Virus record (IMG/VR): IMGVR_UViG_3300032092_000074
Span: 1 to 41,308 of that record
From: a virus
Length of the DNA: 41,308 bases
Direction: 5' to 3' (one strand)
Notes under the pieces: model-generated
Told to the model about the DNA's origin: nothing
The model's input: the letters and a program-made list of their open reading frames with translations, nothing else
The model's database searches: none
Shown here: one piece after another, positions 1 through 41,308 of the stretch
Position numbering within the stretch: the stretch's first letter is position 1
How the letters are laid out: every line of letters begins with the position of its first letter
Made by a program: the position numbers and the translations under genes

Positions 1-149
1 CCTGCCCCGTGACAGCGGTTTGTGACAGTGTGACAGGGCTTGTCACAAATTTTGTCACGCCCTAAACCCTTCATTTTCAACGCTTTACTACTACTACTAC
101 TACTTGTGACAAGAAATAATAATATACATATAAGAGAGTCAATCAAAAG
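1..149. repeat. Terminal direct repeat, left copy
   Basis: These 149 bases recur at 41160-41308. The only difference is C at 127 against A at 41286. A repeat at both ends of a contig usually marks a circular or terminally redundant phage genome. The mismatch means the overlap is not a pure assembly k-mer; it may be a population variant or an error near a contig end. Confidence 0.95.
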
Positions 150-304
150 GGGGGTGGTATAGGGGGTGGGGTGCTGTAAATGGGTCAATATATGTCTATG
201 ATTCGAAAAATCCTGTCACAGACGGTTTTTTGCGTCGTAAGTGCCTGATTTTGTGGGGTTTAACCTGTGACAAAGTGGGTGTCACAAGGGCGTCACCTGT
301 GACA
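9..304. repeat. GTGACA/TGTCAC motif cluster
   Basis: GTGACA or its complement occurs at 9, 22, 30, 41, 53, 106, 214, 267, 280 and 299, often extended to TTGTGACAA-like near-palindromes. A (TAC)6 microsatellite lies at 86-103 inside the cluster. No gene is visible here. Short repeats in both orientations near the divergence of two operons are typical of initiator (iteron) or regulator binding sites. Which of these applies is inference. Confidence 0.7.
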
Positions 305-435
305 AAGGCCCTTTGGAGAAAAAAATTTCAGGGGTGTGGATGCGTCGTTTCTTTGCGCCAACGCTCTCTTCGGACCCCCTCCCCCCGGTCTTATGACGCA
401 TAATACAAATTCGCTTATAGCGCGCTTATCCATGC

Positions 436-568
436 GGCTATTGAGTCGCATAGAAACCGGCTATCAAACCGGCTATTGCATGGCATAAAAACCTATGCGG
501 AAACGCTTATCTAGCGGGCTATCAAGCAGGCTAACGGATAAATAATGCGAGGCTATAGGATAGGCTAT
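436..568. repeat. GGCTAT repeat cluster
   Basis: GGCTAT occurs at 436, 459, 471, 517, 551 and 563, with GGCTAA at 529, mostly followed by C/T-A-A-like bases. CGCTTAT motifs at 412, 423 and 504 lie beside them. The spacing is irregular. This is the second repeat family in the non-coding region 1-916 and fits protein-binding sites in an origin or packaging region. Confidence 0.6.
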
Positions 569-614
569 CGAGCGGCACAACACTGGCGCAAATCGGGCGG
601 CACGCGCGCGCCGA

Positions 615-715
615 GAGTGTTACACAAACGCGCAAGAAACGTCTGTTACACAAACGAGTGCTACACAAGCGAGTGTTACACAAGCGAGTGTTACACAATC
701 GAGTGTTTAAACAAA
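615..715. repeat. 15-bp tandem repeat array
   Basis: Five contiguous 15-base units run from 641 to 715 (641, 656, 671, 686, 701), with consensus GAGTGTTACACAAGC. A sixth copy sits apart at 615-629. The last unit is degenerate (GAGTGTTTAAACAAA). There are no spacers, so this is not CRISPR. Overlapping short ORFs here are Cys-rich artefacts of the repeat. A tandem iteron array is the likeliest reading, with the GTGACA and GGCTAT families just upstream. Confidence 0.8.
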
Positions 716-810
716 TGCCAGCAAACCGCGCTCGGCGTGTGGTTTTGTATAAAAAAGCGCGAAAAGTGCGGGGAAAATACAATTGAGCGTGAATGCCTAA
801 GGTGCGACGC

Positions 811-851
811 ATTTGAACGCCGTTCAGATTTAATTTGAACGCTGTTTAGAT
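811..851. promoter_or_regulatory. Paired 19-bp direct repeat, candidate operators
   Basis: ATTTGAACGCCGTTCAGAT (811-829) recurs at 833-851 with two changes. The copies are 22 bp apart, about two helical turns, and TGAACG-C-CGTTCA inside the first is a perfect inverted repeat. A TTGTCA hexamer at 860-865 could be a -35 box just downstream, but no good -10 follows at normal spacing. This is probably a repressor or activator site controlling the rightward genes that begin at 917. Confidence 0.45.
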
Positions 852-893
852 AATCGTTTTTGTCAAATCCGCCTCACTCTGCGCCTTATTGAG

Positions 894-906
894 ACTGAGT
901 CTCAGT
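894..906. promoter_or_regulatory. 13-bp palindrome before first gene
   Basis: ACTGAG-T-CTCAGT is a perfect inverted repeat ending 10 bases before the GTG start at 917. It could be an operator or a short 5'-UTR hairpin that affects initiation of the first gene. Confidence 0.4.
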
Positions 907-916
907 ATCAATTAAC

Positions 917-1225
917 GTGTTGAGCAAAAAACACAAAAAAGAGCTTGCATCTATGCGAAATGCATTACATATTGTGCGCATGAACAAAAAACACTACGCC
1001 ATGCAATGGCGTCTAAATGCGGTCCACGCCAACACCGGAACACGTTGCGCTGATTACTATTATTTTTCCTCCCGCTCGGAGCGGGACAAATGGGCGAGCG
1101 AGGGCGCACTATATCGGGGGAGGGGATTTCGGGAGCATGTGTCGGCGAATGATCCTGAGTTGCGCAGACTCCAGAATTTAGAGCGGGCGCGCGAGGAGGT
1201 GGGACTTTGGATTGAAAAACATTAG
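917..1225 (+). CDS. Hypothetical protein, first gene of rightward block
   Basis: A 102-codon frame starting with GTG; I do not recognise a family. The N-terminus is Lys/His-rich and basic. A central stretch with Tyr-Tyr-Tyr and Phe-Ser-Ser is followed by a charged, probably helical C-terminus. No Shine-Dalgarno motif precedes 917. An ATG at 953 (codon 13) is a reasonable alternative start and would give 90 aa. The stop at 1223-1225 is one base before the next ATG, so the two genes are likely co-transcribed. The operator-like repeats at 811-906 lie directly upstream. Confidence 0.65.
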   Translation: MLSKKHKKELASMRNALHIVRMNKKHYAMQWRLNAVHANTGTRCADYYYFSSRSERDKWASEGALYRGRGFREHVSANDPELRRLQNLERAREEVGLWIEKH

Positions 1226-1226
1226 A

Positions 1227-1517
1227 ATGAAACGCTCTGTGACGTTTGAAATCCTCAGCGAGAAGTCAATTGATACCGGCGAGTCGATCGACTCGGGGTT
1301 TATCCATCAAATGGAGCTGACAACGCTTCGAGATTTACTCTCTGAAATAAAATGCAAAGGCATTCAGCACGCTGAAGAGACTTTCACCGGCCTCAGAGTT
1401 GAGCACTACCCCCATGATAATTATCGCACCGGCGAAACGACCGTTGAAACAATGCACGTTGAGTGCTCGGAGAGGAATGCACAAAGGATTTTGAAACTAA
1501 TAAAAAACAGAATATGA
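1227..1517 (+). CDS. Hypothetical protein
   Basis: A 96-aa frame. I chose the ATG at 1227 over an in-frame TTG at 1212 because it follows the previous stop by one base. The protein is mixed charged with no membrane segment or Cys motif. It contains a His-Tyr-Pro-His patch near the middle and a basic C-terminus. Its TGA overlaps the next start as ATGA (1514-1517), implying translational coupling. I do not recognise the family; its role in this cluster of small early genes is unknown. Confidence 0.7.
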   Translation: MKRSVTFEILSEKSIDTGESIDSGFIHQMELTTLRDLLSEIKCKGIQHAEETFTGLRVEHYPHDNYRTGETTVETMHVECSERNAQRILKLIKNRI

Positions 1518-1906
1518 CCACACAAACTAAACTACTGGAACCCCTTAAATTCACTCCGCGCCTTATTGGCCTGAGAGTCAACGAGTACGGCTGGAAAAAT
1601 TACCTTTGGAGAGTGACTATTGCACGCGGGACGAAATCCGTGCGTTTAGATTTTCACGGGACGGGACACGTCAAAAACGGGGTGCCGACTCCACCAAAGT
1701 TGAGCGACGTTATTTTCTCACTTTTGATGGATTGTCAAGACGCGCGCGAGACTTTTGAGGATTTTTGCTCCTCATTTGGATATGATGAGGATTCTAGGAG
1801 GGCACACAAAATATGGGGAACGTGTAAAGTGAACGGGGAGAAGCTGCAAAAACTATTTTCACCCGATGAAATCGCAGAACTAGAGGAAGCGTTTCGGGAT
1901 TATTAA
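1514..1906 (+). CDS. Conserved phage hypothetical protein
   Basis: A 130-aa protein starting at the ATG that overlaps the preceding TGA; the longer frame from 1463 is unlikely. The segment with LSDVIFSLLMDC, then FEDFC, then FGYDEDSR, resembles a widespread unnamed phage protein in which a Phe-Glu-Asp-Phe-Cys motif is followed by Gly-Tyr-Asp-x-Asp-Ser-Arg. That resemblance is from memory, not a search. The start sits in a 17-base block (1501-1517) that recurs exactly at the next gene's start. No function is known to me. Confidence 0.85.
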   Translation: MTTQTKLLEPLKFTPRLIGLRVNEYGWKNYLWRVTIARGTKSVRLDFHGTGHVKNGVPTPPKLSDVIFSLLMDCQDARETFEDFCSSFGYDEDSRRAHKIWGTCKVNGEKLQKLFSPDEIAELEEAFRDY

Positions 1907-1989
1907 TAGCCATGACGCTGAGAGAATCATGCTCTTAATACAAAGACTGAAATCAACCCGATATATGATCGAACTTTAAAAAACAGAAT

Positions 1990-2256
1990 ATGAAGATTAG
2001 TAAAGAAAGTTACGAAAAGCTTAAGGTTTGCTTTATGAAGCTTAAAGAAACCAAGTCGCAAGAAATACAATCGCACAGAGATTTTCTCAACGCACCCGCT
2101 TACAAGGGGGATTTAGAGAAGCGTATACGTTGGGATATGTTGCGTGCGTGCGTCCCTTTGGATTGGCTATGCGATCAGCTTTACAAGGCAGAAAATTTGA
2201 ATGATACGCACATAGATTCCGCTTTGAAGAAAATTATTAAAGCCTTGGGAATATGA
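1990..2256 (+). CDS. Conserved phage hypothetical protein
   Basis: An 88-aa protein. The C-terminal half has RWDMLRACVP, then CDQLY, then DTHIDSALKKI. This pattern (Arg-Trp-Asp-x-Leu...Asp-x-His-Ile-Asp-x-Ala-Leu) is shared, as I recall it, by many unnamed phage proteins. The N-terminal half is a charged helix. The 17 bases around its ATG (1977-1993) are identical to those of the previous gene. Its stop overlaps the next ATG by four bases. No function can be assigned. Confidence 0.85.
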   Translation: MKISKESYEKLKVCFMKLKETKSQEIQSHRDFLNAPAYKGDLEKRIRWDMLRACVPLDWLCDQLYKAENLNDTHIDSALKKIIKALGI

Positions 2257-2522
2257 ACACAATACCAGAAAACCTAATTGCAGTCATTGTCTCTGTATTG
2301 CCAGCGACAAATCACCGCTGTATCAGAGTCAAATTAGAGCTCCCTATATGGACTAAAAAGAAGATCATTCCGATGAAAAGATCCTACAAAGAAGAGAGCG
2401 CGATCGCTTACATATCAGAGCGCGGGGCGCTTCCCGTTGCACGGTCAAATGGCAAGGATTCATCCGATATTTTGCTTTATAGTTTCAAGGACGTGGAATC
2501 CGTTTTAATGGCGTTTAACTAG
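2253..2522 (+). CDS. Conserved phage hypothetical protein
   Basis: An 89-aa protein whose ATG overlaps the previous TGA. The stretch VLPATNHRCIRVK near residue 16 matches a motif I associate with short unnamed phage proteins (Pro-Ala-Thr-Asn-x-Arg...Arg-x-Lys). The fold is probably mostly beta. It is followed after eight bases by the next gene, so it belongs to the same operon. Function unknown. Confidence 0.82.
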   Translation: MNTIPENLIAVIVSVLPATNHRCIRVKLELPIWTKKKIIPMKRSYKEESAIAYISERGALPVARSNGKDSSDILLYSFKDVESVLMAFN

Positions 2523-2530
2523 CAAAACAT

Positions 2531-2878
2531 ATGTTAGAAATTGGAAATCTTGTATTTGGAACAAAATCCGAATTGATTGACAGTTTATTTCAGCCCGTTG
2601 GGGGGCAAACTCTTGACGGAATTTACGAGAAACGAAAAAACGGAATAGCCTTGAACCGCCCGGACGGTGAGCCGTGGATGTTCATTATAGTTAAAAACTG
2701 CGGAGAGCGGTTTTTTGTATCAGCAGAGAGGCTTGATAATGGTAGAACGAGGTATTTCAATGGATTAACTATTGAGGATGAAAATAGATTGGGGCTTTTA
2801 TTCGGTGAACAATTGCTATGCGCACACGATACGTGGGAAACACTATGCGCGAGGGAGGCTAGGGGGGTTATGAACTAG
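2531..2878 (+). CDS. Hypothetical protein
   Basis: A 115-aa protein with no family I recognise. It has an N-terminal aromatic/hydrophobic part, a central RPDGEPWMFIIVKNCG stretch and a C-terminal segment with two Cys residues near the end. No signal peptide or membrane helix is seen. An 86-bp gap with a hairpin and a 16-bp palindrome follows, so this may be the last gene of its transcription unit. Confidence 0.78.
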   Translation: MLEIGNLVFGTKSELIDSLFQPVGGQTLDGIYEKRKNGIALNRPDGEPWMFIIVKNCGERFFVSAERLDNGRTRYFNGLTIEDENRLGLLFGEQLLCAHDTWETLCAREARGVMN

Positions 2879-2892
2879 CAAGCCGGTTTCTT

Positions 2893-2935
2893 TCTGTCCC
2901 TCTTAACGGGGGATAGATAGAAGCTTGCAAGCTTC
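2893..2935 (+). promoter_or_regulatory. Stem-loop plus 16-bp perfect palindrome
   Basis: TCTGTCCC (2893-2900) pairs with GGGATAGA (2910-2917) with one G-U pair and a nine-base loop. GAAGCTTGCAAGCTTC at 2920-2935 is a perfect palindrome. No U-tract follows, so this is not a standard terminator. An operator, or an attenuator before the gene at 2965, is possible. Confidence 0.45.
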
Positions 2936-2964
2936 ACAAATACAAAACAATAAAAGGGAATATT

Positions 2965-3276
2965 ATGTATATTAAGCTGGATTGTCACCAATTCGCAGAC
3001 CGCATGGCGGAGCATTTCTCCCGAGATGCCGCAATGGCCATATTTTTTTATTTTAACGAATTAGAGTGTGAGGGCGTGCCGCCCATGGAATTTAACCGTG
3101 TTAAAATCCGTTGCCAGTTTTCGGAGTATGGCAGCGCAATAGAGGCCGCAACGGCTCACGGCTGGAGTTCAACCCCTGAGCCAGAGGGGGAAAACAACCA
3201 ATTTGCTCTGGAATGGCTACGAGACAGAACGACAGTGATTGAATTTGAGGGCGGCGTTATAGTTGAACATTTCTAA
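2965..3276 (+). CDS. Conserved phage hypothetical protein
   Basis: A 103-aa acidic protein. Its ATG is preceded by AAAAGGGA, one of the better ribosome-binding sites in this block. FADRMAEHF, FNELECEG, FNRVKIRCQFSEY and SAIEAA resemble a recurring unnamed phage family in which an acidic helix precedes Phe-x-x-(V/I)-x-Ile-x-Cys-x-x-x-Glu-Tyr. No catalytic motif is evident. The palindrome at 2920-2935 may control it. Confidence 0.85.
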   Translation: MYIKLDCHQFADRMAEHFSRDAAMAIFFYFNELECEGVPPMEFNRVKIRCQFSEYGSAIEAATAHGWSSTPEPEGENNQFALEWLRDRTTVIEFEGGVIVEHF

Positions 3277-3278
3277 AC

Positions 3279-3440
3279 ATGAAAACACCAATCAAAAACT
3301 TAGAAGAAGCGTTAGCCTATTTGCACTATTTAGGAACGAAAGGGGATATTAGAGAGTCAGGAATTTGCAACCTAGACAAAGCAATTGCAGCAATTCTAAA
3401 AGCTTATGACGCATTGCTTGTAGAAGAGCTTGAAAAATGA
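3279..3440 (+). CDS. Small hypothetical protein, 53 aa
   Basis: A short gene between the frames at 2965 and 3437. It begins two bases after the preceding stop and its TGA overlaps the next ATG (3437-3440). The peptide starts MKTPIKNLEEALAYLHYLG and continues as amphipathic helix with a single Cys near the middle. The tight packing on both sides supports it as real. No family is recognised. Confidence 0.75.
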   Translation: MKTPIKNLEEALAYLHYLGTKGDIRESGICNLDKAIAAILKAYDALLVEELEK

Positions 3441-3670
3441 AACCTATTTATAAACTCAACGGGGTTGAAGTAGAAGGCAAAGAATCGCCCTTGCCATGGC
3501 AGGAATCAGGCTTGTCTTATACGCGATCCGGATATGGCAGACGGATTCCCACGCGCTACGTAGTCCGCGTAAATAACCGATGGCGGCGCGTATATTGCTG
3601 CCAATATAGCAACGCAGGGACGTACTACGTTGGCAGGATTGAACAAAAAATGTTTGTCGACAAATATTAA
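3437..3670 (+). CDS. Conserved phage hypothetical protein
   Basis: A 77-aa basic, beta-rich protein. GRRIPTRYVVRVNNRWRRVYCC and the following Ser-Asn-Ala-Gly-Thr-Tyr-Tyr resemble a common unnamed phage protein (Arg-Tyr-x-Val...Arg-Trp-Arg-Arg-Val-Tyr-Cys). Its high Arg and aromatic content would allow nucleic-acid binding, but that is a guess. The start overlaps the previous stop as ATGA and the next gene begins two bases after its stop. Confidence 0.85.
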   Translation: MKPIYKLNGVEVEGKESPLPWQESGLSYTRSGYGRRIPTRYVVRVNNRWRRVYCCQYSNAGTYYVGRIEQKMFVDKY

Positions 3671-3672
3671 AA

Positions 3673-3975
3673 ATGACACTTAAAAAACTGATTAAAGAAG
3701 CGTTGTCACCCTACAAAGGCAAGCGTTTTGGCGTTGTAGCATTTGAGCTTCGGGGCAACGCTAAGGATGGCTTCGATTACAATAGTTCATTTTTCCTTAC
3801 TAAAGACTCCGATATTGACGGCGCCTTAGAAGCAGCGCAAGGGCGTTGGAATGCGTTTAAGGGCAATTATATGCCGCGCGCTCGCGTTAAAGATATTAGT
3901 TGGGATAATCCGGGAGAAGGTATTATGTATTTTGAATGTTCGTGCGTGCCGTTCCTAGAAATTCGCGTTTATTAA
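3673..3975 (+). CDS. Hypothetical protein
   Basis: A 100-aa protein, last of its run before a strong terminator at 3990. It has a Lys-rich N-terminal helix, then alternating beta-like segments ending in a Cys-rich FECSC patch. I recognise no family. It probably ends the transcription unit that runs from 2965. Confidence 0.78.
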   Translation: MTLKKLIKEALSPYKGKRFGVVAFELRGNAKDGFDYNSSFFLTKDSDIDGALEAAQGRWNAFKGNYMPRARVKDISWDNPGEGIMYFECSCVPFLEIRVY

Positions 3976-3989
3976 CCCAGACCTAACCC

Positions 3990-4028
3990 GCTCCCTCTCT
4001 GGCCTAGCTAGGGAGGGAGCTTTTTTTT
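3990..4028 (+). terminator. Intrinsic terminator
   Basis: GCTCCCTC (3990-3997) pairs with GAGGGAGC (4013-4020), extended inward by two more pairs, and is followed directly by eight T. This is a classical rho-independent terminator for the rightward genes. Confidence 0.9.
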
Positions 4029-4036
4029 AATACAAT

Positions 4037-4264
4037 ATGACGCCGCAACAAATTAAAGAGCTATCAAGGGACATAAGAAAAGCGATGGACGAAAAGCGGC
4101 TTGATACAAGCGCGCGCCTAGAAATCTCATTTGCCTGGGGGGATTTAGGTTATTGTGTATACATGGACGGTCCAGCCGCTCAAGAAATCGCGCAAAAGCA
4201 CAACTTAAGGCCATTCTCGCACCCCGATTGCGTGCCCTGCTATTTTTGGGGTCCAAGCAATTAA
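4037..4264 (+). CDS. Hypothetical protein bracketed by terminators
   Basis: A 75-aa protein between two terminators (3990-4028 and 4274-4310). This suggests its own promoter or expression by read-through. It has a charged N-terminal helix and a C-terminal half with WGDLGYCVYMDG and a His-Pro-x-Cys-x-Pro-Cys pattern, which could bind a metal. No family is recognised. No ribosome-binding site is obvious. Confidence 0.7.
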   Translation: MTPQQIKELSRDIRKAMDEKRLDTSARLEISFAWGDLGYCVYMDGPAAQEIAQKHNLRPFSHPDCVPCYFWGPSN

Positions 4265-4273
4265 AACACAACG

Positions 4274-4310
4274 CCCTGCCCTCTCACACAAGGGGGCTGG
4301 GTTTTTCTTT
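4274..4310 (+). terminator. Intrinsic terminator
   Basis: CCCTGCCC (4274-4281) pairs with GGGCTGGG (4294-4301) with a central T-T mismatch, followed by TTTTTCTTT. It lies ten bases after the stop of the gene at 4037. Confidence 0.8.
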
Positions 4311-4713
4311 GTGCGCACATTTCACGCATCCCCAGAGCAACTCCGGATCACTAACCGCTACGGCCCCGCTTTCGTGTGGGCGATTCACGCAGCCCTCTTG
4401 TTGCGAGCTTTTGCCGCGTGTTAGCGTTGCCAGGGCAAAATATGTTCAAGTGAACACTTATGCACGATTGAACACCTAAAAAACTAATTCCTATTTCGTG
4501 AGCGTAGCACGGCTCAAATTCCTACTCATTGAGAGTAGATTCGCGCAATCGCGCATTCAGTGAATCTATTTTGGCGCAATGTAGCATTGCTCGGGCAACG
4601 ATGCTGGGCGCAACCAGCTAGGCAGGTTCTCGGAAAATTCCACAAAACCATTTTAGAATTTCAAATTTGAATTTGAATTTTGATTTTGAAAATGCAAACT
4701 GTAAGACGTAAAT
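4311..4713. other. Hairpin-rich non-coding region with AT-rich tract
   Basis: No convincing gene is seen in about 400 bases. Perfect inverted repeats are packed together: TGTTCA/TGAACA (4443-4456), CTACTC/GAGTAG (4522-4538), TAGATTC/GAATCTA (4536-4568) enclosing GCGC/GCGC, GCAATG/CATTGC (4576-4590) and GCTGG/CCAGC (4603-4618). GCGCAA recurs several times. An AT-rich stretch with repeated TTTGAA and a 12-bp palindrome follows at 4649-4692. Such a layout would suit a second origin, a regulatory RNA or remains of an inserted element. The sequence alone does not decide. Confidence 0.5.
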
Positions 4714-4758
4714 ATGAAATACAAATTAACAGAAGAATTGAGAGGAGACTGGCTATGA
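4714..4758 (+). CDS. Possible 14-aa leader peptide
   Basis: ATG at 4714 opens a 14-codon frame (MKYKLTEELRGDWL) whose TGA overlaps the next ATG (4755-4758). The Shine-Dalgarno for the downstream gene (AGAGGAG, 4741-4747) lies within it. Translation of the leader could expose or block that site. It may also be chance or the remnant of a longer gene. Confidence 0.3.
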   Translation: MKYKLTEELRGDWL

Positions 4759-5024
4759 ATATCAAACATTATGGGGGGTTTGTTGTTAAAATAAACCTCT
4801 ACCAAAAAGAGCACCAAGTCTGGGCACTGGCGCAATACCAAGGGGTTTCCGGGGCTGCAATCACTGATAAGTTGCCAAAAATGGATTACAGTAAAGTAGT
4901 TGATGAGGCCCTAGAGGAGTTTTGTCTTAACTGGCTAAATAAATATAAGCACTCTGATGTTATGACAGCTAAATGGGTTGTAGCTGAGGAAAGCCCAGAA
5001 GAATACGTAGCAATTAGTTTATGA
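4755..5024 (+). CDS. Hypothetical protein
   Basis: An 89-aa protein. I chose the ATG at 4755 because a strong AGAGGAG lies seven bases upstream; the frame extends back to 4680 only with non-ATG starts in the AT-rich tract. The N-terminal half has a YGGFVVKINLYQKEHQVWA beta-like stretch; the C-terminus is acidic. I do not recognise it. It begins a new run of genes after the hairpin region and overlaps the next gene by four bases. Confidence 0.8.
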   Translation: MNIKHYGGFVVKINLYQKEHQVWALAQYQGVSGAAITDKLPKMDYSKVVDEALEEFCLNWLNKYKHSDVMTAKWVVAEESPEEYVAISL

Positions 5025-5188
5025 ATGAAAAACCAAGACTTACAATAAAAGCATTTACAGACTTGCTAGCTCATTATGGGATTGTTGATGAAGCTGCATT
5101 TATTGACCCCGAGGGTTATGATAAATGGCTTACTTACGATGCCTGCGTTGAACTATTAACTATGATAAGAGAATATAGCACGGATTAG
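5021..5188 (+). CDS. Small hypothetical protein, 55 aa
   Basis: The ATG at 5021 overlaps the previous TGA (ATGA) and the frame ends with TAG at 5186-5188. The peptide begins MNEKPRLTIKAFTDLLAHYG and is mostly helical and acidic, with one Cys. The coupling to its upstream neighbour and the three-base gap to the next gene support it. Function unknown. Confidence 0.75.
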   Translation: MNEKPRLTIKAFTDLLAHYGIVDEAAFIDPEGYDKWLTYDACVELLTMIREYSTD

Positions 5189-5191
5189 TTT

Positions 5192-5602
5192 ATGATTTAC
5201 AAAAGCAAATTAAAACCGACTAAAGAATTAAAGCGCCTAATTAGCCAAAGAGCGACAAATAATTTCATGTCTCACTTCCGTAAGACGCAAGAAGAGATAG
5301 ATGCGTTCAAGGATCTACCGCCTCTTGTTTTTCCATTAGTGTATGACTACAGAACAACGTCGTATTTGCGAGGGAAATCAGTTAGCCCGCATATAGACCC
5401 AGTTCTTATTGAAGCCAAGGTAGTTAGGTCTATGTTCTGGGTGACTAAGAAGAAAACTCAACACCCTATTTATTTACAAGTAGGACATGAATATGCACAT
5501 ATAGGTCAATACGATTTCGTCGTGTTTGATGATTCCATACTACACAGCGTGTCTAGCGATGGAGAATGGGAAGGCATTGCTATTCAGTGTTATGCGGAGT
5601 AA
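5192..5602 (+). CDS. Possible double-stranded beta-helix protein (2OG-Fe(II)-like)
   Basis: A 136-aa protein. After a basic N-terminal helix the remainder is beta-rich. It carries His67-Ile-Asp69 and, 49 residues later, His118 within DDSILHSV. This His-x-Asp...His spacing is what non-haem Fe(II)/2-oxoglutarate oxygenases and related jelly-roll proteins show. The Arg that normally binds 2-oxoglutarate about ten residues after the last His is not present (the sequence there is DGEWEGIAIQ), so a diverged or non-enzymatic member is equally possible. The gene call is firm; the functional call is weak and would need structure prediction. Confidence 0.55.
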   Translation: MIYKSKLKPTKELKRLISQRATNNFMSHFRKTQEEIDAFKDLPPLVFPLVYDYRTTSYLRGKSVSPHIDPVLIEAKVVRSMFWVTKKKTQHPIYLQVGHEYAHIGQYDFVVFDDSILHSVSSDGEWEGIAIQCYAE

Positions 5603-5613
5603 AAAACAAAATT

Positions 5614-6070
5614 ATGTATTACCATCTAGAAACCACAAAAAAAACAATTCATCGGGAAAACCCTTGAATCAATCACTGAGATTAGTCCAAGCTTCAATTT
5701 TGACGATGCGGTTCTGATTAAATTTGGAGACGGAACTAAATTAAAATTAAGCGTTGAAGGAAATTGTTGCTCACTCTCGATGTTTTACGAAATTGTAATG
5801 CCGGATGAGCTTAAAGGAGCTATTTTAGAAGATATTATTGAAGGCTCGGGATATGATGACGGTCGCTTATCGGAAACAACCGCTGATTCAGAGGAAGTCG
5901 CTTTAAGCAAATGCAGAGCAAAAGGAATTGCAATAAATAAAGAAGATGAGATTGATAAGCTTAGTATCTGGAATATAGTTTTAAAAACAAATCGAGGTCT
6001 CGCTTTGATTAGGCATCTTAACATCAGTAACGGCTATTACGATGGAGAAACTTATTATGAAACTGTGTAA
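5614..6070 (+). CDS. DUF7448-like protein, split by +1 shift at A8
   Basis: ATG at 5614 opens MYYHLETTKKT and soon stops. Skipping one base in the A8 run (5637-5644) joins it to the frame ending at 6070, giving 151 aa with no other interruption. The joined product has FGDGTKLKLSVEGNCC, then DELKGAIL, then WNIVLKTNRGLALIRHL and SNGYY. As I recall, this is the arrangement of the DUF7448 family of phage proteins. The shift could be programmed slippage, a real mutation or a homopolymer error. If unshifted, only a start at ATG 5780 (96 aa) is available, which loses the conserved Cys-Cys part. It ends the block before the bidirectional terminator. Confidence 0.7.
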
Positions 6071-6100
6071 CCACTAATTAGCACAACTACCTAAAAGAAA

Positions 6101-6126
6101 ACCCCGGGGAAACCCGGGGTTTTTTG
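6101..6126. terminator. Bidirectional intrinsic terminator
   Basis: ACCCCGGG (6101-6108), a GAAA loop and CCCGGGGT (6113-6120) form a strong hairpin. T6 follows on the right and an A-rich flank lies on the left. It sits between the rightward gene ending at 6070 and the leftward gene ending at 6127, so it can stop transcription from both sides. Confidence 0.92.
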
Positions 6127-6471
6127 TTACTTGCGTTTAATCGTTATCTGAATCTCCTGCCCGTCTAGCGGGCCTTCATGAAAATCATAAACTGCGGAAT
6201 AGTCTTTCATTCCGTGCTCAACAAATAGATCAACGAGCGTTTGCAAAACATCATCTGCGTTGTCCTCAAAGTCACGCTTGGAAAGCTTCGTTGGGGATGC
6301 AGCAAACCCGTTGTTGTGCCCCGTAAAATCTTTCCCTCCCTGCGGATGCTCCGGGAACGCGAAGGAATTGATCTTTCCATTTTCCTGCCCATGGCGTGTT
6401 AGCAAAAATTCTAGCAACACTTGAATGGGAATTTGAAACTGCAACATATGAGTCGGTTGGTTTGATGCCAT
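6127..6471 (-). CDS. Hypothetical protein overlapping primase-helicase 3' end
   Basis: A 114-codon frame, last of the leftward replication operon. It overlaps the end of the 840-aa primase-helicase by 200 bases in another frame. Its own unique part (about residue 67 on) reads as a normal acidic protein ending DGQEIQITIKRK. No ATG lies between codons 9 and 88, so either the long overlap is used or initiation is at a TTG/GTG inside the overlap. I do not recognise the family. The bidirectional terminator begins immediately after its stop. Confidence 0.6.
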   Translation of the reverse strand: MASNQPTHMLQFQIPIQVLLEFLLTRHGQENGKINSFAFPEHPQGGKDFTGHNNGFAASPTKLSKRDFEDNADDVLQTLVDLFVEHGMKDYSAVYDFHEGPLDGQEIQITIKRK

Positions 6472-8794
6472 TGCGTATTAGGGTTTGGTTAAATTTTTCA
6501 TTGCCAGCAAACGCTCCATCGAGCAATTCGCCAACGCTAAGAGTTTCGTTAAGATCACCATCCACTTTGATTAGGTAGTCAAGCAAAGTCGAAAGCGCCT
6601 TGTGTTCGTCGCGATCAATATCGGTTGTCTCCCACGTTGTCCAGTCCTGTTGCGATACCCACTGCGCGGCAAACTCAGGCGTTACTTTTTTTGTGGACGT
6701 AAGAGAAAACGCACCTGCCAGTAACGTGCCTAACTGGTCACCGCTGCGCTGATCCCCAAGAAATGCAGCTACCGCGGAAGCAAACACCATCGCGTTATCC
6801 CGTATCGTCACAGCGTTTGCTAGAGCACGCGCCCTAAGAGAGTCGCACCAATCAGGATTCCCTGTAGTGACATTGCGAAGCTCCTTGAGTCTGTCAAAAC
6901 TCGCTGTGTCATTTCGTTTGAACAACTCAAGCGGCGTTATGCGCGACACGTCACTCCGCATGACTGCCGCCACACCGATGGACGAAAAACAAAAACACGT
7001 CCTGAGCATAAATTCCATAGCGTTCCCCGATGCAGTACCTTTAACGATGGAAGCGCCTGTCTCTGAAGAGCACCCACGGGCAAGCTCAAGGATTTTTTGG
7101 ATGCGCATTTGCCCCACTTTATCCTCAGTCTCCGCTTCATCTAAGATCACAGGCAACGAATCACTCCCAAGAATCTGCCTGATTCCCGCCTCAGTAGTCG
7201 CTGACTGCACGTTAATCACTCCACGCCCCAACATGGGCAACAAGACGTTAAACAAAATCCAACTCTTGCCGGAGCCGCTTGGACCGTTGAGCCAAATATG
7301 GGGACGCCAGCCAAGAACGCCAGCGATAGGAGCCAAGACAAGCCAGCCTGAAAACAGTTTGGCGTTCAACTTGTTCTTCCATGCCATCAAATCGCATAGC
7401 TCAATCAACTTTGCGGCCTCGGCATTTGACGCGGGGTCATTAGTGGGGCACGGTGTTCGATGCGAAAGCTCATACACAAAGCTAGTCTCAAATTCATGGA
7501 CGTGCAGAAGCTGACCATCCACAAGGAGCTTGTCGCCTAAGTGATACACAACTCGGTTTTCGTCGATCCACGCGCCGCGCCCGCGAATTGAGCGAGGCGA
7601 AAAAACACCCGTCCTATGCGCCTGCTGAATCAACGAGTTTGCTGCGGCCTTCCAGTTTGCGCCGTTTTCACCTGCAAACATACCTTCCCACCAGTTAGCA
7701 GGAGCAAGCTGAAGAAGCTGAAGCTCTCTGTGTTCGTTGGCACCAAGACTGACAATCTGCGCGGACCCGTTTGGAAGGTAAAAATATGACCCCTTATCGT
7801 ATCCAAGAATACGAAACTGCGAACGCGCCTCCTGCATCGGCTCCGATTCTTGAATGACGGCGGATTCCGGCTCAGGTTCAGGCTCAGGCTCTAAACCGCG
7901 CTTCAAAAACTCCCGCACTGCCCCTGGCCCTTGTTGGAAAATATCCCACCCGTCATGACCTTCAGGGTAGTCGCCATGCCATTTAATAACCTGCACTTTG
8001 CTCGCAGAATTACTGAGGATGTCTGCGATGCCTTCAGCGGCCTTCTTCCCGGGCTCATCGTTGTCTGGCCATATTACCACGTCACGTTCTGCCAGCGGTA
8101 GCCAGTTCACGGAGCGAAACCCAGACGCACCACCCGGCCACGAAATCACCACAACCTGCAAAAACATTTGTTGTAACGCCCCAACGCATTTCTCTCCTTC
8201 AACAATCAAGACCCGCGCTGCGGGATTTTGAGCTAGTTTATCGAGTCCATACAACGGGCGAGGCTTGGCAAAACTCTTCCAGCGCCAAACAACTTCTAAA
8301 TCTTCGTTCAACCAAGGGGTGTATGGGGCAAACGTTTTCTTCCCATTTTTTTCAAACCTAAGGATGTATCCAAGGATCTCGCCTTTCGGGCCGTGATATG
8401 TATGCGCGGATGTCGCCAAGCCGTGCTTAGGGTGAGCCGGGACCGTCTCAGCAAACTCTGGCAAAACAGAAGTGGGCGTGAATCCATCATCGTCTTTTTC
8501 AAGTGGCTCCATGATTGGCGAATCCATCATTGCGGCTAATTTCCTTGCGGCGTCTAGCTGGGTAATCCCATCCTTAGCTGCTAGAAGTGACGTAAGATCC
8601 CCGCCCTGCTGGCCTGCGGCAAAATCTGCCCATTTCCCTGTATGAATGTTAATCGAAAGGCTCTTCCCGGCTTCGCCATTTAGCGACCCCACAACAAACT
8701 CAGGACCGCGCCGCTTACCAAGGGGAAACATAGCGACAAGAATTGCCTCCGCAAATTGCAAGGCAGTCGCGTTAATTGATTTAAAATCTATCAT
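6272..8794 (-). CDS. Toprim primase-helicase (DUF927-like replicative protein)
   Basis: An 840-aa replication protein. The N-terminus (1-90) resembles the DNA-binding region of phage primases but lacks the usual Cys zinc ribbon. A Toprim domain follows, with VEGEKC (198-203) and DNDEPG (244-249), the acidic residues that bind metal for primer synthesis. An acidic Pro-Glu repeat linker (302-310) leads to a helicase-type ATPase with Walker A GPSGSGKS (504-511) and Walker B VILDEAE (549-555), similar to DUF927-type modules. It should prime and unwind phage DNA. Since no DNA polymerase is encoded, it presumably recruits the host replisome. Its ATG overlaps the upstream Lar-like gene's stop by four bases. 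Confidence 0.9.
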   Translation of the reverse strand: MIDFKSINATALQFAEAILVAMFPLGKRRGPEFVVGSLNGEAGKSLSINIHTGKWADFAAGQQGGDLTSLLAAKDGITQLDAARKLAAMMDSPIMEPLEKDDDGFTPTSVLPEFAETVPAHPKHGLATSAHTYHGPKGEILGYILRFEKNGKKTFAPYTPWLNEDLEVVWRWKSFAKPRPLYGLDKLAQNPAARVLIVEGEKCVGALQQMFLQVVVISWPGGASGFRSVNWLPLAERDVVIWPDNDEPGKKAAEGIADILSNSASKVQVIKWHGDYPEGHDGWDIFQQGPGAVREFLKRGLEPEPEPEPESAVIQESEPMQEARSQFRILGYDKGSYFYLPNGSAQIVSLGANEHRELQLLQLAPANWWEGMFAGENGANWKAAANSLIQQAHRTGVFSPRSIRGRGAWIDENRVVYHLGDKLLVDGQLLHVHEFETSFVYELSHRTPCPTNDPASNAEAAKLIELCDLMAWKNKLNAKLFSGWLVLAPIAGVLGWRPHIWLNGPSGSGKSWILFNVLLPMLGRGVINVQSATTEAGIRQILGSDSLPVILDEAETEDKVGQMRIQKILELARGCSSETGASIVKGTASGNAMEFMLRTCFCFSSIGVAAVMRSDVSRITPLELFKRNDTASFDRLKELRNVTTGNPDWCDSLRARALANAVTIRDNAMVFASAVAAFLGDQRSGDQLGTLLAGAFSLTSTKKVTPEFAAQWVSQQDWTTWETTDIDRDEHKALSTLLDYLIKVDGDLNETLSVGELLDGAFAGNEKFNQTLIRNGIKPTDSYVAVSNSHSSVARIFANTPWAGKWKDQFLRVPGASAGRERFYGAQQRVCCIPNEAFQA

Positions 8795-8973
8795 GTGTTT
8801 TTAATTAACTTAACTCTTCGATTCCATTTAAAATGTAATGAATCTTTATCAGAGCCATCCATTCTTAAATCGCAATAAGCGCAATTTATTACATGGTATG
8901 CGTCACGCCAAAAATACAACACATCTAAATCACAAAAAGGACACGGCAGTAATTTAATTTCTTCTTCGGTCAT
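8791..8973 (-). CDS. Lar-like zinc protein, second copy
   Basis: A 60-aa protein with Cys11-Pro-Phe-Cys14, Cys31-Ala-Tyr-Cys34 and Trp-Asn-Arg-Arg (50-53). LLPCPFC...C-x-x-C...WNRR is the signature of the Lar_restr_allev family, named after the Rac prophage protein that relieves type I restriction. Many family members are uncharacterised, so the anti-restriction role is inference. It is a paralogue of the next gene upstream and shares 34 identical bases at the start. It is coupled by ATGA overlaps on both sides. Confidence 0.85.
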   Translation of the reverse strand: MTEEEIKLLPCPFCDLDVLYFWRDAYHVINCAYCDLRMDGSDKDSLHFKWNRRVKLIKNT

Positions 8974-9152
8974 GAGTTTTTAACGCGAGTGTTCCAAGTT
9001 TTAACCAATTTATTTTTAATATATCCTAATAATTCAGCAGGGCATTTTGTGCATACAACACCATAATGAATCATATCAATACCCCGCGCAATTATAGTCG
9101 CATTTGCACCACAAAAAGGACACGGCAGTAATTTAATTTCTTCGTTGTTCAT
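8970..9152 (-). CDS. Lar-like zinc protein, first copy
   Basis: A 60-aa protein with Cys11-Pro-Phe-Cys14, Cys34-Thr-Lys-Cys37 and Trp-Asn-Thr-Arg (53-56), matching the Lar restriction-alleviation family pattern. Placement inside the replication operon fits a protein expressed early, when incoming DNA is exposed to host restriction. Whether this copy acts on restriction is unknown. The spacing between its Cys pairs (19 residues) differs from that of its neighbour (16), so the copies have diverged outside the shared N-terminal block. Confidence 0.87.
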   Translation of the reverse strand: MNNEEIKLLPCPFCGANATIIARGIDMIHYGVVCTKCPAELLGYIKNKLVKTWNTRVKNS

Positions 9153-9487
9153 ACAATTTGCTTCGCTTCTTCAACGCTGCGGGCAATCAGTGAGATACCT
9201 CCTCCGTCACTCACTTGCTTTAGCCAGTTGCTTTGCTCAGGAGAAACCCGCCCTGTAGGCGTCTTAATTTCCACGCTCGTAAACACGGCCAGCTTCTTCC
9301 CAACCATGTCGGGCGTAATTTCTACGGTTTTCCACCCAATCAAATCTGCGCTTCCTTTGGCGAGTCCAGAGGACACGACGCGCCCGTCTTGGAGCTTGTA
9401 AGTGCCGACTTGATTCCTGAAAAGCCGAATGTTTTTCTGTCCCCCAAGAAACCTGTGAATTTGTGTTTGTAGATCTTTTTCGTTCAT
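9149..9487 (-). CDS. VRR-NUC domain nuclease
   Basis: A 112-aa protein. The start is the ATG at 9487, which overlaps the helicase stop as ATGA; the longer frame from 9520 would run into the helicase gene. It shows a VRR-NUC pattern: an N-terminal Glu in a helix, GSADLIGW with the catalytic Asp, then VEIKTPTGRVSPEQ supplying the E-x-K pair, and WLKQVSDGGG. VRR-NUC proteins are PD-(D/E)XK-type nucleases, often next to helicases in phages, and are thought to process structured DNA such as junctions. Its coupling to a DEAD/DEAH helicase here suggests they work together. Confidence 0.92.
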   Translation of the reverse strand: MNEKDLQTQIHRFLGGQKNIRLFRNQVGTYKLQDGRVVSSGLAKGSADLIGWKTVEITPDMVGKKLAVFTSVEIKTPTGRVSPEQSNWLKQVSDGGGISLIARSVEEAKQIV

Positions 9488-10839
9488 TTTTGTCTGCCTC
9501 TCAAAACGTGTCCCGCCCATGCGTAGGGGTTTCGATACCCGCGCAACTTCGCAAGGTCAATTAGATCCTGAAGAGTTTGCGCTTTTCCTTGTTCCTTCTT
9601 GTGTTCGCGGCGCGCCTGTAACTCTACAAGCTCCCCGTCAACATGTTCAATTTCCCGGGGTTTAGGCGCGTAAACATGCCCGCACTGGGGGCATTCAGGA
9701 AGCACGGCGTGCACGCAATAACACTGCGGACACTGCTTGTTTCGCTCGCCACCTGAGGCCTTCTTACTCTTCTTGGAAGCACCCTCAAGGCTCCATTCCC
9801 GAGGCTCCTCCGCCAATCCATGCCGCATACAGTTTCCTACGTGGTCAAGGATGATCGCCCTGCTTTTGTCTTTGTGGGTTCGCAGCACGCGCCCAACCTG
9901 CTGAAGATGTAACCCCAGGCTCTGCGTTGCACGAAGCAAAATCGCCGTCGTCACAACTGGCAAATCAAACCCCTCGCTAATGATGTCGCACGATGTTAAA
10001 CCGTGTATCTTCCCACTTGCCAAGTCCGCAACCCTCTGCTTGCGAATCTCTGGAGCTAGTGTCCCGTCCAAAACCTCGAACCTATAACCTGCCGAGCAAA
10101 ACTGCGCCGCAACGTCCGTAGCGTGCCGCACAGACGCACAAAACACAACTGCGGGCAAGCCGTCGCTCAGTTTCTTGTAATGACTCACTGCGCATCCAGT
10201 AATTACCGGAGTGTTTAACGCCTGTTCTAACTGACGTTGGTCAAAATCACCCATGCGTGTTTTTACGCTCGTGAGGTCAACTTGTGACGGGGCGTAATAA
10301 ACCGGGCGGCAAAGGAAGTCAGAGTCAATTAGTGTCTGCACATCAGGGCCGAAAACGATGTCATCAAAAATGTCACCAAGTCCTTTTCCGTCCAATCGTT
10401 GCGGCGTTGCCGTCACCCCGATGATCTTCGCGTTAGGGAATAGCTCAATGACTTTTTTCCAGCTTCCCGCTGCGGCATGATGCGCTTCGTCGATCACAAT
10501 CAGATCCACGGGAAGCAGCTTTTCCAAGCGTCTAACGACTGTTTGCACACTAGCAAGCTGCACCAGATGCGCCGGGTCAGGCGTCCTGCCTGCTGCGATG
10601 ATCCCGTGCGGGACTCCCATCCCGTCCAAAGCCGCGTGAGTTTGAGCAAGCAACTCGGCACGATGGACAAGCAAAAGCACGCGGTTACCCTTCGATGCTG
10701 CATTTTGTGTAACATACGAAAAAATGACCGTTTTCCCTGCGCCAGTGGGGGCAACAAGTAGCGGGGCTTTTTTCCCGCCACGGAACGACTGGCGAAGAGC
10801 TTCAACAGCTTCTTGCTGGTATGGTCGAAGGCTAAACAT
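9484..10839 (-). CDS. DEAD/DEAH-box superfamily 2 helicase
   Basis: A 451-aa protein starting MFSLRPYQQEAV, the typical Q-x-x-A opening. Motif I is APTGAGKT (30-37), motif II DEAH (117-120), motif III TAT (143-145) and motif VI QQVGRVLR (313-320). A C-terminal zinc ribbon follows with Cys370, Cys373, Cys383 and Cys386. The family comprises ATP-driven nucleic-acid unwinding enzymes of the RecQ/RecG/type I restriction-like SF2 group. I chose the ATG at 10839, overlapping the previous stop by eight bases, over one at 10869. It probably remodels forks or recombination intermediates with the downstream VRR-NUC nuclease. Confidence 0.93.
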   Translation of the reverse strand: MFSLRPYQQEAVEALRQSFRGGKKAPLLVAPTGAGKTVIFSYVTQNAASKGNRVLLLVHRAELLAQTHAALDGMGVPHGIIAAGRTPDPAHLVQLASVQTVVRRLEKLLPVDLIVIDEAHHAAAGSWKKVIELFPNAKIIGVTATPQRLDGKGLGDIFDDIVFGPDVQTLIDSDFLCRPVYYAPSQVDLTSVKTRMGDFDQRQLEQALNTPVITGCAVSHYKKLSDGLPAVVFCASVRHATDVAAQFCSAGYRFEVLDGTLAPEIRKQRVADLASGKIHGLTSCDIISEGFDLPVVTTAILLRATQSLGLHLQQVGRVLRTHKDKSRAIILDHVGNCMRHGLAEEPREWSLEGASKKSKKASGGERNKQCPQCYCVHAVLPECPQCGHVYAPKPREIEHVDGELVELQARREHKKEQGKAQTLQDLIDLAKLRGYRNPYAWAGHVLRGRQK

Positions 10840-11074
10840 TGTTTTCGGAGTAAAAATCTTCAAAAGCAAACCCCCATTGAAGCCGAATTGACCCTAGACT
10901 CAAATTCCATCGGGGTCTGCCGTCGTAATGCCATTTGTAAAACACAGGCTCACCATACACGCGGGGCGCATCAAATTTAATGACAATAAAAACAGTTTCC
11001 AAACGCCTCCATCTTTCGCCGTTTTCGATTTCGTCAATCACACACCCCGGCAACCGGAAATTCAGGCTAAACAT
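10832..11074 (-). CDS. Hypothetical protein
   Basis: An 80-aa protein; the ATG at 11074 overlaps the preceding HTH gene's stop by eight bases (ATGTTTAG), and an ATG at 11080 is also possible. The same eight-base junction recurs at its own 3' end with the helicase. It is rich in aromatics and Arg (for example FYKWHYDGRPRWN) and probably beta-structured. No family is recognised. It lies second in the replication operon. Confidence 0.7.
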   Translation of the reverse strand: MFSLNFRLPGCVIDEIENGERWRRLETVFIVIKFDAPRVYGEPVFYKWHYDGRPRWNLSLGSIRLQWGFAFEDFYSENNV

Positions 11075-11246
11075 GGACATCAAGGATTCGCTGAACCTGC
11101 GCCACAACTGGTGATGTTTGTTTGTTCACCCAACGGTAGTAAGTGCTTTGTTCCACGCCTGCCAACTCAAGCAGGAGTTTCCGGCTCAACTTCAGGCGCT
11201 TGCGATGCCGCTCGCACCGCTCCAATAATTCGTCATGCAATTTCAT
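11067..11246 (-). CDS. Small helix-turn-helix DNA-binding protein
   Basis: A 59-aa protein, first gene of the leftward operon. Residues 19-46 (LKLSRKLLLELAGVEQSTYY and on through RWVNKQ) fit a helix-turn-helix: a helix, the Ala-Gly-Val turn, then a Ser-Thr-Tyr-Tyr-Arg-Trp recognition helix. The size and position at a divergent promoter resemble Cro-type or early-control regulators. TTGCATGA direct repeats cover its own start codon (11233-11250), suggesting autoregulation. The long plus-strand frame that overlaps it (from 10928) is unlikely to be coding here. No integrase accompanies it, so a lysogeny switch is not implied. Confidence 0.8.
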   Translation of the reverse strand: MKLHDELLERCERHRKRLKLSRKLLLELAGVEQSTYYRWVNKQTSPVVAQVQRILDVHV

Positions 11247-11283
11247 GCAAAAAAGCCTTGCATACTCGTTCGCACAAATGCAA
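11233..11283. promoter_or_regulatory. Divergent control region with TTGCAT half-sites
   Basis: Four TGCA-centred sites lie within 51 bases: TCATGCAA at 11233 and 11243 (10-bp spacing, one helical turn), TTGCAT at 11258 and ATGCAA at 11278. They lie between and over the starts of the leftward HTH gene and the rightward exonuclease gene. The HTH protein is the obvious candidate ligand. Promoter boxes are not clear. Confidence 0.5.
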
Positions 11284-11293
11284 GCTCTTTTCC

Positions 11294-12064
11294 GTGATTA
11301 AAGAAAACCATCCATCTAAACTATACCACGCGGACACAACGACAATTTCCAAGCACGGCTTGGACCTGATTCACAAAGCGCCGCTGGTGTATAAACACAG
11401 TTTAACAGCACAAAAAAAGCAAACTCCAGCCATGCGCTGGGGGGAAATCGTTCATACCTATGTTTTGGAATACAATAAATTTCTGAATGAATACGTCATT
11501 GAGCCAGAGGGGCTAGACAAACGCACCAAGGAGGGAAAGGCGTGGGTTGAAGAGACGAAGCAGGGAGGGTTCAGAACTGTGTCTTATGACGAGCACGAAG
11601 CGCTGAAGCAAATGCGCCCATCCGTCTTGAACAACGAAGTGGCTAGGAAGCTTTTCCTCGAAGCAGATTTAATTGAGCCGTCGGTGTATTGGGAAGAAGA
11701 TGGCGCAAAGTGCCGCGCAAGGCCGGACCTTGTGCGCAAGCATTCCATCGTGGATTTAAAAACAACGTCAAACATCCGTAATTTTGCCAAGGAAGCTTTT
11801 AATTTTCGCTACCATGTCCAAGCGGCATTTTACATGTCTGGACTACGATCAAACGGGTTTGATCCAGCGTCGTTTCAATTTGTTGTCGTTGAGACAGAGC
11901 CACCCTTTCTTTGCCAAGTTTTTTTGTCAGACAATTTTTTTCTTGCAAGAGGAGTAGATGAGTATAGAAGAGACCTCGCAGACTACATCCGATGCACGAA
12001 AATGAACGAGTGGCCAGGGCTACCTGCAATGGCGAGCTTGTCACTTCCAGCGTGGGCAAACTAA
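11294..12064 (+). CDS. PD-(D/E)XK exonuclease (RecE/DUF3799-like)
   Basis: 256 aa from a GTG at 11294; TTG at 11257 is an alternative, and neither has a good ribosome-binding site. The family-like opening KLYHADTTTISKHGLDLI begins at once, which supports a start here over the frame's upstream ATG at 10928. Catalytic elements are visible: GEIVH (50-54), Pro144-Asp145, Asp154-Leu-Lys156 and Gln176. Such exonucleases resect double-strand ends to give single strands for an annealing protein, and the ERF gene follows directly. Together they form a phage recombination pair. Confidence 0.88.
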   Translation: MIKENHPSKLYHADTTTISKHGLDLIHKAPLVYKHSLTAQKKQTPAMRWGEIVHTYVLEYNKFLNEYVIEPEGLDKRTKEGKAWVEETKQGGFRTVSYDEHEALKQMRPSVLNNEVARKLFLEADLIEPSVYWEEDGAKCRARPDLVRKHSIVDLKTTSNIRNFAKEAFNFRYHVQAAFYMSGLRSNGFDPASFQFVVVETEPPFLCQVFLSDNFFLARGVDEYRRDLADYIRCTKMNEWPGLPAMASLSLPAWAN

Positions 12065-12072
12065 AATCAAAT

Positions 12073-12870
12073 ATGAAAACATCAGAAAGTATCACTAAAA
12101 TCGCAGAAGCATTAACCAAGGCACAAGCGGCCATGAAGCCAGCTTTGAAGGACTCAAGGAACCCGCATTTCAATTCCAAGTATGCGGATCTAACCAGCGT
12201 GTGGGACGCAATCCGAGCACCGCTAACCGACAACGGCTTGAGCGTGTTGCAGCTTGTCGGCACCAACGAGGCGGAGAAAACCACACTCACGACACGAGTG
12301 CTGCACGTTTCTGGCGAGTGGATCGAATCGACGTGGGCAATCCCTATCGGGAAGCAAGATCCTCAAGGGTTAGGTTCTGCGTTGTCGTATGCGCGCCGCT
12401 ACGCTCTAGCCGCCGCTGTGGGCGTCGTGCAGGATGATGACGACGCTAATGCGGCGATGCCTGCTGCGAAGCCTGCCCAAGAGTTTCAACCAAAGCATTT
12501 CTCGCTAGCAGACGCTATTGACGAAATTCAGGCGTCAACCACACTAGAGGAGCTTCAGTCTAAATATACTAGGATTTACAATGAAGCGAAAGCCAGCAAA
12601 GCCAGCTTTATGGACTTTCACATCGGACAGATAGCTGTTGACGAAATTCAGGCGTCAACCACACTAGAGGAGCTTCAGTCTAAATATACTAGGATTTACA
12701 ATGAAGCGAAAGCCAGCAAAGCCAGCTTTATGGACTCTCACATCGGACAGATAGCTGCCGCAAAGGACGAAATGAAAGAGAAGCTTGGGGCCGCGCCTGT
12801 CCGTAAATATGAACTTAAAACCTTAGCGAAACCTACTGTGAAAACTGAAGTTGAAGGAGAATGGAAATGA
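12073..12870 (+). CDS. erf: ERF-family single-strand annealing protein
   Basis: 265 aa from the ATG at 12073. Residues 1 to about 130 match the ERF family, with KIAEALTKAQAAM, NPHFNSKYADLTSVWDAIR and the GSALSYARRYAL stretch typical of the core. ERF proteins anneal complementary single strands, here presumably those made by the upstream exonuclease. The C-terminal part contains a 40-residue direct repeat encoded by a near-perfect 120-bp tandem duplication (12518-12757). The repeat lies outside the annealing core, so activity may be kept. The stop overlaps the next ATG as ATGA. Confidence 0.93.
   Translation: MKTSESITKIAEALTKAQAAMKPALKDSRNPHFNSKYADLTSVWDAIRAPLTDNGLSVLQLVGTNEAEKTTLTTRVLHVSGEWIESTWAIPIGKQDPQGLGSALSYARRYALAAAVGVVQDDDDANAAMPAAKPAQEFQPKHFSLADAIDEIQASTTLEELQSKYTRIYNEAKASKASFMDFHIGQIAVDEIQASTTLEELQSKYTRIYNEAKASKASFMDSHIGQIAAAKDEMKEKLGAAPVRKYELKTLAKPTVKTEVEGEWK
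12518..12757 (+). repeat. 120-bp in-frame tandem duplication in ERF gene
   Basis: Copies at 12518-12637 and 12638-12757 differ at one base (T12617 against C12737), changing Phe to Ser. Each copy encodes 40 residues starting about DEIQASTTLEELQ. Such identity implies a very recent event. Confidence 0.97.
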
Positions 12871-13211
12871 AAAAATACGAATTTACTGGAGAGACATTTG
12901 TGACTCCAAACGCAACATTAAAAGAAATCCGTGCATTGTGCGATTTTGGCGATGTGAAAAAAGGAGAACTTGGGGGCTATGTTGAATCTGAATACAATCT
13001 TAGCCATAAAGGAACCGCATGGGTTCAGGAGCAAGGAATGGTCTGGGGAAACGGACGGGTTGAAGATCAAGCACTTCTTGAATATGGCACAGTATGCGAT
13101 AGCGCCATGTTGTGCGGGGACGCCATTGTTAGGGGGGCGGCGGAAATCTCAGGAATGGCGATTATTAAAGATGACCTGATTATTGACGGCGGAAAAATCA
13201 CCTCCAAATAA
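12867..13211 (+). CDS. Left-handed beta-helix-like phage protein
   Basis: 114 aa from the ATG at 12867, with AAGGAGA six bases upstream and an ATGA overlap with the ERF stop. LCDFGDVKKGELGGYVESEYN and then turns such as GNGRVEDQALLEYGTVCDSA and GDAIVRGAAEISGMA form imperfect hexapeptide-like repeats. This is the pattern of phage proteins predicted to fold as a short left-handed beta-helix (YdcK-like). The role is unknown; acyltransferase activity is not implied by the fold alone. Confidence 0.85.
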   Translation: MKKYEFTGETFVTPNATLKEIRALCDFGDVKKGELGGYVESEYNLSHKGTAWVQEQGMVWGNGRVEDQALLEYGTVCDSAMLCGDAIVRGAAEISGMAIIKDDLIIDGGKITSK

Positions 13212-13212
13212 C

Positions 13213-13407
13213 ATGTTTCTTCCAGAGAAAAAACCTTACGTTCTGCCAGAGCAAAAAGAAGAACCCCGTTGGTGGCTTTTGTGTCTTGTAATCGCACTCA
13301 TAGCAATAGATGTTGCTTATTCAAACGCGGATTGCCTAACTGGCGATGTTGCCTTGGGAGTCGCGTTGATTTCAGGAGCAGTAGCACTTAGATTGAGTAT
13401 TAAATGA
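13213..13407 (+). CDS. Small membrane protein
   Basis: 64 aa from the ATG two bases after the previous stop. A charged N-terminus (about 24 residues) is followed by two hydrophobic segments, WWLLCLVIALIAIDVAY and VALGVALISGAVALRL, separated by a short Asn/Asp/Cys loop. It is predicted to be a two-span inner-membrane protein. Possible roles include superinfection exclusion or a second holin; neither can be shown. It sits among recombination genes, away from the lysis cassette. Confidence 0.75.
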   Translation: MFLPEKKPYVLPEQKEEPRWWLLCLVIALIAIDVAYSNADCLTGDVALGVALISGAVALRLSIK

Positions 13408-13718
13408 AAATAGAATTAGAAGTAAACAAACGTTACCTTGTAACGCATGGAAGCGATGATGGAACTTTTGAGAAAGGAGATATAATTAAACTGAATAAAT
13501 TTGGTTTTCTTGAATGCTTAAATCAATCAGGTTTTTTGGCTCCTATGGAAATAGAAGAGGCAACAAAAGGAATGAAAATTAAAAATACAGCTTGCAATTT
13601 GTTTTATTCTTTTAACCATAAAATTACGGATTTTGATACATACGCGAAAGCTTGGCAGTCTGGCTATGACACAGCCATGGAAGAAGTAGAATCAGAGATG
13701 AAGGAGGGCGCGCAATGA
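13404..13718 (+). CDS. Hypothetical protein
   Basis: A 104-aa acidic protein whose ATG overlaps the membrane-protein stop. The N-terminal part looks like a small beta-barrel (YLVTHGSDDGTFEKGDIIKL). The C-terminal part is helical and has YAKAWQSGYDTAMEEVESE, a pattern common in small phage proteins. No family name is known to me. An AAGGAGG at its 3' end serves the next gene. Confidence 0.78.
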   Translation: MKIELEVNKRYLVTHGSDDGTFEKGDIIKLNKFGFLECLNQSGFLAPMEIEEATKGMKIKNTACNLFYSFNHKITDFDTYAKAWQSGYDTAMEEVESEMKEGAQ

Positions 13719-13843
13719 GCCTAGAACAACAAGCCGTGACACTAGCCGCTGAACTTCTTGCTGAAGTCCAGAGATTGAAACAAGAAATTGAAGAGCTTAA
13801 AGCTGAAAACAGAGCGTTAAATCAATTGCTTTATGGACGATAA
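13715..13843 (+). CDS. Small coiled-coil protein, 42 aa
   Basis: The ATG at 13715 overlaps the previous TGA and has AAGGAGG about six bases upstream, the strongest ribosome-binding site in this operon. The 42-residue product is almost wholly heptad-like: LAAELLAEVQRLKQEIEELK and on to ENRALNQLL. It should dimerise as a leucine zipper and may pair with the coiled-coil product of the next gene, whose start overlaps it by 11 bases. Confidence 0.78.
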   Translation: MSLEQQAVTLAAELLAEVQRLKQEIEELKAENRALNQLLYGR

Positions 13844-14090
13844 GATTAAAGATTTGAGTGAAATGTTTTTTGATTTAAAGCTATCGGTAAGCGACCTTTG
13901 CTCTGAGGTTTTGAATTTGGCCGTAGAGAACGAAGAGCTTAAAAAACAAAACGATGATTTAATTAACAAGAATTACACTCTGAAGCAAAAAAACATGGAG
14001 CTTGTGACGCTTTTAGATTATGCGGATCAAGGCAACGAAGATTTGAAGAAGCAGCTCCAAAGCTACATGTTTGGAAGCGGTGTAGATTAA
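13833..14090 (+). CDS. Coiled-coil protein
   Basis: An 85-aa acidic protein made of heptads: LFDL-like N-terminal helix, then LNLAVENEELKKQNDDLIN and a similar second half. It is probably an extended dimeric coiled coil with no catalytic motif. It partners by position and type with the 42-aa coiled-coil gene that overlaps its start. Function unknown. Confidence 0.8.
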   Translation: MDDKIKDLSEMFFDLKLSVSDLCSEVLNLAVENEELKKQNDDLINKNYTLKQKNMELVTLLDYADQGNEDLKKQLQSYMFGSGVD

Positions 14091-14098
14091 CAATCACA

Positions 14099-14136
14099 GC
14101 CCCCGACGCCTCTTAACAATGCGCACCAGCGGGGGC
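14099..14136 (+). promoter_or_regulatory. Intergenic stem-loop without U-tract
   Basis: GCCCCCG (14099-14105) pairs perfectly with CGGGGGC (14130-14136), and a CGC/GCG pair inside the loop adds stability. The next bases are GAATTT, so it is not a standard terminator. It may protect or separate the upstream and downstream mRNA segments. Confidence 0.5.
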
Positions 14137-14147
14137 GAATTTAAACA

Positions 14148-14339
14148 ATGTATCTAATCCAGCACAGGGAGACAGAAACCGTCTTACTAGTTGAAGGTTT
14201 TGGATTGAAAAAGCGTGACAGTTGGCTTGAATCGAAAGACATTAAGCACGCTACAAAATTTGTAACGGTCGATGAGGCTAAGGCCGCTGCAACTAAATTC
14301 AGCCTCGAAAACAAACACTACAGAATCAGAAAAATATGA
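14148..14339 (+). CDS. Hypothetical protein
   Basis: A 63-aa basic protein beginning MYLIQHRETETVLLVEGF and ending in a basic RIRKI tail. The first half is probably beta, the second helical with an Ala-rich TVDEAKAAATKF segment. No family is recognised. Its stop overlaps the next gene as ATGA. Confidence 0.75.
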   Translation: MYLIQHRETETVLLVEGFGLKKRDSWLESKDIKHATKFVTVDEAKAAATKFSLENKHYRIRKI

Positions 14340-14545
14340 GTTACAACGGAGATTATCAGCATAAAGACGAGTGCGGCGCATTGTTCGTCAACGACAAGAA
14401 AACCGACGAGAAACACCCGGATTACCGGGGAAGCGCCAAAATTGGCGGGAAACTTATGGACGTGTCCGCTTGGATTAGGACGCCTAAGAGCGGCGGCCAA
14501 GATTATCTTTCGATCGCATTTCGTGACTGGAAAGGAAAACAGTAA
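14336..14545 (+). CDS. DUF736-like small protein
   Basis: A 69-aa protein. ECGALFVNDKKTDEKHPDYRG, then the Gly-Lys...Ser-Ala-Trp-Ile and Ser-Gly-Gly...Leu-Ser-Ile segments, resemble DUF736-type and related short phage proteins in which Gly-Ala-Leu-Phe-x-Asn-Asp is the hallmark. The fold is probably a small OB-like beta-barrel, which would suit single-strand DNA binding beside ERF, but no binding evidence can be read from sequence. The stop and the next start share one base (TAATG). Confidence 0.75.
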   Translation: MSYNGDYQHKDECGALFVNDKKTDEKHPDYRGSAKIGGKLMDVSAWIRTPKSGGQDYLSIAFRDWKGKQ

Positions 14546-14964
14546 TGATTGTTCCAGTAAAATTGTGCTCGCCTAGAGCCAAGCTTCCAACGAAGCAGCA
14601 CAGCCAAGACGCGGGCTATGACCTATACGCGACAAGCATGGAGTATCACCAAAATCGCCAAGTATGTTACGGGACCGGGGTCAAGATTTTGATTCCAGAA
14701 GGTTACGTTGGGAAAATTTACCCGCGTTCCTCGATCCGCAAGACAAGCTTGATTTTGTCTAACTCAGTGGGGATTATTGACGCTGGTTATACTGGTGAGA
14801 TTTTCGTGACGTTCCGCCAATGGGATCTTTCGGAAATTTACACCGTTGGTGACCGCGTCGCGCAGTTGGTTATCGAGAAAATTCCTGATGTGAAGCTTGA
14901 AGCGGTTGAAGAACTAGCCAAGACTGAGCGAGGAGACAATGGCCACGGGTCCACAGGGAAATGA
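14545..14964 (+). CDS. dut: dUTP diphosphatase
   Basis: A 139-aa protein with all five motifs of the trimeric dUTPase family: DAGYDLY (22-28), PRSS (60-63), GIIDAGYTGE (76-85), GDRVAQ (102-107) and RGDNGHGSTG (129-138). It hydrolyses dUTP to dUMP and pyrophosphate, keeping uracil out of phage DNA and supplying dTMP precursor. In motif V the aromatic Phe usual before Gly-Ser-Thr-Gly is His here, a mild departure at the residue that stacks on uracil. AAAGGAAAA precedes the start, which overlaps the previous stop by one base. Confidence 0.96.
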   Translation: MIVPVKLCSPRAKLPTKQHSQDAGYDLYATSMEYHQNRQVCYGTGVKILIPEGYVGKIYPRSSIRKTSLILSNSVGIIDAGYTGEIFVTFRQWDLSEIYTVGDRVAQLVIEKIPDVKLEAVEELAKTERGDNGHGSTGK

Positions 14965-15022
14965 TTCTTTTGTCGCTGCTTTTGGCCGTATTTTTGGACT
15001 CACTTTTAAACGAGAGATTCAA

Positions 15023-15175
15023 ATGAGAAAGAAAAAGAAAAACATAATCACAAACACAAAAGTATTTACATTCCGTTTGACTAAGAAACAAATGGAAGAA
15101 CTAGAACGAAGGGCCCGCAAGATTAAGAAAACCAAAGGGTTTGTTTTGCGCTCGATTCTTGATTCCAATGAATAA
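15023..15175 (+). CDS. Ribbon-helix-helix-like small protein
   Basis: 50 aa from the ATG at 15023. A Lys-rich N-terminus is followed by KVFTFRLTKKQMEELERRAR and then KGFVLRSIL. A beta strand followed by two helices, with Thr-x-Arg-Leu at the strand, is the pattern of CopG/Arc-type ribbon-helix-helix DNA-binding proteins. A longer frame from 14939 has a GAGGAG upstream, but that falls inside dUTPase motif V codons. It could be a transcription regulator of this operon. Confidence 0.7.
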   Translation: MRKKKKNIITNTKVFTFRLTKKQMEELERRARKIKKTKGFVLRSILDSNE

Positions 15176-15317
15176 GCTTCAGAAGCTAATTAAAGACAAC
15201 GATCTAAACGAAACCGAAGTATTAAATGAATTACAAGACAACGGCATTATTTCTGACCTGTGCGTTAGTGCTGCCGATGTCGCTGATTGTGATGTTGAAA
15301 AAGTCGAAGTGAAATAA
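15168..15317 (+). CDS. Small hypothetical protein, 49 aa
   Basis: The ATG at 15168 overlaps the preceding stop by eight bases, and the frame ends three bases before the RNA ligase start. It is acidic and helical, beginning MNKLQKLIKDNDLNETEVL, with two Cys residues in the C-terminal half. The tight packing supports translation. Function unknown. Confidence 0.68.
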   Translation: MNKLQKLIKDNDLNETEVLNELQDNGIISDLCVSAADVADCDVEKVEVK

Positions 15318-15320
15318 TTT

Positions 15321-15920
15321 ATGAATCCTAAATTTTCTGAATTTCCTAAAATGGCAAGGCTTTCCCGTGAGTGCATTATCACGGAGAAAATCGACGGCAC
15401 AAACGCCCAGATTTATATTACTGAGGATGGCCAGTTTTTTACCGGGTCACGCACACGTTGGATCACGCCAGAGGCCGATAACTTTGGGTTTGCCGCTTGG
15501 GCTCAGGATAACAAAGAAGAGCTAATGAAGCTCGGCGCAGGCCGTCATTTTGGTGAATGGTGGGGCCGTGGCATTCAACGAAACTACGGGTTAAAGGATA
15601 GGCGATTCAGTTTGTTTAACGTGCAGCGTTGGTGCCTGCATGGCGCTCAGCCTAAGCAGATTCCAAGCGCAGACCCTCGCGTGATTAAGATGCAAGAAGA
15701 GCTTCCTGCTTGCGTGGGATTGGTTCCGGTTTTGTATCGCGGAGAGTTTCAGACGAATATTTGTGCTTCCGTTTTGTCTGGTCTACGTTACGGAGGTAGC
15801 CAAGCCGCTCTTGGATTTATGAATCCAGAAGGTATTGTTTGTTTTCACACTGCGGCAAACATCGGGTTCAAGAAAACGCTTGAGAAAGACGAGCTTCCAA
15901 AGTCAATTAGCGGGAAATAG
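15321..15920 (+). CDS. RNA ligase (minimal nucleotidyltransferase)
   Basis: A 199-aa protein with the ordered motifs of covalent nucleotidyltransferases: motif I EKIDGTN with adenylated Lys23, SRTRWI after it, motif III HFGEWWG (76-82), FSLFNVQRW, motif IV PEGIV (169-173) and motif V FKKTLEKDE (183-191). It resembles Rnl2-type RNA ligases, which seal 3'-OH and 5'-phosphate RNA ends using ATP. It consists of the catalytic domain only, with no C-terminal domain and no neighbouring polynucleotide kinase. T4-like phages use such ligases to repair cleaved host tRNA; that role here is inference. Confidence 0.9.
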   Translation: MNPKFSEFPKMARLSRECIITEKIDGTNAQIYITEDGQFFTGSRTRWITPEADNFGFAAWAQDNKEELMKLGAGRHFGEWWGRGIQRNYGLKDRRFSLFNVQRWCLHGAQPKQIPSADPRVIKMQEELPACVGLVPVLYRGEFQTNICASVLSGLRYGGSQAALGFMNPEGIVCFHTAANIGFKKTLEKDELPKSISGK

Positions 15921-15922
15921 AT

Positions 15923-16123
15923 ATGGAAGAAGAATATGACATTGCCGGGCGCGGCATCGTGTGCAACGCAGATAAGTTTGGAACAAAAGTGTTTGAAGTG
16001 CGTTCAGCGCATTTTATCCGGCCAATCAAAGTGCTAGCTTACAACCCGCACCACGCTGCGCAGACGCTAGCAGATATTAACGAAGAAGATTTTCCTCCTG
16101 AAATTGTGAAGCTTGTTGTATGA
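15923..16123 (+). CDS. Hypothetical protein
   Basis: A 66-aa protein two bases after the RNA ligase stop. It has a VFEVRSAHFIRPIKVLAYNPHHAA stretch, then an acidic NEEDFPPEIV tail. The composition suggests a small alpha/beta fold. It might be a partner of the ligase by position only. The stop overlaps the next start as ATGA. Confidence 0.75.
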   Translation: MEEEYDIAGRGIVCNADKFGTKVFEVRSAHFIRPIKVLAYNPHHAAQTLADINEEDFPPEIVKLVV

Positions 16124-16386
16124 AAGAAGCAGTCTGCATTAAATGCGGTAAACAAAATATAGAAATAGGGGATTACGTATTAGCTACAAGGTATTCAGAT
16201 TGCGATCCACATGATCCTTGGTGCGTTGGTTTTGTGGTTGAAATAATCAAAAATAAAAAAGGAATTATCTATGTAATTGGAGAACAATTTGGAAAACTTC
16301 TTAATACAAAAAAATTTAGAAATGCAAAAAAAATTACAGCTATTGAAGGCCAAAAATGGCTAGCAGCTTATGGAAGAAGAATATGA
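16120..16386 (+). CDS. Conserved phage hypothetical with N-terminal CxxC
   Basis: An 88-aa protein. The first ten residues (MKEAVCIKCG) are nearly identical, also at DNA level, to those of the following gene. From residue 15 it reads EIGDYVLATRYSDCDPHDPWC, a pattern I recall from unnamed phage proteins that normally lack this CxxC start. The gene thus looks like a conserved body with a grafted N-terminal cassette. It is AT-rich compared with its neighbours and includes an A8 run that is in frame. Function unknown. Confidence 0.78.
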   Translation: MKEAVCIKCGKQNIEIGDYVLATRYSDCDPHDPWCVGFVVEIIKNKKGIIYVIGEQFGKLLNTKKFRNAKKITAIEGQKWLAAYGRRI

Positions 16387-16553
16387 AAGAAGCAGTCTGC
16401 ATTAACTGCGGGTGGCACTTTGAAAAGCTTGATAAATCCAAAGCCAAGTATTGCTGCCGTAAATGCGCAGATGATGTGCGTAACGTAGTGAAGCGGGTCA
16501 AGTCATCGCGTCCTGAAACTTCAGGTAAAGGTCGTTCTTACGACGGAATGTAA
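16383..16553 (+). CDS. Small zinc-binding protein
   Basis: 56 aa from the ATG overlapping the previous TGA. Cys6-Ile-Asn-Cys9 and, about 20 residues later, a Tyr-Cys-Cys-x-x-Cys cluster form a likely zinc site; the C-terminus is basic. Its first 29 bases match those of the gene before (one change). It resembles small zinc-finger proteins of phages, with no defined role. The stop shares a base with the next ATG. Confidence 0.78.
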   Translation: MKEAVCINCGWHFEKLDKSKAKYCCRKCADDVRNVVKRVKSSRPETSGKGRSYDGM

Positions 16554-16816
16554 TGGCTTACTGCGTGATGAGAGCAAGCCGGGTGTTAGGCAAAAACAAA
16601 TTGCCTCGCCCTAAGCTTGTCACTAAACCCGTGTTTGTTGGGACTCGCGTCCAGTGCGAAATCTGGATTGAGGATCACGCAAACGACAAAGAAAACACGA
16701 GCGACGAGAATATCTCTATCAAGCTTTCAGTAAATCACCTTAGAAAAAATGGGCAGAAAGAAAAAACAAGTCTCAGACCCGGAAACGGAAGTCGAGCCCC
16801 CAAAGAAAAAATATAG
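16553..16816 (+). CDS. Hypothetical basic protein
   Basis: An 87-aa protein starting at a TAATG overlap. The N-terminus (MAYCVMRASRVLGKNKLP) is basic; the middle holds FVGTRVQCEIWIEDH. The last 22 codons overlap the next gene in another frame, so the C-terminal tail (KEKTSLRPGNGSRAPKEKI) is low-complexity and probably not conserved. No family is recognised. Confidence 0.65.
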   Translation: MAYCVMRASRVLGKNKLPRPKLVTKPVFVGTRVQCEIWIEDHANDKENTSDENISIKLSVNHLRKNGQKEKTSLRPGNGSRAPKEKI

Positions 16817-17333
16817 CTCTCCCGAGGCTAGAGCGCGCCAGTTAGCAGGGTTGTCCGGTGTCCGCATCAAGGATTATGTTGACGTGGATATGGAAAAAAC
16901 CAACGGTAAAGGAATGCTGGCGACCGTCCCAGAGGAGACCAAAAAGAAAGTGATCGAAATGTTCATGGGTGGCGCAACGATCGTTGCGATTGCCCGTGAG
17001 ACAAACCTGCACCACGAAACGGTTGAGCTAATCAAACGGGCGCAGCTTGACGTTGATAGCCAGTTTCGTAACGCGGTTCACAAGGCGTCCATACGCGAAA
17101 AGCTTCAGCACGTGGCGCAAGGCACGGCGGACAGGCTTATTGACCTTATGGACGAGATGAGCGCCAAGGACGCGGCAATTGCGCTTGGCATCGTGATGGA
17201 CAAACTAGCAGCGATAGAGAAAGACAAATCGGCGGAAGTGCTTCACCAGCATATCCACTTGCATTCAACCAAAGACATCAGTATCGCATTTGACTCTGCG
17301 CTTCGCGGCGTGATGCCACCACAAGAAAAATAA
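16749..17333 (+). CDS. Helix-turn-helix protein, small-terminase candidate
   Basis: A 194-aa protein. After a basic, disordered N-terminus (about 40 residues), PEETKKKVIEMFMGGATIVA followed by IARETNLHHETVELIKRAQ fits a helix-turn-helix. The middle is a long helical stretch (ADRLIDLMDEMSAKDAAIAL) of the kind that assembles oligomers in small terminase subunits. The C-terminus has a His-rich HQHIHLH. A DNA-recognition domain plus oligomerisation helices suits the DNA-recognition subunit of the packaging motor, though it lies far from the large terminase (38512). A regulator is the alternative. Confidence 0.7.
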   Translation: MGRKKKQVSDPETEVEPPKKKYSSPEARARQLAGLSGVRIKDYVDVDMEKTNGKGMLATVPEETKKKVIEMFMGGATIVAIARETNLHHETVELIKRAQLDVDSQFRNAVHKASIREKLQHVAQGTADRLIDLMDEMSAKDAAIALGIVMDKLAAIEKDKSAEVLHQHIHLHSTKDISIAFDSALRGVMPPQEK

Positions 17334-17334
17334 A

Positions 17335-17568
17335 ATGAGCGAGACTAAAAATAACTTACTAAAACAACATTGTTCTATTGAGACGGCTAATCTTCTTTAC
17401 GAAACATTACAGTATTACCGTGAATTAGTCCCATTTACATTAGATATGTCGGCAGAAGAATACGCGGACACGCACGAAGCAAAGCGTGTTGACGCTGCGT
17501 TGAAGAAATATCGAGATGAAACCGGCGCTAAAGAAACTTACGCAAACTCTATGTTTAGGGGAAAGTAA
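17335..17568 (+). CDS. Hypothetical protein, last of rightward operon
   Basis: A 77-aa protein starting one base after the previous stop. It is helical and charged, with TANLLYETLQYYRELVPFT and a YADTHEAKRVDAALKKY segment. No family is known to me. Its stop is three bases from the end of the opposing leftward gene, so the two operons converge here. Confidence 0.78.
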   Translation: MSETKNNLLKQHCSIETANLLYETLQYYRELVPFTLDMSAEEYADTHEAKRVDAALKKYRDETGAKETYANSMFRGK

Positions 17569-17571
17569 CTT

Positions 17572-17709
17572 TTACCGTTTCTTAGATTTAGTTTTGCGAG
17601 CCGTGGCCAATGCAATAGCCACGGCTTGCTTTTGTGGTTTACCGGCTTTCATTTCAGTTTTAATATTCTTGCTAATCGTTTTTGCGCTGGAACCTTTTTT
17701 GAGTGGCAT
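17572..17709 (-). CDS. DUF6496-like small basic protein
   Basis: 45 aa from the ATG at 17709; the frame's extension to 17772 lies within the upstream gene. MPLKKGSSAKTISKNIKTEM followed by KAGKPQKQAVAIALATARK closely matches a widespread short phage protein (DUF6496 type). It is Lys/Ala-rich and helical and probably binds nucleic acid or the virion interior, but the function is not established. It is the final gene of the virion operon. A plus-strand terminator is embedded within its sequence. Confidence 0.88.
   Translation of the reverse strand: MPLKKGSSAKTISKNIKTEMKAGKPQKQAVAIALATARKTKSKKR
17599..17634 (+). terminator. Plus-strand terminator inside opposing gene
   Basis: AGCCGTGGC (17599-17607) and GCCACGGCT (17618-17626) form a perfect nine-pair stem with a ten-base loop, followed by TGCTTTTG. 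It lies 30 bases past the rightward stop at 17568, within the DUF6496-like gene on the other strand. It probably ends the rightward transcript. Confidence 0.6.
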
Positions 17710-17713
17710 AATG

Positions 17714-20700
17714 TTATCTGGCTTTTTGGCGTTTACGGGCTTTCTGAACGGCTTTCTCGTAAGACTTTTCAACCGCTACGCTCGCGTTTTTGGCAATTAA
17801 CACAACCATGAACATGCCGCGTGGCGTGCGGCGGATCACGAACCCTTGCGGAATCCGTGCGTCTTGCTTAGGCGTGACAACCTCAGGGGCGGGTGCGGTA
17901 GTCTCCGGCTTAACAGGCTCAGGACGAGCCTTAACGTTTTCAAGCACGCTTGGAATTGCAGCAAGCTCATCCTCTGGATACATTGTTGTAGCCTCGCTGC
18001 GGACACGGCGGACTTCAGGTAACAGTAAATTAGTTACTTTTTTAGGCTCTGCTTTAACTTCCTGAACAGCTTCAATAATCGGAGTAAGCTCAGAGAAACT
18101 TTTCAGTTCTTTTTTAGGCTTTGGCAAGTTTTTTAGAGCATCTGCTTCTTTCCCCACTGGCGGCGTCACGCTCAATCCTTCTTGCTGCATGGCAATTTGC
18201 TCTAGCACTTCAGGAGGAACAGCTTCAGGCTTTCCCTTTTTCCTTGGAGCAACAGCGTCAATTTCAGCGGCATCAACTACGGAAGGCACATCACCAGACC
18301 AAAACGTTTCAGACTGTTTGCGGATTTTTTGCACGCGCCTCCTGCGATTGCGCATTTTTGATTGGGTTTTACGTTCAGTGTTTTCCCTGAAGTTTTTGCT
18401 TTCAACCCATGCCGGTAGATCTTCGGGTGAGCGAAGCTCCCTGCGAATAGCTTTTTGAACGGTGGCTAATTCTTCTGCGGCTTTTCCGGAGCGAAGATCG
18501 CCATACATGAGATTGCGGCGCATTTCCTCAACTTCTTTGCTTGTCTGGCCTTGCTGGCGCGGCTCAACAACAATTCCTAGTTGTTTTGCTTTCTTGTTAC
18601 TGGCGAGCACTGCTTTTTCTGCATTCTCGTATTCACCCACAAGTTTGCCGTCCATAAACAACTGCGCTTTCTTTCCTTTAGGCACAACAATGCGAGCGCC
18701 AATGTCAGTGTCCGTGATGATTTTTGTGTCACCCACAACCTCGGAGACTGTGCCTTTGCCGGGAGAAAAGTTAGATCGAGCCAGCGGGAAAATCTTGGAA
18801 CGATCTACACCAATCTGAACCGGCAAGCCGTTTGGTGCGTATTTGCTGGCGTCATAAATTGCGTCTAGCCGGAAGTTACTAAACACATTTCTATCACGAT
18901 CAAATCTAACATTTCTGCGCTGACCGCCAATAGTCACAGCTTCAACCATTCCGGTAGGAATTTCCTGCAACGAAATTGTCGGTCTGTTTGCGTAAACCCC
19001 GCCTTTTTTTTCGTTAGGCTTTATGTTTCCGCCAAGATGCAGCAAATCGCGCATAATAATTGCGCTTTCTTTAGAAACTTTTGGCGCAAACGCCGCAATA
19101 GCATCAGCAGCAGGTTCAGGAGAGTTATCCGAGTAATTGCGAAAATACTCGTTCACCAAAGGAATGACATCATCCAAAGTTTTGACTCCGAATTCGTCTA
19201 ACGCTTTTTTAATAGTTGGCGTATAATCTTTTTGATAGTTAATCAAATCGTTTAACAACGATAAATTGTAACCAACAACAAGCGGACCACCATTTGGCGT
19301 TTGCTGGATGCCAAAAGGGAGAATTTTAACACTTCCGCGAACGGTGTAAGCTCGCTCATCGGACAACGTTTTAGAAGTGGCTACGTCAGCCGTTACGTCC
19401 ACAATTTCACCTTTGTTGATTGAATCAGCAAGCGTGCGAAAAGCATCTGCATTTTTAATAAGCAAATCGCCGTTGGGATCTTTAAGCAAAATCAAATCCT
19501 CAATTTGCTTTGGCGTGATTCGATCCGTCCAAACAATCGGAGTGCCTTCTTTAATATTTCCAGCGCCAATTCCAATTTTGGTGTTTGCCGGAGCGGTCCC
19601 AAAAATAGAACTAGTGGCCCCGAAAACCTGATTGTTACGCTTTACTCGTTCTTTTAGGTCTGGAACATCGTCATAGCGCGCGCGCGCTGCAGCAGTAACA
19701 CGCTCGCCATTTGCTCCAATGTCTCCGGGGACAAACTCAGCTTTCTTTCCGGGCTTCTGGATGTTCGTAAACATCTTCTCCGCCATCGAATCCAAAAGCG
19801 GATCGTGAATCAGTTTTCCGTCTTTGTAAAAAACTTTGTTGATCGGGTCAAACGAGGCACCAGACGAGGGAGAGACGATCTTATCTCTGAGCGTGGTCGT
19901 TACTTTGTTCCATGCTTTGGACAGAATTGGAGTTGTTTCGCCAGTGAGAAGCTCAGATGGAAGCTTGCTTTGAAACCGCTCCGTGATGCCGCGTGCGATG
20001 TATTCATGCGCCATGTAAAGCGCCTTTTCCATGCGTTCTTCAACGGGTTTTGTTGGATCGTTGGCAAAATCCAAATCTTTCTGCATGTCCGCCGCACGGT
20101 TTGGGTCCACCTTCCTTGTGGCTTCAAGGTATTCCTTGCCGAGACCCTCAGAGATTTCTTTGATTGCTTGCTCAGGGCTTCCTGCTTTGGTGCTCAGTTC
20201 GTTAAGAAACTCCTTGGCCTGCGCATCCGAAATCATCGCGTGCGCGACTTCCTCAATTGCTGCCCGTGGCGTGGTCACGTTGTCCACGTTCAACATAATC
20301 ACAGGCTTCTTGCTCGGGTCCGTCCCAATCATCGTGACGCCAGCGCCCATGTTTTCGCCAGTCATGCCAGGAAGCTGAGTCTTGTTGTTCACAAACAAAA
20401 CTTCGTTGCCAGCCAGTTCAGCGGATCGAGCAATGTTGAAAATCCGATTTTTTTCAGCGAGAGACCAATTCGGGTTCTCCATCACGGACATGCGATTGTC
20501 GCGTTCGCTAGGGACAAAAATCTCCTGCCCCATCACTTCAACCTTCCTGTCCGCTGGTCGCTCCATTAAGTCGAACATCTGTTCTCGCAAAAACGAGTCC
20601 TTTGCCGCTTTGCCGGTAAGCTCAGGCAAGACGCCGCCACCGATTCCAGCCATTGCGCCAGGAACAGTCCCGCCAATCGCGCTAGCCAGCGTGTTTTGGA

Positions 20701-22078
20701 AAATATCCGATGCCGATGAAGTCGGGTCTGATGCCGTCTGAAGATAAGCCGCGCCACCGTTGAACACAGCACCGTAAGCCATGCCGTCAACCATGCGCCG
20801 AGCCACACGCGCCGCCGAATCAGGGACTTGCGACCCGAGACGGATCGCCCAACGAGGAACAACTTCTTTCTTTGCTCCGTTTTCAATAGCGTCTTTTAGA
20901 ATAGCCGAAGCGGCACGCTCAGAGCCGTGAATCATAGAACCCACTTTGAGCATACGACCAAGACCAGCCAGAGTAAGGATGCCTACGCCCTTACCAATCC
21001 ACCCCATCGGATCTTCAGATGTTAAAACTCCATAAGTTGCCGCGCCAGCAGCGCCAGCTTTAACGCTAGTTTCGGCAGCTTTTTTACCTGATTCTCCAAG
21101 CGCTTCTCCTGCTTTTTTGTAAGCCCACTTTGTAACATCAAGCGGAGCTTCCAAGGTAGCGCCAGCGCCATAAAGCAACTTGCTTGCAACAGCGTTGGCG
21201 ACAGTCGGTTTAGCGGCTTGTTTAGCGGCTTGCTCTAAAGATTGCTTTGTTCCGGCTTCAATAATTTCTTTGCCTAATTCAACTCCAATTTTTTTAAGAG
21301 AACCTTTAATTAAAGATGTTGCAATTTTAGCTCCCGGAACAAGCGTTGTTACATCCAATAATCCGCTTACATCTTCACGCTCTTTTACAAGTTCAGGAGA
21401 TAGCGTTTCATCAAAAACAAGCGGTTTGCCCGCTTTCATTTCTTCGTCGTATTTTTGAAACCGTTTAAGCTGCAAATATGAATTGTAATCGTCAGATGCA
21501 ACTTTACTAATACCAAGCTGCAACATCTGATATAAATCAGCAGTTCCTTTAGCTCCTCCTTCAACTAATGCTTTATTAGAGTTTTCTAAATCTTGTTTAT
21601 TTTTAGCTGCATCTTCTTCGTTAGAAATAAACGGAAGATCAATAGCATCTTTAATTAAAGATAAAGCATTAACAGTGGTTGAGCCTATGCCACGCAACAA
21701 GCCGCCAGCTCCGGCAGTAAGCGTGTCGTAACTTTGCTGAATAGCTGATCGCTTATCTTCATTTCCTTTGCCAAGCAAACCTTCACGCTTAACAAGCAAA
21801 TAATCCTCAAAGCTTACAGGAGTAGAGCTTCTTTGTATTTGATCTATAATATCGCCCGTTGTTTTAGGAAATTGCTGGTCAATAAATTCCTGCGCTTTAT
21901 CTTTAGAAATATCCTCTGAAACAGTTATTTCATGATTGGTAACAAAACCATTCGCATAATGCGGGATAGTTAATTTTGTTCCAGCAGGAATTAAATCAGG
22001 AATAGGCTCAGGCTGCGGCTCAAACTTAGTTCCGCCTGCACTCCAATCCATTCCTGAATAAGGGACTGATCCGGGCAT
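17714..22078 (-). CDS. Very large internal virion/ejection protein candidate
   Basis: A 1454-aa protein, the largest in the genome and near the end of the virion operon, where podoviruses place DNA-ejection proteins. Ala/Gly-rich, potentially membrane-inserting stretches occur near 340-380 and 430-485. EEVAH at 609-613 sits in a VTTPRAAIEEVAHAMISDA context like the HExxH helix of metallopeptidases, but with Glu in place of the first His, so catalysis is doubtful. The C-terminal third is Pro/Lys/Glu-rich and probably disordered, ending in a basic tail. The first 315 or so codons are strikingly AT-rich compared with the rest. A polyvalent internal protein is the best guess. Confidence 0.8.
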   Translation of the reverse strand: MPGSVPYSGMDWSAGGTKFEPQPEPIPDLIPAGTKLTIPHYANGFVTNHEITVSEDISKDKAQEFIDQQFPKTTGDIIDQIQRSSTPVSFEDYLLVKREGLLGKGNEDKRSAIQQSYDTLTAGAGGLLRGIGSTTVNALSLIKDAIDLPFISNEEDAAKNKQDLENSNKALVEGGAKGTADLYQMLQLGISKVASDDYNSYLQLKRFQKYDEEMKAGKPLVFDETLSPELVKEREDVSGLLDVTTLVPGAKIATSLIKGSLKKIGVELGKEIIEAGTKQSLEQAAKQAAKPTVANAVASKLLYGAGATLEAPLDVTKWAYKKAGEALGESGKKAAETSVKAGAAGAATYGVLTSEDPMGWIGKGVGILTLAGLGRMLKVGSMIHGSERAASAILKDAIENGAKKEVVPRWAIRLGSQVPDSAARVARRMVDGMAYGAVFNGGAAYLQTASDPTSSASDIFQNTLASAIGGTVPGAMAGIGGGVLPELTGKAAKDSFLREQMFDLMERPADRKVEVMGQEIFVPSERDNRMSVMENPNWSLAEKNRIFNIARSAELAGNEVLFVNNKTQLPGMTGENMGAGVTMIGTDPSKKPVIMLNVDNVTTPRAAIEEVAHAMISDAQAKEFLNELSTKAGSPEQAIKEISEGLGKEYLEATRKVDPNRAADMQKDLDFANDPTKPVEERMEKALYMAHEYIARGITERFQSKLPSELLTGETTPILSKAWNKVTTTLRDKIVSPSSGASFDPINKVFYKDGKLIHDPLLDSMAEKMFTNIQKPGKKAEFVPGDIGANGERVTAAARARYDDVPDLKERVKRNNQVFGATSSIFGTAPANTKIGIGAGNIKEGTPIVWTDRITPKQIEDLILLKDPNGDLLIKNADAFRTLADSINKGEIVDVTADVATSKTLSDERAYTVRGSVKILPFGIQQTPNGGPLVVGYNLSLLNDLINYQKDYTPTIKKALDEFGVKTLDDVIPLVNEYFRNYSDNSPEPAADAIAAFAPKVSKESAIIMRDLLHLGGNIKPNEKKGGVYANRPTISLQEIPTGMVEAVTIGGQRRNVRFDRDRNVFSNFRLDAIYDASKYAPNGLPVQIGVDRSKIFPLARSNFSPGKGTVSEVVGDTKIITDTDIGARIVVPKGKKAQLFMDGKLVGEYENAEKAVLASNKKAKQLGIVVEPRQQGQTSKEVEEMRRNLMYGDLRSGKAAEELATVQKAIRRELRSPEDLPAWVESKNFRENTERKTQSKMRNRRRRVQKIRKQSETFWSGDVPSVVDAAEIDAVAPRKKGKPEAVPPEVLEQIAMQQEGLSVTPPVGKEADALKNLPKPKKELKSFSELTPIIEAVQEVKAEPKKVTNLLLPEVRRVRSEATTMYPEDELAAIPSVLENVKARPEPVKPETTAPAPEVVTPKQDARIPQGFVIRRTPRGMFMVVLIAKNASVAVEKSYEKAVQKARKRQKAR

Positions 22079-22081
22079 ATG

Positions 22082-23626
22082 TTATTTAGGTGCAATTCCA
22101 CGAGATCCTAGTGTCCAACTAGTATTTTTAACAGGCTTTTTAAGCGGATCGTTTGGCGTAGCGCCTTGATCTAAGCCCGGAATACCGCCGCCTTGATTGT
22201 TATTTTCTTCAACAAACGAATATCCAGAAATTGGGAAAATTTTTCCCTTAGCATAAGATCCAAGCGGTTTGGCTATTTCTGTAAATATGATTTTATTTTG
22301 AGCTGCGGCAATAGCATTAACAGAATTCTGCATACGATCCAAATAGCCTTCAATATCGGTTCCTGTTAAATTTCTTAAAGTAAATTCTCCATGTTTCATT
22401 CTATTAAGCAAATCTGAAGCAGCACCTTTAAAAGAAAGATTTTTAACTTCAGCAGCTACCGCATTACGTTCAGCGTCCGCTAGTGCGTCTGGTGAAGTCA
22501 AAGAGTTACCTTGTTTAGCAATAAAAGTCTGAATAACATTAGTAGCTTTTTGCCTATCTCCTTGTGCTAAATAGCCTTTAGCTTGAGCTAAAGTAGAATT
22601 GATAGCAGGTATATTTTTTCGAAGGTCGCTTATAGCTTTGCTATTATAGAAATCAATTTTAGCTTTAACATCTTCTTGTTTACCAAAATCGCTATATTTA
22701 TTGTTAATTTTTTGCGATTGATCGTTAATTAAAGGCGTTAATTGAGCAACTTTGTTTTTATTACCAAACTCAGAATAAACATTAGATTCATCAACAAGCC
22801 TTGCATATCTAGCTTCTTCAATTTTTTTATCCGCAAGCCAATTTTGATAAGGGTCGCTGCTTGTTTCTTTAAGTTTTTGAGCCTCTATAATTGTAGGCTC
22901 ATACTTTTTATTAACAACGTCTAAGTTAGATTGAAGAGCTTGCTGGTATTGCTTTGATTTTTCTTGTTGCTGCGTAACGATATCCGTAGCAGCAGCTTCC
23001 CAAGGATTTCTGCGCGCCGGTTGTGCGGCTTCACCCTGAAGCGGTGGCACAAGGCTTTCTTCTTGAGGCGCCCCAGATTCAACTGGCAGTTCTCCTTCAA
23101 GCGGTGCAGCCTGAGTAAGAGCGGTTTGTGGCAATTGTCCGCCGCCAGAAAATGCGGATGGGCTAGGAGTAAGTCCGGCTTCTGTGTATGCCTTGAAAAT
23201 CGCTTCATTCCTTCGCGCTCCAAGCTCCATTTGCTGGCGTTGTTCAAGCGCCTGCCGGTCACGCTCTTTCATTTGGCTTTCGAGAAACGTGCCAACGAGC
23301 ATGTTTCCCATCTGAAGCTTTTCGTTCACGCTAGCATTCTTGTATTGCTGGATCATCGCGGCGTTTTCGTCGCCGGTGACGCCAAACATATTTTCAAGCG
23401 TGTTTTTGTTAAAAAACGGAGACATTGCCTTAGCCTTGGATTCAGCGTCTTTGGATTCCTTAATGAAATCAGCAACGTATTTAACGCCCTGCTCTGCGCC
23501 CTGCATCATTTGCTGCTGACCAGCAAGCTGCGTTTTCCCGGCATCACGGAACGCATTAACGTATTCCGCAACAGGAAAATTCATGGCGCTCGTTGGAGCA
23601 CCGCTAAAAGGTGAGATTGGTTTCAT
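22082..23626 (-). CDS. Internal virion/ejection protein candidate
   Basis: A 514-aa protein, mostly helical with many Gln, Ala and Lys residues. There is a coiled-coil-like N-terminal region (LAGQQQMMQGAEQGVKYVAD), a Pro/Glu-rich linker near 165-210 and a long helical C-terminal half ending in a flexible Gly/Asn/Pro tail. Position between the Gln-rich protein and the giant protein matches the middle ejection protein of P22/T7-type phages, which cross the cell envelope during DNA delivery. Its 3' half is AT-rich, unlike its 5' half. Start and previous stop overlap (TAATG). Confidence 0.78.
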   Translation of the reverse strand: MKPISPFSGAPTSAMNFPVAEYVNAFRDAGKTQLAGQQQMMQGAEQGVKYVADFIKESKDAESKAKAMSPFFNKNTLENMFGVTGDENAAMIQQYKNASVNEKLQMGNMLVGTFLESQMKERDRQALEQRQQMELGARRNEAIFKAYTEAGLTPSPSAFSGGGQLPQTALTQAAPLEGELPVESGAPQEESLVPPLQGEAAQPARRNPWEAAATDIVTQQQEKSKQYQQALQSNLDVVNKKYEPTIIEAQKLKETSSDPYQNWLADKKIEEARYARLVDESNVYSEFGNKNKVAQLTPLINDQSQKINNKYSDFGKQEDVKAKIDFYNSKAISDLRKNIPAINSTLAQAKGYLAQGDRQKATNVIQTFIAKQGNSLTSPDALADAERNAVAAEVKNLSFKGAASDLLNRMKHGEFTLRNLTGTDIEGYLDRMQNSVNAIAAAQNKIIFTEIAKPLGSYAKGKIFPISGYSFVEENNNQGGGIPGLDQGATPNDPLKKPVKNTSWTLGSRGIAPK

Positions 23627-24978
23627 TAACGTGTAGGTTGAATAGCAGTTTTAGGAGGCGCGTTCAATGCCTGATTCCTCATGTATGTAGAACCAAGTTG
23701 TCCGCCCATCTGCATTCCAGAGCCTACCATCCCCATCATACTAGCGTTATTTGCCGCCGTCTGCTGCACCCCGCCAAGCGCCGCCGCTTGCCGAGCCTGG
23801 TACGGCATAAACGCCGATTGAAACGCCATTTGACTTTCAGGGTTGAACAGACCAGGGCCCATAGCAGCTTGGCTTTGAAGCGCCATCTGCTGCTGCTGAC
23901 CGGGAAGATTAGCAAGCAACGGAGTGCGGTAAAACGCATTAAGAAGCGGCTGCTGCTGCTGCTGAAGCTGCTGCATGGCCATACTGCCAAGCTGCGCACG
24001 ACCTGCTTGCACAGCCGTTTCACCTTGAAGCCTACCAAGCTCAGCTTGTCCGCGCTGAAGAGCCTGCTGGAACGCTTGCCCCTGAGCGCCAAGGTTAAAT
24101 TGCTCTGCGCCTGCTTGCCTCTGGAGCGTCTGCTGCAACGCCGGTTGATACAGGTTAGAAATCGTCCCGGCGATTTGCTGCCCAGCCTGCTGCCGCTGCT
24201 GATACCGCTGATTAGCAAGCTGATTCTGGCCAAGAACTTCTGCCGCCATTGATTGCGGACCCATCGCCATGCCACGGGAAGCGTAAGCCTGCCGAGCCGA
24301 CTGCTGCGACATCCGCTCTTCCTCAGGAGTCAACGAACGACCTGCGGCTAGATCCGCCTGAGCCTGCTGCGCCAGTTGGCTTGCGATTCCGGAAACACCG
24401 GGTTGCGCGCCCATGTATTGATCGACCAAACCTTGGTCAATCGTTCCAAGACCAGATTCAAGCTGCGGGCCACCAACACCAGATTCAAATGCCGTCAACT
24501 GCGGACGTTGCAAAGCAGATTGCATGGACTGCGCGGCAAGCTGCCCGGTTGCCTCAGAAGCCGCTGCCGATCCGGGGTAAAGCGCTTCAAACGCTCGTTT
24601 ATACTGCGGTAGCAACGTGTTAAGCTGCGCAATGTCACCAGTTCTAACTTTGCGAAGATATTGGTTTTCAATATCAGCAGCCTGATTATACATCTGCCCA
24701 GCCTGCTGCATTCCAGCTTGACCAAGCTGGCCTTGAACTTGAGCCTGTAAATCGGCGTATTTAGGCTGAAACTGCGATTCTAAATCTAACTGTCTCCCTG
24801 CAATTTTTCCCTGAGCCTTGAGGGCGTCAAGCATAGTGCGCCTATAGTCAGGAGCGTTTTGAGTTGCCTGCAACGCTCTGCTTTGAGCCTTGCGGCTTTG
24901 ACTTCCTGCATAAAGCGAAGTTCCAACGCCAGCAGCTAAACTGACTCCACCCATAATTGCGGCTGCGGCCATTGTCAT
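23626..24978 (-). CDS. Gln/Ala-rich internal virion protein candidate
   Basis: A 450-aa protein beginning with a small-residue hydrophobic segment (residues 4-25, AAAAIMGGVSLAAGVG at its core) that could enter membranes. It then runs as Gln/Ala-rich helix with a Q5 tract (QLQQQQQ) encoded by CTG/TGC repeats. Such proteins, with a glycine-zipper-like N-terminus, are typical of the first ejection protein in podoviruses. The C-terminus has Gly/Met-rich turns. Its ATG overlaps the cupin gene's stop by four bases. Confidence 0.78.
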   Translation of the reverse strand: MTMAAAAIMGGVSLAAGVGTSLYAGSQSRKAQSRALQATQNAPDYRRTMLDALKAQGKIAGRQLDLESQFQPKYADLQAQVQGQLGQAGMQQAGQMYNQAADIENQYLRKVRTGDIAQLNTLLPQYKRAFEALYPGSAAASEATGQLAAQSMQSALQRPQLTAFESGVGGPQLESGLGTIDQGLVDQYMGAQPGVSGIASQLAQQAQADLAAGRSLTPEEERMSQQSARQAYASRGMAMGPQSMAAEVLGQNQLANQRYQQRQQAGQQIAGTISNLYQPALQQTLQRQAGAEQFNLGAQGQAFQQALQRGQAELGRLQGETAVQAGRAQLGSMAMQQLQQQQQPLLNAFYRTPLLANLPGQQQQMALQSQAAMGPGLFNPESQMAFQSAFMPYQARQAAALGGVQQTAANNASMMGMVGSGMQMGGQLGSTYMRNQALNAPPKTAIQPTR

Positions 24979-25484
24979 TGCTCAAGTTCCTTTCCTTTGT
25001 TTACTGCCATGCGATATTCATCCACGGACAAATTACCTTTTGCTTGAAGCGTTTCAGGCGACAAATTCAAAAGCCGCTCTTCAAGTTTAACAATGTCACG
25101 CTCTTCGTTTGCGTTTACGTGAACAGTGGCCCAGCGCATGTCATCTTCGATATAAAGAATCTTTTGCACACCCGGACCTGATTCAAAAATATATGGCGCT
25201 TGAATGTCGTAAATCTTCCCCTCAATCATTACACGTGCAGACCCGCTAAGAATTACATTAAGGTGTTGCGTCTTGTGCTCGTGCCCGATAACAAACGCGC
25301 CTTTTGGCATCAAAATTTCCCGCATGTAGATGCCGGGCGAAAAATGATGCGCCAACGGAAGCGGAACCTGTTCAACGCTAGAAATCAGCTCAACGGCTTC
25401 TTGAAGCTCTTTTTGAGCTAGATCCCGGTTATAGTCCTGCACTTCAATTTCATGCAGTTCAGATTGAAGGAATGCAGCACTCAT
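24975..25484 (-). CDS. Cupin-fold protein in virion operon
   Basis: A 169-aa protein. GAFVIGHEHKTQHLNVILSG (62-81) fits cupin motif 1, with His68, His70 and a His at the place of the usual Glu (74). PYIFESGPGVQKILYIE fits motif 2 without its His. Flanking parts are helical. The function is unknown: small cupins of this type recur in phage tail regions, possibly as virion proteins, though metal-dependent chemistry cannot be excluded because three His are kept. It is coupled to the fibre gene upstream and the Gln-rich gene downstream by ATGA overlaps. Confidence 0.78.
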   Translation of the reverse strand: MSAAFLQSELHEIEVQDYNRDLAQKELQEAVELISSVEQVPLPLAHHFSPGIYMREILMPKGAFVIGHEHKTQHLNVILSGSARVMIEGKIYDIQAPYIFESGPGVQKILYIEDDMRWATVHVNANEERDIVKLEERLLNLSPETLQAKGNLSVDEYRMAVNKGKELEQ

Positions 25485-26407
25485 TTAATTTCCTCAGCTA
25501 TCAACGTGCAACGAGCCGCGCCGCCAAATCTTCTAGAATTAGTTCCATTTAAAGCAAGAGGAAAAGATGCGTTACCGGGACCAACTCTTAATTTATAAGT
25601 AACAGTAGAAACAGAAGAAGGCGCATCGTAAAATTCAAAACTTACAGAAGAAGTTTCAAGCGAAATTTCTTTGTAATCAGAAGTGACAAAAATGGCATTG
25701 GCGTTACTATCTCTAAAAATAGCAAAAACTACAGTTCCTCCGCCAGATATTGTTGAAGTGTATAAATTTGCTTTAATTCTGATTTTTGAAGATGCAGAAG
25801 TCGGAGTTATTGCAACAGTTAAAATTTCAGTTCCTTCTGTGATTTGCGGAACAGTATCATCAAACGGAATTACAGTGTTGTAAGTAGCGTATGCAGTTGT
25901 TTCTGAATATGCGCTTTTTACAACCGAACCCGCCAAAAACGAATTATCCACATACTGCTTAGGTGCCGCTTGAAGCGCGCTTGCAGGGTTTCCGGGCAAC
26001 GTCAACGGCCCTGTCATCGTGTCGCCAGCCTTGGCCACGCACAGCGCAAGGCCTGCAATGATAGCAGAAGAAACACTATTGTATTGCGTATCTACGTAAC
26101 CTTTAGTAGCAGCTTCAAGAGCTAAGCTAGGGCTTCCGTAAAGCACAAGGCTACCCGCCATCGTGCCACCCGATTTTAGTAAATACGGGCTTAAATCTAA
26201 CGTGGACGCAATTTGAAGCGCAGTAGCTTTTTTAAGCGCGCCAACTTGGTTAATCAAAACCGTGTCAGACCCAGACACAGACCCCGCTGCAATTTGATCC
26301 GTGATGGCTCCGGGAAGCAAAATAGCGTTATCCACAAGGGCGTCCAGATTGTCAGCGGTCACTTGATCGCCGGTTGTATAATCTGTGCCTTTTTGTAGCT
26401 GTGCCAT
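25481..26407 (-). CDS. Tail fibre protein
   Basis: A 308-aa protein. The N-terminal region (LQKGTDYTTGDQVTADNLDALVD) is typical of fibre attachment ends. Two phage fibre repeats follow: KSGGTMAGSLVLYGSPSLAL and KAGDTMTGPLTLPGNPASAL, each ending in a Lys-x-Tyr-Val-Asp. The C-terminal domain (TEILTVAITPTSASSKIRIK onward) is beta-rich and probably the receptor-facing tip. The repeat-coding part is GC-rich while the tip is AT-rich, which would fit exchange of the tip domain. Confidence 0.85.
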   Translation of the reverse strand: MAQLQKGTDYTTGDQVTADNLDALVDNAILLPGAITDQIAAGSVSGSDTVLINQVGALKKATALQIASTLDLSPYLLKSGGTMAGSLVLYGSPSLALEAATKGYVDTQYNSVSSAIIAGLALCVAKAGDTMTGPLTLPGNPASALQAAPKQYVDNSFLAGSVVKSAYSETTAYATYNTVIPFDDTVPQITEGTEILTVAITPTSASSKIRIKANLYTSTISGGGTVVFAIFRDSNANAIFVTSDYKEISLETSSVSFEFYDAPSSVSTVTYKLRVGPGNASFPLALNGTNSRRFGGAARCTLIAEEIK

Positions 26408-26408
26408 A

Positions 26409-28349
26409 TTACTCTTGAGAAACCATCGCTCTATTTGCGGTTATAGCGTAAACAGCTACGCTTTTCAATGACGGATTGCCAGTAACAAAATCAATCCGAA
26501 CGTCAATAGACGAACCCCTTGCTGCAATGCGCGGGCGTAAAGTGCCGTCTGCGGTTCCGTTAAATTTATAACCCAAAACTTCTTCGTAAACATCGGGGTC
26601 ATGCGTGCGCGTGGAAATACGCACAAAATCATTGGCCGAGTTGTTAAACTGAAATTCACCCCTAGAAAACCGTTTTTCGTTAAGGCTTTTAAAGGTGTAT
26701 TCCCGAGTAACAACATAAGCAGGAATAGGCGTCAACTGAGGCGCGGAATTAGACAACGTGGCCGGAAGCGTAAAAGGCAAGATAGGCGTGCCAGACAACG
26801 AGTTATATTGATCGCCACCGGCATATTCCTCAGTGACAAACACACCACCAAAGTTGCTAGAACCGGTAAACCTCGTAAGTATAAACATACGCTTCTGATT
26901 GCCATAAGACGCCACGTTCAAATCATCTACCCACATACCAGTAGGATACGTGTCGCTAGATTCCCATGCTTGGTTAAGCGTATTATAGACAAGAACTAGG
27001 TTGTTACGGGTAGCGCCATTAACAGGAAGCGCAATATAAAACCTGTTAGAGTAATAAGTAGCGCAAGCGCCTTTAATTGACGCAAAATTAACCGTGTCAA
27101 ACACGTCTGCAATAGGCTCAGACAACGGAAGAGTATTGCCAACAAGCTTAAGGTCAAGCTGCGGAGATAGCAGATAAATACCTTTGCCGCTAAGAAAAAA
27201 CACGTATTGACCTGCGGACACGATGCTTTTGCGGCTAAGACATCCAACCTCAGTGGATACAACCGTTAACGTGCTACCTGCGCCGGGTAACGCGCCTGTT
27301 CCATATGTTGTTGGCTCAAGATAAGCCACATACACGGATTTAGTCATAAACACCAAGAACTGATTTTCGATCCAAGGTAAAACACCAATAATTGAATCGT
27401 TACCGCCTTGGTTGATTATAAAGTTGTTAAACGTAAAATCAAATACGTCACTAAGAATATCTGAGACGGCAATTTGAGTTTTGCTAATACAAGCAATAAG
27501 CCTATTTTGGTAATAAAACCCAAAATCAGCAGGAGGAACACTGCCGTTAGCCTGAGTCAATCCGTGTGTTTCTGCGCTACCAGCAATAGCAACTTGAGAC
27601 GCAAAATATACAGCATTAGTAAAGCTATCCCAAACAATAGGAGGCTTAACCCTTACGCAACATGCGTTTTGGTTAGTAACAGCGTTGTAGTTACTTCCAG
27701 AATTGTTTGTTATAGAAAACGTAAATTGAGACGTGCCTGTTATGCCAGTAACAATATACGAATTACGTAAATAAATATGCGAGATTGAATCTACATTAAA
27801 AATAGTAACCTCGTCACCAATGGCGTAGTTATGCGTATAGCCGTTAATACAAACTGCCGTAGCTGTGCCAGTAGCGCCATTAGCAATAGATGAATGAGAG
27901 ATATGTAATCCGGCAGTCGCCCCAGTTGTGCCGGTCCCTAGCCGCGCATCTATTTCAGCTCCACGGAAAAAATAGAGTTGGTTTAGCGCCTGAACTACGT
28001 TGCACTCACCACCCTGCGCAATCGTCCTACCTGCGGGAAAGCTGTAAGCTGGCGAAAGATACGCAGGAAACGAGCCCTGCGCCGGGCGATACAAATAAAA
28101 TCTGTCCGAAAAAACGAGAACAAAATTGTCGTTCCCGGACGAGTCAACCCACTGCCCAGACCCCACCATCGTTAACGAATTAAGCGAAGAATTGGTAAGC
28201 CGCCTTGTCCCTAAACGTGGCTGCGCAACCCCGCGTTGTAGGCGCATGTTTTGCGAAAACTGCAAGTAATTAGGCTGGAGGTTTGACGGGTCCACCCGAG
28301 AGGCGAACCCAATAAACATTTCATCTGTCTCTGCGCTTGTTTCAGGCAT
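26409..28349 (-). CDS. Tail nozzle/stabilisation beta-propeller protein
   Basis: 646 aa from the ATG at 28349, which shares a base with the previous stop and has GGAGG five bases upstream; a TTG one codon earlier is not needed. FIGFASRVDPSNLQPNYLQF then SQNMRLQRGVAQPRLGTRRL is the opening I associate with podovirus tail proteins like P22 gp10 or T7 gp12. The rest is beta-rich repeats, each with a hydrophobic-aromatic strand (YLYRPAQG, YFFRGAEID, YVFFLSGKGIYLLS), consistent with a propeller. It would close the tail tube below the adaptor. Confidence 0.82.
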   Translation of the reverse strand: MPETSAETDEMFIGFASRVDPSNLQPNYLQFSQNMRLQRGVAQPRLGTRRLTNSSLNSLTMVGSGQWVDSSGNDNFVLVFSDRFYLYRPAQGSFPAYLSPAYSFPAGRTIAQGGECNVVQALNQLYFFRGAEIDARLGTGTTGATAGLHISHSSIANGATGTATAVCINGYTHNYAIGDEVTIFNVDSISHIYLRNSYIVTGITGTSQFTFSITNNSGSNYNAVTNQNACCVRVKPPIVWDSFTNAVYFASQVAIAGSAETHGLTQANGSVPPADFGFYYQNRLIACISKTQIAVSDILSDVFDFTFNNFIINQGGNDSIIGVLPWIENQFLVFMTKSVYVAYLEPTTYGTGALPGAGSTLTVVSTEVGCLSRKSIVSAGQYVFFLSGKGIYLLSPQLDLKLVGNTLPLSEPIADVFDTVNFASIKGACATYYSNRFYIALPVNGATRNNLVLVYNTLNQAWESSDTYPTGMWVDDLNVASYGNQKRMFILTRFTGSSNFGGVFVTEEYAGGDQYNSLSGTPILPFTLPATLSNSAPQLTPIPAYVVTREYTFKSLNEKRFSRGEFQFNNSANDFVRISTRTHDPDVYEEVLGYKFNGTADGTLRPRIAARGSSIDVRIDFVTGNPSLKSVAVYAITANRAMVSQE

Positions 28350-28507
28350 CAATCCTCCATTTCGTCGTCCTTGTCATCTTCTTCTTCCTCAGATCCATAT
28401 CCGCATTCATGGCAAATTCCATTGTCCATTGACTGTTTGCAGTCCGGGCATTTCTTTCCGCCATCACCCTTAGGAAGCTTAAGAGCAATGATGATGTTTT
28501 TAGACAT
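28349..28507 (-). CDS. Zinc-ribbon micro-protein, 52 aa
   Basis: A short gene with two Cys pairs: Lys-Lys-Cys-Pro-Asp-Cys and, 11 residues on, Cys-His-Glu-Cys-Gly-Tyr-Gly. A very acidic tail follows (SEEEEDDKDDEMED). Zinc-ribbon plus acidic tail is common in small phage proteins. The GGAGG at its end serves the tail nozzle gene, and its stop and the next ATG overlap (TGATG). Function unknown. Confidence 0.85.
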   Translation of the reverse strand: MSKNIIIALKLPKGDGGKKCPDCKQSMDNGICHECGYGSEEEEDDKDDEMED

Positions 28508-28509
28508 AC

Positions 28510-28674
28510 TTACGCTTTAATTTTTTCTTTGCGCAACACTTCGATAACGCCAAAAATTGCTAGGATTCCACCGGAAATAGGCTCAACAAGGCCAACGGTA
28601 AAAAGCCCAACAGAAGCCGCAACCTGAGCAATACCAATCCAAGTCGAAGGCTGAAGGAGATAGTTTTTAATCAT
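28510..28674 (-). CDS. Small membrane protein, holin candidate
   Basis: A 54-aa protein with two hydrophobic spans, WIGIAQVAASVGLFTVGLV and ISGGILAIFGVIEVL, joined by a short Glu-Pro turn, and a basic C-terminus (RKEKIKA). This is the size and layout of small two-span holins. It lies two genes after the endolysin, so it probably forms the lesion that releases or activates the lysin. Its start overlaps the previous stop by eight bases. Confidence 0.78.
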   Translation of the reverse strand: MIKNYLLQPSTWIGIAQVAASVGLFTVGLVEPISGGILAIFGVIEVLRKEKIKA

Positions 28675-28861
28675 GGTTTTTATGGTTGTTAGAAATCATT
28701 CGTTCCCAAAGCGTTTTGCGATCGTTCTCGCATTCTACAATTTTAACGCTCAATCGGTCAATTTGCTTTTGAAGATACCAAATTGCCACAATAAATAGCA
28801 AAGTCGGAAACCCCTGATCTTGGACTGCTTTAAGCAGCACGTTTAAAAGTGAATCGGGCAT
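28667..28861 (-). CDS. Single-span membrane protein with coiled coil
   Basis: A 64-aa protein with one membrane span (about residues 17-30, FPTLLFIVAIWYL) followed by a cytoplasmic or periplasmic coiled coil (QKQIDRLSVKIVECENDRKT). The layout suits an accessory lysis protein such as an inner-membrane spanin-like or antiholin factor. There is no lipobox for an outer-membrane partner anywhere near. The start overlaps the endolysin stop (TAATG). Confidence 0.75.
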   Translation of the reverse strand: MPDSLLNVLLKAVQDQGFPTLLFIVAIWYLQKQIDRLSVKIVECENDRKTLWERMISNNHKNHD

Positions 28862-29322
28862 TACAAAAGTGGTAGATTTTGCTGCTTCCTTAGGCGCATT
28901 TCAGCCAAGGTAACTTCTGTATCTAACTCATAATGAGGCATATCCACAATAGATTTAAAATTACCACCCCAGCGCAATCCGTGTTTTGCGCAAAGTTTTG
29001 CAGCTTCACGGTGAAAAGCTGCGGCTTTCCTTGGATTAGTTTCGTCTAAATACTTGCCGCCCTCAAACACACCACAATCAATTGCAAAACCAAAATTGTG
29101 AAAACTACTGCCCGGCCTTGCGTTTGTAACAATTTTTCCGGGTTTAGTTCTGCCTTGCGCGTATAACTTGGCTTGCTCTTCAAATGTTCTCGTTCCGCAA
29201 ATAGCTCTATATTCCAATCCTTTTTGCCCGGCGAGTATTTGAACCTCTGCGAGAAATCCTGAAAATCTATTCCTTGTAGGTTCATAGAGTGAATTTAGAT
29301 TTTTCTGTGAACGAGAGTCCAT
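28861..29322 (-). CDS. Endolysin, M15-type peptidase
   Basis: A 153-aa protein. Ser-Ser-Phe-His75-Asn-Phe-Gly-Phe-Ala-Ile-Asp82 and Asp-Met-Pro-His130-Tyr-Glu form the zinc site and active site of M15 (VanY/L-alanyl-D-glutamate) peptidases. TRTFEEQAKLYAQGRT is the usual helix before it. Such enzymes cut the peptide stem of peptidoglycan and act as phage lysins. It has no signal peptide and so needs the neighbouring holin. It starts one base after the upstream gene's stop. Confidence 0.93.
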   Translation of the reverse strand: MDSRSQKNLNSLYEPTRNRFSGFLAEVQILAGQKGLEYRAICGTRTFEEQAKLYAQGRTKPGKIVTNARPGSSFHNFGFAIDCGVFEGGKYLDETNPRKAAAFHREAAKLCAKHGLRWGGNFKSIVDMPHYELDTEVTLAEMRLRKQQNLPLL

Positions 29323-29323
29323 G

Positions 29324-29536
29324 TCATACGGTTAAAGTCTGCCCAAAAATACCGCTACCTACAGTGCAAACGTCAATATTTTCCCAAGTATCTTGTCCGC
29401 GATTAAGAGCCTCATTGTAAAGAAGCGCCTCAGAAATGGTAAACGGAATTTTCACTTTGTTATCCTGCACAACCAATTCACACTGGCAGGTTACAAGACC
29501 ACTTTGAAGATCAACGTAAAACGATGTTAGTTTCAT
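29324..29536 (-). CDS. Hypothetical protein beside endolysin
   Basis: A 70-aa protein, mostly beta (MKLTSFYVDLQSGLVTCQCE) with a Cys-x-Cys near residue 17 and a helical ISEALLYNEALNRG segment. No membrane span is present. It lies between a fibre-type gene and the endolysin. It could be a small virion or lysis accessory protein; no family is recognised. Confidence 0.75.
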   Translation of the reverse strand: MKLTSFYVDLQSGLVTCQCELVVQDNKVKIPFTISEALLYNEALNRGQDTWENIDVCTVGSGIFGQTLTV

Positions 29537-29541
29537 AAATA

Positions 29542-30921
29542 TTAAGCAGTGCGGCTAAGTTTTACTTTAACTTGTCCTGCTGCAATTGCCGTAGTGTCGG
29601 AATCAGCAGAACCACCAGTAATTGCAATGCCAAGGCCAAGAGCAAAACGATAACCGTTATATCCAGGTGTAATTTCTACAAACCCGGGCACACCGGCAAT
29701 AGCGGCAGGCACTGGAATAACCATTTCAGGAATATCTGTCCCAACAGTTGGCGCGGTAGCTTTATTGTAAAGTTTAACAAACGCTGCGGTGGCACCAATA
29801 TTAGAAGCATAAAACGCTTGAACACCACTTGTTCCAGTAAGAATCAAGTTTCCGTTTGTAGTTGCAGCACTATTAAGAAAATACGGATTAGCTGGAGCCG
29901 TCGGAGTTCCTGAAGTAATAACCGTTGTAACCGAGGTAATTGTGCCAGATGCAATTGCAACAGGCGGCATCGAAGCCACGTTGACAGTATTATTTCCAGT
30001 AGTTCCCGGCTGCCTAGAAATAGAAATCACACTGGAATCCCATTCATTTAGATGAGCAAACCCAGTAGTTACAGTAGTCGAAGAAGCTGGAGCAGTAGAC
30101 CCATTAAGAACACGAATCTGAAAATAAAGCTGAGTAGATACTGAAGCAATGTTTTCTGAACGCTGCGCTCTTTGCGTGAAAACAGTAGTGTTTGGAGCCG
30201 CATCTAGTGCATACGCAAATCCATCTTCTACAAATAAAGCCGAAACATGCCCCGGAGCTGCGGTAGTGTTAATAGTGATTGTGGTATCACCAGAACCGTA
30301 TCCATTACGATAAGAATCAAATTTAGCGGAAGTGGCGGTGGCCCCATCGTAAGTAAAACGAAACCCATTCCAGCCAAACGCTGAACACGTTCCAGAACCA
30401 GAAGCAGGCCAACCGGCTACAGTAAAATTAGCATTCTGCCCAGAAACACTAGCAATAGCGTATCGACCGGGAATAGCCCCAGAAATGCCAACAATATCAC
30501 CAATAGACATGCTTTGGCCGACATTTGCAGAACTGATTGGAAAACTTGCAGGAAAAGTAACAGTAATTGACGTTGCGTTATTTACAATAACAACAAGATC
30601 ATCGCCAATAACGTCAACCAGTTCATAAAAAATAGTCTGGTTAACAATACGCTGTGAAAGCGTCGTTTTATACCGCATCACACAGTTTCCAATTACAGAT
30701 TGAGGGTGCCTGTAAATAGTTTCAGCGTTAGCAGTAGTCCCAGAAGTAATAATACCGTTACCGCCAGACTGGCTAGAAGCCATGCCAGTCCCAAGTATTA
30801 CAAGAGACCAAAAACCAGAATCCCAACCCGACGCAATAGAGGAAGCAAACGAATTGCGGTCAAGCTGATCGGAATTAACCGACGTGACCTTAATGTTTTT
30901 CTTAGTTGCAGCTAAATTCAT
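29542..30921 (-). CDS. Tail fibre/appendage structural protein
   Basis: A 459-aa protein rich in Thr, Ser, Gly and Ala with many short beta strands, typical of phage appendage proteins. The last 130 residues, including GTSGVQAFYASNIGATAAFV and KLYNKATAPTVGTDIPEMVI, match a C-terminal domain I have seen in podovirus and metagenomic phage structural proteins. The N-terminus has ASGWDSGFWSLVILG. It is probably a spike or fibre component on the virion surface. Its start overlaps the coiled-coil gene's stop by four bases. Confidence 0.78.
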   Translation of the reverse strand: MNLAATKKNIKVTSVNSDQLDRNSFASSIASGWDSGFWSLVILGTGMASSQSGGNGIITSGTTANAETIYRHPQSVIGNCVMRYKTTLSQRIVNQTIFYELVDVIGDDLVVIVNNATSITVTFPASFPISSANVGQSMSIGDIVGISGAIPGRYAIASVSGQNANFTVAGWPASGSGTCSAFGWNGFRFTYDGATATSAKFDSYRNGYGSGDTTITINTTAAPGHVSALFVEDGFAYALDAAPNTTVFTQRAQRSENIASVSTQLYFQIRVLNGSTAPASSTTVTTGFAHLNEWDSSVISISRQPGTTGNNTVNVASMPPVAIASGTITSVTTVITSGTPTAPANPYFLNSAATTNGNLILTGTSGVQAFYASNIGATAAFVKLYNKATAPTVGTDIPEMVIPVPAAIAGVPGFVEITPGYNGYRFALGLGIAITGGSADSDTTAIAAGQVKVKLSRTA

Positions 30922-31286
30922 AGACCAAGTTCCTGCTTACGCTTGTTAAGTTCTTCTTCCTGTTTCTGAATTTCCTCAAGGGCTTTCTGGCGTTCTTTTT
31001 CTTTAAAATCAGCTTCAGCAAACGAAAGCACGCCTTCCAATGCCTGAAAATTACCAGAAGCAATAACCTCTTTGGCTCGCTTGATTGCTTCTTTTTGATA
31101 AGCCTGATTTCCAGCTAGCTCGGCTTTAACAGAGTTAAGCAAAGCTTTTTGCTCTTCATCATATTTCTGAAGCGCAATTTGAATACCTGAAGCTAGCTGA
31201 TTATTGTTGGCAATAGCATCAGCTACAGCGCCAAAATTAACGCCGTCAACAATAACAGAACGCGGAGAAGTAACAAGAATTTCCAT
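30918..31286 (-). CDS. Coiled-coil virion-operon protein
   Basis: A 122-aa protein. After a short beta-like N-terminus (MEILVTSPRSVIVDGVNFGA) it is almost all charged helix, ending EIQKQEEELNKRKQELGL, a clear coiled coil. It lies between two fibre-type genes, so a role as fibre chaperone or trimerisation adaptor is possible. No family is recognised. Confidence 0.75.
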   Translation of the reverse strand: MEILVTSPRSVIVDGVNFGAVADAIANNNQLASGIQIALQKYDEEQKALLNSVKAELAGNQAYQKEAIKRAKEVIASGNFQALEGVLSFAEADFKEKERQKALEEIQKQEEELNKRKQELGL

Positions 31287-31288
31287 AG

Positions 31289-32188
31289 TTAAAAAACAAA
31301 GGCAACAATACGATAATTAGAAGATGGCAAAGTTACAGAAGAAGTTGTTGTATTTACCCAAGTTATTCGGACTGAATTAGTATTAACAACTTCTGCTTTT
31401 ACAATAACGCCAGAAGTAATTGGCCCACTAGTTGGAGAAACAATACAAGCACATGCAGAAGAAGCTCCGGTAACAGTAACGTCAAGAAATTGAGACCCTC
31501 CGTTAGCCGCAATAGCAGCAGGAGCGTAGCTAGAAATAACAGTGCTAATTAAGTTTTGAATTGGCACGCCGGAGGTGCCAATTTGAAGAGGAGAATTAAA
31601 TATAAAAGGCGATACGTCCGACCTTTGAAGTTGATAAGCTACAACCCTAACCGCCCCAGTAGAATTGCTTCCAACTAAAACAAAATTATTAGTTGCATCA
31701 ACAGTAATTCCAGCAAACGTTCCAGATGTGTCTTTGCATAAATATTTATAGTTATTATCAATCAACACATCCCCAGGAGCTACATGAAGTTTTGCTGCAG
31801 GTGCAGTTGTCCCGATGCCAACTCCGCCGGTTGGTGAAACGTTAAGAATCCCACCGCCATTAACTCCCAACTGCAATAAACCGGGACTGGTTGGATGCGT
31901 TGATCCAAATAAACCAACAAAACCTCCGCTAGATGCTCCAAAACTAGTCCCAGCAGAAAATACAGAAACACCTGAATTAGATGTTCCGTTAATTACATTT
32001 ACAAAAATCCCATTACTAAAACTAGGATTACTCTGCCTAACTAATCCACCGGTTCCAGTAGCAGAAGGCAATCCATCCGCAATAACACTCAACGTAGCCT
32101 GCTTAGTCAACCCGCCTTGATCCAGCGGAAACACGTCCGCAGACGCTACAGTTGACGCAATTGGAAGCTGTGAAATTGTCTTAGACAT
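31289..32188 (-). CDS. Tail fibre protein
   Basis: A 299-aa protein. The MSKTISQLPIASTVASADVF start is the common phage-fibre N-terminus (Ile-x-x-Leu-Pro...Asp-x-x-Pro). Gly/Ser-rich beta repeats follow, then GVGIGTTAPAAKLHV, a motif found where fibre shafts meet the tip or chaperone-type domain. The C-terminus is a beta-sandwich-like domain. The DNA is AT-rich in its last part, which would fit variation in the receptor-binding end. Confidence 0.83.
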   Translation of the reverse strand: MSKTISQLPIASTVASADVFPLDQGGLTKQATLSVIADGLPSATGTGGLVRQSNPSFSNGIFVNVINGTSNSGVSVFSAGTSFGASSGGFVGLFGSTHPTSPGLLQLGVNGGGILNVSPTGGVGIGTTAPAAKLHVAPGDVLIDNNYKYLCKDTSGTFAGITVDATNNFVLVGSNSTGAVRVVAYQLQRSDVSPFIFNSPLQIGTSGVPIQNLISTVISSYAPAAIAANGGSQFLDVTVTGASSACACIVSPTSGPITSGVIVKAEVVNTNSVRITWVNTTTSSVTLPSSNYRIVAFVF

Positions 32189-32191
32189 ACC

Positions 32192-33376
32192 TTAATAGGT
32201 GTAAACCATATTCATTCGCATATTTTGTCCTTGTTGGCGAATATAAACGTCAATTTGTTGCTGAATAGATTGTTCAGCTAACCTTTCAAATATATTAGCT
32301 TCTTCTGCGCGACCTTCACTGCGCATAAAATCAGCCGAAGTCCCGTTAATAACGTAGTCTTTAAACCGCATTGGAATTTCTAGCTTTTTCCAATACGCAG
32401 ACCCGTTTTGCGGATACGTGCCCGCACCCACAAGCGTTTTTGCAGCCCAAAAATCCCCACTAGAACCTTTGGAAGATACCGAAGGATAATAGTCTGCGTT
32501 TTGTTGAACAACGTCATAATAAACGCTAGCTCCTTCTTGGTATTGCTGCGGCTGCGCCTTCATACCGGTCAACCTAGGCGCGGCAAGGCGGTATTTAATT
32601 GTTTTCTTTTTATTGTTGGCAAACCGCAAAAACGTGGAATCGTTTGCGCTGCCTTCAAGCGAGATTTCTTCTAAAATAAACTCAGACGGCGCAAGCCTAC
32701 TGGTTCCACGGGGATCTTTGTCCCAAGAGTCCAAGCCGTGAACAACAGTTGTAGGCAATTTAACTACGTTATTCTTATTTTTAAGAAACGACAAAATTGG
32801 CGTCAACGATCCGTTAAGCCCAAACGTGATTGGCGAACTCGTGCCAATCGGAACTTCAATTTTAACAGACGTAATGTAAATACCCACATCGTCCGTAGCT
32901 GTGCTATACGTAAATTCATATTCATGATCCTCTGAGTTGTATGAAGATCCATCCTCAAGCGTCAGATAAAAACCGTTAAGAATCTTCAGCTTTGTGCTTC
33001 CAACCGTCCCGAGCTTGTAAGCGTCCTCTTCAAAATTAGCTAGATAGATTCTTGGAAAATCCGTGTCCAACTGAATCACGGTTTCATTTTGGCCTGTGCT
33101 GGCAATGAGCAGCTCACCAAGATCCGTCACAATGGATTCGCCTGCATCAGTGACTAAAACAGGCGCTTCAAAATCCACTGAAGTTACTGGATTTCCGGGA
33201 TATGCCTCCGTGTAGCGCTCAATATCCGGCCATTCTTCTCGATCCCAAACCTGACCAATCCGCCGATTGGCAAGATCCCTAATAGCAAAAAATCCTTTGT
33301 CGTTTAGTGTAATTCTATCAAGGCCAACAATTTGGCAAACGTTAGATAGAATGTCACTAAACGGAACTGTTTTCAT
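32192..33376 (-). CDS. Head-tail connector/tail adaptor protein
   Basis: A 394-aa protein in the neck position after the capsid gene. The N-terminal part (MKTVPFSDILSNVCQIVGLD then RDLANRRIGQVWDREEWPD) resembles adaptor or tail-tubular proteins of podoviruses, with helices and conserved Trp. The middle is beta-rich and the C-terminus helical, ending with ERLAEQSIQQQID. It is probably a tail adaptor between portal and nozzle. Overlap with the preceding gene is four bases. Confidence 0.72.
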   Translation of the reverse strand: MKTVPFSDILSNVCQIVGLDRITLNDKGFFAIRDLANRRIGQVWDREEWPDIERYTEAYPGNPVTSVDFEAPVLVTDAGESIVTDLGELLIASTGQNETVIQLDTDFPRIYLANFEEDAYKLGTVGSTKLKILNGFYLTLEDGSSYNSEDHEYEFTYSTATDDVGIYITSVKIEVPIGTSSPITFGLNGSLTPILSFLKNKNNVVKLPTTVVHGLDSWDKDPRGTSRLAPSEFILEEISLEGSANDSTFLRFANNKKKTIKYRLAAPRLTGMKAQPQQYQEGASVYYDVVQQNADYYPSVSSKGSSGDFWAAKTLVGAGTYPQNGSAYWKKLEIPMRFKDYVINGTSADFMRSEGRAEEANIFERLAEQSIQQQIDVYIRQQGQNMRMNMVYTY

Positions 33377-33717
33377 TGATAGACTGTGCGACTACGGTAG
33401 TTAGACGGTGTGTAACCTACCTGAATTTCTTTAGTCCCGCCAGAATTAACTCTACATTCTGGATTATCCCGAAGAAATTCGTGCATAAACCGCTTGTCGT
33501 TCCAGCAATCGTAACCCAATTTTTGACCCCAAAAATGGTAAGCCGTGGGAGGAATACGAGCCTTAAGCGAGCCCAACCCTTCAACCGCTTTGTGGCGCTT
33601 GTTGTTTTCGTATCCAGATTGTTTAGCCTGAATAGCGGCGTCCACGCGGTTTTTGTTCCAACCAGTCCGAAGCTCTTGTTCAAGCTGGCCTACAAGTGAA
33701 GGGTCGATGTTAAACAT
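33373..33717 (-). CDS. Conserved podovirus structural-operon protein
   Basis: A 114-aa protein. TAYHFWGQKLGYDCWNDKRF and the following FLRDNPECRVN are a pattern I recall from unnamed proteins found just after capsid genes in related phages. The N-terminal half is a basic helix. It may be a head-closure or minor structural protein. The first 28 bases overlap the end of the small Cys gene upstream. Confidence 0.83.
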   Translation of the reverse strand: MFNIDPSLVGQLEQELRTGWNKNRVDAAIQAKQSGYENNKRHKAVEGLGSLKARIPPTAYHFWGQKLGYDCWNDKRFMHEFLRDNPECRVNSGGTKEIQVGYTPSNYRSRTVYQ

Positions 33718-33866
33718 AGAAAGTCTAAATTAAGCGGTCGAAGCAAACTTTGTCTTTTGTGCTTATGCAATCTGTTATCTCTGCACCAATTGCATTGGTT
33801 GTTATTTCTACAATGCGAATCCCATGCTTTTGCTTTTGTATATGGCCGCTTAATACTTTTGCTCAT
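33690..33866 (-). CDS. Small Cys-cluster protein, 58 aa
   Basis: A short gene immediately after the capsid gene. MSKSIKRPYTKAKAWDSHC, then Arg-Asn-Asn-Asn-Gln-Cys-Asn-Trp-Cys-Arg-Asp-Asn-Arg, resembles a small protein I recall near capsid genes of several phages (Cys-Arg-Asn-x-x-x-Cys-x-x-Cys-x-x-Asn-Arg). It is strongly basic and may bind zinc or RNA. The last ten or so residues overlap the next gene and look degenerate. No function is known. Confidence 0.8.
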   Translation of the reverse strand: MSKSIKRPYTKAKAWDSHCRNNNQCNWCRDNRLHKHKRQSLLRPLNLDFLCLTSTLHL

Positions 33867-33952
33867 TTTAAAAGTGCTGTCTCTCCAGCAGTCACACCAC
33901 TCGATCGACCGGGTATTCCCAGTCCTTAGCAGGTGTCGCTTTATCCTAAATC
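33867..33952 (-). ncRNA. Structured segment after capsid gene
   Basis: On the minus strand, ACACC (33936-33932) pairs with GGTGT (33898-33894), enclosing the hairpin ACTGGG-AATA-CCCGGT (33923-33908). Then TGCTG-GAGAGA-CAGCA (33890-33875) forms a second hairpin ending in CTTTT. It lies exactly between the capsid stop and the next gene. It may be a partial terminator/attenuator that keeps capsid mRNA abundant, an mRNA-protecting structure or an unknown RNA motif. It lacks hammerhead core bases and a tRNA-like T-loop. Confidence 0.5.
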
Positions 33953-35002
33953 CTAGGAGCTGTAATCAAATTTGCCCAGCCCCAGCGGATTCCCAACCAC
34001 AAGACCGGCAACCGCTTCAACCATGCGAGCGGGGCCGCCACCGTAATCAGGAAGAGCCGTAACATTAGCCACGTTGCCACCATAACGAACCTCAATAAGA
34101 TTCATGTCAAGCAGCAAACCTTTAAACGGCGTAGGAGTCCAAGTAGCTCCAGACACAGTGCCCATAAACGTGGTCGGGTGCAACCGGATAAGACCGAAGT
34201 CACCTTCAAACACATCTAAAGACTGAATAAACGTGTCAGCGGCGGCATCCCGCTGGAACGTCTGAACCCGAGTAGCTCCCGAGCCAGTCACACCAACGGT
34301 GCTAGTCGTGGTGAGCGAAGTGGTCCCAAGCAGTCCGGTAAACGCACGTTTAAGGTCCGTTCCGACAATGCAATCAAAACTAGTAAAATGACCAGTCTGA
34401 TCGAAGATGCTTTTCAAAACACCCTGCAACCCTGAATCGGTCAAAGAGCTAGAAGCACCAGTCAGAATGCTAGCCGAAGGAGTCCTAAACGCCGAAGGAA
34501 TATCGCCGGGCGTCGGGGTGCCAGTGCCAGCGTTACTGATCCAAGTCTGGATGCCAGCCGTCCGATAAGCCACCGTACCGTTATCCTGCTGGGAAACCTG
34601 ATTGGAGCAGAAAGTAGCCTCCATATCACGCTTGATCCCAGTGATAGCTTTACTGACGTTTTCAGCCAGTTCGTCACGCACGCCAGCGGTATCAGCTACA
34701 TCCTGCGTGAGCCGCGAAACTCGCGGCGCGCGCCGGAACACCTGAGCGTAGTTGGAAAGCTCCGAGCGATAGCCAACAACATAGTTGTCATAAGTGGAAA
34801 CGTCCGTGCCGTCCACAACGCCACCCACTTGAGGAGTAGGCAAGCTATCAGACTGCCAGCGGAAATACATATTTCCGGGCTTAGAGCCTTTTTTGGCCAT
34901 AGACGTGAAAGGAGTATCCTTCGCGTCCACAAGTGCAATCATATCCATCAAGTCCTCGCGTTTACCGCGTCCGGACAAGTTAGGTTCAGTAAGAAGAGGC
35001 AT
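33953..35002 (-). CDS. Major capsid protein, SU10/DUF5309-like
   Basis: A 349-aa protein. GKREDLMDMIALVDAKDTPF then TSMAKKGSKPGNMYFRWQSD is the opening typical of the SU10-type capsid family (DUF5309). VSRLTQDVADTAGVRDELAE and KRDMEATF also match its pattern, and the fold is expected to be HK97-like. It forms the icosahedral or prolate shell. The acidic gene upstream is the likely scaffold. No good Shine-Dalgarno precedes the start, and a folded segment follows the stop. Confidence 0.9.
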   Translation of the reverse strand: MPLLTEPNLSGRGKREDLMDMIALVDAKDTPFTSMAKKGSKPGNMYFRWQSDSLPTPQVGGVVDGTDVSTYDNYVVGYRSELSNYAQVFRRAPRVSRLTQDVADTAGVRDELAENVSKAITGIKRDMEATFCSNQVSQQDNGTVAYRTAGIQTWISNAGTGTPTPGDIPSAFRTPSASILTGASSSLTDSGLQGVLKSIFDQTGHFTSFDCIVGTDLKRAFTGLLGTTSLTTTSTVGVTGSGATRVQTFQRDAAADTFIQSLDVFEGDFGLIRLHPTTFMGTVSGATWTPTPFKGLLLDMNLIEVRYGGNVANVTALPDYGGGPARMVEAVAGLVVGNPLGLGKFDYSS

Positions 35003-35030
35003 AAACTAAAGTTCTTTCTAAGTTAAGTGG

Positions 35031-36023
35031 TTAAACAAATCCCATCGCTTTTACTAGGTCAGTCAAACCGGCTTTATCAGAGTTGTTTTTGGCGAAGCTT
35101 TGCCTCGCTTTTTGAAGATCCGTTGAAGAAGTTACACTAGGTGAGGCTTTAGTTACACCGGGCTGCGGAGGAGCTTTTTTAATCTGAGTTACTTTAGTCT
35201 TGTTACTCTTCTGGTCCGTGTAAGCTTTCATACCCAAAACAATCAAACCGGCTACATGCTTCCAGTCCGCTCGCTTCTTGCGAAGCTCAGGAAACTCTTG
35301 CATGACTACTTGTGCCGCTTGATATTCTTCTGTTTCAGGCTTTGCCCACCAAGGAAAGTCTTTTACTACTTCAGCTTCCGCTGATTGCTGATCGTTCAAA
35401 AATTTGAACCGTTCAGGCAGCTCAAGTTCTTTCCGTCTAACAGCCAGTCGCTTCATTTTTTTCACTTCATCCGAACTAAGTTCGACTTGAGTGCCATCTG
35501 GCATCGTGATTTCCCCGCCATCAGGGTTATCTTCGCACCACATGATTACTTCGACTGACTTTTTAAACTCTTCCTTTACAGCATCAACGCTATCCAATGA
35601 TTCAACAGCGTTAGATAGTTCTGACTTTTGACTTCCTTGCAGCTTCTTGACTGAATCAAGCTCACGCTGCATGTTCAAAAGCTGCGCTTTCTGAGCTTCA
35701 AGTTCTGCCTGCGCCTGCTTTTTAGCCGCTACAAGTTTGTTGATTCTCTTTTGAACGCCTTTTGTAAGGGAAGATTTTTCTTCTTCAGGTTCTTCTTCTG
35801 CCAACTCTTCTTCGGCAGGTTTTTCTTCGGTTTCCTCAAGCTTTTCTAGCTCTTCAGATTCCGTTTTCTCCTCTTTGGCGGGAGCTTCCTCCTTCTCGTC
35901 AAGGAACCCAGACTTCAACAAGTCGCTAAGACTTTTTGAGTTTAGGAGACCGAGTTTTTCCGCTACGGGGGATTTATCTTCCACCTGAACCCCGGAATCA
36001 GGTTGTTCTGCTTTATCTTGCAT
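35031..36023 (-). CDS. Scaffolding protein
   Basis: A 330-aa protein with an extremely acidic stretch (about residues 45-88, EEKTESEELEKLEETEE at its core), a long coiled coil (KAQAELEAQKAQLLNMQREL) and a basic Lys-rich C-terminus (KTKVTQIKK). Acidic coiled-coil proteins placed between portal and capsid genes are the usual internal scaffolds, with the basic end contacting the capsid. It is expected to be absent from mature heads. A promoter-like site lies just upstream. Confidence 0.86.
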   Translation of the reverse strand: MQDKAEQPDSGVQVEDKSPVAEKLGLLNSKSLSDLLKSGFLDEKEEAPAKEEKTESEELEKLEETEEKPAEEELAEEEPEEEKSSLTKGVQKRINKLVAAKKQAQAELEAQKAQLLNMQRELDSVKKLQGSQKSELSNAVESLDSVDAVKEEFKKSVEVIMWCEDNPDGGEITMPDGTQVELSSDEVKKMKRLAVRRKELELPERFKFLNDQQSAEAEVVKDFPWWAKPETEEYQAAQVVMQEFPELRKKRADWKHVAGLIVLGMKAYTDQKSNKTKVTQIKKAPPQPGVTKASPSVTSSTDLQKARQSFAKNNSDKAGLTDLVKAMGFV

Positions 36024-36085
36024 ACTGGTATGGCAGTAAGTCCTTTCAATACAATCTAGGTACCGCTAGAAGGCCCGGTAATGCC

Positions 36086-36114
36086 GTTATGGCAAATTTG
36101 CTATTAACAGTCAA
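36086..36114 (-). promoter_or_regulatory. Candidate sigma-70 promoter for scaffold and capsid
   Basis: On the minus strand TTGACT (36114-36109) and CATAAC (36091-36086) are 17 bases apart, five and four matches to the sigma-70 consensus. They lie in the only sizeable gap of the head genes, 63 bases before the scaffold ATG. This would boost capsid expression over the upstream portal. Confidence 0.5.
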
Positions 36115-36116
36115 TA

Positions 36117-36350
36117 CTAAACAATACCATTAAGCCTTTTAGCTTCTTCTCTGTAATGGTTTAACGTATTTAATACCAAATTAACGCCATCGGCTCGTCC
36201 AGCCGCATGAATCCTATCTTCGCCCTTTGTGTCTTGGCTAATAGTAATTAGAACTTCTTGTTCCTGAAGCGCATTAAGAATTTTGCATAGCTCATCCCAA
36301 AGCAAACTCTTTCCGCTAAACCCAAAAGCGTTTTTTTGTTCGTCCGTCAT
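36117..36350 (-). CDS. Conserved small head-region protein
   Basis: A 77-aa protein coupled to the portal by an ATGA overlap. Its core, ITISQDTKGEDRIHAAGRAD followed by GVNLVLNTL, resembles a small unnamed protein often found beside phage portal genes. The structure is probably helical. It may help head assembly. The promoter-like site lies just past its stop. Confidence 0.82.
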   Translation of the reverse strand: MTDEQKNAFGFSGKSLLWDELCKILNALQEQEVLITISQDTKGEDRIHAAGRADGVNLVLNTLNHYREEAKRLNGIV

Positions 36351-38476
36351 GCTGTAGGTTGCTGGCCTTGAATCTGACTAACTCCAATGCGCCCAATTTG
36401 CGCGTTTTGCTGCTGCATAATGCTCATTTGCAGGCTTTTCACGTAGTTTTGGAACAACGCTTGAAAATTCTGGTCCTGCTGAAGTGCCGCCTGAGCCTTA
36501 GGATTACTCTGAATAATCTGCTGCGCATACTGCATTTTAGTCGAAGCGGCAGGATCGTTTTCTTGATACAGTGCCTCATTACCTAAGAGCATAAGGGCAA
36601 TATCGCTTTGAACGTCCTTAAACATTTTTTGACTAGCCTGCTCCTGATTAACAATCAAATCGCTCGCCATTTCAGGCGCAACAGCTCGAATCAACATTTC
36701 TGTGATTCTGTTCTTATTAAGAACGCCGCCAGTGTCCATTTGGCTAATTTTGGTCAACCCTTCAATTTTGCGAGTCAAATGCTCTGGATCAAGATCAAGA
36801 ATATCAAACCGGATATTTAAATCAAATTCGTTGTGAATATCGGACACGTCATCCGGCAAAGTGCCTCCTGTGATCCGTTGAATTTCTTCAGGTGCCATAA
36901 ACTGGCAGCACAGCGAAAACATCTGCCGGAACACATTGCGCCATGCCATTAGCCAGCTATTAACAAGCATCTGCTGCATCATCTGCGTTTTTACCGGAGG
37001 CACCAACATGTTAGTTGTGCCAAAATAAGCCGCATGGTTAGCTTCAACCCGTTCAATCAATTTAAACGCCACGCTTGGCTCTCTAGCTGGCGGGTCCATA
37101 AACGTGTAATCGTTTTGGTTTGTTACCGGTAGCGGCAAACCCGGAGCGATTTTGTTAATCGCCCCAATTCGTTTAACAACCTTAATGGGCGGCAGTGTAG
37201 AAAACGCGGTGTGATCCCGAATCGAATCGTGCTGCGCTTTAATTTCATCCTGATCCGTGCTAGCCAATTCAGGAACACCACGGGTATCAGTAATTGCCCT
37301 GCGCAACTGTTCCCTGCGAAACTCTACAAACGGGTATTCACCGTGCGCATAATCAAGACGTTCGTGCTTGGCGTAAGAACTACCATCTTCATTTCGATTA
37401 GAAGCCGCCTGAGGACATAGAATCGTGTAAAAAATAGCAGGCGCGTCTCCATCCATGCTTTTGGTGTAAGCATAGACCACTTCAACCATGTTGTTATAGT
37501 TGGTGCCGTTATACACCAGCATAGTTGTGGTAGGCAGCAGATTGATATTATAGAACGTGCTACTCTTACCCAACTGCTGAATTGCCTTTTCCACCCAGTC
37601 TGGGTTCCACCCTTCCGTGATGATTTTTTCACGAAGCTCAACTTCAGACATCCATGTTCGCCTAAAAATCACGCGGCTACGCTGCAAATCCGCCGTTTCA
37701 GGCGGGAAAATAATTTCGTCCCAAGGCTTAAGCGCCACAATCTCAGGAAGATTCCGGCTAACATACTCTTCCTCACGATAAGACTGCCCTGTCTCAGCTA
37801 GCTCCTTAACAATTCGTTTGGCGTCTTTTTTGGAGATACCCGGAGCCGTTGACGCAATAATTGAAGCGGCTTCTTCTGGGGATTCAACAATCAACCGTGG
37901 CAAATCTTGAATCGCCTGAACATCCGTCTGCTGCGAGACAGCGACAATCTCCTCAAGGCTAATAGGCCGGTTGCGTTTGGAAATCTTCTGGTTCCAGCCA
38001 ATAAAAAATGCGCTCCAGCCATACTGAACCGCATACTGAGCCGCAAGTTCCGCCTCTTTGCGGATTTCCTGCGGCATTTTGCAGTCTTTAACCCACTGCA
38101 TCAACGACGTGGCAATTCCGCTAATTTCAAGGTCGTTAAGTTCAACGCCTGAAGCCCGAATATCTGACCGTGAAAACGCGGTCATTAGAAGGGCCGTCAA
38201 TTCGTTACAAGTCGAATCAATCAACCTGTTACGCACATCGCTAGCACCTTCAAACGGCCAAGCAGGACTTCCTTCTGGGCGATTTTCAGAGTGTTTCTTG
38301 CCATCATCCGTCTGACCTGACCAGCGCGAAAACCGGATGTTATCAAATTTCGTCACCAAGTTACCCTGAGACGAATTAACCATGCTGCGGTTATATTCGC
38401 TCAATAGCTCGCCTACGTCTGGTTTATCAGACGCAATAGCAAGCGGATCAGTCGGTTCAAAATTTTTCATCGGCAT
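36347..38476 (-). CDS. Portal protein
   Basis: A 709-aa protein directly after the large terminase, at the position and size of P22-type portals. An ATG at codon 3 (38470) is an equally good start. WSGQTDDGKKHSENRPEGSP and AWPFEGASDVRNRLID near the N-terminus are typical for this portal group. The C-terminal 80 residues are Gln-rich helix (LQQDQNFQALFQNYVKSLQM), as in the barrel of P22-like portals. Twelve copies should form the DNA channel and terminase dock. Confidence 0.9.
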   Translation of the reverse strand: MPMKNFEPTDPLAIASDKPDVGELLSEYNRSMVNSSQGNLVTKFDNIRFSRWSGQTDDGKKHSENRPEGSPAWPFEGASDVRNRLIDSTCNELTALLMTAFSRSDIRASGVELNDLEISGIATSLMQWVKDCKMPQEIRKEAELAAQYAVQYGWSAFFIGWNQKISKRNRPISLEEIVAVSQQTDVQAIQDLPRLIVESPEEAASIIASTAPGISKKDAKRIVKELAETGQSYREEEYVSRNLPEIVALKPWDEIIFPPETADLQRSRVIFRRTWMSEVELREKIITEGWNPDWVEKAIQQLGKSSTFYNINLLPTTTMLVYNGTNYNNMVEVVYAYTKSMDGDAPAIFYTILCPQAASNRNEDGSSYAKHERLDYAHGEYPFVEFRREQLRRAITDTRGVPELASTDQDEIKAQHDSIRDHTAFSTLPPIKVVKRIGAINKIAPGLPLPVTNQNDYTFMDPPAREPSVAFKLIERVEANHAAYFGTTNMLVPPVKTQMMQQMLVNSWLMAWRNVFRQMFSLCCQFMAPEEIQRITGGTLPDDVSDIHNEFDLNIRFDILDLDPEHLTRKIEGLTKISQMDTGGVLNKNRITEMLIRAVAPEMASDLIVNQEQASQKMFKDVQSDIALMLLGNEALYQENDPAASTKMQYAQQIIQSNPKAQAALQQDQNFQALFQNYVKSLQMSIMQQQNAQIGRIGVSQIQGQQPTA

Positions 38477-38511
38477 GGCGTTATTACACCGATGATATTA
38501 TTTGTAAATAA

Positions 38512-40206
38512 CTAATAAGTTCCGGGCGCGTTCACTTTCTGCCAATTTTTACTAAAATCAGCGCCAATATGTTTAGGAGCCATAACAACCAGATACCCTA
38601 GAGCGTCAATTGGATCTTTAGATGCTCCTTTCTGGCCGTCGGCCCCGGTCCATTCGTTCATCGAATAAATCAGGTTCTGGCAACTTTCATGCACCATGAT
38701 TTTCGGGTGGTTAAACTCCCTGTGAAGCGGCTTTTCCCGGTCAAAACACAGCAAATCGTTAATCAGTAGCACCCGTTCATCCACTTTAACCGCTGCGCAC
38801 GGTGTAAAATACATGGGTTTTGTTGCCTGCGACAATAGATCAAGCAGCGTAACTCCGCCGTCCTTGGTAATCGTGTCCGTGCCTGCGCTCCGAGGGTCAA
38901 TGTATCGCTCGGCAATATCTTCTTCCCCCTCAAGCTCCACGATCATCTCACTATACTCATCCACGCCTTTTCCAGCTCCCTGCTTCTGAGCGGGTCCGGG
39001 TGAGCCGTCAGCTTTATCGGAGGGGACGGACCATTCGCCATAACTCTGATCTGGAAACTCTCTGTAAATCCAGATGATTCCATACTGATCCACACGCGCC
39101 CAGAGCATAAACCAGTTTCGAGCGCCAGCAGGGTCCGCCACCATGTAGTTAGTTCCTTCAGGAGCGCGTTCCATCACATCCTCAGTAAACATGTTATACT
39201 CACTGAACATTGGGAACTGCGTCCCCGTAGTCTGTTCCGCCCAGCCGTAGGCACGAATCTTAATGTCCCCTGTGCTGCGGCCTTTCAGGGTGGTTTTCAT
39301 CCGCTCCCAGTTATTATATGGGTTTAGCTTACTGTGAAACCACACAACGGAGTGTTTTCCGCTAAACGCCTCGGCATAAACCGGCATGTTACCGGGAGGC
39401 ACACCCACAACATTTTGATTTGGTAACAGTTCACTTTCGCGCCACTTTTTAATCTTACTCGTTGAAACGTAGGATTTAACCACCTGCGAATAACCAAGAA
39501 GCGGGGTGAACGTCACAAGCAGTTTCCCGTTCCTCGTCACCAACCGATACCGGAGCGTGTCCAACCAGTCGGATGGCACCAATTCATCGCACCACACGTA
39601 GTCCACCTCTGCGCCTTCAACCACTTTAATATCCTGAGAATAGTTCAGGAACCAAATCTGGTTCTTATTATAGACAGCAGTGTTGTCAGAAAACCCGTTT
39701 TTCTGAGTCCAAGAAACCTGCGTGTGTTTGCTGCGCTGTGCTGATTTTAGTTCTGACGGCAGATATTTATAAAACACGTTCTGCTGACTGCTGACACTCG
39801 TCATGTGGGTCGTGTGCAGGCACCAGATTCGAATTCCCCTATTATCAGAGCGTTCTTTTACCCATTCCGGGGCGTTCCCGCTCAAGTCTGCGCCTAAAAA
39901 CGCCTGCGCCATCCGTTTTGCCGCAAATTCCGACTTACTGCTCCGGTTTCCGCCAAGAATTAACAACTCATCGCAGCGGTTCAGCACAGAGTCCGCATCT
40001 CTCCATGAATCAAGGTCGTTTCCATATCGGCAAGGGTCCATCGACTCAGCTCGAATTCGCTCTTCTCTAATTAGAAGCAAATCGAGCACTTTTTGAGGAC
40101 CGACGTTCAGCATCATCTTGTGACGCTGCGCTTTGTCGAACGACGGCATCAACGGATGATCCGTCATTTTAAAGTTTAGCACCTTAGATTCAAGTTCTGG
40201 ATTCAT
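38512..40206 (-). CDS. terL: Terminase large subunit
   Basis: A 564-aa packaging motor. Walker A is GGNRSSKSE (85-93) and Walker B VDYVWCDE (201-208), giving the ATPase. The nuclease domain shows Asp358 in MVADPAGARNWFML, Asp437 in YIDPRSAG and Asp531/Asp534 in KDPIDALGY, the RNase H-like acidic set. It cuts concatemers and pumps DNA into the head through the portal. Its start overlaps the stop of the small gene before it by four bases. The packaging strategy (headful or site-specific) cannot be told from the motifs. Confidence 0.95.
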   Translation of the reverse strand: MNPELESKVLNFKMTDHPLMPSFDKAQRHKMMLNVGPQKVLDLLLIREERIRAESMDPCRYGNDLDSWRDADSVLNRCDELLILGGNRSSKSEFAAKRMAQAFLGADLSGNAPEWVKERSDNRGIRIWCLHTTHMTSVSSQQNVFYKYLPSELKSAQRSKHTQVSWTQKNGFSDNTAVYNKNQIWFLNYSQDIKVVEGAEVDYVWCDELVPSDWLDTLRYRLVTRNGKLLVTFTPLLGYSQVVKSYVSTSKIKKWRESELLPNQNVVGVPPGNMPVYAEAFSGKHSVVWFHSKLNPYNNWERMKTTLKGRSTGDIKIRAYGWAEQTTGTQFPMFSEYNMFTEDVMERAPEGTNYMVADPAGARNWFMLWARVDQYGIIWIYREFPDQSYGEWSVPSDKADGSPGPAQKQGAGKGVDEYSEMIVELEGEEDIAERYIDPRSAGTDTITKDGGVTLLDLLSQATKPMYFTPCAAVKVDERVLLINDLLCFDREKPLHREFNHPKIMVHESCQNLIYSMNEWTGADGQKGASKDPIDALGYLVVMAPKHIGADFSKNWQKVNAPGTY

Positions 40207-40428
40207 AGATCCCCATTCCTAAGATCTTTTAGCCATTTATCAACATCATCCACGTTTTCCCATGTTTTAACTGCGCGCTCCTCGGATTTTGCGCTTATCA
40301 CAGAATCATTTCTATAAATTACAAAATCTTTCATAACTATAGGAAAAACAACGTCTTTTAAAGTCTTGGGCTCCACTGAAGAATCATAATTTTTTTTGCA
40401 GCATATTTTTTAATTCTGATTCATTCAT
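40203..40428 (-). CDS. Small protein split by +1 shift at A8
   Basis: On the minus strand ATG at 40428 opens MNESELKNMLQKK and stops at once. Skipping one A in the A8 run (40397-40390) joins it to the frame reading NYDSSVEPKTLKDVVFPIVM and on to the TGA that overlaps the terminase ATG, 74 aa in all. The joined length is an exact multiple of three and the coupling to terL is kept. Unshifted, only ATG 40334 (43 aa) remains. I do not recognise the protein. The same defect and same direction as at 5614-6070 is notable. Confidence 0.55.
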
Positions 40429-40465
40429 CCTTTAATAAGCTTTCTATTTCTTATCAATATTAACG

Positions 40466-40996
40466 TTAGCCTTTAACAATAGTTCCATTTTTAACCATAA
40501 CGCGCATACCCGGCTTAATCTTGCCGAGCATTTTACCAGTGCGCACGGGCATATCGTTAATCAAAATAACAAATCTTTGATTCTTACAGAGCTTTTTAAC
40601 AACTTCATAGCCGCTTGTATTAAATTCATGATCTCCACATGGATTTTTAATAAAATCATCAGGATATTTCTCTTTAAGAATCTCCGCTTCATACACGCTC
40701 TCTTGCTCCAGTTCCGCAATCTTTTGTCGCAAGATCTCAACGGTATCCGCATCATGATGCAGTTCCAAGTTATGCGCCTCGACCACCAAATCGGGCGTTT
40801 CGGGCGTGACAGCGGGGGGCGTGACAGGCGGCGCAACTCGCCACTCGGGGTCAACCATCGACTCATGCCACCACAACTGCATGCCCTTGCCCCGGCGTCT
40901 CAACTCCCAGTGGTGCCCTTTGACGTAATCCGTGGCTTTGGCTTTCACCCCGGCGTTTTTCAAGTCGTTTTCGCTCAAACAAAATGCGGTTTTCAT
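40466..40996 (-). CDS. First gene of virion operon, possible DNA-binding protein
   Basis: A 176-aa protein. The N-terminal 55 residues (FCLSENDLKNAGVKAKATDY and HHWELRRRGKGMQLWWHES) are basic and aromatic. A Pro/Thr linker (PPVTPPAVTPETP) leads to a coiled coil (EILRQKIAELEQESVYEAEI) and a beta-like C-terminal domain. The linker DNA carries GTGACA twice, the repeat of the adjacent intergenic region. Being first before terL and next to the repeat region, it is a second candidate for a small terminase or origin-binding protein. No family is recognised. Confidence 0.72.
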   Translation of the reverse strand: MKTAFCLSENDLKNAGVKAKATDYVKGHHWELRRRGKGMQLWWHESMVDPEWRVAPPVTPPAVTPETPDLVVEAHNLELHHDADTVEILRQKIAELEQESVYEAEILKEKYPDDFIKNPCGDHEFNTSGYEVVKKLCKNQRFVILINDMPVRTGKMLGKIKPGMRVMVKNGTIVKG

Positions 40997-41010
40997 GGCT
41001 TAACACCTAC

Positions 41011-41038
41011 ATTTTACAAACCGGGGTTGCAATAACAA
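41011..41038 (-). promoter_or_regulatory. Candidate promoter for virion operon
   Basis: On the minus strand TTGTTA (41038-41033) and TAAAAT (41016-41011) are 16 bases apart, four and five matches to sigma-70 consensus. The site lies 15 bases before the first leftward gene. The phage encodes no RNA polymerase, so a host-type promoter is expected here. Confidence 0.45.
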
Positions 41039-41159
41039 TCCACACACCCCCGCTTTTGCGCGCTTTGCCGCCTAGGCCGCGCTTTTCGACGCTGGTAAGG
41101 TCATGACAGCGGATCGCCATTGGAATAAAGAATAACGGGGTTTTCTCCGGGATCAACGC

Positions 41160-41308
41160 CCTGCCCCGTGACAGCGGTTTGTGACAGTGTGACAGGGCTT
41201 GTCACAAATTTTGTCACGCCCTAAACCCTTCATTTTCAACGCTTTACTACTACTACTACTACTTGTGACAAGAAATAATAATATAAATATAAGAGAGTCA
41301 ATCAAAAG
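41160..41308. repeat. Terminal direct repeat, right copy
   Basis: This is the second copy of bases 1-149, with A at 41286 in place of C at 127. It joins the non-coding stretch 40997-41159, which holds the leftward promoter candidate and a further TGACA motif (41104), to the repeat-rich region at the left end. When closed, the intergenic region is about 1.08 kb. Confidence 0.95.

Follow-up and report, generated by a model that had tools for sequence, protein, structure and literature searches.

A GTGACA iteron cluster as the probable replication origin of a phage, with a TOPRIM primase-helicase as its likely initiator

The window, i.e. the whole stretch of 41,308 nucleotides analysed here (IMG/VR record IMGVR_UViG_3300032092_000074), displays a repeat-rich region between two diverging operons, with the late gene 40466-40996 (- strand) on one side and an early gene starting at 917 (+ strand) on the other. 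Positions 1-149 were repeated at 41160-41308 with one mismatch. The repeat region is therefore continuous on a closed genome of ~41,159 bp, and part of the GTGACA family is counted twice in the contig. A previous sequence-only reading had noticed three repeat families in this region, and all of them were found at the coordinates it gave. In each case the observed number exceeded the largest cluster obtained when the genome was shuffled 200 times with a first-order Markov model: ten exact GTGACA/TGTCAC sites against three in 310 bp, six GGCTAT sites against three in 140 bp and four copies of TGTTACACAA against one in 80 bp. The same reading considered the divergent region non-coding, as it appears to be: mechanically called ORFs of 93-97 codons overlap 531-838, but they were unsupported as genes because this stretch is just ~30% identical to relative L004 outside the 15-bp array. 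The circular genomes of the window and of relative G001 were both opened by the assembler inside the same short iteron region, possible causes being strain variation, depth or genuine genome ends.

The main comparison set consisted of 13 near-complete relatives whose TerL proteins were 65-70% identical to that of the window, terminase, portal and capsid being equally close. A second lineage (B) was composed of L007, L008 (= G001) and L094, with TerL ~70% identical. The features on which the analysis draws are the following.

9..58, both strands: left iteron group, with GTGACA at 9, 22 and 30 (+) and TGTCAC at 41 and 53 (-)
106..111, + strand: central GTGACA iteron beside the AT-rich stretch; a counterpart site occurs in L094
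111..134, no strand: AT-rich stretch between the iteron groups, candidate unwinding element
214..304, both strands: right iteron group, with TGTCAC at 214 and 280 (-) and GTGACA at 267 and 299 (+)
436..568, + strand: GGCTAT family, at 436, 459, 471, 517, 551 and 563, plus GGCTAA at 529
618..713, + strand (whole array 615-715): 15-bp array with core TGTTACACAA(G/A/T)CG, ending in the palindrome TGTTTAAACA at 704-713
6272..8794, - strand: TOPRIM primase-helicase of 840 aa, proposed initiator for the GTGACA iterons
6275..6634, - strand: residues 721-840 of the primase-helicase, its C-terminal domain, which is proposed to read the iterons; Arg822 lies at 6329-6331
9149..10869, - strand: VRR-NUC protein and SF2 helicase, the remainder of the replication module common to the window and G001
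16749..17333, + strand: protein with a weak HTH match, conserved in 13/13 relatives
40466..40996, - strand: first late-operon gene, whose family spans TerL relatives without GTGACA clusters
41168..41270, no strand: initial part of the iteron cluster again, owing to the redundant contig ends

The three families are not equivalent, and the sequence-only reading over-unified them. As far as each was covered, they occurred in the same order in close relatives L002-L004, and L004, which covers all three, served as comparison sequence. Identity to L004 was 97% over 1-320, 72% over the GGCTAT stretch and 87% over the 15-bp array. Among the three families, a significant difference between site and non-site conservation was observed for the array only, its core being 96% identical versus 55% between units (p=8e-7); on this conservation, the array is under selection. 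In the GTGACA stretch, sites and surroundings were conserved alike. The idea that each family binds a different protein was not established, the GGCTAT sites being conserved to no greater degree than the intervening bases. No GGCTAT cluster was found in the corresponding stretch of L007 and L094, and this family is lineage-specific.

The array unit, TGTTACACAAGCGAG, recurs at 15-bp spacing, with the first copy lying 26 bp upstream of the rest. Among viral contigs, the array pair was found in L004 only, and a search for the unit as an exact 16-mer returned seven single matches and no arrays, which is chance level. Perfect DnaA boxes (TTATTCACA), three in number, make up the G001 counterpart, and TGTTTAAACA brackets them, as it does the array of L004. 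Lineage B further displays a short array of TTGTTTATACACACGG (G001 37316-37372, L007 45-102), related in sequence to TGTTTAAACA. Closer to the first early gene, a near-palindrome, TGAACGCCGTTCA, occurs in two copies 22 bp apart at 811-851; L007 and L004 carry different two-copy repeats in its place, as would be expected of lineage-specific repressor operators. A perfect palindrome before the early gene (TGAGACTGAGTCTCA, 890-904) shows one change in L007 and L094. A scan with the early protein 1463-1906 found no relatives.

Among the 13 relatives, G001 alone possesses both the GTGACA region and the module of primase, SF2 helicase, VRR-NUC and Erf genes. The other 12 (TerL 65-69% identical) have neither the GTGACA repeats nor any of these four genes, and the repeats therefore go with replication rather than with packaging. 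Conservation of the repeats in relatives, which had been put forward as a check, held for GTGACA in L002-L004 and lineage B, while the repeats were absent from these 12 genomes. The left iteron group was near-invariant across L002-L004, and its TTGTCACAAAWTTTGTCACG is present in L007, L008 and L094 too. This lineage retains GTGACA sites around an AT-rich stretch, and with them a C-rich block and an array that has TGTTTAAACA on both sides.

The proteins encoded at 40466 and 16749 had been suggested for DNA-binding tests. Both are unlikely iteron binders, since their families are present in relatives lacking GTGACA clusters; the 16749..17333 protein is probably the small terminase subunit instead of an iteron binder. 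The 40466-40996 protein is conserved at both termini and variable in between, and is encoded upstream of TerL throughout the relatives. For the TerL-like protein itself (38512-40206), viral contigs yielded at least 184 relatives; its matches among named phages were only remote, and no sequence match in PHROGs or PDB was significant. As the association of repeats and primase module in close relatives could reflect one shared inheritance, the primase family was surveyed more widely.

A scan with the single primase sequence found no relatives, whereas an alignment query did, and loci of distant relatives were fetched with it from viral contigs and bacterial genomes. The primase was thus the one gene by which the surveyed loci were selected. 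A hexamer search that presupposed no motif (strong cluster: log10 p < -6) covered ~640 bp downstream of the primase stop in 128 loci and revealed a clustered hexamer in 48% of them; the corresponding figures were 2% for the upstream side of the primase, 1% for randomly chosen places and 3% for TerL loci. In about half of the family, the tested stretch contained no strong cluster. The clustered hexamers were mostly GTNACA or GTNAGA. Exact GTGACA clusters of 8-14 sites directly followed the primase in L144, L172, L174, L192, L220 and L280. The AT-richest 50 bp lay between iteron sites in 44/45 loci, and likewise in the window, where it reaches 78% AT. Sites to the left of the AT-rich stretch were mostly on the - strand (123 vs 57) and those to the right mostly on the + strand (136 vs 52), an opposed orientation that is clear family-wide, the window's own sites being less regular.

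The closest primases beyond G001 (L129-L140) are accompanied by different repeats (TGCAAAC, TCTGCA), so that iteron sequence can outpace protein change. The iteron of L186 was tentatively read as CTCACA; this was rejected, the motif being GTGAGG. The family has cultured members too: in Bdellovibrio phage phi1422 the primase is followed by 12 GGTAAC sites, and in Acinetobacter phage Acjo_20 it is preceded by 12 GTTACA sites. For PY223 and S-H1, a long-seed search found no repeats near the helicase/primase, whereas hexamer counting located clusters elsewhere in PY223 and a cluster after the S-H1 primase.

A relationship was observed between the primase-helicase and the iterons at the level of a single residue. 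Residue 822, picked out of 840 columns, was the top column for iteron base 5, with a normalised mutual information (MI) of 0.68 (next 0.31) on iteron motif calls that were our own; in a wider set, where two loci were probably read on the wrong strand, the values were 0.49 and 0.34. In this wider set, residue 822 is R or K in 44/45 loci with C at base 5, and Y, H or W in 11/13 loci with G. The two G-class exceptions, L151 and KLER1-1, have motifs that fit C if read on the other strand (CTGACA and CTTACA, respectively); other exceptions are L220 (S), and MQ-4 and L143 (both K). On a tree built from the helicase and TOPRIM parts only, residue 822 and base 5 switch together several times, kinship being handled by weighting and by counting such changes rather than by a full model. 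Four cultured phages examined afterwards fit the rule (phi1422, Acjo_20 and PY223 with R, S-H1 with W).

In the predicted model, residue 822 sits on a strand of the C-terminal hairpin. For iteron bases 2 and 3, no single residue of the C-terminal domain clearly stood out as a partner. Identity over this whole domain predicted iteron type slightly better than that of other domains (AUC 0.66 vs 0.59-0.63), with an AUC near 0.5 among distant pairs. Because whole-domain identity barely predicts iteron type, the claim that the protein reads the iterons rests on residue 822. From the covariation of this residue with base 5, the primase-helicase is named the likely iteron-binding initiator, which supplies a candidate where the sequence-only reading had recognised none.

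The AlphaFold model of the primase-helicase (pLDDT 90.8) matched SCCmec Cch (5dgk, at 9% identity), PriRep1 with dsDNA (7pds), SaPI5 (7ola), NrS-1 and D5/E5 helicases. In its predicted fold, the protein resembles self-loading SF3/D5-like AAA+ initiator helicases and is itself a predicted helicase. Families DUF927 and D5 were not among the Pfam matches listed for it, and a fold search with the C-terminal domain alone gave no significant match (best E 0.2). Phage P4 offers a parallel, as its alpha protein likewise unites primase, helicase and origin recognition; its ori-crr displays short iterons (GGTGAACA), and both primase type and iteron differ from those of the window. The mini-F RepE iterons (TGTGACAA...) have a motif similar to GTGACA. 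RepE is a Rep_3 initiator; scans of window proteins reported no such domain in those they covered.

The closest resemblance in layout is to PICI origins: situated immediately 3' of the initiator gene, they have an AT-rich region with an iteron set on each side (PMC6092414). In SaPIs the origin directly follows the gene of the Rep protein, which recognises it through the C-terminal domain (PMC7581432), and the opposite orientation of SaPI repeats has been proposed to guide two hexamers into a head-to-head arrangement (PMC9894130). The GTGACA region shares with these elements two sets of short opposed iterons around an AT-rich stretch, and the primase-helicase shares, in its predicted model, the self-loading AAA+ helicase fold. 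In many relatives the iterons lie directly 3' of the initiator gene as well, whereas in the window and G001 the GTGACA cluster is ~5 kb from the primase gene and not directly 3' of it; in the window lineage, the proposed origin is detached from this gene. A further difference is that the present elements are full-size tailed phages or prophage-like loci, whose helicase carries a fused TOPRIM primase. The direct repeats bound by SCCmec Cch2 follow the gene that encodes it; a separate A-family polymerase serves as primase in that system (PMC7581432), in contrast to the single protein of the window.

We estimate at about 85% the probability that the GTGACA cluster (~1-304) is a replication origin with the predicted primase-helicase (6272-8794) as its iteron-reading initiator, judging from sequence. 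The iteron-type origin suggested previously is well supported for this family, by primase-linked repeats, the AT-rich layout and the covariation of residue 822. Several primase-helicase molecules would bind the GTGACA iterons through their C-terminal domains and be loaded as hexameric helicases at both flanks of the AT-rich stretch 111-134. The hexamers would then melt this stretch, unwind outward and prime synthesis. Elongation would fall to a host polymerase, since none of the scanned window proteins was recognised as a DNA polymerase. That the iterons are bound, the stretch melted and the region used as an origin in the cell is what we infer from repeats, family linkage, layout, fold and covariation, and the SaPI/PICI initiation mechanism would apply here by analogy. 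Cumulative GC skew, proposed as another check, does reach its minimum at 0/41.16 kb; it was dropped as origin evidence because skew follows gene strand in this genome, which makes the minimum a weak indication.

Other functions for the cluster were weighed. With the first late gene ~170 bp downstream of it and TerL soon after, the cluster adjoins the terminase operon, and both assembled circular genomes open within its region, as might suit a pac or cos packaging site bound by the small terminase. However, the repeats are absent from the 12 near-complete relatives whose TerL, portal, capsid and 16749-type genes are equally close, whereas distant phages sharing just the primase have repeats next to it. 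The sites follow the replication module and not the terminase, and packaging, which the sequence-only reading had offered as the other possibility, is disfavoured as very unlikely. About as unlikely is an operator cluster for transcription factors of the diverging early and late operons, whose likeness to iterons would be secondary. Its divergent promoter position and the company of two other repeat families and a two-copy palindrome would suit such a role, but family-wide the sites follow the primase gene in neighbourhoods of many kinds, lie on both sides of an AT-rich stretch and show covariation with a residue of the primase.

A third, very unlikely alternative is that host DnaA drives the origin through the 15-bp array, the GTGACA sites being auxiliary. 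The three perfect DnaA boxes of the G001 array speak for it, as does the window unit TGTTACACA, one mismatch off TTWTNCACA. Yet this motif had no match in window 1-916 or in 50.7 kb of family origin regions, and the restriction of the array pair to L004 among viral contigs likewise argues against such a role.

Origins of most environmental phages are unknown, and a specific initiator-origin pair is proposed here for a broad family that includes the cultured phages phi1422 (Bdellovibrio), Acjo_20 (Acinetobacter) and S-H1 (Synechococcus). We are inclined to think that tailed phages and prophages include a large class, not described until now, that uses PICI-type origins with a TOPRIM primase-helicase, fast-changing iterons and a code between residue 822 and base pair 5. 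The proposed rule links one residue (822) to one base (5). If it is true, iterons change fast under this code while the layout stays, and related replicons diverge in origin specificity. A literature search of incomplete coverage found no description of iterons beside this TOPRIM primase-helicase phage family, and the novelty of the pairing is therefore provisional. An origin layout ascribed in the literature to phage satellites alone would be extended to full-size phages, and its occurrence there would bear on the source of satellite replicons.

Elsewhere in the window, a 120-bp unit occurs twice, 98% matched, at 12514-12757 within the gene of the Erf-like annealing protein.
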